Shown: positions 1-41,550 of the stretch, piece by piece
How positions within the stretch are numbered: position 1 is the first letter of the stretch
How the letters are laid out: each line of letters begins with the position of its first letter
Origin: an uncultured Bacteroidota bacterium
Lineage (GTDB): Bacteria > Bacteroidota > Bacteroidia > NS11-12g > UBA9320
Direction of reading: 5' to 3'
Length of the DNA stretch: 41,550 nt
Assembly (NCBI GenBank): GCA_913043145.1
Contig: CAJWLP010000011.1
Coordinates: 1-41,550, forward strand
Notes under the pieces: model-generated
Databases searched by the model: none
Seen by the model: the letters and a program-made list of their open reading frames with translations, nothing else
Told to the model about the DNA's origin: nothing
Position numbers and translations under genes: made by a program

Positions 1-4
1 GATG

Positions 5-76
5 TAGCCCGTAGGGGAATCGAACCCCTCTTACCAGGATGAAAACCTGGCGTCCTAGCCGATAGACGAACGGGCC
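5..76 (-). tRNA. tRNA-Glu (anticodon UUC)
   Basis: Read on the minus strand this folds as a standard 72-nt cloverleaf. The 7-bp acceptor stem GGCCCGT/ACGGGCT includes one G-T pair, the anticodon arm is CCAGG-TTTTCAT-CCTGG with anticodon TTC, and the T arm is AGGGG-TTCGATT-CCCCT. The discriminator base is A at position 5. The bases that follow are CATC, so the 3' CCA is not encoded and must be added after transcription. No second tRNA or rRNA is visible beside it within the window. Confidence 0.97.
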
Positions 77-253
77 ATTTATGCTCGTATCACTCAAATT
101 TCCATTTGAATGCTGTCCGGCTCCGAAACCTTCGGATGACATTGGTAAACGCTTTATTAAAGAACTATGATGAACTTATTGCGTTTGGCGTGTGCAAAAG
201 AAATATTAAACTTTAATTTATCAAACAATTATTTATTTTTTTGACACAACTAT
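77..253. other. tRNA-Glu upstream leader / gap upstream region, no gene seen
   Basis: No open reading frame of note lies here. Two short inverted repeats sit in what would be the 5' leader of the tRNA transcript: TCCGAA-ACC-TTCGGA at 122-136, and TCAAAT/ATTTGA around 94-109. A third small palindromic stretch, CTTT-ATT-AAAG, occurs near 150. They could fold in a precursor RNA, but none is a recognised RNA family to me. Confidence 0.4.
195..225 (-). promoter_or_regulatory. possible tRNA-Glu promoter
   Basis: On the minus strand TTTG (222-225) is followed after 19 bp by TTCTTTTG (195-202). This matches the Bacteroidota layout TTTG-N19-TAnnTTTG except for the second base of the -7 element. Transcription would begin about 110 nt before the mature tRNA. 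Confidence 0.35.
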
Positions 254-286
254 TTTGATTCTATTTTTAAAAAATAGTTAGGTTTG
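254..286 (+). promoter_or_regulatory. gap promoter with overlapping inverted repeat
   Basis: TTTG at 254-257, a 21-bp spacer, then TAGGTTTG at 279-286 match the Bacteroidota sigma consensus TTTG/TAnnTTTG. Predicted transcription start is about 293, leaving a leader of about 35 nt before the GAPDH start. Inverted repeat arms AACTATTTT (248-256) and AAAATAGTT (271-279) cover the -33 element and touch the -7 element, a position suited to an operator. Confidence 0.7.
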
Positions 287-319
287 CAATCCAATTAAAT
301 ATAAAGTAATATTAATTAA

Positions 320-1309
<990 letters not shown>

Positions 1310-1336
1310 AAGTTCAATCTAAGTAAATAATTTAAG

Positions 1337-1366
1337 AAAAGGCCAAAATTTTGTTGGTCTTTTTTA
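1337..1366 (+). terminator. Intrinsic terminator after gap
   Basis: A stem AAAAGGCCAA / TTGGTCTTTT with one G-T pair and a 7-nt loop is followed by a T-rich run through 1370. It lies 27 nt after the GAPDH stop codon and only about 7 nt before the next gene's GTG start, so the next gene starts almost at the base of the terminator. Confidence 0.8.
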
Positions 1367-1376
1367 TTTTTACGGA

Positions 1377-2579
1377 GTGCTTAGTAAGTTAAAGTCTTTG
1401 GGCCCTGGTCTTTTGTATGCAGGTGCTGCTGTTGGGGTATCCCATTTGGTGCAAAGTACCCGTGCAGGTGCTCAATATGGTTATATCCTCATTGTAGCCA
1501 TTATTTTGGCTCATATTCTCAAATATCCATTTTTTGTTTTAGGCCCAAGATATGCCAAGCGGAACAAACAGTCTTTGGTTCATGGTTTTGCTGAAATAGG
1601 CAATTGGGCAATATGGATTTTAGGAATTCTAACAGTCACAATGATGTTTACCATTCAAGCTGCTGTTACTATTGTGACTGCTGGCTTGGTACAAAAAATG
1701 ACTGGACTTGGTCTTAGTTCAGTTAATATTTCAATCATAATTTTATTAACCTGCTTGTGCATTCTACAAATTGGGAAGTTTAAAATACTGGACCATTTGA
1801 TGAAGGTAGTTATGGTCGTTTTATCAATTTCTACTATCGTTGCTTTTTTCTTTTCTTTTCGCACCAATATTGATTTTACCGCGATGACTCAATCTTCATT
1901 TTCATTGAGTGATAATAGTGATTTAAGTTTTCTAGTCACGTTTGTTGGCTGGATGCCTGCTCCACTTGATATTGCTATTTGGCATAGTATATGGGTGTTA
2001 GTCAAACCTGAAAAGCAGAGTTCTGATTCTAATTTTGACTTTAAAGTGGGGTTTTATGGCACGGCATTTTTAGGGATTTGCTTCTTAGTATTGGGTGCTC
2101 ATACTTTGTATCTTTCAGATATTACTTTAGAAGCATCTGCTGGTGGATTTGCAGCTCAACTCATTGATATATTTGTCTCTAACCTCGGAGAAAGTTTTTA
2201 TTGGGTAATTACCATTGCTGCGTTCACAACTATGTTTAGCACTACCATCACATGTTTAGACGCCATGCCCAGGGTGATGGAAGAAATATCTTCTAAATTG
2301 AAATTAAATCAAAAGCTTCATTCAAAATCTTTGTGGCGATATATACTAACTTCAGGGACTAGTATTCTACTTTTATTTTTTGTAAAAGATATGAAGCAGA
2401 TGGTTTCATTTGCTACTACAGTGTCGTTTCTTACAGCACCCATTCTTGCCTGGTTATGCTGGAAAGTTGTAAATAAAGATAATAAATCAATTGCTCTTTG
2501 GTCGCTATTTGAACATAAGCTGGCGATTATTGGTATTTTGGTGCTGAGTATTTTAAGTGTAGTATATCTTCTGTTCTAA
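1377..2579 (+). CDS. Nramp-family transporter lacking the canonical metal motifs
   Basis: This 400-residue protein has about 11 hydrophobic segments and the Nramp opening GPGLLYAGAAVG. Classical Nramp proteins carry DPGN in helix 1 and MPHN in helix 6, and these side chains bind Mn2+ or Fe2+. Here the helix 1 site reads GVSH (residues 20-23) and the helix 6 site reads MPAP (about 193-196), so the metal-binding Asp, Asn and His are absent. The fold assignment is fairly safe but the substrate is not. The start is GTG at 1377, just after the gap terminator, with ACGGAG immediately before it as a possible ribosome site. YqgE follows after 23 nt in the same direction, so the two are probably co-transcribed. 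I see no clear TAnnTTTG element for it. Confidence 0.82.
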   Translation: MLSKLKSLGPGLLYAGAAVGVSHLVQSTRAGAQYGYILIVAIILAHILKYPFFVLGPRYAKRNKQSLVHGFAEIGNWAIWILGILTVTMMFTIQAAVTIVTAGLVQKMTGLGLSSVNISIIILLTCLCILQIGKFKILDHLMKVVMVVLSISTIVAFFFSFRTNIDFTAMTQSSFSLSDNSDLSFLVTFVGWMPAPLDIAIWHSIWVLVKPEKQSSDSNFDFKVGFYGTAFLGICFLVLGAHTLYLSDITLEASAGGFAAQLIDIFVSNLGESFYWVITIAAFTTMFSTTITCLDAMPRVMEEISSKLKLNQKLHSKSLWRYILTSGTSILLLFFVKDMKQMVSFATTVSFLTAPILAWLCWKVVNKDNKSIALWSLFEHKLAIIGILVLSILSVVYLLF

Positions 2580-2602
2580 AAAGAAACCTAACGAAATTAT
2601 AA

Positions 2603-3154
2603 ATGAAACAATTAACGGGTAGAATACTAATTTCTGAGCCATTTATTCAAGACCCCACTTTTGAGAGAAGTGTTGTACTCATGACGGATCATAATGAAGA
2701 AGGTTCTGTTGGATTTGTTCTTAATCAAAAGTCTGATTATTTGGTCAGCCAGTTGGTTCCTGATTTGGCTGATATTGATTTACCTGTCTTTGTTGGTGGA
2801 CCAGTCGAATTAGATGGGTTACATTGCATTCACTCTTATTCAAGTATAGATGATTCATTGGCTTTAAAGAAGAATTTATTCTGGAGTGGTAACTTTGGGC
2901 AGATCATCGAAGGTCTAAAGTCTGGGGAGTATGAATCGAGTAGGTTTAAATTTTTTATGGGTTATAGTGGTTGGGCTAAAGGTCAGTTGCTCTCAGAAAT
3001 TTCAGAAAGATCATGGATAATCGGTGACATTCCCTCAAAAATTATCTTTAATAATGAGATGATGGATAAAAATTTGTGGAAGTATGCTATTCGTTTGAAA
3101 GGGGGCAAGGATGCTTTGCTCGCCAATTCTCCAGCAAACCCTTTGTTAAACTAA
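2603..3154 (+). CDS. yqgE: YqgE/AlgH family protein
   Basis: This 183-residue protein matches the YqgE/AlgH (DUF179) family across its length. It opens with GRILISEPFIQDPTFERSV, followed by the family signature GSVGFVLNQ and the central FVGGPVELDGLHCIH block. Members are small cytoplasmic proteins of unsettled function, linked in some bacteria to regulation of alginate production or to redox stress. It has no signal peptide or membrane segment. The ATG is 23 nt after the Nramp-like gene and no promoter element is apparent between them, so I infer an operon with the transporter. Confidence 0.93.
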   Translation: MKQLTGRILISEPFIQDPTFERSVVLMTDHNEEGSVGFVLNQKSDYLVSQLVPDLADIDLPVFVGGPVELDGLHCIHSYSSIDDSLALKKNLFWSGNFGQIIEGLKSGEYESSRFKFFMGYSGWAKGQLLSEISERSWIIGDIPSKIIFNNEMMDKNLWKYAIRLKGGKDALLANSPANPLLN

Positions 3155-3160
3155 TTCACA

Positions 3161-3168
3161 TATCTTTG
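3161..3168 (+). promoter_or_regulatory. -7 element for the 3180 gene
   Basis: TATCTTTG matches TAnnTTTG exactly and ends 11 bp before the ATG at 3180, predicting a leader of only about 5 nt. A TTTG at 3142-3145 stands 15 bp upstream, closer than the usual 17-23 bp, so the -33 element is uncertain. Confidence 0.5.
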
Positions 3169-3179
3169 GGCACATAATC

Positions 3180-3635
3180 ATGGATCATATTTTAATAAAT
3201 TCACACAATATTCTACGTTGGGCAGTTTTACTATTTGGGTTATATGCCATTACAAAATCAGCTCGAGGGCTTTTTTTAAAACAACCGTATTCTCAAAATC
3301 ATAATTTATCTGCCACACTTTTTGTAGCGAGTGTCCACCTACAAATACTGATTGGATTTCTGCTATACATTGCAAGAGGCTGGTCGAATAATTTTAGCAA
3401 AATGGGAGAAATCATGGGAGATTCTACACTCCGTTTTTGGACAGTTGAACACATTTTTGGGATGATATTTGCTGCTGCGTTGGTTCAAATTGGTCGAACA
3501 AAATCTAAGAAATCTACTCAAGATTCAAAAAAGCATAAGCTAGCATTAATATTTTATACCCTTGGTCTATTGACTATAATAGCAGTGATTCCATGGCCAT
3601 TTAGAGGAGAAATAGCTCGATCATTATGGCCATAA
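3180..3635 (+). CDS. Small four-helix membrane protein with helix histidines
   Basis: I do not recognise a named family with certainty. The 151 residues contain four predicted membrane helices, at about 10-30, 43-67, 88-107 and 119-139, joined by short charged loops, with no cleavable signal peptide. Histidines fall in or beside the helices at about residues 9, 53 and 91. That pattern is seen in small b-type haem proteins, but it could also be chance. Similar short proteins occur in Bacteroidota as conserved hypotheticals. It follows yqgE by 25 nt but has its own probable -7 element. The UPF0158-like gene follows after 10 nt and is likely co-transcribed. Confidence 0.75.
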   Translation: MDHILINSHNILRWAVLLFGLYAITKSARGLFLKQPYSQNHNLSATLFVASVHLQILIGFLLYIARGWSNNFSKMGEIMGDSTLRFWTVEHIFGMIFAAALVQIGRTKSKKSTQDSKKHKLALIFYTLGLLTIIAVIPWPFRGEIARSLWP

Positions 3636-3645
3636 GATTTCAAGA

Positions 3646-3993
3646 ATGAGAGAAGAAACATTAAAAACGGTTGCGGGTATTTTAGGAAACGGCTACACAT
3701 GTTTTGTGAACAAACAAACAGAGGAAGTTTTTTCGGCTGAAAACATTTCACTAGCCGAACAAAAAAGTTCAGAATATAAATCCTTTGTTCCCTTAGAGAG
3801 TAAAGTAGTTTTTGGTATAATGGAGGAATTTACTGCTTCAGTAGAAGATTTTTCTAACCAATCAGAATTGATGGAAGCCCTCACATTCGAACAACCTTTT
3901 TCTAATTTTAAGCAGAAAGTTTATAAAATAAATTTAGCAGATGATTGGATTGCCTTTCGAACTCAAAAAATTGTTAAAATTCTTCAAGGTTGA
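3646..3993 (+). CDS. UPF0158-like protein
   Basis: This 115-residue soluble protein resembles the UPF0158 family: an acidic N-terminal half followed by a segment of the form SELMEAL...PFSNFKQKV...DDWIAFR, which corresponds to the family's conserved L-x-x-AL...F-x-x-FK...W-x-x-F block. The function of this family is not established. The start is the first ATG after the previous stop, giving a 10-nt gap. Its stop codon ends only 1 nt from the stop codon of the convergent FAH gene, so there is no room for a terminator between them. Confidence 0.65.
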   Translation: MREETLKTVAGILGNGYTCFVNKQTEEVFSAENISLAEQKSSEYKSFVPLESKVVFGIMEEFTASVEDFSNQSELMEALTFEQPFSNFKQKVYKINLADDWIAFRTQKIVKILQG

Positions 3994-3994
3994 T

Positions 3995-4603
3995 TCAGCG
4001 GATTTTGACATGGAGGACTTTCTTGCCTTCAATGAATCCTTCTAGTTCATCTCCCTTGCTCACAGGACCGACGCCTTCGGGGGTTCCAGTGTAGATTAAA
4101 TCGCCAATCTTTAAGGTAAAAAACTCCGAGCAGTGTTCAATGATTTGAGGAATACTGAAAATCATGGATTTTGTGTTTCCAGACTGAACGACTTGACCAT
4201 TTTTTTTTAGTTTAAATTCAAGATTATCCAATGAATATTCATTAATATCCAAAAATTCACCTAAAACAGCACTTTGATCAAATGCTTTGGCTTTTTCCCA
4301 TGGAAGACCTTGGTCTTTTAGTTTCTTTTGAATATCACGAGCGGTAAAATCAATGCCCAATGTGAATTGTGAGAAATATTTTGGAGCAAACCGTTCCTCT
4401 ATATTTTTCCCTAGTCGATTTATTTTTATTACAATTTCAACTTCATAATGTACTTCATTGGTCCAGTCAGGAATATAAAAAGCATCTCTTTGACGAAATA
4501 TAGCAGAGTCAGGCTTCATGAATATGACTGGCTCCATTGGAGTTTTATTGCCAAGTTCTTCTGCGTGAGCAACATAATTTCTTCCAATACAGATAATTTT
4601 CAT
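3995..4603 (-). CDS. Fumarylacetoacetate hydrolase family protein (acylpyruvase-like)
   Basis: This 202-residue FAH-fold hydrolase is close to the short FAHD1/YcgM type, which cleaves acylpyruvates or decarboxylates oxaloacetate. It starts MKIICIGRNYVAHAEELGN, has the metal-binding ExE motif (HYEVE, residues 52-56), and the TARDIQ and YTGTPEGVGPV blocks. An in-frame TTG at 4624 would add seven residues, but it lies inside the promoter element TACTTTTG (4629-4622), so the ATG at 4603 is the credible start. It diverges from aat and converges with the UPF0158-like gene. The exact substrate cannot be told from sequence. Confidence 0.9.
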   Translation of the reverse strand: MKIICIGRNYVAHAEELGNKTPMEPVIFMKPDSAIFRQRDAFYIPDWTNEVHYEVEIVIKINRLGKNIEERFAPKYFSQFTLGIDFTARDIQKKLKDQGLPWEKAKAFDQSAVLGEFLDINEYSLDNLEFKLKKNGQVVQSGNTKSMIFSIPQIIEHCSEFFTLKIGDLIYTGTPEGVGPVSKGDELEGFIEGKKVLHVKIR

Positions 4604-4613
4604 AAAATAAAAT

Positions 4614-4629
4614 TTCTTTTGCAAAAGTA
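4614..4629. promoter_or_regulatory. Face-to-face -7 elements in a 12-bp palindrome, FAH/aat
   Basis: CTTTTGCAAAAG at 4616-4627 is a perfect palindrome. Read leftward it gives TACTTTTG (4629-4622), an exact -7 element for the FAH gene. Read rightward it gives TTCTTTTG (4614-4621), a one-mismatch -7 element for aat. Predicted starts are near 4615 (minus) and 4628 (plus), about 12 and 7 nt before the two ATG codons. The two polymerase footprints would fully overlap. No good -33 element is visible for either. Confidence 0.5.
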
Positions 4630-4634
4630 ATCAT

Positions 4635-5195
4635 ATGCTCGAACCCACAGAACTTCTATATGCTTATGCTCAAGGTTATTTTCCTATGGCAATTCCCGAG
4701 GAAAATGATGAGATTTTTTGGTTCAAGCCAGATATGAGAGGGATTATACCTTTAGAAAAATTTCATGTCTCTAAAAATTTAAGGCGATTATTCAATAAGC
4801 ATCATTTCGACTTAAAAATTAATGGAGATTTTGAAGGAACAGTTCGTTCATGTGCAAATCGAGAGGATACTTGGATTAGTGAGGATATTATAAAATCATA
4901 TTGTAAACTCAATGAATTAGGCTATGGATATAGTTTTGAAACATGGAGAAACGGTAAACTCGTGGGGGGATTATACGGAGTAGCAATAGGAAAGGTATTT
5001 TTTGGAGAGAGCATGTTTCATACAGAAACAGATGCAAGTAAAATTGCATTGATTTTTTTGGTTGAGTTTATGAAAGAAAACCAATTTAAATTGTTGGATA
5101 CTCAGTACATTAATGATCATCTTAAGCAGTTCGGAGCAATAGAAATTCCAAATGAAGAGTATGAGTTTTTGTTAGAGAATGCGTTGGAATCCTGA
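4635..5195 (+). CDS. aat: Leucyl/phenylalanyl-tRNA-protein transferase, short form
   Basis: Aat transfers Leu or Phe to proteins with an N-terminal Arg or Lys, marking them for ClpAP through the N-degron pathway. The 186 residues show the LLYAYAQGYFPMA opening, IFWFKPDMRGIIPL, the GGLYGVAIGKVFFGESMFH core, DASKIAL, and LLDTQYINDHLKQFGA. It lacks the roughly 30-40 residue N-terminal part of the E. coli-type enzyme and, from memory, looks closest to alphaproteobacterial Aat, including the IEIPNEEY ending. Its ATG lies 5 bp from the FAH promoter element. Its stop codon directly abuts that of the convergent isochorismate synthase gene. Confidence 0.92.
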   Translation: MLEPTELLYAYAQGYFPMAIPEENDEIFWFKPDMRGIIPLEKFHVSKNLRRLFNKHHFDLKINGDFEGTVRSCANREDTWISEDIIKSYCKLNELGYGYSFETWRNGKLVGGLYGVAIGKVFFGESMFHTETDASKIALIFLVEFMKENQFKLLDTQYINDHLKQFGAIEIPNEEYEFLLENALES

Positions 5196-6170
5196 TTATA
5201 CAAAAAGCTGTTTTATAGAAGCAATTTTTTTTTCAGTTTCTTCCCACTCAGCAGCTGGGTCAGAGTCTTCAGTTATTCCAGCACCAGCAAACAGTTCAAT
5301 GGTATTTTGATGAAATCTCATGCATCTAAGATTTACGAAAAATGTAGCACTATTTTTTTTGAGGATTCCCGTCATACCTGAATAAAAACCTCGGTTCATG
5401 GTTTCAAAGTCTTGAATAAATTCAAAGCTGCTATCTCTTGGCAAACCACAAACAGCACTTGTTGGTTGAATAATTTTCAATAATTCTAAGGCATCTTCGG
5501 GTGAGCAATCAAACTCGTAAGAAGTTTTTAAATGCTTAATGGTATTAAAATTTTCTTCAACTGTAGCAGATTTTTGATATTCAGTAAGCCCGAGTGAGTT
5601 CAATTTCTCCTCAATGAAGTCACAGACCATTAGTTGCTCGTTTCTTTCTTTTGAGGTGAATTTTTCTTCTAAAGATTTAGTTCCTGCAAGAGCAACGGTA
5701 CTAAGCATTCCTTCCTCATAGTGTATCAGTAATTCTGGGGATGCTCCGACCCATTGTTCAGGTCCTATATTTACATAATATCCATAACTTGAGGAGTATT
5801 TTCTGACTGAATTTTTAAAAACAGATATAGGGTCATAGTCACCAGATATAATTTCATTTCGAGCAAGAACTACTTTTTTCATTTGACCAGATGATATTGC
5901 TTGTTTGGCCATGAATACACTTGTTTCATATTCTTCTTTTGATAAAGAATCATTAATCATAAGATCATATTCATTGATTGGTTTTTTGTTCTCTTTGTCC
6001 CCGAAGAAATATGCTTGTTTTGATCGATCAAAAGGATAAAATACCAGACCCTCTTTCTTCATCCAATACTTATCAATGGTATCAAAAAGCTCCATGCAAT
6101 TCAATTGGTATTGCTCTATTTTATGCTTTTGAGGGATGTGAATCAGTGCCCCAATATTTTCAGTATCCAT
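5196..6170 (-). CDS. menF: Isochorismate synthase
   Basis: This chorismate-binding enzyme converts chorismate to isochorismate, the entry step of menaquinone synthesis. The 324 residues have the KKVVLARNEII segment with the catalytic Lys, the SPELLIHYEEG and STVALAGTK blocks, a PTSAVCGLPR loop, and a C-terminal GAGITEDSDPAAEWEETEKK Mg-binding helix. The N-terminal half is shorter than in E. coli MenF (about 430). Salicylate or siderophore roles are possible for this family, but the adjacent hotdog thioesterase favours menaquinone. Its ATG overlaps the thioesterase stop as TAATG, so translation is likely coupled. Confidence 0.88.
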   Translation of the reverse strand: MDTENIGALIHIPQKHKIEQYQLNCMELFDTIDKYWMKKEGLVFYPFDRSKQAYFFGDKENKKPINEYDLMINDSLSKEEYETSVFMAKQAISSGQMKKVVLARNEIISGDYDPISVFKNSVRKYSSSYGYYVNIGPEQWVGASPELLIHYEEGMLSTVALAGTKSLEEKFTSKERNEQLMVCDFIEEKLNSLGLTEYQKSATVEENFNTIKHLKTSYEFDCSPEDALELLKIIQPTSAVCGLPRDSSFEFIQDFETMNRGFYSGMTGILKKNSATFFVNLRCMRFHQNTIELFAGAGITEDSDPAAEWEETEKKIASIKQLFV

Positions 6171-6592
6171 TATTTTTTATCAACTACTGCCAATGTCATT
6201 CTACTGATATTGATTAGTATATTTTCTTCTGATGATGTTTTAATTTCCCATACTTGAGTGCTTCGTCCAAGATGTATTGCTTTTGCAGTTGCGAAAACCG
6301 TTCCTTCACGCACACTCTTTAAGTGACTCGTATTTAGGGTCAAACCTAGACAAGCTTTATTTTGGTTTGCAACAACTAGATTGCCAGCAAGACTAGCAAC
6401 ATTTTCTGCAAGTGCTGCTACAGCACCCCCGTGAAGAAGTCCAAGCGGTTGTTGGACTTTGGATGACACAGGCATACTCATTGTAACGAAGTCCTCCCCA
6501 ACGGCAGTAACCTCCATTTGAAGATGTTCTGCCAATGTATTTTTACCAAAGTCGTTGAGCTGAGATATCTTTATAGATTTGTAAGGTATCAA
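6170..6592 (-). CDS. Hotdog-fold thioesterase (DHNA-CoA thioesterase-like)
   Basis: This 140-residue hotdog protein of the PaaI/YdiI/EntH type contains the signature QQPLGLLHGGAVAALAENVAS, where Glu in AEN is the expected catalytic residue, followed by LTLNTSHLKSVREGTVFA and a WEIKTSSEENILI strand. With menF directly downstream, the likely job is hydrolysis of 1,4-dihydroxy-2-naphthoyl-CoA in menaquinone synthesis (MenI role). That is inference from context. The start must be near TTG at 6592, because the next ATG (residue 26) would cut into the fold and a stop lies four codons upstream. It is divergent from the phosphatase gene, with 11 nt between the start codons. Confidence 0.83.
   Translation of the reverse strand: MIPYKSIKISQLNDFGKNTLAEHLQMEVTAVGEDFVTMSMPVSSKVQQPLGLLHGGAVAALAENVASLAGNLVVANQNKACLGLTLNTSHLKSVREGTVFATAKAIHLGRSTQVWEIKTSSEENILINISRMTLAVVDKK
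6555..6581 (+). promoter_or_regulatory. Promoter for the histidine phosphatase gene
   Basis: TTG (6555-6557), 16 bp, then TAGATTTG (6574-6581) match the Bacteroidota promoter pattern. The element lies inside the first codons of the divergent thioesterase gene and predicts a leader of about 16 nt before the ATG at 6604. Confidence 0.5.
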
Positions 6593-6603
6593 ATTAATAT
6601 TTT

Positions 6604-7221
6604 ATGACTACAAAGAAAACGATTTATATTATAAGACACGGAGAGACTGATTACAACAAGCAAGGTGTAATCCAAGGAAGGGGTATTGATAGTTCTCTGA
6701 ATGAAATGGGCCAGCATCAAGCCCTTCAATTTTATCGGGCATACCATCATATTGGATTTGATATAATTTATACAAGTGAACTCAAAAGAACGCATCAAAG
6801 TGTAGATGTTTTCTTAAAAGCAGGGTACAAGCATCAGGTATTGTCTGAATTGAATGAAATAGGATGGGGAATTTTTGAGGGGTTGAAAGGAGATTCTGAG
6901 AGTAAAAGAGCGTATCAATCCATTATCAACGATTGGTCGTCAGGACTATTAGATCGATGTGTTGAAGGTGGAGAATCACCTAATTCAGTGTTAAAAAGAC
7001 AAAAAGTTGGTCTAAAAAAAATACTATCAACTAACGATAGTAAAATCTTAATCTGCATGCATGGAAGAGCTTTAAAAATCTTTTTATGCCTACTTACGGA
7101 TACACCACTAAGTAGGATGAATCAGTTTTATCATCAAAATTTGACGCTGTATCAATTAGAATATGATGGACAAAAATTTCAAGTTATAAAAGAAAATTGC
7201 ACTAAACACTTATGGATTTAG
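6604..7221 (+). CDS. Histidine phosphatase family protein
   Basis: This 205-residue member of the phosphoglycerate-mutase-like superfamily has the catalytic RHGE at residues 11-14, the TSELKRTHQS motif with the second Arg, a LNEIGWGIFEG motif supplying the acid residue, and MHGRAL with the second His. These place it with cobC/GpmB-like broad phosphatases, not with glycolytic mutases, but the substrate is unknown. It is cytoplasmic, with no signal peptide. The ATG is preceded by a good promoter inside the divergent thioesterase gene. It converges with frr across 19 nt. Confidence 0.9.
   Translation: MTTKKTIYIIRHGETDYNKQGVIQGRGIDSSLNEMGQHQALQFYRAYHHIGFDIIYTSELKRTHQSVDVFLKAGYKHQVLSELNEIGWGIFEGLKGDSESKRAYQSIINDWSSGLLDRCVEGGESPNSVLKRQKVGLKKILSTNDSKILICMHGRALKIFLCLLTDTPLSRMNQFYHQNLTLYQLEYDGQKFQVIKENCTKHLWI
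6611..6618 (-). promoter_or_regulatory. Possible -7 element for thioesterase-menF
   Basis: On the minus strand this reads TTTCTTTG, one mismatch from TAnnTTTG. It predicts a start near 6604 and a leader of about 12 nt before the TTG start at 6592. The element lies inside the start of the phosphatase gene, so the two divergent promoters cross each other. Confidence 0.3.
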
Positions 7222-7240
7222 ACCTCGTTTTTATCAGACC

Positions 7241-7804
7241 TTAAATGGTCATGATTTCTTTTTCCTTATTGGCAATAGTGTCATCAATACGCTTATTGAA
7301 GGTGTCAATTATTTTTTGAATTTCGTTCTCACCGTCTTTTGCCATATCCTCACTAAGTCCATCAGATTTCAGAGATTTGATAAAGTCAATCGCATCTTTG
7401 CGGGCACTTCTTAATCCAATTTTACCATGTTCACTTTCTCCACGTACTTGTTTTACAAGTTGCATTCTGCGTTCCTCTGTAAGTGCAGGAACATTGATAA
7501 TCACTTGTTCTCCATCGTTTTGTGGATTTAATCCCAAGTTGGCATACATTATCCCTTTGCTAATCTCATCTAGCATCCCTTTTTCCCAGGGCTTTACCAT
7601 GATGGTTTTTGCATCGGGAGTATTTACGTTTGCCACTTGACTAAGAGGAACTTGACTTTCATAATACTCTACAGTTACACTATCTAGCATGGATGGAGTT
7701 GCTTTACCTGCTCTTAATTTTCCTACTTCTGCAGCCACATGATTTAGTGCTTTTTCTGCGGCAACTTTTAATTCGTCAAGAATCATTTTTACATCATCAT
7801 TCAT
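7241..7804 (-). CDS. frr: Ribosome recycling factor
   Basis: Frr, with EF-G, splits the post-termination ribosome. The full length of 187 residues is normal, and the sequence matches throughout: the KLRAGKATPSMLDSVTVEYY segment, the PLSQVANVNTPDAKTIMVKPW core, the NDGEQVIINVPALTEERR block, and the C-terminal KIIDTFNKRIDDTIANKEKEI helix. In many bacteria pyrH lies directly upstream, but here the upstream neighbour is a DUF6427-like membrane gene, so the classical tsf-pyrH-frr order is broken. The ATG at 7804 has a probable promoter 24 bp upstream. Confidence 0.98.
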   Translation of the reverse strand: MNDDVKMILDELKVAAEKALNHVAAEVGKLRAGKATPSMLDSVTVEYYESQVPLSQVANVNTPDAKTIMVKPWEKGMLDEISKGIMYANLGLNPQNDGEQVIINVPALTEERRMQLVKQVRGESEHGKIGLRSARKDAIDFIKSLKSDGLSEDMAKDGENEIQKIIDTFNKRIDDTIANKEKEIMTI

Positions 7805-7827
7805 ATGCTAAATCTAAATCTATTGAA

Positions 7828-7858
7828 CAAAGAAAATTAATTATTAGCAGTGTTACAA
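7828..7858 (-). promoter_or_regulatory. Probable frr promoter
   Basis: On the minus strand TTG (7858-7856), 20 bp, then TTTCTTTG (7835-7828) form a near match to TTTG-N19-TAnnTTTG, with one mismatch in the -7 element. The predicted leader is about 17 nt. Confidence 0.4.
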
Positions 7859-8755
7859 GAATATTATTTGACAGATATAGAGGGATGCGATTATAACAGA
7901 TATGAATGCAGTGAAAAGAGCATTAGCAAATACACTCTGTTGAAGATAAACAAAAGCAAATGATAGCAGGACAGCTAATGCCATGAAAGCGTATACTGTT
8001 AGATCATAATTGCTGCTTATGAATACGATAATCAAACCAAAAAAAACTTGAACTAAAAATGTGTTATTTATATTTTTACTCAAATTTGGGAATCTAAAGG
8101 AATAACTACTTAGCTTTAAAATGTGAAAGGCCAAGATGAATATGATAATCGGCGAATTAATTTTTATAAGTGTGAGACTATTTGTTGGTTTATCTGGATA
8201 TAAATCTGGAATCATGCCGATAATATGTTCTGGAGAATCTATTAAAAAATATATGCCAGCAGCACTTGCAATAGTCATCCCTAAATTAATTAATGCCATG
8301 AAAAAACCTCGAGTATTTACAATCCCAACCTGAATAAATAGAAATAAAATGGGGATGAATAAAAATACGCTATGATTCATGAAAGCCTGTGAAACTCCAA
8401 CAATGAGTCCGACATAGATTAAATGTATTTTGGAATAATTAGGGATTTCCTTAGCTCTAAATACCAAGTAAAAAGAACTCAAAAAAATACCCCCATAGAT
8501 AATATGATCGGGAGATAAATCAATGATGAATAATGCTGAAAATACAGAAAACAATAAGGTTGGAAGGGCTGTTTTTTGACCTAGAACTCCAAATCGAAAA
8601 CAGAGATAATTTAAGATTATGCCCTCTAAATAAAGTAAGACCATTAAGCCCCATTTTTGAGCATTAAAATCACCTAAAATGAGGGCATAACATAGATAAA
8701 TCAACCCCGAAAATGTTAATCCAATGCTATTTTTTTGGGTCAGTAGTCTAATCAA
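7853..8755 (-). CDS. Polytopic membrane protein, probable DUF6427 family
   Basis: This 300-residue integral membrane protein has about 9-10 hydrophobic segments and few charged loops. The opening MIRLLTQKNSIGL and the overall layout resemble the Bacteroidota DUF6427 family, whose function is unknown. That assignment is from memory and moderate. The start is TTG at 8755, overlapping the TGA stop of the upstream secreted-protein gene by 4 nt (TTGA), which points to translational coupling and a shared role. No enzymatic motif is apparent. Confidence 0.68.
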   Translation of the reverse strand: MIRLLTQKNSIGLTFSGLIYLCYALILGDFNAQKWGLMVLLYLEGIILNYLCFRFGVLGQKTALPTLLFSVFSALFIIDLSPDHIIYGGIFLSSFYLVFRAKEIPNYSKIHLIYVGLIVGVSQAFMNHSVFLFIPILFLFIQVGIVNTRGFFMALINLGMTIASAAGIYFLIDSPEHIIGMIPDLYPDKPTNSLTLIKINSPIIIFILAFHILKLSSYSFRFPNLSKNINNTFLVQVFFGLIIVFISSNYDLTVYAFMALAVLLSFAFVYLQQSVFANALFTAFISVIIASLYICQIIFL

Positions 8756-10197
8756 TTGTAAATCAATTTTAGAAGTGAAAACCTCCTATTTTTATAGGTA
8801 GGGACAATTAATGTATTGGGTGAAACTTGTTTGGCACCGTCAGGTATTATAGCTAGATAGTCGAGCTCAGTTTTAATTAGTTTTTGGCTATTTGTTTGTC
8901 CAGTGTTATACATGGTGTATTGTACGACCTCTCCGGAGTTTCGGAATTGGTCGTTATATAATAATTGGGTGTATTTTTTATTTACAAATAAAGCAGCCGA
9001 ACTGAAATATCCACCATCATTTATGGTAATTTGATTTTTGGTAATTCTTTGAAGCCATTGCGGGTGGTATTCATTATCATAGCTCAAGCTTAAAATTTCG
9101 TTAAATTTATAAATGTTTTTAGCGGTGCTTTGGGATATACCATTGATAATATATATGTCACTTTCTGAAGAAATATCTTTTTGTTCTGCAATAATGAGAA
9201 GTCCGCCATCTGATTGAGGTACGCATGTCTTAAGAGAAAAATCTTCTGCAATGGTGTTTAGGCTAAAAGATCCTGTGTTTTGAGATTTGAGCCATTTTGG
9301 ATCGAATCGACGATATTTTGTATCCCATAATAATTGATTTGAATCTAAGTTTGAAAATACAATACCCACATATCCTATCCCAGTTTTTGGACGATAAAAT
9401 CCGACAAATTGAGCAACATCATCTGATCGATTGTAGACCAGAGATGCTGAGCCAACGGTTATACTGTCTGCAAACGTGTAGGATAAAATGGTATCCTTCC
9501 TAATAGTCATTAGAATATTTTGAGATTTTGAATCAAGTTGGTCGCTTTTCCTAATATATAAGGTAGCGGTTTTTCGATTATTAATTACTAAATCTTTTAA
9601 TTTTATTTGATATTGGTAGCTAAAACGGTAATCTTTCAATTGAATTATTTCAAAATTTTGATCAAATAAATATGTTGCAATAATTGAGGTATTATTGGAT
9701 GTCCTAACCCGACTCACCATTAATTGGCTCAGTGAATCATTCATACATATTTGAATTGAATTAGAACCCACAGGGTGTTTGTTACTATGTGTGAATAATG
9801 TAATTTCATCACCCAGTGATTTCAGATCAAACGATAGCCAAGAACCCGTTACAATGTAATTCTTATCCACCTTATTCCTTTTTGATTTGACAATCAAAAT
9901 GCCTTTTGGAGTCAGCTGAACTTTTAATATTTGAGCATTTTTTAGATCAACATAAAGGCTCAAGTCTAAGTTTAAATCAGAATTATAACGTTCTAAAAAA
10001 ATACTTTTAGTATAAAAACGATTGCGGTATCGCATTAAAAACACGCCGGAGGAATTCTCACCAATAACTCTAGGGAATATTGCACCTCCTTTCAATTTTA
10101 TAGGATTACTCCATTGCATTTCCTGGGCGTGAAGAGGAATCTTGCAAGCCCAAAGAATAAGAATAATAAACCCTATTTTTTGAATGTATTTTTGCAC
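8752..10197 (-). CDS. Secreted protein of unknown function
   Basis: I do not recognise this protein. It has a signal peptide with hydrophobic core IGFIILILWACKIPLHAQ ending in a plausible cleavage site. After it come several hundred residues of repeating beta-type sequence with alternating aromatic and hydroxyl residues (such as SSGVFLMRYRNRFY, GYVGIVFSNLDSN, GGLLIIAEQKD), which could form a beta-propeller or beta-barrel fold. An ATG at 10242 would add 15 residues. I prefer the GTG at 10197 because it gives a normal-length signal peptide and fits a near-match -7 element at 10214-10221. The gene is translationally coupled to the DUF6427-like gene. Confidence 0.7.
   Translation of the reverse strand: MQKYIQKIGFIILILWACKIPLHAQEMQWSNPIKLKGGAIFPRVIGENSSGVFLMRYRNRFYTKSIFLERYNSDLNLDLSLYVDLKNAQILKVQLTPKGILIVKSKRNKVDKNYIVTGSWLSFDLKSLGDEITLFTHSNKHPVGSNSIQICMNDSLSQLMVSRVRTSNNTSIIATYLFDQNFEIIQLKDYRFSYQYQIKLKDLVINNRKTATLYIRKSDQLDSKSQNILMTIRKDTILSYTFADSITVGSASLVYNRSDDVAQFVGFYRPKTGIGYVGIVFSNLDSNQLLWDTKYRRFDPKWLKSQNTGSFSLNTIAEDFSLKTCVPQSDGGLLIIAEQKDISSESDIYIINGISQSTAKNIYKFNEILSLSYDNEYHPQWLQRITKNQITINDGGYFSSAALFVNKKYTQLLYNDQFRNSGEVVQYTMYNTGQTNSQKLIKTELDYLAIIPDGAKQVSPNTLIVPTYKNRRFSLLKLIYN
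10187..10194 (+). promoter_or_regulatory. -7 element for hflX
   Basis: TATTTTTG matches TAnnTTTG exactly and predicts a start near 10201, about 45 nt before the TTG start of hflX. It lies inside the first codons of the divergent secreted-protein gene. No convincing -33 element is seen. Confidence 0.4.
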
Positions 10198-10213
10198 GCG
10201 TAAAAGAACTGTA

Positions 10214-10221
10214 CAAAAGAA
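10214..10221 (-). promoter_or_regulatory. Possible -7 element for the secreted-protein gene
   Basis: The minus strand reads TTCTTTTG, one mismatch from TAnnTTTG. It predicts transcription from about 10207 and supports the GTG at 10197 as start codon, since the ATG at 10242 would be upstream of the transcript. Confidence 0.28.
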
Positions 10222-10245
10222 CGAATTAATTAAATAAACCATCTA

Positions 10246-11421
10246 TTGAAGCATCAAGTTATTCGCACTGTAGATCCAGAAAAAGCCATTTTAATAGGGG
10301 TAGAGCCTAAAAATGTCCCCATAAATACCAATGATATTTATTTGGATGAGTTAGAATTTTTGGCGTATACCGCTGGAGCTAAAAGTATCAAACGATTCAC
10401 CCAACGACTAGATCATCCCAATCCCAAAACCTATTTTGGTAAGGGGAAGATAGAAGAAATTGCTGCATATGTTAAATCAAATAAAATTGATTGTGCCATT
10501 TTCGATGATGAGCTTAGCCCTTCTCAGATTAGAAATCTTGAAGAATTTATTTCTTGCAAAATAATAGATAGAAGCAGTTTAATACTCGATATTTTTGCCA
10601 AAAATGCCCGAACAGCTCAGTCGCGAACACAGGTAGAACTTGCACAAAGTGAGTACTTACTTCCTAGGTTGACTCGAATGTGGACTCACCTTCAAAAACA
10701 AAAAGGAGGAATCGGCATGAAAGGTCCTGGTGAGAAAGAAATTGAAACTGACCGAAGGGTGATTCGAGATAAAATTGCTAAACTCAAAAAAGACTTAGCT
10801 CATATTGATAATCAGAGTTCTACAAGAAGAAAAAATCGGGAATCTCAGTTTCGTGTGGCTTTAGTTGGATACACAAATGTAGGTAAGTCAACCCTCATCA
10901 ACCGACTTGCAAAATCTGATGTCTTAGCTCAAGACAAGCTCTTTGCTACACTTGATAGTACCGTTCGCAAGGTGGTGTTTCCGCCGGATCCCATTACTTA
11001 CAAGCCATGTATTTTTTTACTTTCAGATACAGTAGGATTTATTCGTAAACTTCCTCATCAGCTTATTGAAAGTTTCAAAAGCACGCTAGCTGAGGTCATT
11101 GAGGCAGACATTTTATTGCATGTGGTAGATGTTAGTCACTCCCAATTTGAGGAGCAAATGACTACCGTATCCAAAACCCTTGCAGAAATTGGTGCCAGTG
11201 ACAAGCCTGTTATTACAATATTTAACAAAATAGACCAATATTATCCCCTTGCTACCTCAGATGATATTTTTCAGGATACCACCATTTATGATATTCCAAC
11301 ACTCAAAAAAACATGGATGGCTAAATTGAATAAAAACATTGTCTTTATTTCGGCCAAGGAAGATTTAAATATTGAGGAATTAAAAGATTTGATTCGTAAA
11401 AATATTTTGAAGTTGCGTTAG
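10246..11421 (+). CDS. hflX: GTPase HflX
   Basis: HflX is a ribosome-associated GTPase that can split stalled 70S ribosomes during stress. The 391 residues contain the HflX N-terminal domain (FGKGKIEEI..., RTAQSRTQVELAQSEYLLPRL, GGIGMKGPGEKEIETDRR) followed by a G domain with Walker A GYTNVGKST, a switch region, DTVGFIRKLPHQLIESFKSTLAEV, and the NKID base-recognition motif. The start is TTG at 10246, because no ATG is available near the conserved N terminus. It diverges from the secreted-protein gene and converges with the HAD gene. Confidence 0.96.
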   Translation: MKHQVIRTVDPEKAILIGVEPKNVPINTNDIYLDELEFLAYTAGAKSIKRFTQRLDHPNPKTYFGKGKIEEIAAYVKSNKIDCAIFDDELSPSQIRNLEEFISCKIIDRSSLILDIFAKNARTAQSRTQVELAQSEYLLPRLTRMWTHLQKQKGGIGMKGPGEKEIETDRRVIRDKIAKLKKDLAHIDNQSSTRRKNRESQFRVALVGYTNVGKSTLINRLAKSDVLAQDKLFATLDSTVRKVVFPPDPITYKPCIFLLSDTVGFIRKLPHQLIESFKSTLAEVIEADILLHVVDVSHSQFEEQMTTVSKTLAEIGASDKPVITIFNKIDQYYPLATSDDIFQDTTIYDIPTLKKTWMAKLNKNIVFISAKEDLNIEELKDLIRKNILKLR

Positions 11422-11455
11422 TTGTCGTGCATTAATTTGTTCGTGACAAAATGTA

Positions 11456-12265
11456 TTATTTTACAATCGTTTTCATTGCTATTGCAACACCGTCTTCTGT
11501 ATTTGTTTTAGTAATGTAGTCAGCCATTGCCAAGACCTCTGGTTTTGCATTTCCAACGGCTACTCCCATCCCCACGGCATCCAACATCTCCATGTCGTTA
11601 TAGTTATCTCCGAATGCAATGACCTGCTTCCAGTCAAGCTCAGGGAATTCAATATCTAGCAAGGTTTGAATAGCAGATTTTTTTGAAATCTTTTTATTGG
11701 CTATTTCCAAATAGGTGTCCTTTGATTTATAAATATGGAGATCATATTCGTAATGGTCCATAAGGGCTTTATAGATTTTTGCAATTTCTTCAGCTGGCCC
11801 CATACACATTACTTTATGAGCTCCTCGGTTAGTGAGCTTGAACTCTGATAAGGTTTCTTGAATATTTCTTACCATAGGGTTTACCTTGGTGTTGTTGGTT
11901 TCTCGTTCGGCCCAATAATCCCATTGTGGGACATACCAATCATCAGCATTATAGATGCTCACATGCACTTCTGTGCCGATAGCAAACTTTGCAATTTGAT
12001 TAACTAGGGTGTTTGGGATTTCCATACTTGTTAATACACGGTCATCGGCTAAAACTAGTCCACCATTATAGGCGATTAATGGACTTTTTTCGATGGATAA
12101 ATCTTTTTGTAAGTGTCTCATAGCGTCGGGCATTCTTGAAGATGCTAAAACACAATGGCATGATTCTTTTACACGATTAAATTGATCTATTGTAGCTGAT
12201 GAAAGCAAACGATCTTTGTTAAGAAGTGTACCATCAATATCAGAGCAAAGGAGCTTGTAATTCAT
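11456..12265 (-). CDS. HAD-superfamily phosphatase, Cof type
   Basis: This 269-residue haloacid-dehalogenase fold protein of the Cof/YidA class acts on small phosphorylated metabolites. Motif I is SDIDGTLL with nucleophile Asp9 and Asp11, motif II is the Ser/Thr in LASSRM, motif III is the Lys near KKSAIQTL, and motif IV is GDNYNDMEML. A large cap domain lies between motifs II and III, as expected for type IIB HAD proteins. The substrate cannot be given. The ATG at 12265 is divergent from paaZ across 130 bp. I see no exact promoter element for it. Confidence 0.9.
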   Translation of the reverse strand: MNYKLLCSDIDGTLLNKDRLLSSATIDQFNRVKESCHCVLASSRMPDAMRHLQKDLSIEKSPLIAYNGGLVLADDRVLTSMEIPNTLVNQIAKFAIGTEVHVSIYNADDWYVPQWDYWAERETNNTKVNPMVRNIQETLSEFKLTNRGAHKVMCMGPAEEIAKIYKALMDHYEYDLHIYKSKDTYLEIANKKISKKSAIQTLLDIEFPELDWKQVIAFGDNYNDMEMLDAVGMGVAVGNAKPEVLAMADYITKTNTEDGVAIAMKTIVK

Positions 12266-12341
12266 TTTTATTGCGAAAAAAAATATCTAAAACGAAAGAT
12301 TTAGAAAACATACAAATAGATTTCCTCTGTTTAGTAACATT

Positions 12342-12370
12342 TTTGCTTAACTGCGATTGTTTTACCTTTG
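12342..12370 (+). promoter_or_regulatory. paaZ promoter
   Basis: TTTG (12342-12345), 17 bp, then TACCTTTG (12363-12370) give a full match to the Bacteroidota promoter layout. The predicted start is near 12377, with a leader of about 19 nt before the paaZ ATG. No obvious operator repeat is seen around it. Confidence 0.65.
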
Positions 12371-12395
12371 TCCATGTATCTGAAAATATACCTGT

Positions 12396-14450
12396 ATGAA
12401 ATTAAAAAATTATGCTGAAGGAAGATGGCAGGCTCATCAAGGTGATGGAGTAGCTCAACATCATGCAATCACAGGCGAACTAATTAGTACTGCTGGTAGT
12501 GAGGGCCTAGACTATGAGGCCATGGCACATTATGCTCGTATGGTAGGAGGTAAGGCTCTACGTAAAATGACTTTTTACGAACGCGGGTATATGCTTAAAA
12601 AACTAGCGTTGTACCTAACTGAAATTAAAAAGAAATATTATGATATTAGTTATCAATCAGGAGCAACTAAGAGCGATAGTTGGGTAGATATCGATGGTGG
12701 AATTGGTACATTATTTACCTATGCAAGTTTACGGAGGCAAATGGGAAATCAGTCTTTCTATGTAGATGGAGATACTGCCAAAATAAGCACCAACGGAACA
12801 TTTGTAGGTCAGCACATTATGAGCCCAAAACAAGGGGTTGTAGTGCATATCAATGCGTTTAATTTTCCCATTTGGGGAATGCTCGAAAAACTCAGTGCCA
12901 ATCTTTTGGCGGGTGTTCCTGCAATTGTAAAACCATCAGAAATGACGTCCTATCTTACCCAAGCCATGGTGGAAGATATTGTTGCTAGCGGGATAGTACC
13001 TGAAGGAGCAATTCAATTGGATTGTGGTCGTGGCCATGGAATATTAGATAAACTAACTTCACAAGATTTAATCACATTCACAGGTTCTGCTCAAACCGGA
13101 CGTATGCTCAAATCCATGCCACATATAATAGAGAATGCTATTCCGTTCAATATGGAAGCAGATAGTTTGAATGCAGCTATACTTGGAGAAGATGCAGCAC
13201 CAGGAACAGCTAATTTTGATTTATTTATCAAAGAAGTTCGTAGAGAAATGACCACTAAAGCGGGGCAAAAATGTACCGCAATACGTAGAATTATTGTTCC
13301 TGAAAAATATGTAGAGGATACCCAAATTGCATTAGGCAAAAGTTTATCTAAAACCACGGTAGGAGACCCTGCTCTAGAAGGTGTTCGAATGGGAGCATTG
13401 GTTAATCGAGCTCAAATGGAAGTGGTAAAAAATCGAATCCAAGAACTAGCTAAACATACACCTATTGTAAGTGGGAGTTTAGATCAATTTGATGTATTGG
13501 GAGCAGACAAGAACAAGGGTGCTTTTGTGCCACCAATTTTGATGCTTAATGATAACCCCATTCAAAAAACAGATAGTCATGAGGTAGAGTGTTTTGGTCC
13601 GGTGAGTACATTGATGCCCTACCAAGATTTAGATCAAGCCATTGAGTTGGCCAAAATGGGCAAGGGATCATTAGTAAGTACTATTGCTACTTCAGATGTA
13701 GACACAGCCACTCAATATGCGGTAGAAGCATCGGCTTATCACGGCAGAATATTAGTGCTTAATGAAGCGTCTGCACCGGAAAGTACAGGTCATGGTTCTC
13801 CAATGCCACAATTGATGCATGGAGGTCCGGGAAGAGCTGGAGGCGGAGAAGAACTTGGAGGCATGGGCAGTGTAAAACACTATCTCCAACGCACTGCACT
13901 GCAAGGACATCCATCCATGCTTACAGAAATCACACAGCGATACCAGTATGGTGGAGCATACAAAGAGAAAGACGTGCATCCATTTCGCAAATACTTTGAA
14001 GACTTAGAAGTGGGGGATACCGTTGTTACTGCCAAGCATACCGTTACAACTACTGATATTGTGAATTTTGCCAATGTGAGTGGCGATAACTTCTATGCAC
14101 ACATGGACGAGACATCCCTTGAGGGAACCACTTTTGAAGGAAGAGTTGCCCATGGTTATTTTGTGTTGAGTAAGGCTGCAGGGTTATTTGTTGACGCTAA
14201 AAAGGGTCCTGTTTTGTTGAATTACGGATTGGATGAATGTCGATTTACCAAACCCGTATATCCAGGAGCTACCATCGGGGTACGATTTACAGTCAAAGAG
14301 AAAATTAATCAAGAAAAGAAAACCGAAGACGACGTGGCCAAGGGCATTGTCAAGTTTTTGGTGGATGTATATGATGAGACAGGGGATACGGTGGCTCTGG
14401 CTACCATATTAACCATGGTTAAAAAAAGAAATCAAGAAGACGAGATATAA
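12396..14450 (+). CDS. paaZ: Bifunctional aldehyde dehydrogenase / enoyl-CoA hydratase PaaZ
   Basis: In phenylacetate breakdown PaaZ opens the oxepin-CoA ring (MaoC-type hydratase domain) and oxidises the resulting semialdehyde (ALDH domain). The 684 residues agree with the 681 of E. coli PaaZ. The ALDH part spans about 1-520 with catalytic Glu254 (NMEAD) and Cys293 (AGQKCTAIRR), which line up with E. coli Glu256 and Cys295. The MaoC part spans about 530-684 with NFANVSGDNFYAHMD and FEGRVAHGYF carrying the Asp-His pair. Both active sites look intact. The enoyl-CoA hydratase follows after 1 nt. The paaABCDE epoxidase and paaK ligase genes are absent from the window. Confidence 0.95.
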   Translation: MKLKNYAEGRWQAHQGDGVAQHHAITGELISTAGSEGLDYEAMAHYARMVGGKALRKMTFYERGYMLKKLALYLTEIKKKYYDISYQSGATKSDSWVDIDGGIGTLFTYASLRRQMGNQSFYVDGDTAKISTNGTFVGQHIMSPKQGVVVHINAFNFPIWGMLEKLSANLLAGVPAIVKPSEMTSYLTQAMVEDIVASGIVPEGAIQLDCGRGHGILDKLTSQDLITFTGSAQTGRMLKSMPHIIENAIPFNMEADSLNAAILGEDAAPGTANFDLFIKEVRREMTTKAGQKCTAIRRIIVPEKYVEDTQIALGKSLSKTTVGDPALEGVRMGALVNRAQMEVVKNRIQELAKHTPIVSGSLDQFDVLGADKNKGAFVPPILMLNDNPIQKTDSHEVECFGPVSTLMPYQDLDQAIELAKMGKGSLVSTIATSDVDTATQYAVEASAYHGRILVLNEASAPESTGHGSPMPQLMHGGPGRAGGGEELGGMGSVKHYLQRTALQGHPSMLTEITQRYQYGGAYKEKDVHPFRKYFEDLEVGDTVVTAKHTVTTTDIVNFANVSGDNFYAHMDETSLEGTTFEGRVAHGYFVLSKAAGLFVDAKKGPVLLNYGLDECRFTKPVYPGATIGVRFTVKEKINQEKKTEDDVAKGIVKFLVDVYDETGDTVALATILTMVKKRNQEDEI

Positions 14451-14451
14451 G

Positions 14452-15219
14452 ATGAACGCAGTAGATCAAGGAAATGTAACACACACCATTGACCAAGGGA
14501 AAGCCACTGTAGAATTTTCACACCCCTTGAGCAATTCGTTGCCGGGCAAAGTATTAGCCAAACTAGCCGATACCATCACCACATTAGGAGAGGATGATAC
14601 CGTTAAAATCATCGTAGTACGAAGTGCAGGTGAACGAGCCTTTTGTGCTGGAGCAAGTTTTGATGAGTTGGTGGCCATTGATAATTTAGATACAGGCAAG
14701 ATCTTTTTTTCTGGCTTTGCCAATGTGATCAATGCGTGTCGCACGTGCCCCAAATTAATTATCGGAAGGGTACAAGGTAAGGCTGTTGGTGGAGGAGTAG
14801 GATTGGCTGCTGCTTTTGATTACACCCTAGCTACCCAACATGCGTTTGTTAAACTGAGTGAGTTGGCTGTAGGAATAGGTCCATTTGTTGTGGGCCCAGC
14901 TGTAGAACGAAAAATGGGGGTTTCTGCCATGAGTCAGTTGGCCATTAACGCTACCGAATGGCAAAGTGCAGAGTGGGCAAGATCCAAGGGGCTATATACG
15001 GGAGTGTACGATACTGCCGAAGCCATGGATGAGGCCATTGACGCATTAGCCAATCGACTTTGCCAGTCTAACCCAGAGGCCATGCGACAATTGAAAAAAA
15101 TCTTTTGGCAAGGAACCGAGCATTGGGATCAGCTACTTGCCGAACGTGCAGAAATCAGTGGGCAACTTGTTCTTTCTGACTTCACCAAACAGGCCATTGC
15201 CAAGTTTAAGGCAAAGTAA
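14452..15219 (+). CDS. Enoyl-CoA hydratase/isomerase family protein
   Basis: This 255-residue crotonase-fold protein has the oxyanion-hole segments FCAGASFDEL and GRVQGKAVGGGVGLAAAFDY and the LSELAVGIGP stretch, where crotonases carry a functional Glu. It starts 1 nt after the paaZ stop, so the two are one operon and it probably acts on a CoA thioester of the phenylacetate route (a PaaF- or PaaG-like step) or a related one. The exact reaction cannot be assigned from sequence. Codon use here looks somewhat more GC-rich by eye than in neighbouring genes, but I did not count it. Confidence 0.88.
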   Translation: MNAVDQGNVTHTIDQGKATVEFSHPLSNSLPGKVLAKLADTITTLGEDDTVKIIVVRSAGERAFCAGASFDELVAIDNLDTGKIFFSGFANVINACRTCPKLIIGRVQGKAVGGGVGLAAAFDYTLATQHAFVKLSELAVGIGPFVVGPAVERKMGVSAMSQLAINATEWQSAEWARSKGLYTGVYDTAEAMDEAIDALANRLCQSNPEAMRQLKKIFWQGTEHWDQLLAERAEISGQLVLSDFTKQAIAKFKAK

Positions 15220-15252
15220 GCGGACACCCCTTTATTGTCCATCCATCCCTTT

Positions 15253-16734
15253 TTATTTCACGATTTTCTCAAACTGCAAGGACTCGGCTCTTTTTAGGAG
15301 TTCGTCTTTTGTAAACCAAGCATTCTCGGTGTTATTTATCGCACTGATATAGCGGTCTATCCCAAAGCTAATTTCCCGTACTTTTTTGTATGATCGGCTA
15401 GCCCTTCGATTATACTTATTGCGATACAAGATGAACCCATTGGTGCCATATACATCAATTTTGTATTTGTTCCTCGATCGATCTTTTGCATACAGTCCGT
15501 TGTATATGTGGTTTTGTTTGCCTTTCGTTAGCAAGTCAAAAATGCCGTATGCCCACAATCCTTTTTTGTCGTTGTAGAAATAACCACTTGCCTGCCAATG
15601 ACCCACCATTTCTTTTGACCACCGAACATACCCTCTGTTCCGAGCATAAGACCAACCCAACTTATCGATGGTAAATCCTACAAATTGGTCTTGGTCCACA
15701 ATCTGGTCAGGAATGGTATAAAAAGCATTGTAAAACTCATTGTAATTCAACAAACCTTTCCCTTTTCCGATGTCGGATAATATGGCGAGTAACTCGTCTT
15801 CGGTTTTGTCTGTAGATTGGCTAAAGATGATGTATTGTTGGCTATTATCCACTAGTATAAGGTAGGTTCTGAAATAGTTTTTTCTGGGTTCGATTGTCAC
15901 CTTGTATCCATATAACTTGGTGTAGGATTTTACTTCAATTTCTTTTTTCTCTTCGAAGTCGTATTCTCCAGTTTCTAGTATTAAATCGGCATATTGCTCC
16001 GCTATTTCAAAACTCTTTTTATTTCTGCTAGTAATCATAGATCCTTGCTCGATACTCGATGGGCGTATTCTTAATTTACCAATATCAATGGTTACGCGAT
16101 CGCCATACAAATTGTCCTTATAGATCACTTCTGAAAACGCTGTTGTGTTTTTTAGAATGAGCTTCTTTTTAATTCCCCTAGGGAGATCCATAGACATGGA
16201 ATAAATTTGACTAAACCCTTTCATATTCTCTGGATCGTCAGGCGTGTTCAAGACAAATGTTTTTTGGACAATAAGCGAATTACTCTCCGGGAATTTTCCC
16301 ATTACATTGAAAATCTCCTCTTTAACACCCGGTTTGTTTGATGCAATTTTCTGTTTTTCAGATTGTTTGAGTTCTTCGAGTTCAAAAACTGCTTTCTCAA
16401 ACGATTCAAAAGTGACCACTTTCAGGTCCTTTAGTTTAAATCTATTTTCGATTCGGGTGCGTACACTTCTGGCAGAGTCCAGAGTTTCAATATTATTTGC
16501 TAAGATGTAGTACCACTGACCGTCATTATCCGAACTATCTTCATATTGTACCATATATGCATTAATATCCAAGTCGATTAATCGATTGGTTAGTTTTTCG
16601 GCTTGATAAAAACTACGTTCTTTAGCAATTTGAATAGCATAGGGCTTCTCCTTAGAAAAGGGTTCTATTTTTCGTTGACATCCATAGACAAGGAATAAAA
16701 TCAGAGTTCCCAGGACTAGTTTAAGATTGCTCAT
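15253..16734 (-). CDS. Large lipoprotein with SPOR-like N-terminal domain
   Basis: The protein starts with a lipoprotein signal peptide ending VYGC at Cys19. A segment at about 32-105 (YAIQIAKERSFYQAEKL...WYYILANNIETLDSARSVRTRI) has the pattern of a SPOR peptidoglycan-binding domain: an alpha/beta repeat with a tyrosine-rich strand. The rest, to residue 493, is charged and I do not recognise it. It ends with a basic, tyrosine- and arginine-rich part (such as RNKYNRRASRSYKKVRE). An envelope role is reasonable. It converges with the enoyl-CoA hydratase gene, separated by 33 bp holding a weak GGACA/TGTCC hairpin. Confidence 0.75.
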   Translation of the reverse strand: MSNLKLVLGTLILFLVYGCQRKIEPFSKEKPYAIQIAKERSFYQAEKLTNRLIDLDINAYMVQYEDSSDNDGQWYYILANNIETLDSARSVRTRIENRFKLKDLKVVTFESFEKAVFELEELKQSEKQKIASNKPGVKEEIFNVMGKFPESNSLIVQKTFVLNTPDDPENMKGFSQIYSMSMDLPRGIKKKLILKNTTAFSEVIYKDNLYGDRVTIDIGKLRIRPSSIEQGSMITSRNKKSFEIAEQYADLILETGEYDFEEKKEIEVKSYTKLYGYKVTIEPRKNYFRTYLILVDNSQQYIIFSQSTDKTEDELLAILSDIGKGKGLLNYNEFYNAFYTIPDQIVDQDQFVGFTIDKLGWSYARNRGYVRWSKEMVGHWQASGYFYNDKKGLWAYGIFDLLTKGKQNHIYNGLYAKDRSRNKYKIDVYGTNGFILYRNKYNRRASRSYKKVREISFGIDRYISAINNTENAWFTKDELLKRAESLQFEKIVK

Positions 16735-16790
16735 AATGGGAGTAGTAAGGGGCTAATATAAAAAAATTGAATTTATTGGAGGATGTAATC

Positions 16791-17819
16791 TTATTCTCCA
16801 GAGGAGTTTTTTTGCTTCATCATATCCAATGCTACATCCACAATCATATCTTCTTGTCCACCTACCATTTTACGTTTTCCAAGTTCTTGGAGGATGTCTG
16901 CCGTATTAAGTCCGTATTTTTGGGCAGCTCGTTCGCTATGCAATAAAAAGCTAGAGTAGACACCGGCATATCCCAAACTCAAGGTCTCTCGATCTACACG
17001 TACAGGGCGTTTTTGTAAAGGTCGGATGACATCATCTGCCAAGTCCATGAGTTGATTTACATCAGCTTGAGTTTGTTCTCCCATTTTATTCAAGACGGCT
17101 ATCAGTACTTCCAAAGGGCAATTTCCAGCTCCAGCACCCATGCCTGCCAGTGATGCATCTAGTCGATTAGCTCCGTGTTGCATAGCTACAATAGTGTTGG
17201 CAACTCCTAGGCTAAGATTGTGATGGCAGTGAATCCCTATTTCCGTGTCATTGGATAAGGTATCTTGAAATGCTTTCATTCGATCCGCTACTCCATCCAT
17301 CATCAGTGCACCTGCACTATCGGTAACATACACACAGTCAGCTCCATAGCCTTCCATGAGCTTAGCTTGTTCGGCAAGTTTTTTGGGTTCGTTCATGTGA
17401 GCCATCATTAAAAATCCCCCAACATCCATGTCCAAATTTTTAGCGGCTTCGATGTGCTGCTTGCTTACATCTGCCTCCGTACAATGGGTAGCTACCCGCA
17501 CCGATCGAACACCTAGAGCATGAGCTTTTTTCAAATCTTCAATGGTGCCTATACCTGGTAATAGTAAGGTTGTTAGTACTGCATGATTTAGTTCCTCGGC
17601 AATGCCTTCGAGCCAATCCCAGTCGGTATGAGCACCAAACCCATAATTGAAACTTCCACCATTTAATCCATCACCGTGTGCAATTTCTATGGCATCTACG
17701 CCTGCTTGGTCTAAGCCAATAGCAATAGATTTTAGTTCTTTTTTATCATATTGGTGTCTGATGGCGTGCATGCCATCTCGGAGCGTAACGTCTTGTATGT
17801 AAAGTTTCTTTTTACCCAT
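16791..17819 (-). CDS. mhpE: 4-hydroxy-2-oxovalerate aldolase
   Basis: MhpE/DmpG splits 4-hydroxy-2-oxovalerate to pyruvate and acetaldehyde. The 342 residues show the DRE-TIM-type opening [13 protein letters not shown] with catalytic Arg, Asp and His, the [13 protein letters not shown] block, and the metal-binding HCHHN with LGVANT following. It works in a complex with acetaldehyde dehydrogenase, passing acetaldehyde through a tunnel; that is known for DmpFG and inferred here. It is the last gene of a three-gene leftward operon, 2 nt after mhpF. Confidence 0.96.
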
Positions 17820-17821
17820 AA

Positions 17822-18769
17822 TTATTCAATCATTTTTTCTCCAACAGCAAGAGCTGCACTAGTCATAATATCAAGGTTACCAGCATATTCGGGAAGGTAG
17901 TGTCCAGCACCGACTACTTGTAAAAGTACCGTTGTTTTTAAACCGTGTTTGTATCCTATCCCTTCAATAAATACGGGCTGATCTTCGGGAATATCATCAA
18001 ATTGAACTTCTTGGTGTAGGGTATATCCAGGGACATATTTTTGAACCTCGGATACCATAGCGTGAATGCTCTCACGAATTGCTTCCCGGTCTGCAGATTC
18101 GCTGAGGGTGAAAACGGTATCTCGCATGACCAATGGAGGTTCTGCAGGATTGAGTATAATAATGGCTTTACCTTGATCTGCTCCCCCAATTTTTTGGATG
18201 GCTTCAGAGGTGGTTTCTGTAAACTCATCAATATTGGCTCGTGTTCCTGGTCCGGCAGACTTACTCGCTATGCTGGCTACAATTTCTCCATAGTGTACAT
18301 GGGCAATTCTACTAACTGCAGCTACTATAGGAATGGTGGCTTGCCCTCCACAAGTAACCATGTTAAAAATTGATTCAGAATGAATATCGGTATCTAAAGA
18401 AAGTTTTTTGCTTAGTTCTGTATCAAAATTGACTGCGGGAATAACATATGGTCCAATTGCAGCTGGGGTGAGGTCAACGACTTTTTTATTAGGAAAAGGC
18501 TTGATTTTTTCTAGGTTATACAAGTGGGCTTTGGCAGAAGTTGCATCAAAAATCACATCAATCTCTTCCCAGATTTTCATTTGAATAAGTCCGTCGATTC
18601 CATCGCTATTGGTTTCAATATCCATACGTTTAGCCCTCGCTAACCCGTCAGAATTTGGGTCTATACCCACTAAACAGCCGACCTCTAGTTCGGAGGAATT
18701 TCGGATGATTTTTATCATTAAATCGGTACCGATGTTTCCACTACCGATGATGGCTGCTTTCTTTTTCAT
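17822..18769 (-). CDS. mhpF: Acetaldehyde dehydrogenase (acetylating)
   Basis: MhpF/DmpF converts acetaldehyde and CoA to acetyl-CoA with NAD. The 315 residues start with the Rossmann motif [13 protein letters not shown]. The [12 protein letters not shown] stretch carries the catalytic Cys, and [19 protein letters not shown] and a C-terminal [20 protein letters not shown] are typical of the family. It is separated by 2 nt from both mhpD and mhpE, so one transcript makes all three in the E. coli gene order D-F-E. Confidence 0.96.
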
Positions 18770-18771
18770 GG

Positions 18772-19566
18772 TTAAGTGATTTGAATGTTTACACTTCCTA
18801 GTCCTTGAATGCTTGCTTCAAAGTGGTCTCCTTTTTCTATTGGAACCATTGGTCCTAATGCACCAGAGAGGAGAATTTCTCCAGCTCTTAGCGGTGTTCC
18901 GTTTTTAGCCATCACTCGAGCGAGCCACAAGGCTGCATTTAGCGGGTTATCCATACATGCACTCCCAATGCCTTCTGACGCTATTTCTCCATTCTTGGTC
19001 ATGGACATAGTACAATTAGGTAGGTCCAGTTCATCAATGTGAACTTTATTTTTGCCCAATACAAAATGACTAGCACTGGCATTGTCAGCTATGGTATCGG
19101 TTATTCGGATGTCCCAGTTTTCAACACGACTTCCAACAATTTCGATGGATGCAGAAACATATTCAATAGCATCAATGAGATCTGTGATGTCAATATCTCC
19201 ATCCAAATCTTTTCCAATCTTAAATGCAATTTCTGCTTCCGCCTTTGGCTGCATCAAATCAGTATAGGTGAGATTCCCTCCATTTTCGATTTGCATGGAT
19301 TCAAATAAGATGCCATAATCGGGTTGATCTACTCCCAATTGTTTTTGAACAGCAAAGGAGGTGAGTCCAATTTTTTTTCCAACTACACGCTCTCCATTTT
19401 CAATACGTTTTTGAATATTGATTTGTTGTACGGCATAAGCTGCTTCAATATCGGTAGCAGTTATTATTGCTCTAACAGGGGCAACGGTTGATTTATTAGC
19501 ATTGGAGTTCCACAGTAATTGAGCTACTTGATTAATATGATTCATTTCTGATTGCGAATATATCAT
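18772..19566 (-). CDS. mhpD: 2-keto-4-pentenoate hydratase
   Basis: MhpD/XylJ/DmpE hydrates 2-hydroxypenta-2,4-dienoate to 4-hydroxy-2-oxovalerate, the substrate of MhpE. The sequence follows E. coli MhpD closely as I recall it: [11 protein letters not shown]...[40 protein letters not shown], and [12 protein letters not shown]. The paralogous decarboxylase (DmpH) is the main alternative. The start is taken as ATG at 19566; a TTG three codons upstream is possible. The mhp genes lack their usual ring-cleavage partners (mhpA, B and C) here. A near-match -7 element TTTATTTG lies at 19605-19598. Confidence 0.92.
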
Positions 19567-19642
19567 ATTATACAACCTAACTTAAACCCATTTTATTCAA
19601 ATAAAATAAAATCAAAATGGTGTTTTGTGCGTTACTTATTTA

Positions 19643-20266
19643 GTGAACATCGAGGAACTATACGAACAAAGAAATTATTTAGCTGTGATTAAGCAATTGG
19701 AGGGCAGTTCACAAGAAAATCAATTACCAATTTTGGCATTTTCTTATCAAAAAACTAAGCGTTGGGAAAACGCAATGGAATGTTGGAATCGTTTAATTGC
19801 AAAAAATCCCAATAATGCGGAATACTACAACGAACGGGGAGTGTGCAAATTTAATATGCGATTCAAACATGCAATTCAAGATTTTAACCGTGCAGTCGAG
19901 TTAGAGCCTAACAATCCATATTTCTATAGTTGTAGAGCTTATATAAAAGATAAAACAGGAGACACTGAGGGGAGTGTTGAGGATTACACTAAATCGTTGT
20001 CACTTGATCCTACCGATGCAATAACTATGAATAACCTGGGTTTGGCAGAGCAAAAATTAGGGCATACAGCCAAAGCAAGAGCTCAATTTAAAGCAAGCGA
20101 TGAATTGTTAGGAATCGAAACAATTGATTCAAGAGAAGATCAATCCTCACCGTTATCGTCGTTTAACCAAGTAAAAGAACCATCTACTATTTGGAAAGAA
20201 CTTAGAAAAATGGTCACCTCCAAATCAGGCTTCAAAAAGTTCTGGTCAGAGTTAAGAGGAAAATAA
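19643..20266 (+). CDS. Tetratricopeptide-repeat protein
   Basis: A soluble protein of about 207 residues with three to four TPR units, visible as repeated patterns such as WENAMECWNRLIAKNPNNAEYYNERGVCKFNM, AIQDFNRAVELEPNNPYFYSCRAYIKDKTGD and SVEDYTKSLSLDPTDAITMNNLGLAEQKLGH. A basic C-terminal tail follows (residues about 175-207). TPR arrays bind partner proteins; the partner is not evident. I take GTG at 19643 as start (NIEELYEQRNY...), since the in-frame TTG at 19627 region adds a poor extension. No exact promoter element is visible. It is divergent from mhpD. Confidence 0.85.
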   Translation: MNIEELYEQRNYLAVIKQLEGSSQENQLPILAFSYQKTKRWENAMECWNRLIAKNPNNAEYYNERGVCKFNMRFKHAIQDFNRAVELEPNNPYFYSCRAYIKDKTGDTEGSVEDYTKSLSLDPTDAITMNNLGLAEQKLGHTAKARAQFKASDELLGIETIDSREDQSSPLSSFNQVKEPSTIWKELRKMVTSKSGFKKFWSELRGK

Positions 20267-20313
20267 TTTCATCATTTTTCTTGTAATGTGCACTTATTGT
20301 GTATATTATAATC

Positions 20314-21399
20314 ATGCTTTTGGATAAAAATATTGTCAAACTTTCAAACTTCAATGGACGTAGCTTTCAGCCTTCAATCGACAATGGATTATCTAATCAT
20401 CATTTGAAGGATTTTTGGGACGGCTCATATTTTGATGAAGAATTTTTCATAACAAGTGACAATACAAAACTAGTACCTACTCACCCTAAGTCAATACTTA
20501 ATCGGATAAATGATCCGGACATGGGACCTGTTTGGAGTATGAATCCATATCATAGTTGTGAGAATGGTTGTGTGTATTGTTATGCAAGAATTGCTCATAA
20601 GTATTTGGGGGATTATGCTGGTCATAATTTCGATAAAAGTATACTATATAAATCCAATGCTGTAGAATTGCTTGAGCATAAGTTGAAGAGTAATTCTTGG
20701 AAAGGAGAGAAGATTATAATTAGTGGGAATACAGATTGTTATCAGCCTGCCGAGCATAAATTAAAAATTACACGACGACTTTTAGAGGTTTGTTTGAAGT
20801 ATAATCAACCTGTTGTGATTGTTACTAAAAACGCATTGGTATGTCGAGATATAGATATTTTAAAGAAAATGGCTGTAAAGGGTCTTGTTGAAGTTTGCAT
20901 GTCAATTACTACTTTGGATGAGGACCTGAGAAGAGCTTTAGAACCTCGAACATCCAGTTCAAAAAATAAACTCAAAGTTATTAGAACATTGTCCGAACAT
21001 GGTATTCTTGTCAGTGTTTTATTAGCTCCAATAATACCAGGGCTTAATAGCGATGAAATTTTTAAAATTTGCGAGGCAGTGAGTAATGCGGGTGCTTCAT
21101 TTTTGAATCACACATTATTGCGTTTAAATGGAACAACAGCCTTATTATTTGAAAATTGGATACATAAAACATTTCCTTTCAAAGCATCACGAATATTGCA
21201 TCAGATTGCAGAGGCCCAAGGGGGGAGTTTAAATAAAGATGATTCATCCAATCGAAGGAATAAATCTAGTGCACTAGGACAAACAATACACCAACAGGTT
21301 CGTCTTGCAAAAAATAAATATCAGTTAAACAAACCAAGGCGAAATGTCACTCCACTAAAACTTGGAATCAAACAAACGCCTCAGTTGAACTTATTCTAA
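20314..21399 (+). CDS. Radical SAM protein, PA0069 / SplB-like
   Basis: This 361-residue radical SAM enzyme has the 4Fe-4S motif C-x3-C-x2-C at Cys82, Cys86 and Cys89 (SCENGCVYCYA), SGNTDCYQPAEHK, VVIVTKNALV and LAPIIPGLN. This matches the PA0069 family, which is related to spore photoproduct lyase; its reaction is not known. The last residues are QTPQLNLF, which resembles the bacterial sliding-clamp-binding peptide QL(S/D)LF at a C terminus and would fit a DNA-repair role. That is inference. The start is ATG at 20314, preferred over an in-frame GTG 5 codons upstream. Confidence 0.9.
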   Translation: MLLDKNIVKLSNFNGRSFQPSIDNGLSNHHLKDFWDGSYFDEEFFITSDNTKLVPTHPKSILNRINDPDMGPVWSMNPYHSCENGCVYCYARIAHKYLGDYAGHNFDKSILYKSNAVELLEHKLKSNSWKGEKIIISGNTDCYQPAEHKLKITRRLLEVCLKYNQPVVIVTKNALVCRDIDILKKMAVKGLVEVCMSITTLDEDLRRALEPRTSSSKNKLKVIRTLSEHGILVSVLLAPIIPGLNSDEIFKICEAVSNAGASFLNHTLLRLNGTTALLFENWIHKTFPFKASRILHQIAEAQGGSLNKDDSSNRRNKSSALGQTIHQQVRLAKNKYQLNKPRRNVTPLKLGIKQTPQLNLF

Positions 21400-21418
21400 G
21401 AGCTGGGTTCTTTTTTAA

Positions 21419-21426
21419 TATCTTTG
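21419..21426 (+). promoter_or_regulatory. -7 element for Zn-ribbon/mscS, possibly leaderless
   Basis: TATCTTTG ends 4 bp before the ATG at 21431. The predicted start site falls on or next to the ATG. No other ATG exists in the frame, so either the mRNA is leaderless or this match is chance and transcription starts further upstream. No -33 element at the usual spacing is seen. Confidence 0.4.
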
Positions 21427-21430
21427 CTTC

Positions 21431-21796
21431 ATGGGGTCTAGAGAATGCCTAAATTGTAAGAAGCCATTGATAGGTCGAGCAGATAAGAAATTTTGTGACA
21501 AGCAATGCCGTAATGAATTTAACAACATTCAGTATGGTAGTTCAAACAACTACATTAGAAAAGTCAACCGTATTATTAAGAAGAATAGGTCGATTCTTGC
21601 CGAACTTTGTCCATTAGATAAATCTGTTAAAGTTTCTAAAAAACAATTGACCAAAGAGGGGTTTAGTTTTGAGTATTTTACTTATACTTATACAACAAAA
21701 GCAGAAAAAACCTATCATTTTTGTTATGAATATGGATATTTAGACCTTGGAGATGATTACTTTGCACTTGTCTATAACAAAACGTATACTAAGTAA
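21431..21796 (+). CDS. Small zinc-ribbon protein
   Basis: A 121-residue protein with an N-terminal four-cysteine zinc site, C6-x2-C9 and C22-x3-C26 (ECLNCKKPLIG...KFCDKQCRNEF), then a basic helix (YIRKVNRIIKKNRSILAELC) and a tyrosine-rich C-terminal half (FEYFTYTYTTKAEKTYHFCYEYGYLDL). Proteins of this layout are common conserved hypotheticals in Flavobacteriia. Nucleic-acid or protein binding is plausible but unproven. An MscS channel gene follows after 3 nt, so the two share a transcript. The ATG is the only methionine codon in the frame. Confidence 0.82.
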   Translation: MGSRECLNCKKPLIGRADKKFCDKQCRNEFNNIQYGSSNNYIRKVNRIIKKNRSILAELCPLDKSVKVSKKQLTKEGFSFEYFTYTYTTKAEKTYHFCYEYGYLDLGDDYFALVYNKTYTK

Positions 21797-21799
21797 GTA

Positions 21800-22633
21800 A
21801 TGAAAGATTTTCTTAAAACAGAACTTTTTAAGATTGGGGATCAAGGTTCGGTCACTTTATCAAGCCTCTTATACATAATTATTTCAGGTTTTATTATTTG
21901 GTTTGCATACAAATGGGTTAAGAAGTTAGCTAAATCAGCAGTAAAATCTGGTCGATTGGATAGTGGCAGAGAATTTGCTATTACGCGAATTACCAAATAT
22001 GTATCTATACTCATATTTCTAATCATAGCTCTTGTAGCATTTCATGTGAATTGGACTGGTTTCCTGGCATTAACTCCGCTACTTCTTGGTGTTGGTCTAG
22101 GTTTGCAACAAGTTGCGAATGATCTAGTCTCTGGATTTATTTTACTAGTAGAACCCACCATACGTGTGAATGACATTGTTGAAGTTGATGGTGTAGTAGC
22201 AAAAGTTACTTTAATAGGACTAAGAACATCAAAAGTTACTACTCGTGATGGAATTTCTATGATCATACCCAACCACCAACTAGTCAGTGAGAAACTAATT
22301 AATTGGAGTACAAGTGATACAATTACCCGATTCAAGATTAATGTAGGGGTTGCCTATGGAAGCAATGTGGAGCTTGTGAAAAAGATACTAGAAGAGTGTG
22401 CCTGGAAGCATTCCAAGGTAATTACTAATCCGTCACCTATCGTATTTTTTAAGGATTTTGGTGATTCAAGTCTTGATTTTGAATTGGTGTTTTGGAGTAA
22501 TCAATTATTTCCTATTGATCACGTTATGAGTGATTTAAGATATCAAATAGAGGAGTCATTCCGAGAAAATAATGTCACCATTCCGTTCCCGCAACGCGAT
22601 TTACACATCAAACGAGAGGACTCACTAGGTTAA
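21800..22633 (+). CDS. Small-conductance mechanosensitive channel (MscS family)
   Basis: This 277-residue MscS-type channel releases osmolytes on hypo-osmotic shock from the inner membrane. It has N-terminal membrane helices at about 20-38 and 58-75, and a glycine-rich pore helix LLLGVGLGLQQVANDLVSGFILLVEP. A beta domain (VNDIVEVDGVVAKVTLIGLRTSKVTTRDGISMIIPNHQLV) and a cytoplasmic alpha/beta domain follow. This is the common short form of the family. It starts 3 nt after the Zn-ribbon gene, and its stop is separated by 3 nt from the stop of the convergent beta-barrel gene. Confidence 0.94.
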   Translation: MKDFLKTELFKIGDQGSVTLSSLLYIIISGFIIWFAYKWVKKLAKSAVKSGRLDSGREFAITRITKYVSILIFLIIALVAFHVNWTGFLALTPLLLGVGLGLQQVANDLVSGFILLVEPTIRVNDIVEVDGVVAKVTLIGLRTSKVTTRDGISMIIPNHQLVSEKLINWSTSDTITRFKINVGVAYGSNVELVKKILEECAWKHSKVITNPSPIVFFKDFGDSSLDFELVFWSNQLFPIDHVMSDLRYQIEESFRENNVTIPFPQRDLHIKREDSLG

Positions 22634-22636
22634 AAT

Positions 22637-23263
22637 TTAGGATTTTAGATCGTAAGAAATCCCAACAGTAAATAATCGATTAAACCATCCAACTCTGCCC
22701 CATAATGATGGAGAGTTTGTAGTTACCTGATAATCTCGAATGGAAAAAAGAGAGTAGGAGTGCCTCAAATCAATATTTGTTCGCTTGTTTAAGGCATAAG
22801 AACCTCCTAGGTGAAAGCCAATTTCTGTTTTTTTAAGCCTATCTATTTTAGTTTTTCTGCCATTTTCGTCCCGCTCATTGAAAGTATTTACTCCCAGAGA
22901 TAGTCCTCCATAGGGTTCAATTTTTTTCCAACCAAGGTATTTAACTAGAAAAGGAACTTCAAGGTAGTGGTAATTCAAGTCAATGGTTTCTGTTGGTGGC
23001 CCTTCAGGGTCAATCACTTTCTTTGAACCTTTCATACTGTATCGGATTTCAAAGGCAGACTCCCAATCCGAATTAATGGGTCTGTTTATTTGAATGCCTG
23101 CATTAACTCCAAGCTTATTATATCCTGCAAATTGGTCGCCGTCCACTTGACTGAAATTTGCTCCTACCAATAATTGAGCTCCAAAGTCTTGTGCATAAGA
23201 CATAGAACAGCTTAACAAAAAGGAATAAATTATGTATTTAAGGAGTAGATTTTTTAACATCAT
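22637..23263 (-). CDS. Outer membrane beta-barrel protein (PorT-like)
   Basis: This 208-residue protein has a signal peptide (LLKYIIYSFLLSCSMSYAQ, cleavage likely after AQ). Alternating strands follow, such as AQLLVGANFSQVDGD, LGVNAGIQINRPI, FEIRYSMKGSK, YLEVPFLVKYLG, PYGGLSLGVN and FTVGISYDL. This fits the porin-family/PorT beta-barrel group of Bacteroidota and an outer membrane location. The function is unknown. The start overlaps the stop of the upstream dehydrogenase as ATGA; a second ATG follows at once, so 23263 or 23260 could be used. Confidence 0.85.
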   Translation of the reverse strand: MMLKNLLLKYIIYSFLLSCSMSYAQDFGAQLLVGANFSQVDGDQFAGYNKLGVNAGIQINRPINSDWESAFEIRYSMKGSKKVIDPEGPPTETIDLNYHYLEVPFLVKYLGWKKIEPYGGLSLGVNTFNERDENGRKTKIDRLKKTEIGFHLGGSYALNKRTNIDLRHSYSLFSIRDYQVTTNSPSLWGRVGWFNRLFTVGISYDLKS

Positions 23264-24801
23264 AAGTCAAATTTAATTCCTTGAGCAAGAGGCAAATCTG
23301 TACCGTAATTGATTGTGTTTGTTTGACGACGCATGTATTTTTTCCATGCATCAGACCCACTCTCTCTTCCTCCACCCGTTTCTTTTTCGCCTCCGAATGC
23401 TCCGCCGATTTCTGCTCCACTTGTTCCTATGTTTACGTTGGCAATTCCACAATCGCTTCCTACTGCACTCAAAAATCGTTCAGCTTCTTGAATATTATCT
23501 GTAAAAATAGCTGAACTTAAGCCCTGTTTTACATCGTTTTGAAGTTGGATGGCCTCATCTAATGTTTGATAAGGAATTAGATAAACAATTGGTCCAAAGG
23601 TTTCTTTTTGAACAATCTCAAAATGATTTTTGGCAGTAGCAATGCATGGATTTACATAGCAACCCCCTTCATAACCTTTGCCAGAAAGTACTTCACCACC
23701 TATTAATACTTCACCTCCTTCATCTTGAACTGCTTGTACTGCATGGGTAAATGTTGCTACAGCATCGCCATCTATCAATGGTCCTACATGATTTTTTTCG
23801 TCAAGTGGATTACCAATTCTCAGTTGTCCGTATGCCTTGACTAACTTATTTTTAAATGTATCAAAAATAGATTCATGAATAAGGAGCCTTCGAGTACTGG
23901 TGCATCGTTGTCCAGCTGTTCCCACACAACCAAAAACAGCAGCAATGAGAGCATTATCCAAGTTGGCATGTTCAGATATAATGACAGCGTTGTTGCCTCC
24001 AAGCTCTAAAAGTGAGCTCCCTAATCGAGCACCAACTACTTCGCTTACCCTTTTCCCCATTCGGGTACTTCCTGTGGCACTAACCATTGGAATTCGCTTG
24101 TCTTTTGCCATTTGTTCTCCAATTCTATAATCTCCAATTACTAAATTAAAAATGCCTTCAGGTAGCTTATTTTCAGTGATTACACTTTCTAATAAACGAT
24201 GACAAGCAATAGCTGTTAAAGGTGTTTTTTCGCTTGGTTTCCAGACACATACATCACCACAAACTGCAGCTATCATACTGTTCCATGCCCAAACAGCAAC
24301 GGGGAAATTAAATGCAGATATAATACCAATAATACCCAATGGATGCCATTGTTCATACATGCGATGATTTGGTCGCTCGCTATGCATGGTGAGACCATAC
24401 AGTTGTCTAGATAATCCTACAGCAAAATCACAGATATCAATCATTTCTTGGACTTCTCCTAATCCCTCTTGATAGCTTTTACCCATTTCTAGGCTTACCA
24501 ATTTCCCCAAGTCTTCCTTGTGAGCTCTAAGCTTTAGGCCATATTGTCTTACAATTGACCCTCGTTCAGGAGCTGGAACAGTTTTCCAAAATTCAGCCGC
24601 TTTTTGAGCTTTTAGAATTAGGTTTTCATAATCACCCTCACTGGCATATATTACTTCACCTAATTGGGCCCCATCAACGGGGGAATATACTTTCTTAGTT
24701 TGAGTATTAGTGGAAGTTAGCCATTGAGTGCCAGTACAAATACTTGCATTAGCAGAAGTGATATTTAAATTATTAAGCAGTTCTTTGGTTGATTCTAACA
24801 T
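23260..24801 (-). CDS. ALDH7-type aldehyde dehydrogenase (L-piperidine-6-carboxylate / aminoadipate semialdehyde dehydrogenase-like)
   Basis: This 513-residue NAD-dependent aldehyde dehydrogenase matches the ALDH7/AmaB group, which oxidises alpha-aminoadipate semialdehyde in lysine breakdown. Visible features are the SAFNFPVAVWAWN segment, KPSEKTPLTA, the catalytic Glu in LELGGNNA, the catalytic Cys in TAGQRCTSTRRL, KETFGPIVYLIPY and the C-terminal GGGRESGSDAWKKYMRRQT. No other lysine-degradation gene is near. The gene has a good promoter ending 16 bp upstream and is coupled by ATGA to the downstream barrel gene, whose link to the pathway is unclear. Confidence 0.92.
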   Translation of the reverse strand: MLESTKELLNNLNITSANASICTGTQWLTSTNTQTKKVYSPVDGAQLGEVIYASEGDYENLILKAQKAAEFWKTVPAPERGSIVRQYGLKLRAHKEDLGKLVSLEMGKSYQEGLGEVQEMIDICDFAVGLSRQLYGLTMHSERPNHRMYEQWHPLGIIGIISAFNFPVAVWAWNSMIAAVCGDVCVWKPSEKTPLTAIACHRLLESVITENKLPEGIFNLVIGDYRIGEQMAKDKRIPMVSATGSTRMGKRVSEVVGARLGSSLLELGGNNAVIISEHANLDNALIAAVFGCVGTAGQRCTSTRRLLIHESIFDTFKNKLVKAYGQLRIGNPLDEKNHVGPLIDGDAVATFTHAVQAVQDEGGEVLIGGEVLSGKGYEGGCYVNPCIATAKNHFEIVQKETFGPIVYLIPYQTLDEAIQLQNDVKQGLSSAIFTDNIQEAERFLSAVGSDCGIANVNIGTSGAEIGGAFGGEKETGGGRESGSDAWKKYMRRQTNTINYGTDLPLAQGIKFDL

Positions 24802-24817
24802 GATAATTGATTCTACA

Positions 24818-24846
24818 CAAATGTATTAATTTGAAGTTCATGGCAA
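24818..24846 (-). promoter_or_regulatory. Promoter for the ALDH7-type gene
   Basis: On the minus strand TTG (24846-24844), 18 bp, then TACATTTG (24825-24818) form a full match. The predicted leader is about 10 nt before the ATG at 24801. Confidence 0.65.
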
Positions 24847-24899
24847 GGTGATGAGAAATTGATTGAGTCATTTATGATGGGCTTATAATAGCAAATTCT

Positions 24900-24907
24900 T
24901 AAGTTTG
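24900..24907 (+). promoter_or_regulatory. -7 element for pepP
   Basis: TAAGTTTG is an exact TAnnTTTG match ending 11 bp before the ATG at 24919, predicting a leader of about 5 nt. No good -33 element at the normal spacing is seen. Confidence 0.48.
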
Positions 24908-24918
24908 CAATCATAATT

Positions 24919-26214
24919 ATGAAGTATAACGCACTTAACTCGCAATTATTTATTCAGAACCGTAACCGTTTTGTTTCTCAAATGGAACCCAACAGTATTG
25001 CCATTTTTCATAGTAACTATCAATATACTTGGAATGGCGATATGACTTACAAGTTTAAGCAAAATTCGGATATTTTTTGGTTGAGTGGAATAGATCAAGA
25101 AGACAGCATATTGGTCTTATATCCTGACTGTCCAATTCCAGAATATCGTGCTTGTCTTTTTTTAGTGGAAACCAATGAAAAAATTGCAATTTGGGATGGT
25201 TATAAATATACTAAAGAGGATGCAAAAGATACAAGTGGTGTAGGTTCTATTTTTTGGAACAGTGAATACATGCAGCAGTTGAGACCGATTATTAATATGG
25301 CAGATAACATCTATCTTCCATTGAATGAAAATGACCGATTTTCACCAAAAAGTCCCAACAAAGCAATTGATTTTGCAAATGAAATTCAGCAATTATATCC
25401 ATTGCATAGTTACATGCGAGCGGGTAAAATATTACAACGTTTACGCAGTGTTAAAACTGCTTTAGAGTTAGAGGTTATGCGTGAGTCTGTTCGCATTTCA
25501 AAATTGGGCTGGGAACGAGTTATGAAATTTGTAAAGCCTGGTGTTTGGGAGCATGAAATTGAGGCCGAGTTAATACATGAATTTACTCGAAATAGAGCCA
25601 ATGGATTTTCTTTTGAACCTATCGTTGCTAGTGGAATTTCGGCATGCACACTGCATTATATAGAAAATAATAAACAAGTTAAAGATGGAGATTTGGTACT
25701 CATCGATTGTGGCGTTGATTATGCCAACTATGCAAGCGATATGACCCGATGCTTGCCGGCAAATGGTAAATTTTCGCCTCGTCAAGCAGATGTATACAAT
25801 GCAACGCTTCGTGTAATGAAACAAGCACGAAAAAAATTGATACCTGGGACACTTTTAATGGATTATCAAAAAGAGGTTGAAGGTTTAATGGAGGATGAAT
25901 TAATCGGTTTAGGCTTATTGACCAAAGAAGATATTAAAAATCAGAATCCATCATGGCCAGCATTGAAAAAGTATTTCATGCATGGCACTTCTCATTTTTT
26001 GGGTATTGATGTACATGACAGTGGCATGCGATATGAGCCAATGGAAGTTGGTATGACCCTTAGCTGTGAACCTGGAATATACATTCAGGAAGAAGGGATT
26101 GGTGTTCGAATTGAGAATCAAATACTTATTACTGAAAATGGCCCAGTCGATATGATGGATGAGATAGGAATGCCTATTGAAATCTCTGATATCGAGGATT
26201 TTATGGCGAGTTAG
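24919..26214 (+). CDS. pepP: Xaa-Pro aminopeptidase (aminopeptidase P family)
   Basis: This M24 metallopeptidase removes an N-terminal residue next to proline. Of 431 residues, about 1-160 form the AMP_N domain (NRFVSQMEPNSIAIFHSN...) and 175-425 the pita-bread catalytic domain. Metal ligands are visible in order: Asp in LIDCGVDYANYASDMTR (two Asp), His in MHGTSHFLGIDVHD, Glu in CEPGIYI, and Glu in RIENQILI. The protein is cytoplasmic. It has its own -7 element and is followed by 70 bp and then the rpmH promoter, so it is probably monocistronic. Confidence 0.95.
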   Translation: MKYNALNSQLFIQNRNRFVSQMEPNSIAIFHSNYQYTWNGDMTYKFKQNSDIFWLSGIDQEDSILVLYPDCPIPEYRACLFLVETNEKIAIWDGYKYTKEDAKDTSGVGSIFWNSEYMQQLRPIINMADNIYLPLNENDRFSPKSPNKAIDFANEIQQLYPLHSYMRAGKILQRLRSVKTALELEVMRESVRISKLGWERVMKFVKPGVWEHEIEAELIHEFTRNRANGFSFEPIVASGISACTLHYIENNKQVKDGDLVLIDCGVDYANYASDMTRCLPANGKFSPRQADVYNATLRVMKQARKKLIPGTLLMDYQKEVEGLMEDELIGLGLLTKEDIKNQNPSWPALKKYFMHGTSHFLGIDVHDSGMRYEPMEVGMTLSCEPGIYIQEEGIGVRIENQILITENGPVDMMDEIGMPIEISDIEDFMAS

Positions 26215-26270
26215 AAAGTTAATTTGTTACACAAAACCCATTATATCACAAAAAAGTGGTTTATGGTGTG

Positions 26271-26298
26271 TTGTTTTTTGAATAAAACGTTACTTTTG
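26271..26298 (+). promoter_or_regulatory. rpmH promoter
   Basis: TTG (26271-26273), 17 bp, then TACTTTTG (26291-26298) match the Bacteroidota consensus. The predicted start is near 26305, giving a leader of about 47 nt before the L34 start. It is likely the promoter of the packed rightward run that follows. Confidence 0.65.
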
Positions 26299-26351
26299 CA
26301 AGCCTTTTAAAAAAGAATAAACAGACGATTAAGTCATTATTATAGTATACA

Positions 26352-26513
26352 ATGAGTAAGCGGACATTTCAACCAAGCAGACGAAAAAGAAGAAACAAGC
26401 ACGGTTTCAGAGAAAGAATGGCTACTAAAAATGGTAGAAAAGTTTTAGCAGCTCGTCGCAAGAAAGGGCGTAAAAAGCTAAGTGTTTCTGACGAGCCTCG
26501 TCATAAGCATTAA
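26352..26513 (+). CDS. rpmH: 50S ribosomal protein L34
   Basis: A short gene of 53 codons encoding [19 protein letters not shown]... with the L34 hallmarks: the basic N terminus, the [27 protein letters not shown] core, and a short acidic-basic tail ending SDEPRHKH. The ATG follows a good promoter, and rnpA follows 22 nt after the stop. This rpmH-rnpA order is near universal. dnaA, often upstream, is not in the window; the upstream gene is pepP. Confidence 0.97.
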
Positions 26514-26535
26514 TTTTCTCCCCCAAATTATCTAA

Positions 26536-26922
26536 ATGGGGACATCCAATACATTTCATAAGAAAGAGAAACTCTCACACAAGGAAACGATTGATTCTAT
26601 TTTTCAAAAAAATGGTGAGTCCATTTTTCATCCTCCTTTGCTTTTTGTATATCTTAAAAAAGAATTAAAGACACCCTACTCTTGCCAATTATTAGTTTCT
26701 GTAGGAAAGAGAAAGTTTAAAAAAGCTTCAGACCGAAACCGAATTAAACGACAAATTACAGAGATCTATAGACTTCAAAAGCAGCGAATTTATCAAGCTA
26801 TTGAAGGTGATGCTCAATATGCGATTGGTATTATATTTTTAGGTAAGGAATTGCCAGAATATCAGATACTTGAAAAAAAATTAACTTTGTCTATTGATGA
26901 ATTTATTAAAAGGATTGAGTAA
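26536..26922 (+). CDS. rnpA: Ribonuclease P protein component
   Basis: RnpA is the protein subunit of RNase P, which matures the 5' ends of tRNAs. At 128 residues it is within the normal range. The family signature appears as [20 protein letters not shown], preceded by the LVSVGKRKF strand and the N-terminal [18 protein letters not shown] opening. The ATG at 26536 is 22 nt after rpmH. Its 3' end overlaps the start of yidD by 26 nt. Confidence 0.95.
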
Positions 26923-27139
26923 GGTATTGTCAATGTTTTTGTTAATCCCAATATGGATTTATCAAAACTTAATTTCTCCATTTTTACCCGCCACTTGTCG
27001 TTATTCTCCAACATGCAGTGCATATGCGGTAGAAGCTATTAAAAAACACGGTCCGTTTTATGGGTTTTATTTATCTGTTAAACGAATATTAAGTTGCCAC
27101 CCTTGGAGTAAAAAGAGTGGACATGATCCTGTACCTTGA
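26897..27139 (+). CDS. yidD: Membrane protein insertion efficiency factor YidD
   Basis: This 80-residue protein has an amphipathic N-terminal helix ([21 protein letters not shown]) and the diagnostic YidD segment [19 protein letters not shown], then the [11 protein letters not shown] block and a short tail. It helps YidC-mediated membrane insertion. It overlaps rnpA by 26 nt. I choose ATG at 26897 over the TTG directly before it. The usual next gene, yidC, is not here; an S41 protease follows after about 100 bp. Confidence 0.95.
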
Positions 27140-27170
27140 TTGTAGTATAGCCCTTTTTTATAAGTGTCTC

Positions 27171-27204
27171 ACTGATGGATGAAATGTTCAACGAACTCAT
27201 CAGT
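27171..27204 (+). promoter_or_regulatory. Hairpin upstream of the S41 protease gene
   Basis: ACTGATG (27171-27177) and CATCAGT (27198-27204) form a 7-bp inverted repeat around a nested GTTC-AAC... GAAC pairing at 27187-27196. The T run that follows is poor, so this is a weak terminator candidate for yidD or a regulatory structure. It sits immediately before the next gene's -7 element. Confidence 0.35.
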
Positions 27205-27209
27205 TTGGT

Positions 27210-27217
27210 TATCTTTG
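27210..27217 (+). promoter_or_regulatory. -7 element for the S41 protease gene
   Basis: TATCTTTG, an exact match, lies 19 bp before the TTG start at 27237. It predicts a leader of about 13 nt. No -33 element is convincing because a hairpin occupies that space. Confidence 0.45.
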
Positions 27218-27236
27218 CCGCTAGGATCATCTAGTT

Positions 27237-28859
27237 TTGAAAAAATATATTCTTATACCCATTATTGGTGCTTTTTTTCTATTCAGCTTCAAGGCTGGAG
27301 ATTACTTTGAGATATCTAAAAACTTAGAAATTTTTGCGGAAGTTTATAAAGAAGTTAACACAACTTATGTAGATGAAGTAAAGCCAGGAGAGCTTATACG
27401 AGCAGCTATAGATGGTATGTTGAAGTCATTAGATCCTTACACTAATTTTTACAGTGAAGCCCAAGCAGAAGATTATAAATTTCAAGTTACTGGAACGTAT
27501 TCGGGAATAGGTGCATCTATTCGGAGAATCGAGAATCGCGTTTATATAGATTCTCCTTTAGAGGGGAGGCCGTGCCAAAAAGCAGGCTTAATGGCTGGAG
27601 ATGAAATCATAACTATTGATGGTATATTAATTAGGGACAAGACGAGATCAGAAGTCCATGATTTGCTGACAGGTCAATCTGGAAGTAAAATTTCGGTAGA
27701 AGTTAATCGGATTTCTGTTGGAAAAATCAAAAAAGATATCATTCGGGAGCGTATCATTCAGAAAAATATACCCTATTATGGCGTTATAGACGGCATTGGT
27801 TTTATTAAGCTAGTTAGTTTTACCCCCAATGCTGCTAAAGAGGTTAGAGACGCAGTATTAGAATTAAAAAATCAAGGGGTTAAAAAGTTAGTTTTAGATC
27901 TTAGAAACAATGGTGGTGGTTTGTTGAATGAAGCTATTGATATTGTGAATATCTTCTTACCAAGAGGGCAGCTCATTGTTGAAACCCGGGGTAAATATCC
28001 AGAGGACAATAGATCTTTTAAGACGTTAAACACTCCAGTAGATCTTCAAATTCCTTTAGTCGTAATGATTAATGGGAATTCTGCATCTGCAAGTGAGATT
28101 GTTGCAGGATCATTACAAGACTTGGATAGGGCTGTGGTGGTCGGAAGAAATTCATTTGGAAAAGGGTTAGTCCAAACTTCAAAAGGCTTGTCTTACAATA
28201 CTTCTATGAAAATCACTACATCCAAGTACTACATTCCGAGTGGACGGCTAATACAGCGTCTAGATTACAGTAACAAGATAAAGGGTAAAGCATTGGCAGT
28301 AGCAGATAGTTCAAAGCAGTTATTTAAAACTAGAAATGGAAGAGAAGTAATTGATGGAGAAGGCATTCATCCAGATGTGAAGGTAGAGGTAACTCCTATC
28401 TCTGAACTATCTCAAAGCCTTGTTAAAAATCATTTATTTTTTAAATATGCCACAATTTTTAGGTGTAAAAATGATACCATTAATTTGCCTTTAAAATTTA
28501 ATGTTTCTGATTATTTATTTGATGAATTCTGTAACTTTATCAAAGACAAAGATTATGATTATATAACTCGAACAGAAAAGGATATCAAGCGACTTAGGTC
28601 ACAAGCAAAGAAGGATAAATATCATAAATTCCTCTCGACTGAATTGACAAATTTAAAATTAGCTATGGACAGTATAAAAATGAATGATACAGAAAACCAC
28701 AAATCAGAGTTAAAAGAACTTTTACAGCAAGAAATTGTCAGTCGTTATTACTATCAACGTGGCGAAATTGAAGTGCAATTTGATGATGATATAGATTGGA
28801 TTACATCAAAGGAAATACTTTCAGACTTAACAACTTACAACCAATACTTAACTCCCTAA
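27237..28859 (+). CDS. S41 family C-terminal processing peptidase with PDZ domain
   Basis: This 540-residue CtpA/Prc-type periplasmic serine protease has an N-terminal signal or anchor helix (residues 4-18). A PDZ domain spans about 83-160 (YSGIGASIRRIENRVYIDSP..., GDEIITIDG), and the S41 catalytic domain about 180-340 holds Ser284 (GNSASASE) and Lys309 (NSFGKG), a 25-residue spacing as in E. coli Prc. A C-terminal extension of about 150 residues follows. The start is TTG at 27237. The TSUP permease gene begins 2 nt after the stop, so an operon is likely. Confidence 0.9.
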   Translation: MKKYILIPIIGAFFLFSFKAGDYFEISKNLEIFAEVYKEVNTTYVDEVKPGELIRAAIDGMLKSLDPYTNFYSEAQAEDYKFQVTGTYSGIGASIRRIENRVYIDSPLEGRPCQKAGLMAGDEIITIDGILIRDKTRSEVHDLLTGQSGSKISVEVNRISVGKIKKDIIRERIIQKNIPYYGVIDGIGFIKLVSFTPNAAKEVRDAVLELKNQGVKKLVLDLRNNGGGLLNEAIDIVNIFLPRGQLIVETRGKYPEDNRSFKTLNTPVDLQIPLVVMINGNSASASEIVAGSLQDLDRAVVVGRNSFGKGLVQTSKGLSYNTSMKITTSKYYIPSGRLIQRLDYSNKIKGKALAVADSSKQLFKTRNGREVIDGEGIHPDVKVEVTPISELSQSLVKNHLFFKYATIFRCKNDTINLPLKFNVSDYLFDEFCNFIKDKDYDYITRTEKDIKRLRSQAKKDKYHKFLSTELTNLKLAMDSIKMNDTENHKSELKELLQQEIVSRYYYQRGEIEVQFDDDIDWITSKEILSDLTTYNQYLTP

Positions 28860-28861
28860 TT

Positions 28862-29674
28862 TTGGATTTCACATTTATTCTTATCCTCGTATTTTTTGGC
28901 GTAGTAGGTGGTTACATAAGTGGACTTCTAGGCGTAGGTGGTGGAATCGTTTTTGTACCTGTTTTAAGCACGGCACTTATACATCTTGGCTATGAAGATC
29001 CCGAACTATCCAAATATATCTTAGCAAATTCTTTTGCTGCAACTTTTTTTGCTGGGGCAATTAGCTCTTACAAGCAATATAAGCTCAATGCGTTTTATCC
29101 AAAAGAAATTTTATTTACCTGTTTGACTGCAGTACCTAGCAGTGTTTTACTATCCTATTTAATTGCTAATGGATCTTGGTATGACAAATCTTCTTTCAGC
29201 ATCTTTTTCATCTTTTTATTGGTGTTGATGTTACTGAAATTTCTGTACAAAAGCAATGCTACTGTATCTGACGAAACCAACCCATCTATGTTTAAATTTT
29301 CATTTACAGGACTTTTGACTGGCGTTATTGCAGGACTTTCAGGTTTGGGAGGTGGAGTGATAATGATACCATTGTTTACTCAATATCTAAAAATGGGGAT
29401 TAAAAAATCAGCCGCTATCTCAATAGGTGTTATTCCTGTCATGATGATTCCTATGATATTGTTGTATGGGTCCTATAATCCAATTCATATTGAGGGAAGT
29501 CAATGGGGATACATATTGCCCGAGCTATTTTTTCCGTTAGTAGGAGGGCTTCTTTTTGCAGCACCATTAGGGGTTTCTGTAGGTCAGAAATCGTCGAGTA
29601 AACACCTTAAAATTATATTTGCAGTCCTTATCGTTGCTGTAATTATTAAAACCATAGGAAACATCATTGCATAA
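28862..29674 (+). CDS. TSUP/TauE-SafE family permease
   Basis: This roughly 270-residue membrane protein of the sulfite exporter TauE/SafE family has about eight hydrophobic segments and the two glycine-rich inverted repeats typical of it: GGYISGLLGVGGGIVFVPV near the start and GLLTGVIAGLSGLGGGVIMIPL in the middle. Substrates in the family are sulfite, sulfoacetate or organic sulfur anions; this one cannot be assigned. A longer reading frame starts at 28796 but overlaps the S41 gene by 64 nt, so I use TTG at 28862, which begins the first membrane helix. Confidence 0.85.
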   Translation: MDFTFILILVFFGVVGGYISGLLGVGGGIVFVPVLSTALIHLGYEDPELSKYILANSFAATFFAGAISSYKQYKLNAFYPKEILFTCLTAVPSSVLLSYLIANGSWYDKSSFSIFFIFLLVLMLLKFLYKSNATVSDETNPSMFKFSFTGLLTGVIAGLSGLGGGVIMIPLFTQYLKMGIKKSAAISIGVIPVMMIPMILLYGSYNPIHIEGSQWGYILPELFFPLVGGLLFAAPLGVSVGQKSSSKHLKIIFAVLIVAVIIKTIGNIIA

Positions 29675-29675
29675 C

Positions 29676-31364
29676 ATGAACATTAGACAAATTTTATTGC
29701 TACTATTGACGGGTGTTAGTCTCATAAACACCTGGGCTCAAAAACCCCGTTTTGGAGAGAAGAAGCGTTCTAAACGTATAGAAAAACATATTGCTTATTT
29801 AGCCAGTGATGAGTTAGAAGGAAGGCTAAGTGCATCCGATAACGATAAAAAATCGGCAGAATACATCGCCAAACAATATGAGCTTTTAGGTCTTGAACCA
29901 GCAGGAGATGATGCATCCTACTTTCAGTACATGCCTACTCCTGATCTTCGGTTAGCGAAATCCAATACCAGCCTTGTGCTAGACGAAGTTGAACTAAAGT
30001 TGTTTCATGATTTTTATCCTTTAAGTGCTTCATCCAATAAGGGTAATTATGAAGGGGAGGTTGTAAATTTGAATTACGGGATTGAGGATGTAGCATTAAA
30101 ACATCAAGATTACAAAGGCAAAGTGGTTTCGGGCAAGGTAGCTTTGATTAAAATGGATATCCCAGGTGGCGTTCATCCACATAACCGCTACATCTCTTGG
30201 TCTGGAATAGAATATAGAGCAGAATATGCCAAATCAAAAGGAGCAAAAGCAGTAATTTATTACAGTGGAAATGAAGAATTGCATCCTAGTGGGGAACTAG
30301 CAAAAACATTAGTCAATAGTGGGATACCAATTTTCTTTGTTAATAAGGATTTAAGTGCTTTAAGTCTAGCTAAAGTTCAGTTTAACCTTGATGTACTGAT
30401 GATTACGAAAATGGCTCATAACGTTTTGGGATTTATTGATAATCAAGCAGATCAAACCATTGTAATTGGAGCCCATCATGATCATTTGGGCCGAGGACAG
30501 AAAGGGGGATCTTTAGCTGAAACTCCTGGGGAGATTCACAACGGTGCAGACGATAATGCGAGTGGAGTTGCTGGATTATTTGAGATAGCTCGAGCTATCA
30601 TAAAAAAACCAAAAAAATACCTAAACAACAACTATCTGTTTATTGCTTTTTCCGGTGAAGAGCAAGGTCTTGTGGGTTCAAAGTATTTTGTAAAAAGCCG
30701 TCTGATGCGGGAGCAGAATGTGAATTTTATGATGAATATGGATATGATTGGTCATTTAGATTCAACCCAAAAAACATTAATAATCAATGGTGTTGGTACA
30801 TCTCCAGCGTGGAATAGAGCCATTAGTGAAGTGTCTTATTCTAAACGTAAAATTACTAAAATTAAAACTACAGAAAGTGGAATAGGAGCATCTGATCATA
30901 CCTCGTTTTATTTAGCGGATATCCCAGCAGTTCATTTTTTTACTGGGCAGCATGCCTATTACCATAAACCTACTGATGACCCATCCATTGTTAATTACGG
31001 TGGTGAAGCATTTGTTATTTCATACATGCTTAAAATGCTTCAGAAGATGAATGGATATGGCGAAGTTGATTTCACAGAGACAGCAGGAGAAGAAACCACT
31101 CGAATGAATTTCAAAGTTACTTTAGGAATCATGCCCGATTATATTTTCGATGGTGAAGGCATGCGAGTAGATGGAGTTAAACCCGAGAGACCGGCCTCAA
31201 AATCTGGGATGTTGAAAGGAGATATTATCATTGGAATGGGTGATCAAACCATTGCCAATATTCAAGACTACATGAAAGCATTATCCAACTACAACAAAAA
31301 TGACCAGACAACGGTTACTATAAGAAGAAATAACGAAGTAAAAGTACTAAACGTGGCTTTTTAA
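29676..31364 (+). CDS. M28 family zinc peptidase with C-terminal PDZ domain
   Basis: This secreted aminopeptidase-type enzyme has a signal peptide (MNIRQILLLLLTGVSLINTWAQ). Its M28 catalytic domain shows GAHHDHLG, NGADDNASGVAG, SGEEQGLVGS and MNMDMIG, with the final His in GQHAYYHKPTDD. A PA-like insert lies between (about 150-250). A PDZ domain occupies the last 90 residues (VKPERPASKSGMLKGDIIIGMGDQTI...). All zinc ligands appear present. The start is ATG at 29676, 1 nt after the TSUP stop, giving 563 residues. metF follows 2 nt after the stop. Confidence 0.92.
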   Translation: MNIRQILLLLLTGVSLINTWAQKPRFGEKKRSKRIEKHIAYLASDELEGRLSASDNDKKSAEYIAKQYELLGLEPAGDDASYFQYMPTPDLRLAKSNTSLVLDEVELKLFHDFYPLSASSNKGNYEGEVVNLNYGIEDVALKHQDYKGKVVSGKVALIKMDIPGGVHPHNRYISWSGIEYRAEYAKSKGAKAVIYYSGNEELHPSGELAKTLVNSGIPIFFVNKDLSALSLAKVQFNLDVLMITKMAHNVLGFIDNQADQTIVIGAHHDHLGRGQKGGSLAETPGEIHNGADDNASGVAGLFEIARAIIKKPKKYLNNNYLFIAFSGEEQGLVGSKYFVKSRLMREQNVNFMMNMDMIGHLDSTQKTLIINGVGTSPAWNRAISEVSYSKRKITKIKTTESGIGASDHTSFYLADIPAVHFFTGQHAYYHKPTDDPSIVNYGGEAFVISYMLKMLQKMNGYGEVDFTETAGEETTRMNFKVTLGIMPDYIFDGEGMRVDGVKPERPASKSGMLKGDIIIGMGDQTIANIQDYMKALSNYNKNDQTTVTIRRNNEVKVLNVAF

Positions 31365-31366
31365 CC

Positions 31367-32317
31367 ATGAAATTAACGGAATATTTAAAACCAGATCAGA
31401 CCTTATTTTCATTTGAAGTTCTACCTCCTTTAAAGGGAAAAAGCATCGACTCATTATACGCGGCTATTGACCCATTGATGGAGTTTAAACCTGCATTTGT
31501 GGACGTGACTTATCATCGGGAGGAATTTATAGAAAGACCCCGAAAAGATGGTGGATATGATAAGATAAGCATCCGAAAACGACCAGGAACAGTTGCAATT
31601 TGTGCAGCTATAATGAATAAGTATCAAGTTGAGGCCGTACCTCACTTGATTTGTGGTGGCTTTACCAAAGATGAAACTGAAAATGCACTTATCGATTTGG
31701 CTTTTTTGGGGATACAAAATGTGTTAGCTCTCAGAGGAGATAATCTTAAAGACGAGCGGATGTTTGTGCCTGAAAAGAAGGGGAATAAAAATTCATTAGG
31801 GTTGATTCGTCAGATTACAGATTTAAATAATGGGATATACCAAGATCAAGAATTAAAGAACACCAATGAAACAGACTTTTGTATAGGAGCAGCGGGATAT
31901 CCAGAAAAACACATTGACGCACCAAATATGAATAGCGATTTGAAATTTTTAAAACGCAAAGTAGATGCAGGTGCAAAGTTCATTACCACTCAAATGTTTT
32001 TTGACAATCAGAAGTACTTTGATTACGTAAAAAAATGCCGAGAAGCAGGAATAAATGTACCAATCATACCAGGGATTAAGCCTATTACTAAAAAAGCCCA
32101 CCTCAGAAACTTACCCAAGATATTTAACATTGACATTCCAGAACCTTTTGCTTCAGAATTAGACAAAGCAAAAGATGATGCTGCTATTCGTCAAATTGGC
32201 ATCGAGTGGTGTATACAGCAGTGCAAAGAATTAAAAGCGAATAATGTACCAGCGTTGCATTTTTACACGATGAGTTTTTCTTCAAGTACCAAGGCGGTTG
32301 CTTCTGAGGTTTTTTAA
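31367..32317 (+). CDS. metF: Methylenetetrahydrofolate reductase
   Basis: MetF reduces 5,10-methylene-THF to 5-methyl-THF for methionine synthesis, using FAD. The 316 residues begin with FSFEVLPPLKGKS and include FVDVTYHREEF and the AVPHLICGGFT strand, the NVLALRGDN motif, IGAAGYPEKH, FITTQMFFDNQKYFDYV and a VPIIPGIKPI block, all typical of MetF. It starts 2 nt after the M28 peptidase gene, and rsgA begins 8 nt after its stop. Confidence 0.95.
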   Translation: MKLTEYLKPDQTLFSFEVLPPLKGKSIDSLYAAIDPLMEFKPAFVDVTYHREEFIERPRKDGGYDKISIRKRPGTVAICAAIMNKYQVEAVPHLICGGFTKDETENALIDLAFLGIQNVLALRGDNLKDERMFVPEKKGNKNSLGLIRQITDLNNGIYQDQELKNTNETDFCIGAAGYPEKHIDAPNMNSDLKFLKRKVDAGAKFITTQMFFDNQKYFDYVKKCREAGINVPIIPGIKPITKKAHLRNLPKIFNIDIPEPFASELDKAKDDAAIRQIGIEWCIQQCKELKANNVPALHFYTMSFSSSTKAVASEVF

Positions 32318-32325
32318 CAGAATGC

Positions 32326-33231
32326 ATGCAAGGAATCGTCACAAAATCTACGGGAAGTTGGTATAAAGTTTTAGTTGATGGAAATGAGGTTGATGCTCGT
32401 TTAAGAGGAAAGATAAGAACACTCAACCTAAAAAGTACTAATCCAGTAGTTGTTGGAGACGTTGTTGTTTTAGATCAAGATGGGGGTGAATACCTGATCA
32501 AAGAGATCGAAGAAAGACAAAATTGCATTGTTCGAAAATCGAATAAATTAAGCAAGCAATATCAGATTATTGCGGCGAATATTGATCGTGCTTTTTTGAT
32601 TGTATCGCCAGCAAAACCTTACACACCACAGGGATTTATCGATCGTTTTCTAGCTACTGCAGAGGCTTATCATGTCCCCGTAACCATCCTACTCAATAAA
32701 AGCGATTTGGACTCGAAAAAAGCGGTACTTTACCGCGAGCATTTGATGGAGCTGTATCCGTCTGTTGGGTATGAAATTTACAATGTTAGTTTTTTAGATT
32801 CAGATGATATATCCCGAATTCAAAAAAGCATTGGCAGCCAACGCGTGTTGTTAGCGGGTAATTCGGGAGTGGGTAAATCGACATTAATTAATGCTATTCT
32901 ACCCGAGAGTAACCAAAAAGTCAGTGCTATTTCCTCGTCTTATCACAAAGGAAGGCATACGACCACGTTTGCTCAAATGTTTTTAGGAGAGAATGGGAGT
33001 AAGATTATTGACACCCCCGGCATAAAAGACTTTGGAATGGTACAGACCGAACCCAATCAAGTGAGTCATTATTTCCCAGAGATGAGAAGTCGTTTATCTG
33101 GGTGTAAGTATAATAACTGCTTGCACACCGAAGAACCGGATTGTAAAATTCTGAAGGCCGTTGAAAAACAAGAAATTGCAGTCACACGTTACGTGAATTA
33201 TCTCAGTATTTTAGAAGAGGTGACAGTGTAA
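32326..33231 (+). CDS. rsgA: Ribosome small-subunit-dependent GTPase RsgA
   Basis: RsgA helps late 30S subunit maturation. The 301 residues have an N-terminal OB domain (GIVTKSTGSWYKVLVDG), a circularly permuted G domain with NKSD, then Walker A GNSGVGKST and IDTPGIKDFG, and a C-terminal zinc site (CKYNNCLHTEEPDC). The G4-G1-G3 order is the expected permuted order for this family. Start at ATG 32326, chosen because an ATG at 32322 is out of frame. It ends a run of seven genes from rnpA with very short gaps. Confidence 0.96.
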   Translation: MQGIVTKSTGSWYKVLVDGNEVDARLRGKIRTLNLKSTNPVVVGDVVVLDQDGGEYLIKEIEERQNCIVRKSNKLSKQYQIIAANIDRAFLIVSPAKPYTPQGFIDRFLATAEAYHVPVTILLNKSDLDSKKAVLYREHLMELYPSVGYEIYNVSFLDSDDISRIQKSIGSQRVLLAGNSGVGKSTLINAILPESNQKVSAISSSYHKGRHTTTFAQMFLGENGSKIIDTPGIKDFGMVQTEPNQVSHYFPEMRSRLSGCKYNNCLHTEEPDCKILKAVEKQEIAVTRYVNYLSILEEVTV

Positions 33232-33250
33232 GGGAGTAAATAAGCTGAAA

Positions 33251-33709
33251 TCAATCCGATGAAAGCCGCAATGTATCTTCATCATCATGCTTCACCCGGA
33301 CTTCCCAAGTACGGTCAGCAAGGAGTAATACACTAGCTAGAAAGTGATCGTAGGGCATGTTATTCCCCCATTCATCTGGAGAGATGAACGACAGTACTTT
33401 AGCACCGTCTCTTTCATATAGATGATATTCTTCGCCAATTTTGGGGGTGAATTTCATATCAGCCTCATAGATACCATACGAAACTTGGAGTCGATTTTCA
33501 ATCTCTCGGACTTGCTCCATAATAGTTTCAGCTTGCTTTTTTAACATGTCAATCTGCTGATTGGCCTGTTTTTGCATGGTTTCAACAGCAGAAGCCTTGA
33601 TTTTACCCTTGTTTTCGGCTTTTATCTGGGGAGAAGATACCGTAAGTGGAATAGGTGAAAACTTCGCATTCCCGGTGTAATAGGGGGTATTTTCATTATT
33701 CTTACTCAT
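33251..33709 (-). CDS. DUF2452 domain protein
   Basis: A soluble protein of about 152 residues with a coiled-coil-prone middle (GKIKASAVETMQKQANQQIDMLKKQAETIMEQVREIENRL), then YGIYEADMKFTPKIGEEYHLYERDGAKVLSFISPDEWG, which matches the DUF2452 family, also found in eukaryotic C1orf50. The function is unknown. The start is taken as ATG at 33709 (MSKNNENTPYY); the reading frame extends 7 codons upstream to a TTG, which I reject as a weaker start. It converges with rsgA. Confidence 0.8.
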   Translation of the reverse strand: MSKNNENTPYYTGNAKFSPIPLTVSSPQIKAENKGKIKASAVETMQKQANQQIDMLKKQAETIMEQVREIENRLQVSYGIYEADMKFTPKIGEEYHLYERDGAKVLSFISPDEWGNNMPYDHFLASVLLLADRTWEVRVKHDDEDTLRLSSD

Positions 33710-33800
33710 TTGAATAGATAAACACGCCAATCACTGATTGGTTTTATTGATTAAGCTAGGAAGGCCCATAGGTATTATTAGAATTTTCAAAAGAGAAAGC

Positions 33801-34181
33801 TTAAGCAACATCTGTTATGGATGTAATTTGAGGTGTTTTTTTAGTATTTATATTGGTATGGATGAAGATAGCTTCTTTATTGCATTGGAAGGCTTTGTTC
33901 ATGGCATCTTCTCTTTTTTCTCTAGATATGTACCATCCACTTGTGGCAATAAGATCGTCCCAACATGTTCGTATTTCAAATCCGAATAAACCTTGGTTGT
34001 TTTTGCATCGAGAAAAATTAGTTTGAAAGCACATGTGAACTCTCAATCGATCAAGAAAATCAAGACAGGATTTGAAATCGTAAAACGCTTTGCTCTCCAA
34101 GATAAAATGTTCACCTTCATCATACATTTGGAGGGTATAACGTGATTTGTTCTTTGTGATTTGGAATGTTGGTTTCATCAT
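33801..34181 (-). CDS. YegP-like (DUF1508) tandem-repeat protein
   Basis: A 126-residue protein with two half-repeats of the pattern seen in YegP/DUF1508: KNKSRYTLQMYDEGEHFILESKAFYDFKSCLDFLDRL and NNQGLFGFEIRTCWDDLIATSGWYISREKREDAMNKAF. Each has a short strand, an acidic turn, an SxxF/Y strand and a helix. Function unknown, and the family call is moderate. Two adjacent ATG codons (34181, 34178) could start it. Together with the DUF2452 gene it stands between convergent rsgA and divergent M23, in DNA poor in other features. A near-match -7 TTTATTTG lies at 34220-34213. Confidence 0.6.
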   Translation of the reverse strand: MMKPTFQITKNKSRYTLQMYDEGEHFILESKAFYDFKSCLDFLDRLRVHMCFQTNFSRCKNNQGLFGFEIRTCWDDLIATSGWYISREKREDAMNKAFQCNKEAIFIHTNINTKKTPQITSITDVA

Positions 34182-34329
34182 TTCTACGTTATATTGCAGA
34201 TACTATAATTATCAAATAAAAGATAATAATATTATCAAACTTGCTTTTAATTAAGTTATGTATTAAAATTTAAATTCCAAATCTGTATAGATTTTTAGCA
34301 ATATTGCGTTAATGTTCACATCTTCATGA
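34182..34329. other. AT-rich spacer, no gene seen
   Basis: A divergent spacer, very AT-rich, between the YegP-like gene and the M23 gene. Apart from the two promoter candidates it holds no recognisable motif. Runs such as TAAAAGATAATAATATTATC around 34218-34235 are locally palindromic. Confidence 0.4.
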
Positions 34330-34357
34330 TTGGTGGTTTTTTGTGTCGTTAAATTTG
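34330..34357 (+). promoter_or_regulatory. Promoter for the M23 lipoprotein gene
   Basis: TTG (34330-34332), 17 bp, then TAAATTTG (34350-34357) give a full match to the Bacteroidota consensus. The predicted leader is about 10 nt before the ATG at 34374. Confidence 0.62.
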
Positions 34358-34373
34358 TTTTAAAAAAGGTGTT

Positions 34374-36197
34374 ATGCTTTTAAATAGGATGTTTGTAGGG
34401 TGTTTATTTTTGGTACTTTTAGGGTGTGGTACAGATTCTTCACAGGATTCGAATTCCAGTACTTCCGATTCAGACTCTACAAGTTTTCAAGTTTCATCAG
34501 AAAAAGAATCATTTAAAGAGGATAAAACACCTGCTCCAAAAATTGTTATAAAACCCTATAAGTTCAAACAACAAATTTATCGATATACTACCAACTATTT
34601 CGCCAATCCTCTTGATGGAGACATACTTATTTCGGGTAGTTTTTGTGAATTGAGAGGAAACCATTTTCATGCGGGTATGGATATGAGAACTGGTGGTGTT
34701 GAGGGTTGGAATGTTCGTGCATCTGCTGATGGCTATGTCGAACGTATTAAGATTAGCACACGAGGTTACGGCCGTGTTTTATATGTCCGTCATACCAATG
34801 GCTATACTACGGTATATGGGCATTTACAGCAATTTAAAGGGGCTATTGCGAATTATGTTAAAGAACGGCAGTACAAGCAACGAAAATTTGAAATTGAATT
34901 GTTTCCTAAATCAGGAGAATTGCCAGTTAAAAAAGGACAAGTCATTGCTCTTAGTGGGAATACTGGTGGAAGTGGTGGTCCACATCTGCACTTTGAAATC
35001 AGAAATCCGAGTGGACGAAGTACAAACCCGCTTTTACATGATCTTACCATTAAAGATCAATTGAAACCCGAAATTAAGCGGATTAGCATTTATAAAAGAG
35101 ATCAAAAAGTACTTCATTCATCGGGGAATTATCCATACATGACAATCAGCAAGTGGGGTGATCAAATTCAGAAGAAAAAACCAATTAAACTCAAACCTGG
35201 GAAGTATAGTTTTGGGGTATGGGCAAATGATTATTTTACAGATAAAAAAAATGTCTTGGGAATAAATTATTGTTGGATTACTGCTGACAATCAGCTGGTT
35301 TTTTCTTATCAAGTAAATAAGTTTAATTTTTCTCAAGGACGATACATCAATGCACATATCGATCCCTTTTTGAAATGGAAAGATAAAAAAACCTATGTTC
35401 GACTTTTTAAGGAGCGATTTAATCCTTTACCTTATTACCAGCAAAAAAATAATGGGAATGTGACTATTGGAGAAGGAGATTCTGTTATTATGCGATTGTA
35501 TCTTAAAGATTATGCTGGGATGGTCGATTCGGCGTCTTGGGTATTGCATGGAGATAAAAATGCAAATGAATTTACACCACCAATTGGGGGTGGAGGCGAT
35601 AAAGTCAAACGTGTAAAAAACAATACGCGAATTCAATACTTTGAATGGGATATTAACGTGCCTAAAAAATCAATTTATCATCCATTCGATTTTAAGTTGA
35701 AAATCAAAAATGCGAAGCCAGACATGCTGAGTAAGACCCTGCAAATGCATTATCCATATACCCCACTTCATTCATACATCAATGTCTCATACACTGTACC
35801 CGATAAATGGTTAAGTTATGGATCCAAATTGTGTGCATTTAGCATGGAAGGTTCAAGAAGGTATTACGAGGGTGGTGTTCTTAGCGGAAACATCCTAAAA
35901 TTCAAAACACGATCACTGGGGGAATATGCGATTGGATATGATGACATTCCTCCTACCATTAAACCAATTAAGGTGGGTAAATCTTATCGATTCAGAGTGA
36001 CGGATAATTTGACTGGTGTAAAAAGTTTTACCTGTTCCATTAATGACAAATGGATTCTAGCTGAATATGAACCTAAGACCAATATTATATCAGGAATCAT
36101 TCCTAATTGGATTAAACCTGGGGAGTATATGCTCAAACTGATTGTAAACGACAATCGAAATAATAAATCACAATTTGAGCAAAAGATTGTACTTTGA
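34374..36197 (+). CDS. M23 family peptidoglycan endopeptidase, lipoprotein
   Basis: A 607-residue lipoprotein with lipobox LLGC at Cys18, then a serine/aspartate-rich linker (20-55). Its LytM/M23 domain covers about 80-210 with zinc ligands His99 and Asp103 (HFHAGMD), and His204-x-His206 (GPHLHFE), plus VRHTNGYTTVYGHL. The motifs look intact, so it should cut peptidoglycan cross-bridges at the outer membrane. The long C-terminal part (220-607) is rich in beta strands and I do not recognise it; it may bind a partner or glycan. Transcription is from its own promoter, and bcp follows with its own promoter. Confidence 0.9.
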   Translation: MLLNRMFVGCLFLVLLGCGTDSSQDSNSSTSDSDSTSFQVSSEKESFKEDKTPAPKIVIKPYKFKQQIYRYTTNYFANPLDGDILISGSFCELRGNHFHAGMDMRTGGVEGWNVRASADGYVERIKISTRGYGRVLYVRHTNGYTTVYGHLQQFKGAIANYVKERQYKQRKFEIELFPKSGELPVKKGQVIALSGNTGGSGGPHLHFEIRNPSGRSTNPLLHDLTIKDQLKPEIKRISIYKRDQKVLHSSGNYPYMTISKWGDQIQKKKPIKLKPGKYSFGVWANDYFTDKKNVLGINYCWITADNQLVFSYQVNKFNFSQGRYINAHIDPFLKWKDKKTYVRLFKERFNPLPYYQQKNNGNVTIGEGDSVIMRLYLKDYAGMVDSASWVLHGDKNANEFTPPIGGGGDKVKRVKNNTRIQYFEWDINVPKKSIYHPFDFKLKIKNAKPDMLSKTLQMHYPYTPLHSYINVSYTVPDKWLSYGSKLCAFSMEGSRRYYEGGVLSGNILKFKTRSLGEYAIGYDDIPPTIKPIKVGKSYRFRVTDNLTGVKSFTCSINDKWILAEYEPKTNIISGIIPNWIKPGEYMLKLIVNDNRNNKSQFEQKIVL

Positions 36198-36220
36198 TAA
36201 TCTAAGTTTCAATAATTTTG
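36193..36220 (+). promoter_or_regulatory. bcp promoter
   Basis: TTTG (36193-36196), 16 bp, then TAATTTTG (36213-36220). The -7 element is exact and ends 10 bp before the ATG at 36231, predicting a leader of about 4 nt. The -33 element overlaps the stop codon of the M23 gene. Confidence 0.5.
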
Positions 36221-36230
36221 TTGAACTATT

Positions 36231-36686
36231 ATGAGTAATATAAAACAAGGAGATAAGGCCCCAGAATTTACAGGAGTTAATCAGAATGGAGATGCAGTTT
36301 CACTTTCGAGATATGCAGGTAAAAAATTACTACTCTATTTTTATCCCAAGGATGATACTCCAGGGTGTACTGCTGAAGCATGTAACTTGAGAGATAACTA
36401 TGATCAGTTTTTGAGTAAAGGATATGCTATTTTAGGTGTGAGTCCAGATAGTGAAAAAAAGCACCAAAAGTTTATTGAAAAGTATGATTTGCCTTTTGAT
36501 TTACTAGCAGATACTGAAAAAGAAACCTGTGAAATGTTCGGTGTTTGGGTAAAGAAAAGTATGTATGGTAGAGAATATATGGGTGTGGCACGTACGACTT
36601 TTATTATTGACGAAAATGGAGTTATTGAAGAAGTGATTTCCAAAGTCAAAACCAAGGAACACACTGACCAGATTTTGAAAGCATAA
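36231..36686 (+). CDS. bcp: Thioredoxin-dependent peroxiredoxin (BCP type)
   Basis: This 151-residue atypical 2-Cys peroxiredoxin reduces peroxides using thioredoxin. The active-site motif YPKDDTPGCTAEACNLRD has the peroxidatic Cys followed five residues later by the resolving Cys, as in E. coli BCP. The RTTFIIDENGVI strand near the end is typical. The start is ATG at 36231. A bidirectional terminator follows and separates it from convergent ssb. Confidence 0.96.
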   Translation: MSNIKQGDKAPEFTGVNQNGDAVSLSRYAGKKLLLYFYPKDDTPGCTAEACNLRDNYDQFLSKGYAILGVSPDSEKKHQKFIEKYDLPFDLLADTEKETCEMFGVWVKKSMYGREYMGVARTTFIIDENGVIEEVISKVKTKEHTDQILKA

Positions 36687-36717
36687 AAAAAACCAATCGC
36701 TCAGCGAGTGGTTTTTT
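36685..36717. terminator. Bidirectional terminator, bcp / ssb
   Basis: A hairpin AACCA-A-TCGC with loop TCA pairs with GCGA-G-TGGTT, giving two stems of 4-5 bp around an A/G mismatch, preceded by a run of eight A and followed by a run of T. The flanking runs let it act in both directions, which suits the convergent arrangement of bcp and ssb. Confidence 0.8.
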
Positions 36718-36735
36718 ATTTAAAGAAGAATTATT

Positions 36736-37101
36736 TTAGAAAGGGATTTCTTCTTTTTTACTTTGAGTTTTGGGAGTTAAAATTAAAAAATCTGAGGTGA
36801 CAATTTCAGTAATGTAACGTTTATTGCCCTCTTTGTCATCCCAACTTCGGTTTGTTAATTTTCCTTCCACAAGTACTTCTTTTCCCTTGCTAAGTAGTTC
36901 TTCCATCAGAGAAGCTGTTTTGCCCCACGCGACAATGTTGTGCCATTGGGTGTCTTGCACCTTTTCTCCTTTTTGATTTTTGTAAACCTCATTCGTAGCA
37001 AGTGTAAATTTAGCGACTTTTCTTCCTCCATCGAGTTCTTTAACTTCTGGCTTCATTCCTAGGTTTCCGATCAATTGTACTTTGTTTTTTAATGCGTTCA
37101 T
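36736..37101 (-). CDS. ssb: Single-stranded DNA-binding protein
   Basis: This 121-residue OB-fold protein coats single-stranded DNA in replication, recombination and repair. It shows the typical opening MNALKNKVQLIGNLG, the central QWHNIVAWGKTA strand, EVLVEGKLTNRSW, and the acidic C-terminal tip EEIPF that recruits partner proteins, equivalent to the E. coli DDDIPF. The linker is short. It is transcribed toward the bidirectional terminator. I found no exact TAnnTTTG promoter, but the upstream spacer is rich in inverted repeats. Confidence 0.95.
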   Translation of the reverse strand: MNALKNKVQLIGNLGMKPEVKELDGGRKVAKFTLATNEVYKNQKGEKVQDTQWHNIVAWGKTASLMEELLSKGKEVLVEGKLTNRSWDDKEGNKRYITEIVTSDFLILTPKTQSKKEEIPF

Positions 37102-37343
37102 AATAATTGTTAAGTGATTAAATTGTTTTGTTTAGTGTCCCATGTGAGACGATTATTATATGTAGTTAATTCTGCTGTTCCTTTTGAACAACACTACAAA
37201 TTGAATGCATGCACCAAACAATATGATTATTTTAAGTACTTACTTACGTTTATAATCGCTTGTAAGCACTTGCAAGTAATTTAAATGAATCATTATGAAA
37301 TGATTATATTCATTTTAGTAATCATTTCATCATTTTTATAAGC
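37102..37343. other. Palindrome-rich spacer upstream of ssb, no gene
   Basis: No gene is seen. A perfect 10-bp palindrome ACTTGCAAGT lies within a CTTGTAAG-CA-CTTGCAAG direct-repeat-like pattern near 37259-37278. A degenerate palindrome GTGTCCCATGTGAGAC lies near 37136-37151, about 35 bp from ssb. I found no exact TAnnTTTG on the minus strand for ssb, so its promoter is not identified. Confidence 0.45.
37295..37330. repeat. 12-bp inverted repeat
   Basis: ATGAAATGATTA (37295-37306) and TAATCATTTCAT (37319-37330) are exact reverse complements with 12 bp between them. An 8-bp pair, AAATGAAT (37283-37290) and ATTCATTT (37308-37315), overlaps it, so alternative folds are possible. It lies between the tonB terminator and the ssb upstream region. 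Confidence 0.7.
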
Positions 37344-37374
37344 AAAAAAAATCCCCTTGCAGATGCAAAGGGAT
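37344..37374 (-). terminator. Intrinsic terminator after tonB
   Basis: On the minus strand ATCCCTTTGC with loop ATCT pairs with GCAAGGGGAT (10 bp, one T-G pair), followed by a run of seven or eight T. It lies 22 nt after the tonB stop codon. Confidence 0.85.
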
Positions 37375-37396
37375 CTATGATATCTGAACAAAAAAT

Positions 37397-38074
37397 TTAA
37401 AATATTTGGAATTTCACCGGAATTCTAAATCGCATATTTACTGATTTGTCACGCTGTTTTGCAGGACGCCATTTGCCAGAAGTTAATTTGATTACTCGCA
37501 TCGCTTCATCTTCTAGGCCAAATCCTTTTTTTCTACCCAAAATTGTTACATCTCGTACTCGACCACTTTTATCGACCACAAACATTACGTTTACCGTACC
37601 CTGCATGTCATTTTCTAATGCCATTGGTGGGAATGTTATGTTTTCAGCGATAAATCGTTGAAGACCGGCATCGCCACCAGGGAAAGATGCTTTTTCAGAT
37701 ACATCGAAGATTTCAAAAACTTCATTGGTTTCTTCTGGTTCTTCCTCTTCTTGTTCATAAATCTCCATCTCTGTATCCTGATCGATTTCATTGTCTTCAA
37801 TCTCAGGTTGATCCTCTTCAATTTCCTCATCATCTTCTACCACTTCAATTTCTGGTGGAGGAGGTGGAGGAGGTGGTTTTTTCTCTTGAACAGTGTTTTC
37901 CATAACAACTAGGTCTTCCTCTATAATGATGTTTTCTAATTGATCTGGTCTATCATCATAAATTCTATATGAGAAAGCTCCAAAAACAACCAATAAAGAA
38001 AAAGCAAGTCCGGCTAGGAAGAAGTCAATTCTTTTGTTTTTAACTTCAGGTTTTGGATACTTTTTAACTTCCAT
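37397..38074 (-). CDS. tonB: Energy transducer TonB
   Basis: A 225-residue TonB-family protein that couples inner-membrane proton force to outer-membrane receptors. It has an N-terminal membrane helix (about 18-36), a proline octad at residues 67-74, then a strongly acidic linker (75-125, mostly Glu and Asp), and a C-terminal TonB domain (about 140-225) with FIAENITFPPMALENDMQGTVNVMFVVDKSGRV and the final RFRIPVKFQI strand. Such acidic linkers are common in Bacteroidota TonB proteins. No exbB or exbD is in the window. It has its own promoter and terminator. Confidence 0.9.
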   Translation of the reverse strand: MEVKKYPKPEVKNKRIDFFLAGLAFSLLVVFGAFSYRIYDDRPDQLENIIIEEDLVVMENTVQEKKPPPPPPPPEIEVVEDDEEIEEDQPEIEDNEIDQDTEMEIYEQEEEEPEETNEVFEIFDVSEKASFPGGDAGLQRFIAENITFPPMALENDMQGTVNVMFVVDKSGRVRDVTILGRKKGFGLEDEAMRVIKLTSGKWRPAKQRDKSVNMRFRIPVKFQIF

Positions 38075-38087
38075 GTGATTTGTAATT

Positions 38088-38095
38088 CAAAATTA
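38088..38095 (-). promoter_or_regulatory. -7 element for tonB
   Basis: The minus strand reads TAATTTTG, an exact match, ending 13 bp before the ATG at 38074 and predicting a leader of about 7 nt. No good -33 element is visible. Confidence 0.45.
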
Positions 38096-38113
38096 ACGTA
38101 AAAAATTTATACC

Positions 38114-38518
38114 TTAATTACCTTTCTGCTGAAAAGGTAAATACTTTTTAATTAACGGTATTGAATTTTGTGTTATTGTCAAAAATATAATTCCTAGAAT
38201 GCACCCTAATGTGTTTGCAATCATATCATCAATTTCATAACTCCTACCTATATTCATTGTGCTTTGCATAAATTCAATGAGGATGCCATAGATAATACCG
38301 ATTAGAAGAATGACTAGTTTATTTTTCCGATTTATCTTTTTTAGGTTTATTGCACAAAGTTGGACAAATACAAAGTACAGAACAAGGTGAATAAGTTTAT
38401 CCAAACCAAATAAACTTTGGAAGGTAAACGGTTTAAAAAGTGATGGAGGTAACAAGCAAGAACTAGCTATGAAGGCTGTCCAAATTATGGCGAGTATTCG
38501 TGCTCGTTTGAGCTTCAT
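38114..38518 (-). CDS. VanZ-like family membrane protein
   Basis: A 134-residue protein with four predicted membrane helices and VanZ-like marks: the DKLIHLVLYFVF motif, the GIIYGILIEFMQ segment, and GRSYEIDDMIANTLGCILG. VanZ relatives are associated with low-level teicoplanin resistance in enterococci, but in Bacteroidota the function is not known. It begins 14 nt after gcvH and is probably co-transcribed with it and accD. No start ambiguity is apparent. Confidence 0.85.
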   Translation of the reverse strand: MKLKRARILAIIWTAFIASSCLLPPSLFKPFTFQSLFGLDKLIHLVLYFVFVQLCAINLKKINRKNKLVILLIGIIYGILIEFMQSTMNIGRSYEIDDMIANTLGCILGIIFLTITQNSIPLIKKYLPFQQKGN

Positions 38519-38532
38519 ATGGTGTGGTAGAT

Positions 38533-38913
38533 TTATTGTCCGATTAGGGATTTGTATGCATTTGCATCCATCAAACCATCCACCTCAGACAAATCAGAGG
38601 CTTTGATTTTGACCATCCAGCCATTTTCATAAGGAGATTCATTAACACTTTCAGGTGCATCTTCAAGATCAGAATTAATGGCAACAATTTCTCCACTTAT
38701 AGGCATAAACAAGTCTGATACTGTTTTTACAGCTTCAATTGTACCAAATACTTCATTTTGGTCGAGGGTTTCACCTTCTGTTTCGATTTCAACAAATACA
38801 ATGTCTCCTAACTCACTTTGGGCAAATTCAGTTACGCCAATTGTTGCAACATCGCCCTCCATAGACACCCACTCGTGTTCTTTTGTGTATTTTAAATTTT
38901 CGGGGAAATTCAT
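38533..38913 (-). CDS. gcvH: Glycine cleavage system H protein
   Basis: GcvH carries the aminomethyl group on a lipoyl arm between the P, T and L proteins. At 126 residues it is the usual size. The lipoylated lysine is Lys63 in GTIEAVKTVSDLFMPISGE, and the opening ENLKYTKEHEWV matches the family. The genes for GcvP and GcvT are not in the window. It sits 23 nt after accD and 14 nt before the VanZ-like gene. Confidence 0.97.
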   Translation of the reverse strand: MNFPENLKYTKEHEWVSMEGDVATIGVTEFAQSELGDIVFVEIETEGETLDQNEVFGTIEAVKTVSDLFMPISGEIVAINSDLEDAPESVNESPYENGWMVKIKASDLSEVDGLMDANAYKSLIGQ

Positions 38914-38936
38914 CTTTTAATCAATTCTAATTACAG

Positions 38937-39803
38937 TTATGCTTTTGCTAAGCGTTTATGAGTTCCAAATATATTAAGAACGTTGTGTATTTTTTCTTTT
39001 AAGTCTTTTCTTTCTACGATAAAATCTACAAATCCCTTTTCTTGCAAAAATTCAGAGCGTTGAAATCCTTTTGGAAGGTCTTTGCCAATTGTTTCTTTAA
39101 TAACTCGTGGTCCTGCAAATCCAATTAATGCTTTTGGTTCAGCAATATTTACATCTCCAAGCATAGCAAATGAAGCAGTGATTCCTCCAGTTGTTGGATC
39201 AGTAAGTACAGATATGTAAGGTAGTTTTTCTTCGGCAAGAAGAGCAAGTTTTGCGGATGTTTTTGCCATTTGCATAAGTGAAAAAGCGGCTTCCATCATT
39301 CGGGCACCTCCACTTTTGGAAATGATAATCATCGGAATTTTTAGTTCAATAGCTTTATCAATAGATCGAGCAATTTTTTCACCTACTACCGAACCCATAG
39401 AACCACCAATGAAAGCAAAATCCATAACCGCCATAGAAACTTTTAAACCACCGATTTTTCCAATAGCTGTTCTAACCGCATCAGTTAAACCACTTTTGGA
39501 TTTTGAGGCTTCTACTCGATCAGGATATGTTTTTGTATCCTTAAATTTCAGAGGATCACCAGAACTTAGATTGACGTCTAACTCTTTGAATTTACCTTCG
39601 TCAAAAAGAATGGCAAAGTATTCCTTTGATCCAATTCGTTCGTGATGACCGCAATTCGGACACACACATAAATTAAGCTCAAATTCCTTTGTACTAGTCG
39701 GAGTTTTACATAGCTTACATTTATACCAAAGTCCGTCAGGGGTAGGTTTTTTGTCTTTTGTTTCTGTTCGAATTCCTTCTGTTGCTCGCTTAAACCAACT
39801 CAT
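38937..39803 (-). CDS. accD: Acetyl-CoA carboxylase carboxyltransferase beta subunit
   Basis: AccD makes malonyl-CoA together with AccA, the first committed step of fatty acid synthesis. The 288 residues have an N-terminal zinc ribbon with Cys29, Cys32, Cys48 and Cys51 (CKLC...CPNC), then the crotonase-like carboxyltransferase domain with [36 protein letters not shown] and [13 protein letters not shown]. The ATG at 39803 lies 44 bp downstream of an exact -7 element set within a palindrome. gcvH follows after 23 nt. Confidence 0.97.
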
Positions 39804-39847
39804 ATTGAATGCTTTTTATCATTACAAATTAATGCAGTATAGCAGAG

Positions 39848-39855
39848 CAAATGTA
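39848..39855 (-). promoter_or_regulatory. accD -7 element within a 12-bp palindrome
   Basis: On the minus strand TACATTTG is an exact -7 match, predicting a start near 39841. AAATGTACATTT at 39849-39860 is a perfect 12-bp palindrome that covers most of this element, a likely operator if any regulator binds here. No -33 element is clear. Confidence 0.5.
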
Positions 39856-39871
39856 CATTTTTTTTAATACC

Positions 39872-39879
39872 TACCTTTG
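39872..39879 (+). promoter_or_regulatory. -7 element for the GNAT gene
   Basis: TACCTTTG is an exact match ending 6 bp before the ATG at 39886. The predicted start site falls on or within a base or two of the ATG. It lies 16 bp from the accD -7 element on the other strand. Confidence 0.5.
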
Positions 39880-39885
39880 TATTTT

Positions 39886-40326
39886 ATGGATAAAGAAATA
39901 ATTGTTAAAGTTGCTGATTCTCCTCAATCCATGGAGGCTATTTTTGATGTTCGTAGAGCAGTATTTGTAATTGAACAGTCTGTGAGTGAAGAGGAAGAGT
40001 ATGATGAGTTTGAATCTTCGAGTACTCATCTTTTTGCAACTTACGACAATCGCGTAGTGGGTACCTGTAGATTTCGTAATACAAGTCAGGGAACTAAGCT
40101 TGAACGTTTTGCGGTACTCAAGGAGTACAGGACTCAATCCGTTGGTGCATCTTTACTCAAAGCGGCTTTAGCTGCAGTAGATCATGATCGAATGATTTAT
40201 TTACACGCTCAAGTTCAGGTGGTTGAGTTTTACAACAAATATGGGTTTAGTCCCTTGGGCAATCAATTTGAAGAAGCAGGTATTCAGCATTTTAAAATGA
40301 TATATTCAGCCGATAATTTGCAATAA
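39886..40326 (+). CDS. GNAT family N-acetyltransferase (ElaA-like)
   Basis: A 146-residue acetyl-CoA-dependent acetyltransferase. It has IFDVRRAVFVIEQSVSEEEEYDEFE near the start, as in ElaA-type GNAT proteins, a GTCRFRNTSQGTKLERFAVLKEYRTQSVGASLLKAAL acetyl-CoA-binding stretch, and the FYNKYGFSPLGNQFEEAGIQHFKM ending. The acyl acceptor is unknown. An in-frame TTG at 39877 lies inside the promoter element TACCTTTG, so ATG at 39886 is the start. It is divergent from accD. Confidence 0.88.
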   Translation: MDKEIIVKVADSPQSMEAIFDVRRAVFVIEQSVSEEEEYDEFESSSTHLFATYDNRVVGTCRFRNTSQGTKLERFAVLKEYRTQSVGASLLKAALAAVDHDRMIYLHAQVQVVEFYNKYGFSPLGNQFEEAGIQHFKMIYSADNLQ

Positions 40327-40349
40327 ATCGTGTTTCATTCTCGTTGACT

Positions 40350-40357
40350 TACATTTG
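40350..40357 (+). promoter_or_regulatory. -7 element for galE
   Basis: TACATTTG is an exact match ending 8 bp before the ATG at 40366, predicting a leader of about 2 nt. The nearest TTG (40344-40346) is too close to be a -33 element. Confidence 0.45.
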
Positions 40358-40365
40358 CTACACAC

Positions 40366-41376
40366 ATGAAAAAAATACTCGTTACAGGTGGGCTTGGATA
40401 CATAGGAAGCCATACTGTAGTTGAACTTCAATCTGCAGGTTATGATGTAGTCGTAATTGACAATTTAGATAATTCGACAGAAGAAGTAAAAGAACGAATC
40501 GTTTCGATATCTGGTCGTTCGATTGACTTGGTCATTGGAGATGTGAATGATCAAACAATCATGAATCGAATTTTTAAGGAACATGATTTTTATGGGGTGG
40601 TTCATTTTGCGGCATACAAGGCCGTTGGAGAGTCAGTTGATAACCCAATTAAATACTATGAAAATAATGTTTCAGGGTTAATTACCCTTTTGGGAGCCAT
40701 GGAAAGGCATGGCGTTCAAAATTTAATCTTTTCTTCGAGTTGTACAGTTTATGGAATAGCTGATGATTTGCCTGTGACAGAAGACACTCCCATAAAAAGT
40801 GCTGAAAGCCCCTACGGAACCACTAAAATAATTGGTGAAGAAATTATTCAGGATTATGCAAAACACAAAAATATTAAGACCGTTTTGTTGCGGTATTTTA
40901 ATCCAGTTGGAGCCCATCCTTCTGCCCAAATTGGTGAATTGCCGAATGGTGTGCCTAGTAATTTAGTACCCTACATTATGCAGACTGCAGCCGGTATTCG
41001 AGAGCAGTTAGTGATTCATGGAAATGATTATAATACATCTGACGGTACGTGTATTCGAGACTATATCCACGTAGTAGATTTAGCAAAAGCCCATGTGAAG
41101 GCTATGACATTTGCAGATAAGATGCCTAATTCTGTGGATGTATTCAATGTAGGAACGGGTCATGGTTCTACTGTTTTGGAGGTGGTTAAAGCTTTTGAAG
41201 AACGATGCAACATACGTTTGAATTACAGAATCGGACCAAGGAGAGAGGGTGATGTAGAACAAATTTTTGCGGATACTCACAAAATAAATGATGTGCTTCA
41301 ATGGCAAGCGGAGTATGACTTACACGACATGATATACCATGCTTGGATGTGGCAAAAAAGGATTTCTAGAAAATAA
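40366..41376 (+). CDS. galE: UDP-glucose 4-epimerase
   Basis: GalE interconverts UDP-glucose and UDP-galactose with bound NAD, feeding sugar catabolism and envelope polysaccharides. The 336 residues have the Rossmann motif VTGGLGYIGSH, IDNLDNS, the VVHFAAYKAVGES stretch, the catalytic Ser in FSSSCTVYG, the Tyr-x3-Lys pair in SPYGTTK, LRYFNPVGAHPSAQIGE, and CIRDYIHVVDLA. All are intact and the length is standard. It ends with a short spacer before a secreted protein. Confidence 0.97.
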   Translation: MKKILVTGGLGYIGSHTVVELQSAGYDVVVIDNLDNSTEEVKERIVSISGRSIDLVIGDVNDQTIMNRIFKEHDFYGVVHFAAYKAVGESVDNPIKYYENNVSGLITLLGAMERHGVQNLIFSSSCTVYGIADDLPVTEDTPIKSAESPYGTTKIIGEEIIQDYAKHKNIKTVLLRYFNPVGAHPSAQIGELPNGVPSNLVPYIMQTAAGIREQLVIHGNDYNTSDGTCIRDYIHVVDLAKAHVKAMTFADKMPNSVDVFNVGTGHGSTVLEVVKAFEERCNIRLNYRIGPRREGDVEQIFADTHKINDVLQWQAEYDLHDMIYHAWMWQKRISRK

Positions 41377-41447
41377 ATTTAAATAAATTTCAACCCTATA
41401 ATGAAAACACTCGTATATGTTAGTAAATAACAAAAAAATTAGAAATT

Positions 41448-41550
41448 ATGAAGTTTTTAAAACCAACTTTTTTAACAGCATTACTTGCTTTAATAGTTAA
41501 CACTGTTTATGCTGGGTGTAAAGCAAGAGCATCATTCACACAAAATGGTA
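41448..41550 (+). CDS. Secreted protein, N-terminal fragment (cut by window edge)
   Basis: The reading frame starts with ATG at 41448 and runs off the window with no stop. It encodes a signal peptide (MKFLKPTFLTALLALIVNTVYA) with cleavage likely after VYA, and the mature part begins GCKARASFTQNG. The C-x-A-x-F-T start resembles the first strand of some PKD-like domains in Bacteroidota secreted proteins, but twelve residues are too few to claim it. No exact -7 element is seen in the 71 bp upstream. Confidence 0.6.
   Translation, partial: MKFLKPTFLTALLALIVNTVYAGCKARASFTQNG

Follow-up and report, generated by a model that had tools for sequence, protein, structure and literature searches.

Within the Nramp family, canonical Nramps have been distinguished from Nramp-related proteins, the latter defined as paraphyletic and without the canonical motifs (PMC12873925); according to a figure legend in that paper, the groups beyond the NRMT-like and 'G-motif 3' proteins are entirely uncharacterised. 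An 'orphan' SLC11 outgroup has been described inside PF01566 (PMC9606685, PMC10606218), and NRMTs are described with the motif DxxG in helix 1 and TxxA/T in helix 6 (PMC8806188). Whether motif-less Nramp relatives carry metals or organic substrates is contested. PxpT is reported to be required for growth of C. glutamicum on 5-oxoproline, on the evidence of mutant growth and from authors who do not exclude metal transport (PMC13274462). Overproduction of the motif-less B. subtilis YcsG/MntG raised cellular Mn2+, its operon is MntR-regulated and the protein is reported as a Mn importer (PMC10448178), as is A. baumannii MumT, described as less than 25% identical to reported Nramps (PMC5050338). 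A 2026 preprint describes one set of Nramp-related sequences as 'likely metal transporters' and reports that the D56G and D56A variants of DraNramp import no Mn2+ (PMC13060092). A legend to an Alteromonas alginolytic cluster lists an Nramp gene (PMC6431674). Here we analysed a motif-less relative with GVSH in helix 1, for which we use the clade label GxSH; this label and GSGE were coined in the present analysis, and rows are called NRMT-like here by their motif. In the literature searched, we recognised no characterised or tested GxSH protein.

The gene lies in a stretch of 41,550 nucleotides, the window, from an uncultured Bacteroidota bacterium (contig CAJWLP010000011.1, positions 1 to 41,550). 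The gene and its surroundings are as follows.

329 to 1309, forward strand: gapA (GAPDH), the upstream neighbour, in lineage-restricted synteny
1335 to 1365, forward strand: terminator-like hairpin with a T-run between gapA and the transporter gene, weak alone
1377 to 2579, forward strand: coding sequence of the putative GxSH-clade Nramp-related transporter, 400 amino acids, GTG start, TAA stop (open reading frame list, Pfam Nramp)
2603 to 3154, forward strand: yqgE/algH (DUF179), the downstream neighbour, in lineage-restricted synteny

Among 11 genes checked, the start codon at the same place was GTG in eight and ATG in three. The protein matched the Pfam Nramp model PF01566 at 42.7 bits, above the gathering cut-off of 29.8, and scored 40.2 with the NCBIfam Nramp model, under its cut-off of 50; the Pfam scan returned no other domain. 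The GxSH clade sits at the edge of PF01566, because the Nitrosomonas (L099) and Pseudoalteromonas (L111) proteins were unmatched and the Neisseria protein (L109) reached only 30.0 bits. With either the single protein or a 62-row profile as the query, no PDB chain was found by sequence at E ≤ 1, so the tie to solved Nramps comes from the fold and from profile-profile comparison, in which hhalign gave a probability of 97.6. No second Nramp match was found at E ≤ 0.001 in the genome of the window (80% complete). Compared with four close relatives, the gene gave dN/dS values of 0.071/0.68, 0.094/0.99, 0.100/1.58 and 0.108/1.59 (about 0.06–0.10), and is thus under purifying selection.

An AlphaFold2 model built from 62 sequences had a pLDDT of 87.7 and a pTM of 0.87. 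DraNramp was its best match, both in Foldseek (query TM 0.81) and in VIA (Z 37.8, rmsd 3.4, 375 aligned residues), and EleNRMT came close behind (query TM 0.75; Z 34.6, rmsd 3.5, 376 aligned). Amino-acid carriers followed little behind DraNramp, with Z scores of 33.2 for SLC7A10 and 32.4 for AdiC, and the YcsG model 9a52 was also among the fold matches. The protein is therefore predicted to have the Nramp/LeuT fold. The initial annotation had recognised an Nramp fold signature and length from the letters alone, and the 400-residue reading frame, the Pfam score and the proximity of the model to DraNramp bear this out. Helix 6 was broken at residues 193–197 in this model and was also broken in a second AlphaFold2 model, of a Nitrosomonas homologue, with low confidence at the break in both. 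By DSSP, helix 1 was one unbroken helix in both models; this is an observation on the models, and for helix 1 DSSP assignments from predicted structures carry little weight. An unbroken helix 1 is unusual for a LeuT-fold carrier.

The residues that set the protein apart from canonical Nramps lie in helices 1, 2 and 6.

1434 to 1445, forward strand: helix-1 motif G20-V21-S22-H23 in the place of canonical D-P-G-N (alignments; invariant in 62/62)
1521 to 1523, forward strand: K49 of helix 2, Lys in every GxSH, GSGE, GSGEd and GxxD tree row
1950 to 1964, forward strand: helix-6 break W192-M193-P194-A195-P196, which carries one residue more than in canonical Nramps (alignments; AlphaFold2 break at 193–197)
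1968 to 1970, forward strand: D198, an acid just past the helix-6 break (59 Asp and 3 Glu in 62 rows)

In both MAFFT alignments GVSH fell ungapped on DPGN, with G20 replacing the Asp and H23 the Asn, as the initial annotation had read it. A forced global hhalign comparison introduced compensating 3-residue gaps, so that D-P-G faced a gap while H23 still paired with the Asn; since the Asp has no counterpart even there and neither MAFFT alignment is gapped, we rejected a misalignment of this motif. GVSH was invariant in all 62 aligned homologues (the window protein and 61 of 80 fetched loci), at 55% mean identity. This invariance, together with the dN/dS of about 0.06–0.10, means that the motif is not there by chance.

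WMPAP was invariant in the same 62 rows, a figure favoured by selection because GWMPA formed part of one of the two search patterns; among rows found without that pattern, MPAP was present in 13 of 13, and locus L250 has MPIP. Of the two motifs whose conservation in homologues the initial annotation had marked for checking, GVSH is confirmed as invariant, and MPAP is conserved with these qualifications. Its reading of MPAP as the counterpart of MPHN, with the Met as the one ligand that could remain, fared less well. When G191 is set on the canonical helix-6 Gly, M193 falls in all three alignments on a Thr that precedes the metal-binding Met by two positions. The Met column itself contains A195 in two alignments and P196 in the third; the canonical His column holds L197 or D198. 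Because it stands two positions off, M193 is probably not a metal ligand, and the initial statement about a remaining Met probably does not hold. The helix-1 register therefore holds in MAFFT, whereas the helix-6 register proposed at first is doubtful. Taken together, the alignments give good support to the view that no canonical metal ligand remains, and the canonical Mn/Fe site is very probably absent.

Several charged residues within predicted helices are conserved. Across the 62 rows, H23, K49 and D295 were each present in 62, D139 and K143 were also conserved, and the R299 column held 57 Arg and 5 Lys, so that basic residues (K49 and R299) are fixed in membrane segments. K49 was absent from the canonical, NRMT-like, PxpT-like, GPGT and GPGS rows of the tree. 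An acid equivalent to E134 in helix 3 of DraNramp was not conserved: in the helix at 76–109, past residue 76, no column was charged in at least 31 of the 62 rows. G20, H23, the helix-6 insertion, K49, W206, D295 and R299 were shared by all 24 GxSH rows of the tree described below, one of which has Lys for R299.

In a tree of 64 rows, the GxSH proteins formed a 24-row group with support of 100/98. In this unrooted tree they shared one side of a 98/95 branch with the GSGE clade (8 rows) and a single long-branched Deinococcus row; the opposite side held the canonical, NRMT-like, PxpT-like, GPGT and GxxD rows. The segment from G191 to W206 comprised 16 residues in 33/33 GxSH, GSGE and Deinococcus rows and 15 in 31/31 others, which corresponds to the one-residue helix-6 insertion. 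Forcing GxSH into one clade with the canonical rows cost 93 log units (p-AU 2.7e-5), in a test that used 6 of the 31 canonical sequences at hand and groups named after a first look at the motifs. A joint clade with the four NRMT-like rows, which do not include EleNRMT itself, cost 95 log units and was rejected, and one with the five PxpT-like rows cost 41 log units and was likewise rejected (p-AU 8e-7), those rows being named by motif and pxpA linkage rather than by comparison with PxpT. The exact p-values are not to be leaned on, because branches are long and the groups received their names after the motifs had been inspected.

A tblastn scan across species genomes (E ≤ 1e-3) turned up 451 loci that encode a relative. 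The best 80 of these 451, which were kept, were mostly from Bacteroidota, with others from Nitrosomonas, Methylomonas, Leptospiraceae, Spirochaetaceae, Oligoflexia and Thiovulum. As a whole, the GxSH clade ranges over Bacteroidota, Pseudomonadota including Neisseria, spirochaetes and haloarchaea. At E ≤ 1e-20 the profile matched 24 of 198 Bacteroidia genomes, that of the window among them. Within the phylum of Nitrosomonas, at E ≤ 1e-12, a match was present in 19 of 299 genomes, and in 16 of these it fell below 1e-90. When these 16 genomes (all but G406) were revisited, the 15 loci refetched held 16 proteins, every one with GVSH, GGSH or GASH; the three weaker matches were other motif-less types. 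GGSH with MPAP was found in Neisseria gonorrhoeae, Photobacterium and Pseudoalteromonas. Two Neisseria gonorrhoeae 'plasmid' records of ~2.17 Mb (NZ_CP119142.1 and NZ_CP119140.1) look like whole chromosomes filed as plasmids. One genome (G035) has three copies of the GVSH gene, and one Pseudomonadota genome (G489) has a tandem pair of GGSH paralogues in the same orientation (L294, 6150–8831). Within the family of the window, the GVSH gene was present in 25 of 38 genomes, and a strong canonical match in seven, all of one genus (g3) and none with a GVSH gene.

We then considered the neighbourhood of the gene. A gap of 23 bp separates it from yqgE on the same strand, so that the co-transcription proposed in the initial annotation is plausible from the sequence. 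The hairpin ahead of the gene was the one found between 1250 and 3700, with 1.3 expected in shuffles; similar sequence was seen by eye upstream of the gene in L003–L007. Conservation of the yqgE neighbourhood turned out to be narrow: yqgE followed the GVSH gene in 18 of 80 loci, all among L029–L048 and thus in the lineage of the window, and in 0 of 60 in L049–L108, with a truncated yqgE-like reading frame in L034 as a nineteenth case. Being confined to this lineage, the link is not functional evidence, and yqgE was dropped as a candidate partner. One genome (G019, locus L035) keeps the GVSH gene without gapA or yqgE beside it and has an Lpd-like gene upstream. In the lineage of the window, two small genes follow yqgE, at 3180–3635 (no Pfam family above the cut-off) and 3646–3993 (a marginal UPF0158 match, 21.8 bits against 21.1), with relatives in 12 and 10 of the 80 loci. 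A tRNA-Glu gene (anticodon ttc; 4–76, reverse strand) lies at the contig end, and the contigs of two congeners (L004 and L005) start at nearly the same distance from the transporter gene.

Elsewhere, GxSH genes stood among scattered housekeeping genes in Bacteroidota and Pseudomonadota. In 11 loci (L065, L066, L072, L074, L076, L079, L084, L089, L095, L104 and L108; genes named by eye), a sigma-70-like gene came before the GVSH gene, and lipA (lipoyl synthase) came after it on the same strand, with a spacing of 28 bp in L065, an order that is lineage-specific. These loci were of Flavobacteriaceae type; the fetched flanks of 5 of the 80 loci held an E2 acyltransferase, and an Lpd-like gene lay beside one. 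A lipoate link was dropped, since these cases came from one lineage or from opposite strands. Five annotated plasmid records with GxSH genes had mixed neighbours and no common theme, and no telling catabolic operon was found around any GxSH gene examined. Scanning of 11 Pseudomonadota loci gave no riboswitch near the gene, the two Rfam matches both being at least 4 kb away. Upstream of 20 genes (15 of the loci GxSH), we found no shared regulator motif using consensus patterns for Fur, TyrR, ArgR, MntR, Zur, Lrp, PurR, TrpR and MetJ; the individual matches, given as raw pattern matches, were an exact ArgR-type palindrome in L286, one-mismatch ArgR and TyrR patterns in L285 and L287, and a few looser ones.

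Since GxSH genes have no telling neighbours, an organic substrate has to be argued through their relatives. For the sister GSGE clade, carbohydrate or sugar-acid genes lay within 4–5 kb in seven of eight plasmid records, as judged by eye on few records. Nearby genes encoded a four-carbon acid sugar kinase, an aldolase and a dehydrogenase (two Streptomyces loci), a UxaA hydrolase (Rubrobacter), GH1 (two Skermanella loci), GH43 (Microscilla) and mannonate dehydratase, an aldolase and IclR (Halocatena); the Roseomonas locus had a siderophore cluster and no carbohydrate gene. As the Streptomyces and Skermanella loci are close pairs, these amount to about five independent cases. Two members, from Halocatena (28.5% identity to the query) and Skermanella rosea, were placed in GSGE by similarity, outside the tree. 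Among seven control records with canonical MntH, picked from 24 listed of 443, one had a carbohydrate gene, three had metal-handling genes and three had neither. The Bacteroidota GSGE genes that were read gave sugar-hydrolase-like neighbours in L301 (by eye) and no carbohydrate neighbour in L302; a search for further members found them in 3 of 16 genomes, the third being L315.

Other motif-less types added to this picture. In 24 of 30 fetched Bacteroidota PxpA loci (L213–L242), a motif-less Nramp reading frame was present, 19 of GPGT and 5 of PxpT type; since flanks were 1.5 kb, the missing cases may be longer-range. Linkage of two motif-less clades (GPGFLTQT and GPGT) to pxpA suggests that a 5-oxoproline carrier was recruited twice or diverged twice. 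No PxpA was found in the genome of the window, which is 80% complete. Among GxxD genes, that of Mesobacillus follows CoA-transferase and thiolase genes, that of Ketogulonicigenium has an iron ABC transporter about 2–4 kb away, and those of Peribacillus and Haematobacter showed no theme.

On balance, and with modest confidence, we regard the window protein as a secondary transporter of a small organic solute rather than a canonical Mn/Fe importer. An organic substrate is suggested by the GSGE neighbourhoods, by the motif-less clades beside 5-oxoprolinase genes and by the published PxpT genetics; the Nramp gene listed in the Alteromonas alginolytic cluster (PMC6431674) may also fit. The protein would be a LeuT/APC-fold carrier working by rocking-bundle alternating access; the solute, perhaps an organic or sugar acid, an amino acid or similar, would bind between helix 1 (GVSH), helix 6 (GWMPAP-D) and helix 8, with the lining residues predicted, and the canonical Mn2+/Fe2+ site would not be used. 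The initial annotation had offered a substrate other than Mn2+/Fe2+ as one of two options, and the loss of the ligands, the rejected canonical clade (p-AU 2.7e-5) and the reported inactivity of D56G DraNramp lend support to that part. Its other option, a non-transporting relative, has become less likely, because the residues that differ from the canonical ones are kept across a broad span of taxa. We consider it improbable that transport has been lost and that the protein is a sensor, a transceptor or a structural membrane protein. The unbroken helix 1 of both models fits such a role, as does the lack of a known substrate, but the predicted models are a poor guide to helix 1, a break is modelled in helix 6, residues of helices 1, 6 and 8 are invariant over several phyla, and no other Pfam domain accompanies the fold.

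A divalent-metal transporter with a rebuilt site, using H23, M193, D198 or backbone carbonyls to bind Zn2+, Mn2+, Ni2+ or another ion, appears rather unlikely overall, with evidence on both sides. H23 and M193 are invariant in the 62 rows and could bind soft metals, Mn import is claimed for the motif-less YcsG/MntG and MumT (PMC10448178, PMC5050338), and a group of Nramp-related proteins has been labelled as probable metal carriers (PMC13060092). The iron ABC transporter near the Ketogulonicigenium GxxD gene points the same way, and the finding that no genome of the family of the window has both a GVSH gene and a canonical match fits replacement of one by the other, but the seven canonical cases come from one genus. 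Against this stand the Gly at the place of D56, the absence of a conserved helix-3 acid, the fixed Lys/Arg in membrane segments, the position in the tree apart from canonical and NRMT-like rows, and the catabolic neighbourhoods of the GSGE clade. Transport of Mg2+ in the manner of an NRMT has very little probability: the Nramp fold and the rank of EleNRMT among the nearest solved structures speak for it, but NRMTs are described as keeping the helix-1 Asp (PMC8806188), which is Gly here, and the joint clade was rejected.

If the preferred reading of an organic solute extends beyond this gene, a tentative generalisation follows, which we rate as possible and no higher: most motif-less 'Nramp' branches would carry organic acids, amino acids or similar, metal transport would be derived in the canonical and NRMT branches, and the GxSH proteins, including that of Neisseria gonorrhoeae, would be one such nutrient carrier. 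Many annotations as 'Nramp family divalent metal transporter', the name given to the GSGE genes on Streptomyces, Rubrobacter, Skermanella, Roseomonas and Microscilla plasmids, would then be wrong, and the direction of Nramp evolution, here from organic solutes towards metals inside the APC superfamily, would become testable. As motif-less Nramp relatives are already a published class, the finding is real and not categorically new; new here are the GxSH clade, its own set of conserved residues and its link to GSGE.

Compared with described systems, the GxSH proteins share PF01566, the LeuT fold and the GPG...AGA.(F/Y)G frame of helix 1 with canonical Nramp/SLC11 proteins such as MntH and DraNramp. 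They differ in having no DPGN or MPH ligands (Asp and Asn of DPGN are present in 6/6 canonical tree rows, against G20 and H23 here), no helix-3 acid, one more residue at the helix-6 break, and K49, W206 and R299 where canonical proteins have small or apolar residues. With NRMTs (EleNRMT) they share the fold and the absence of the canonical Met; the NRMT helix-1 Asp, present in 4/4 NRMT-like rows, is Gly in GxSH, and G20 and H23 do not match DxxG. The 'G-motif 3' proteins PxpT and YcsG (MntG) resemble them in the Gly at the D56 place, and Q26 is shared with the five PxpT-like rows, but their helix 1 reads GPGFLTQT instead of GVSH, and PxpT genes adjoin pxpA, whereas the window gene adjoins gapA and yqgE. 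The GSGE clade, the nearest large clade in the tree, shares the helix-6 insertion, K49, W206, R299 and an acid at position 198; unlike GxSH, it has Glu rather than His at position 23 and no MPAP, and it is often encoded close to carbohydrate or sugar-acid genes, in contrast to the solitary GxSH genes.
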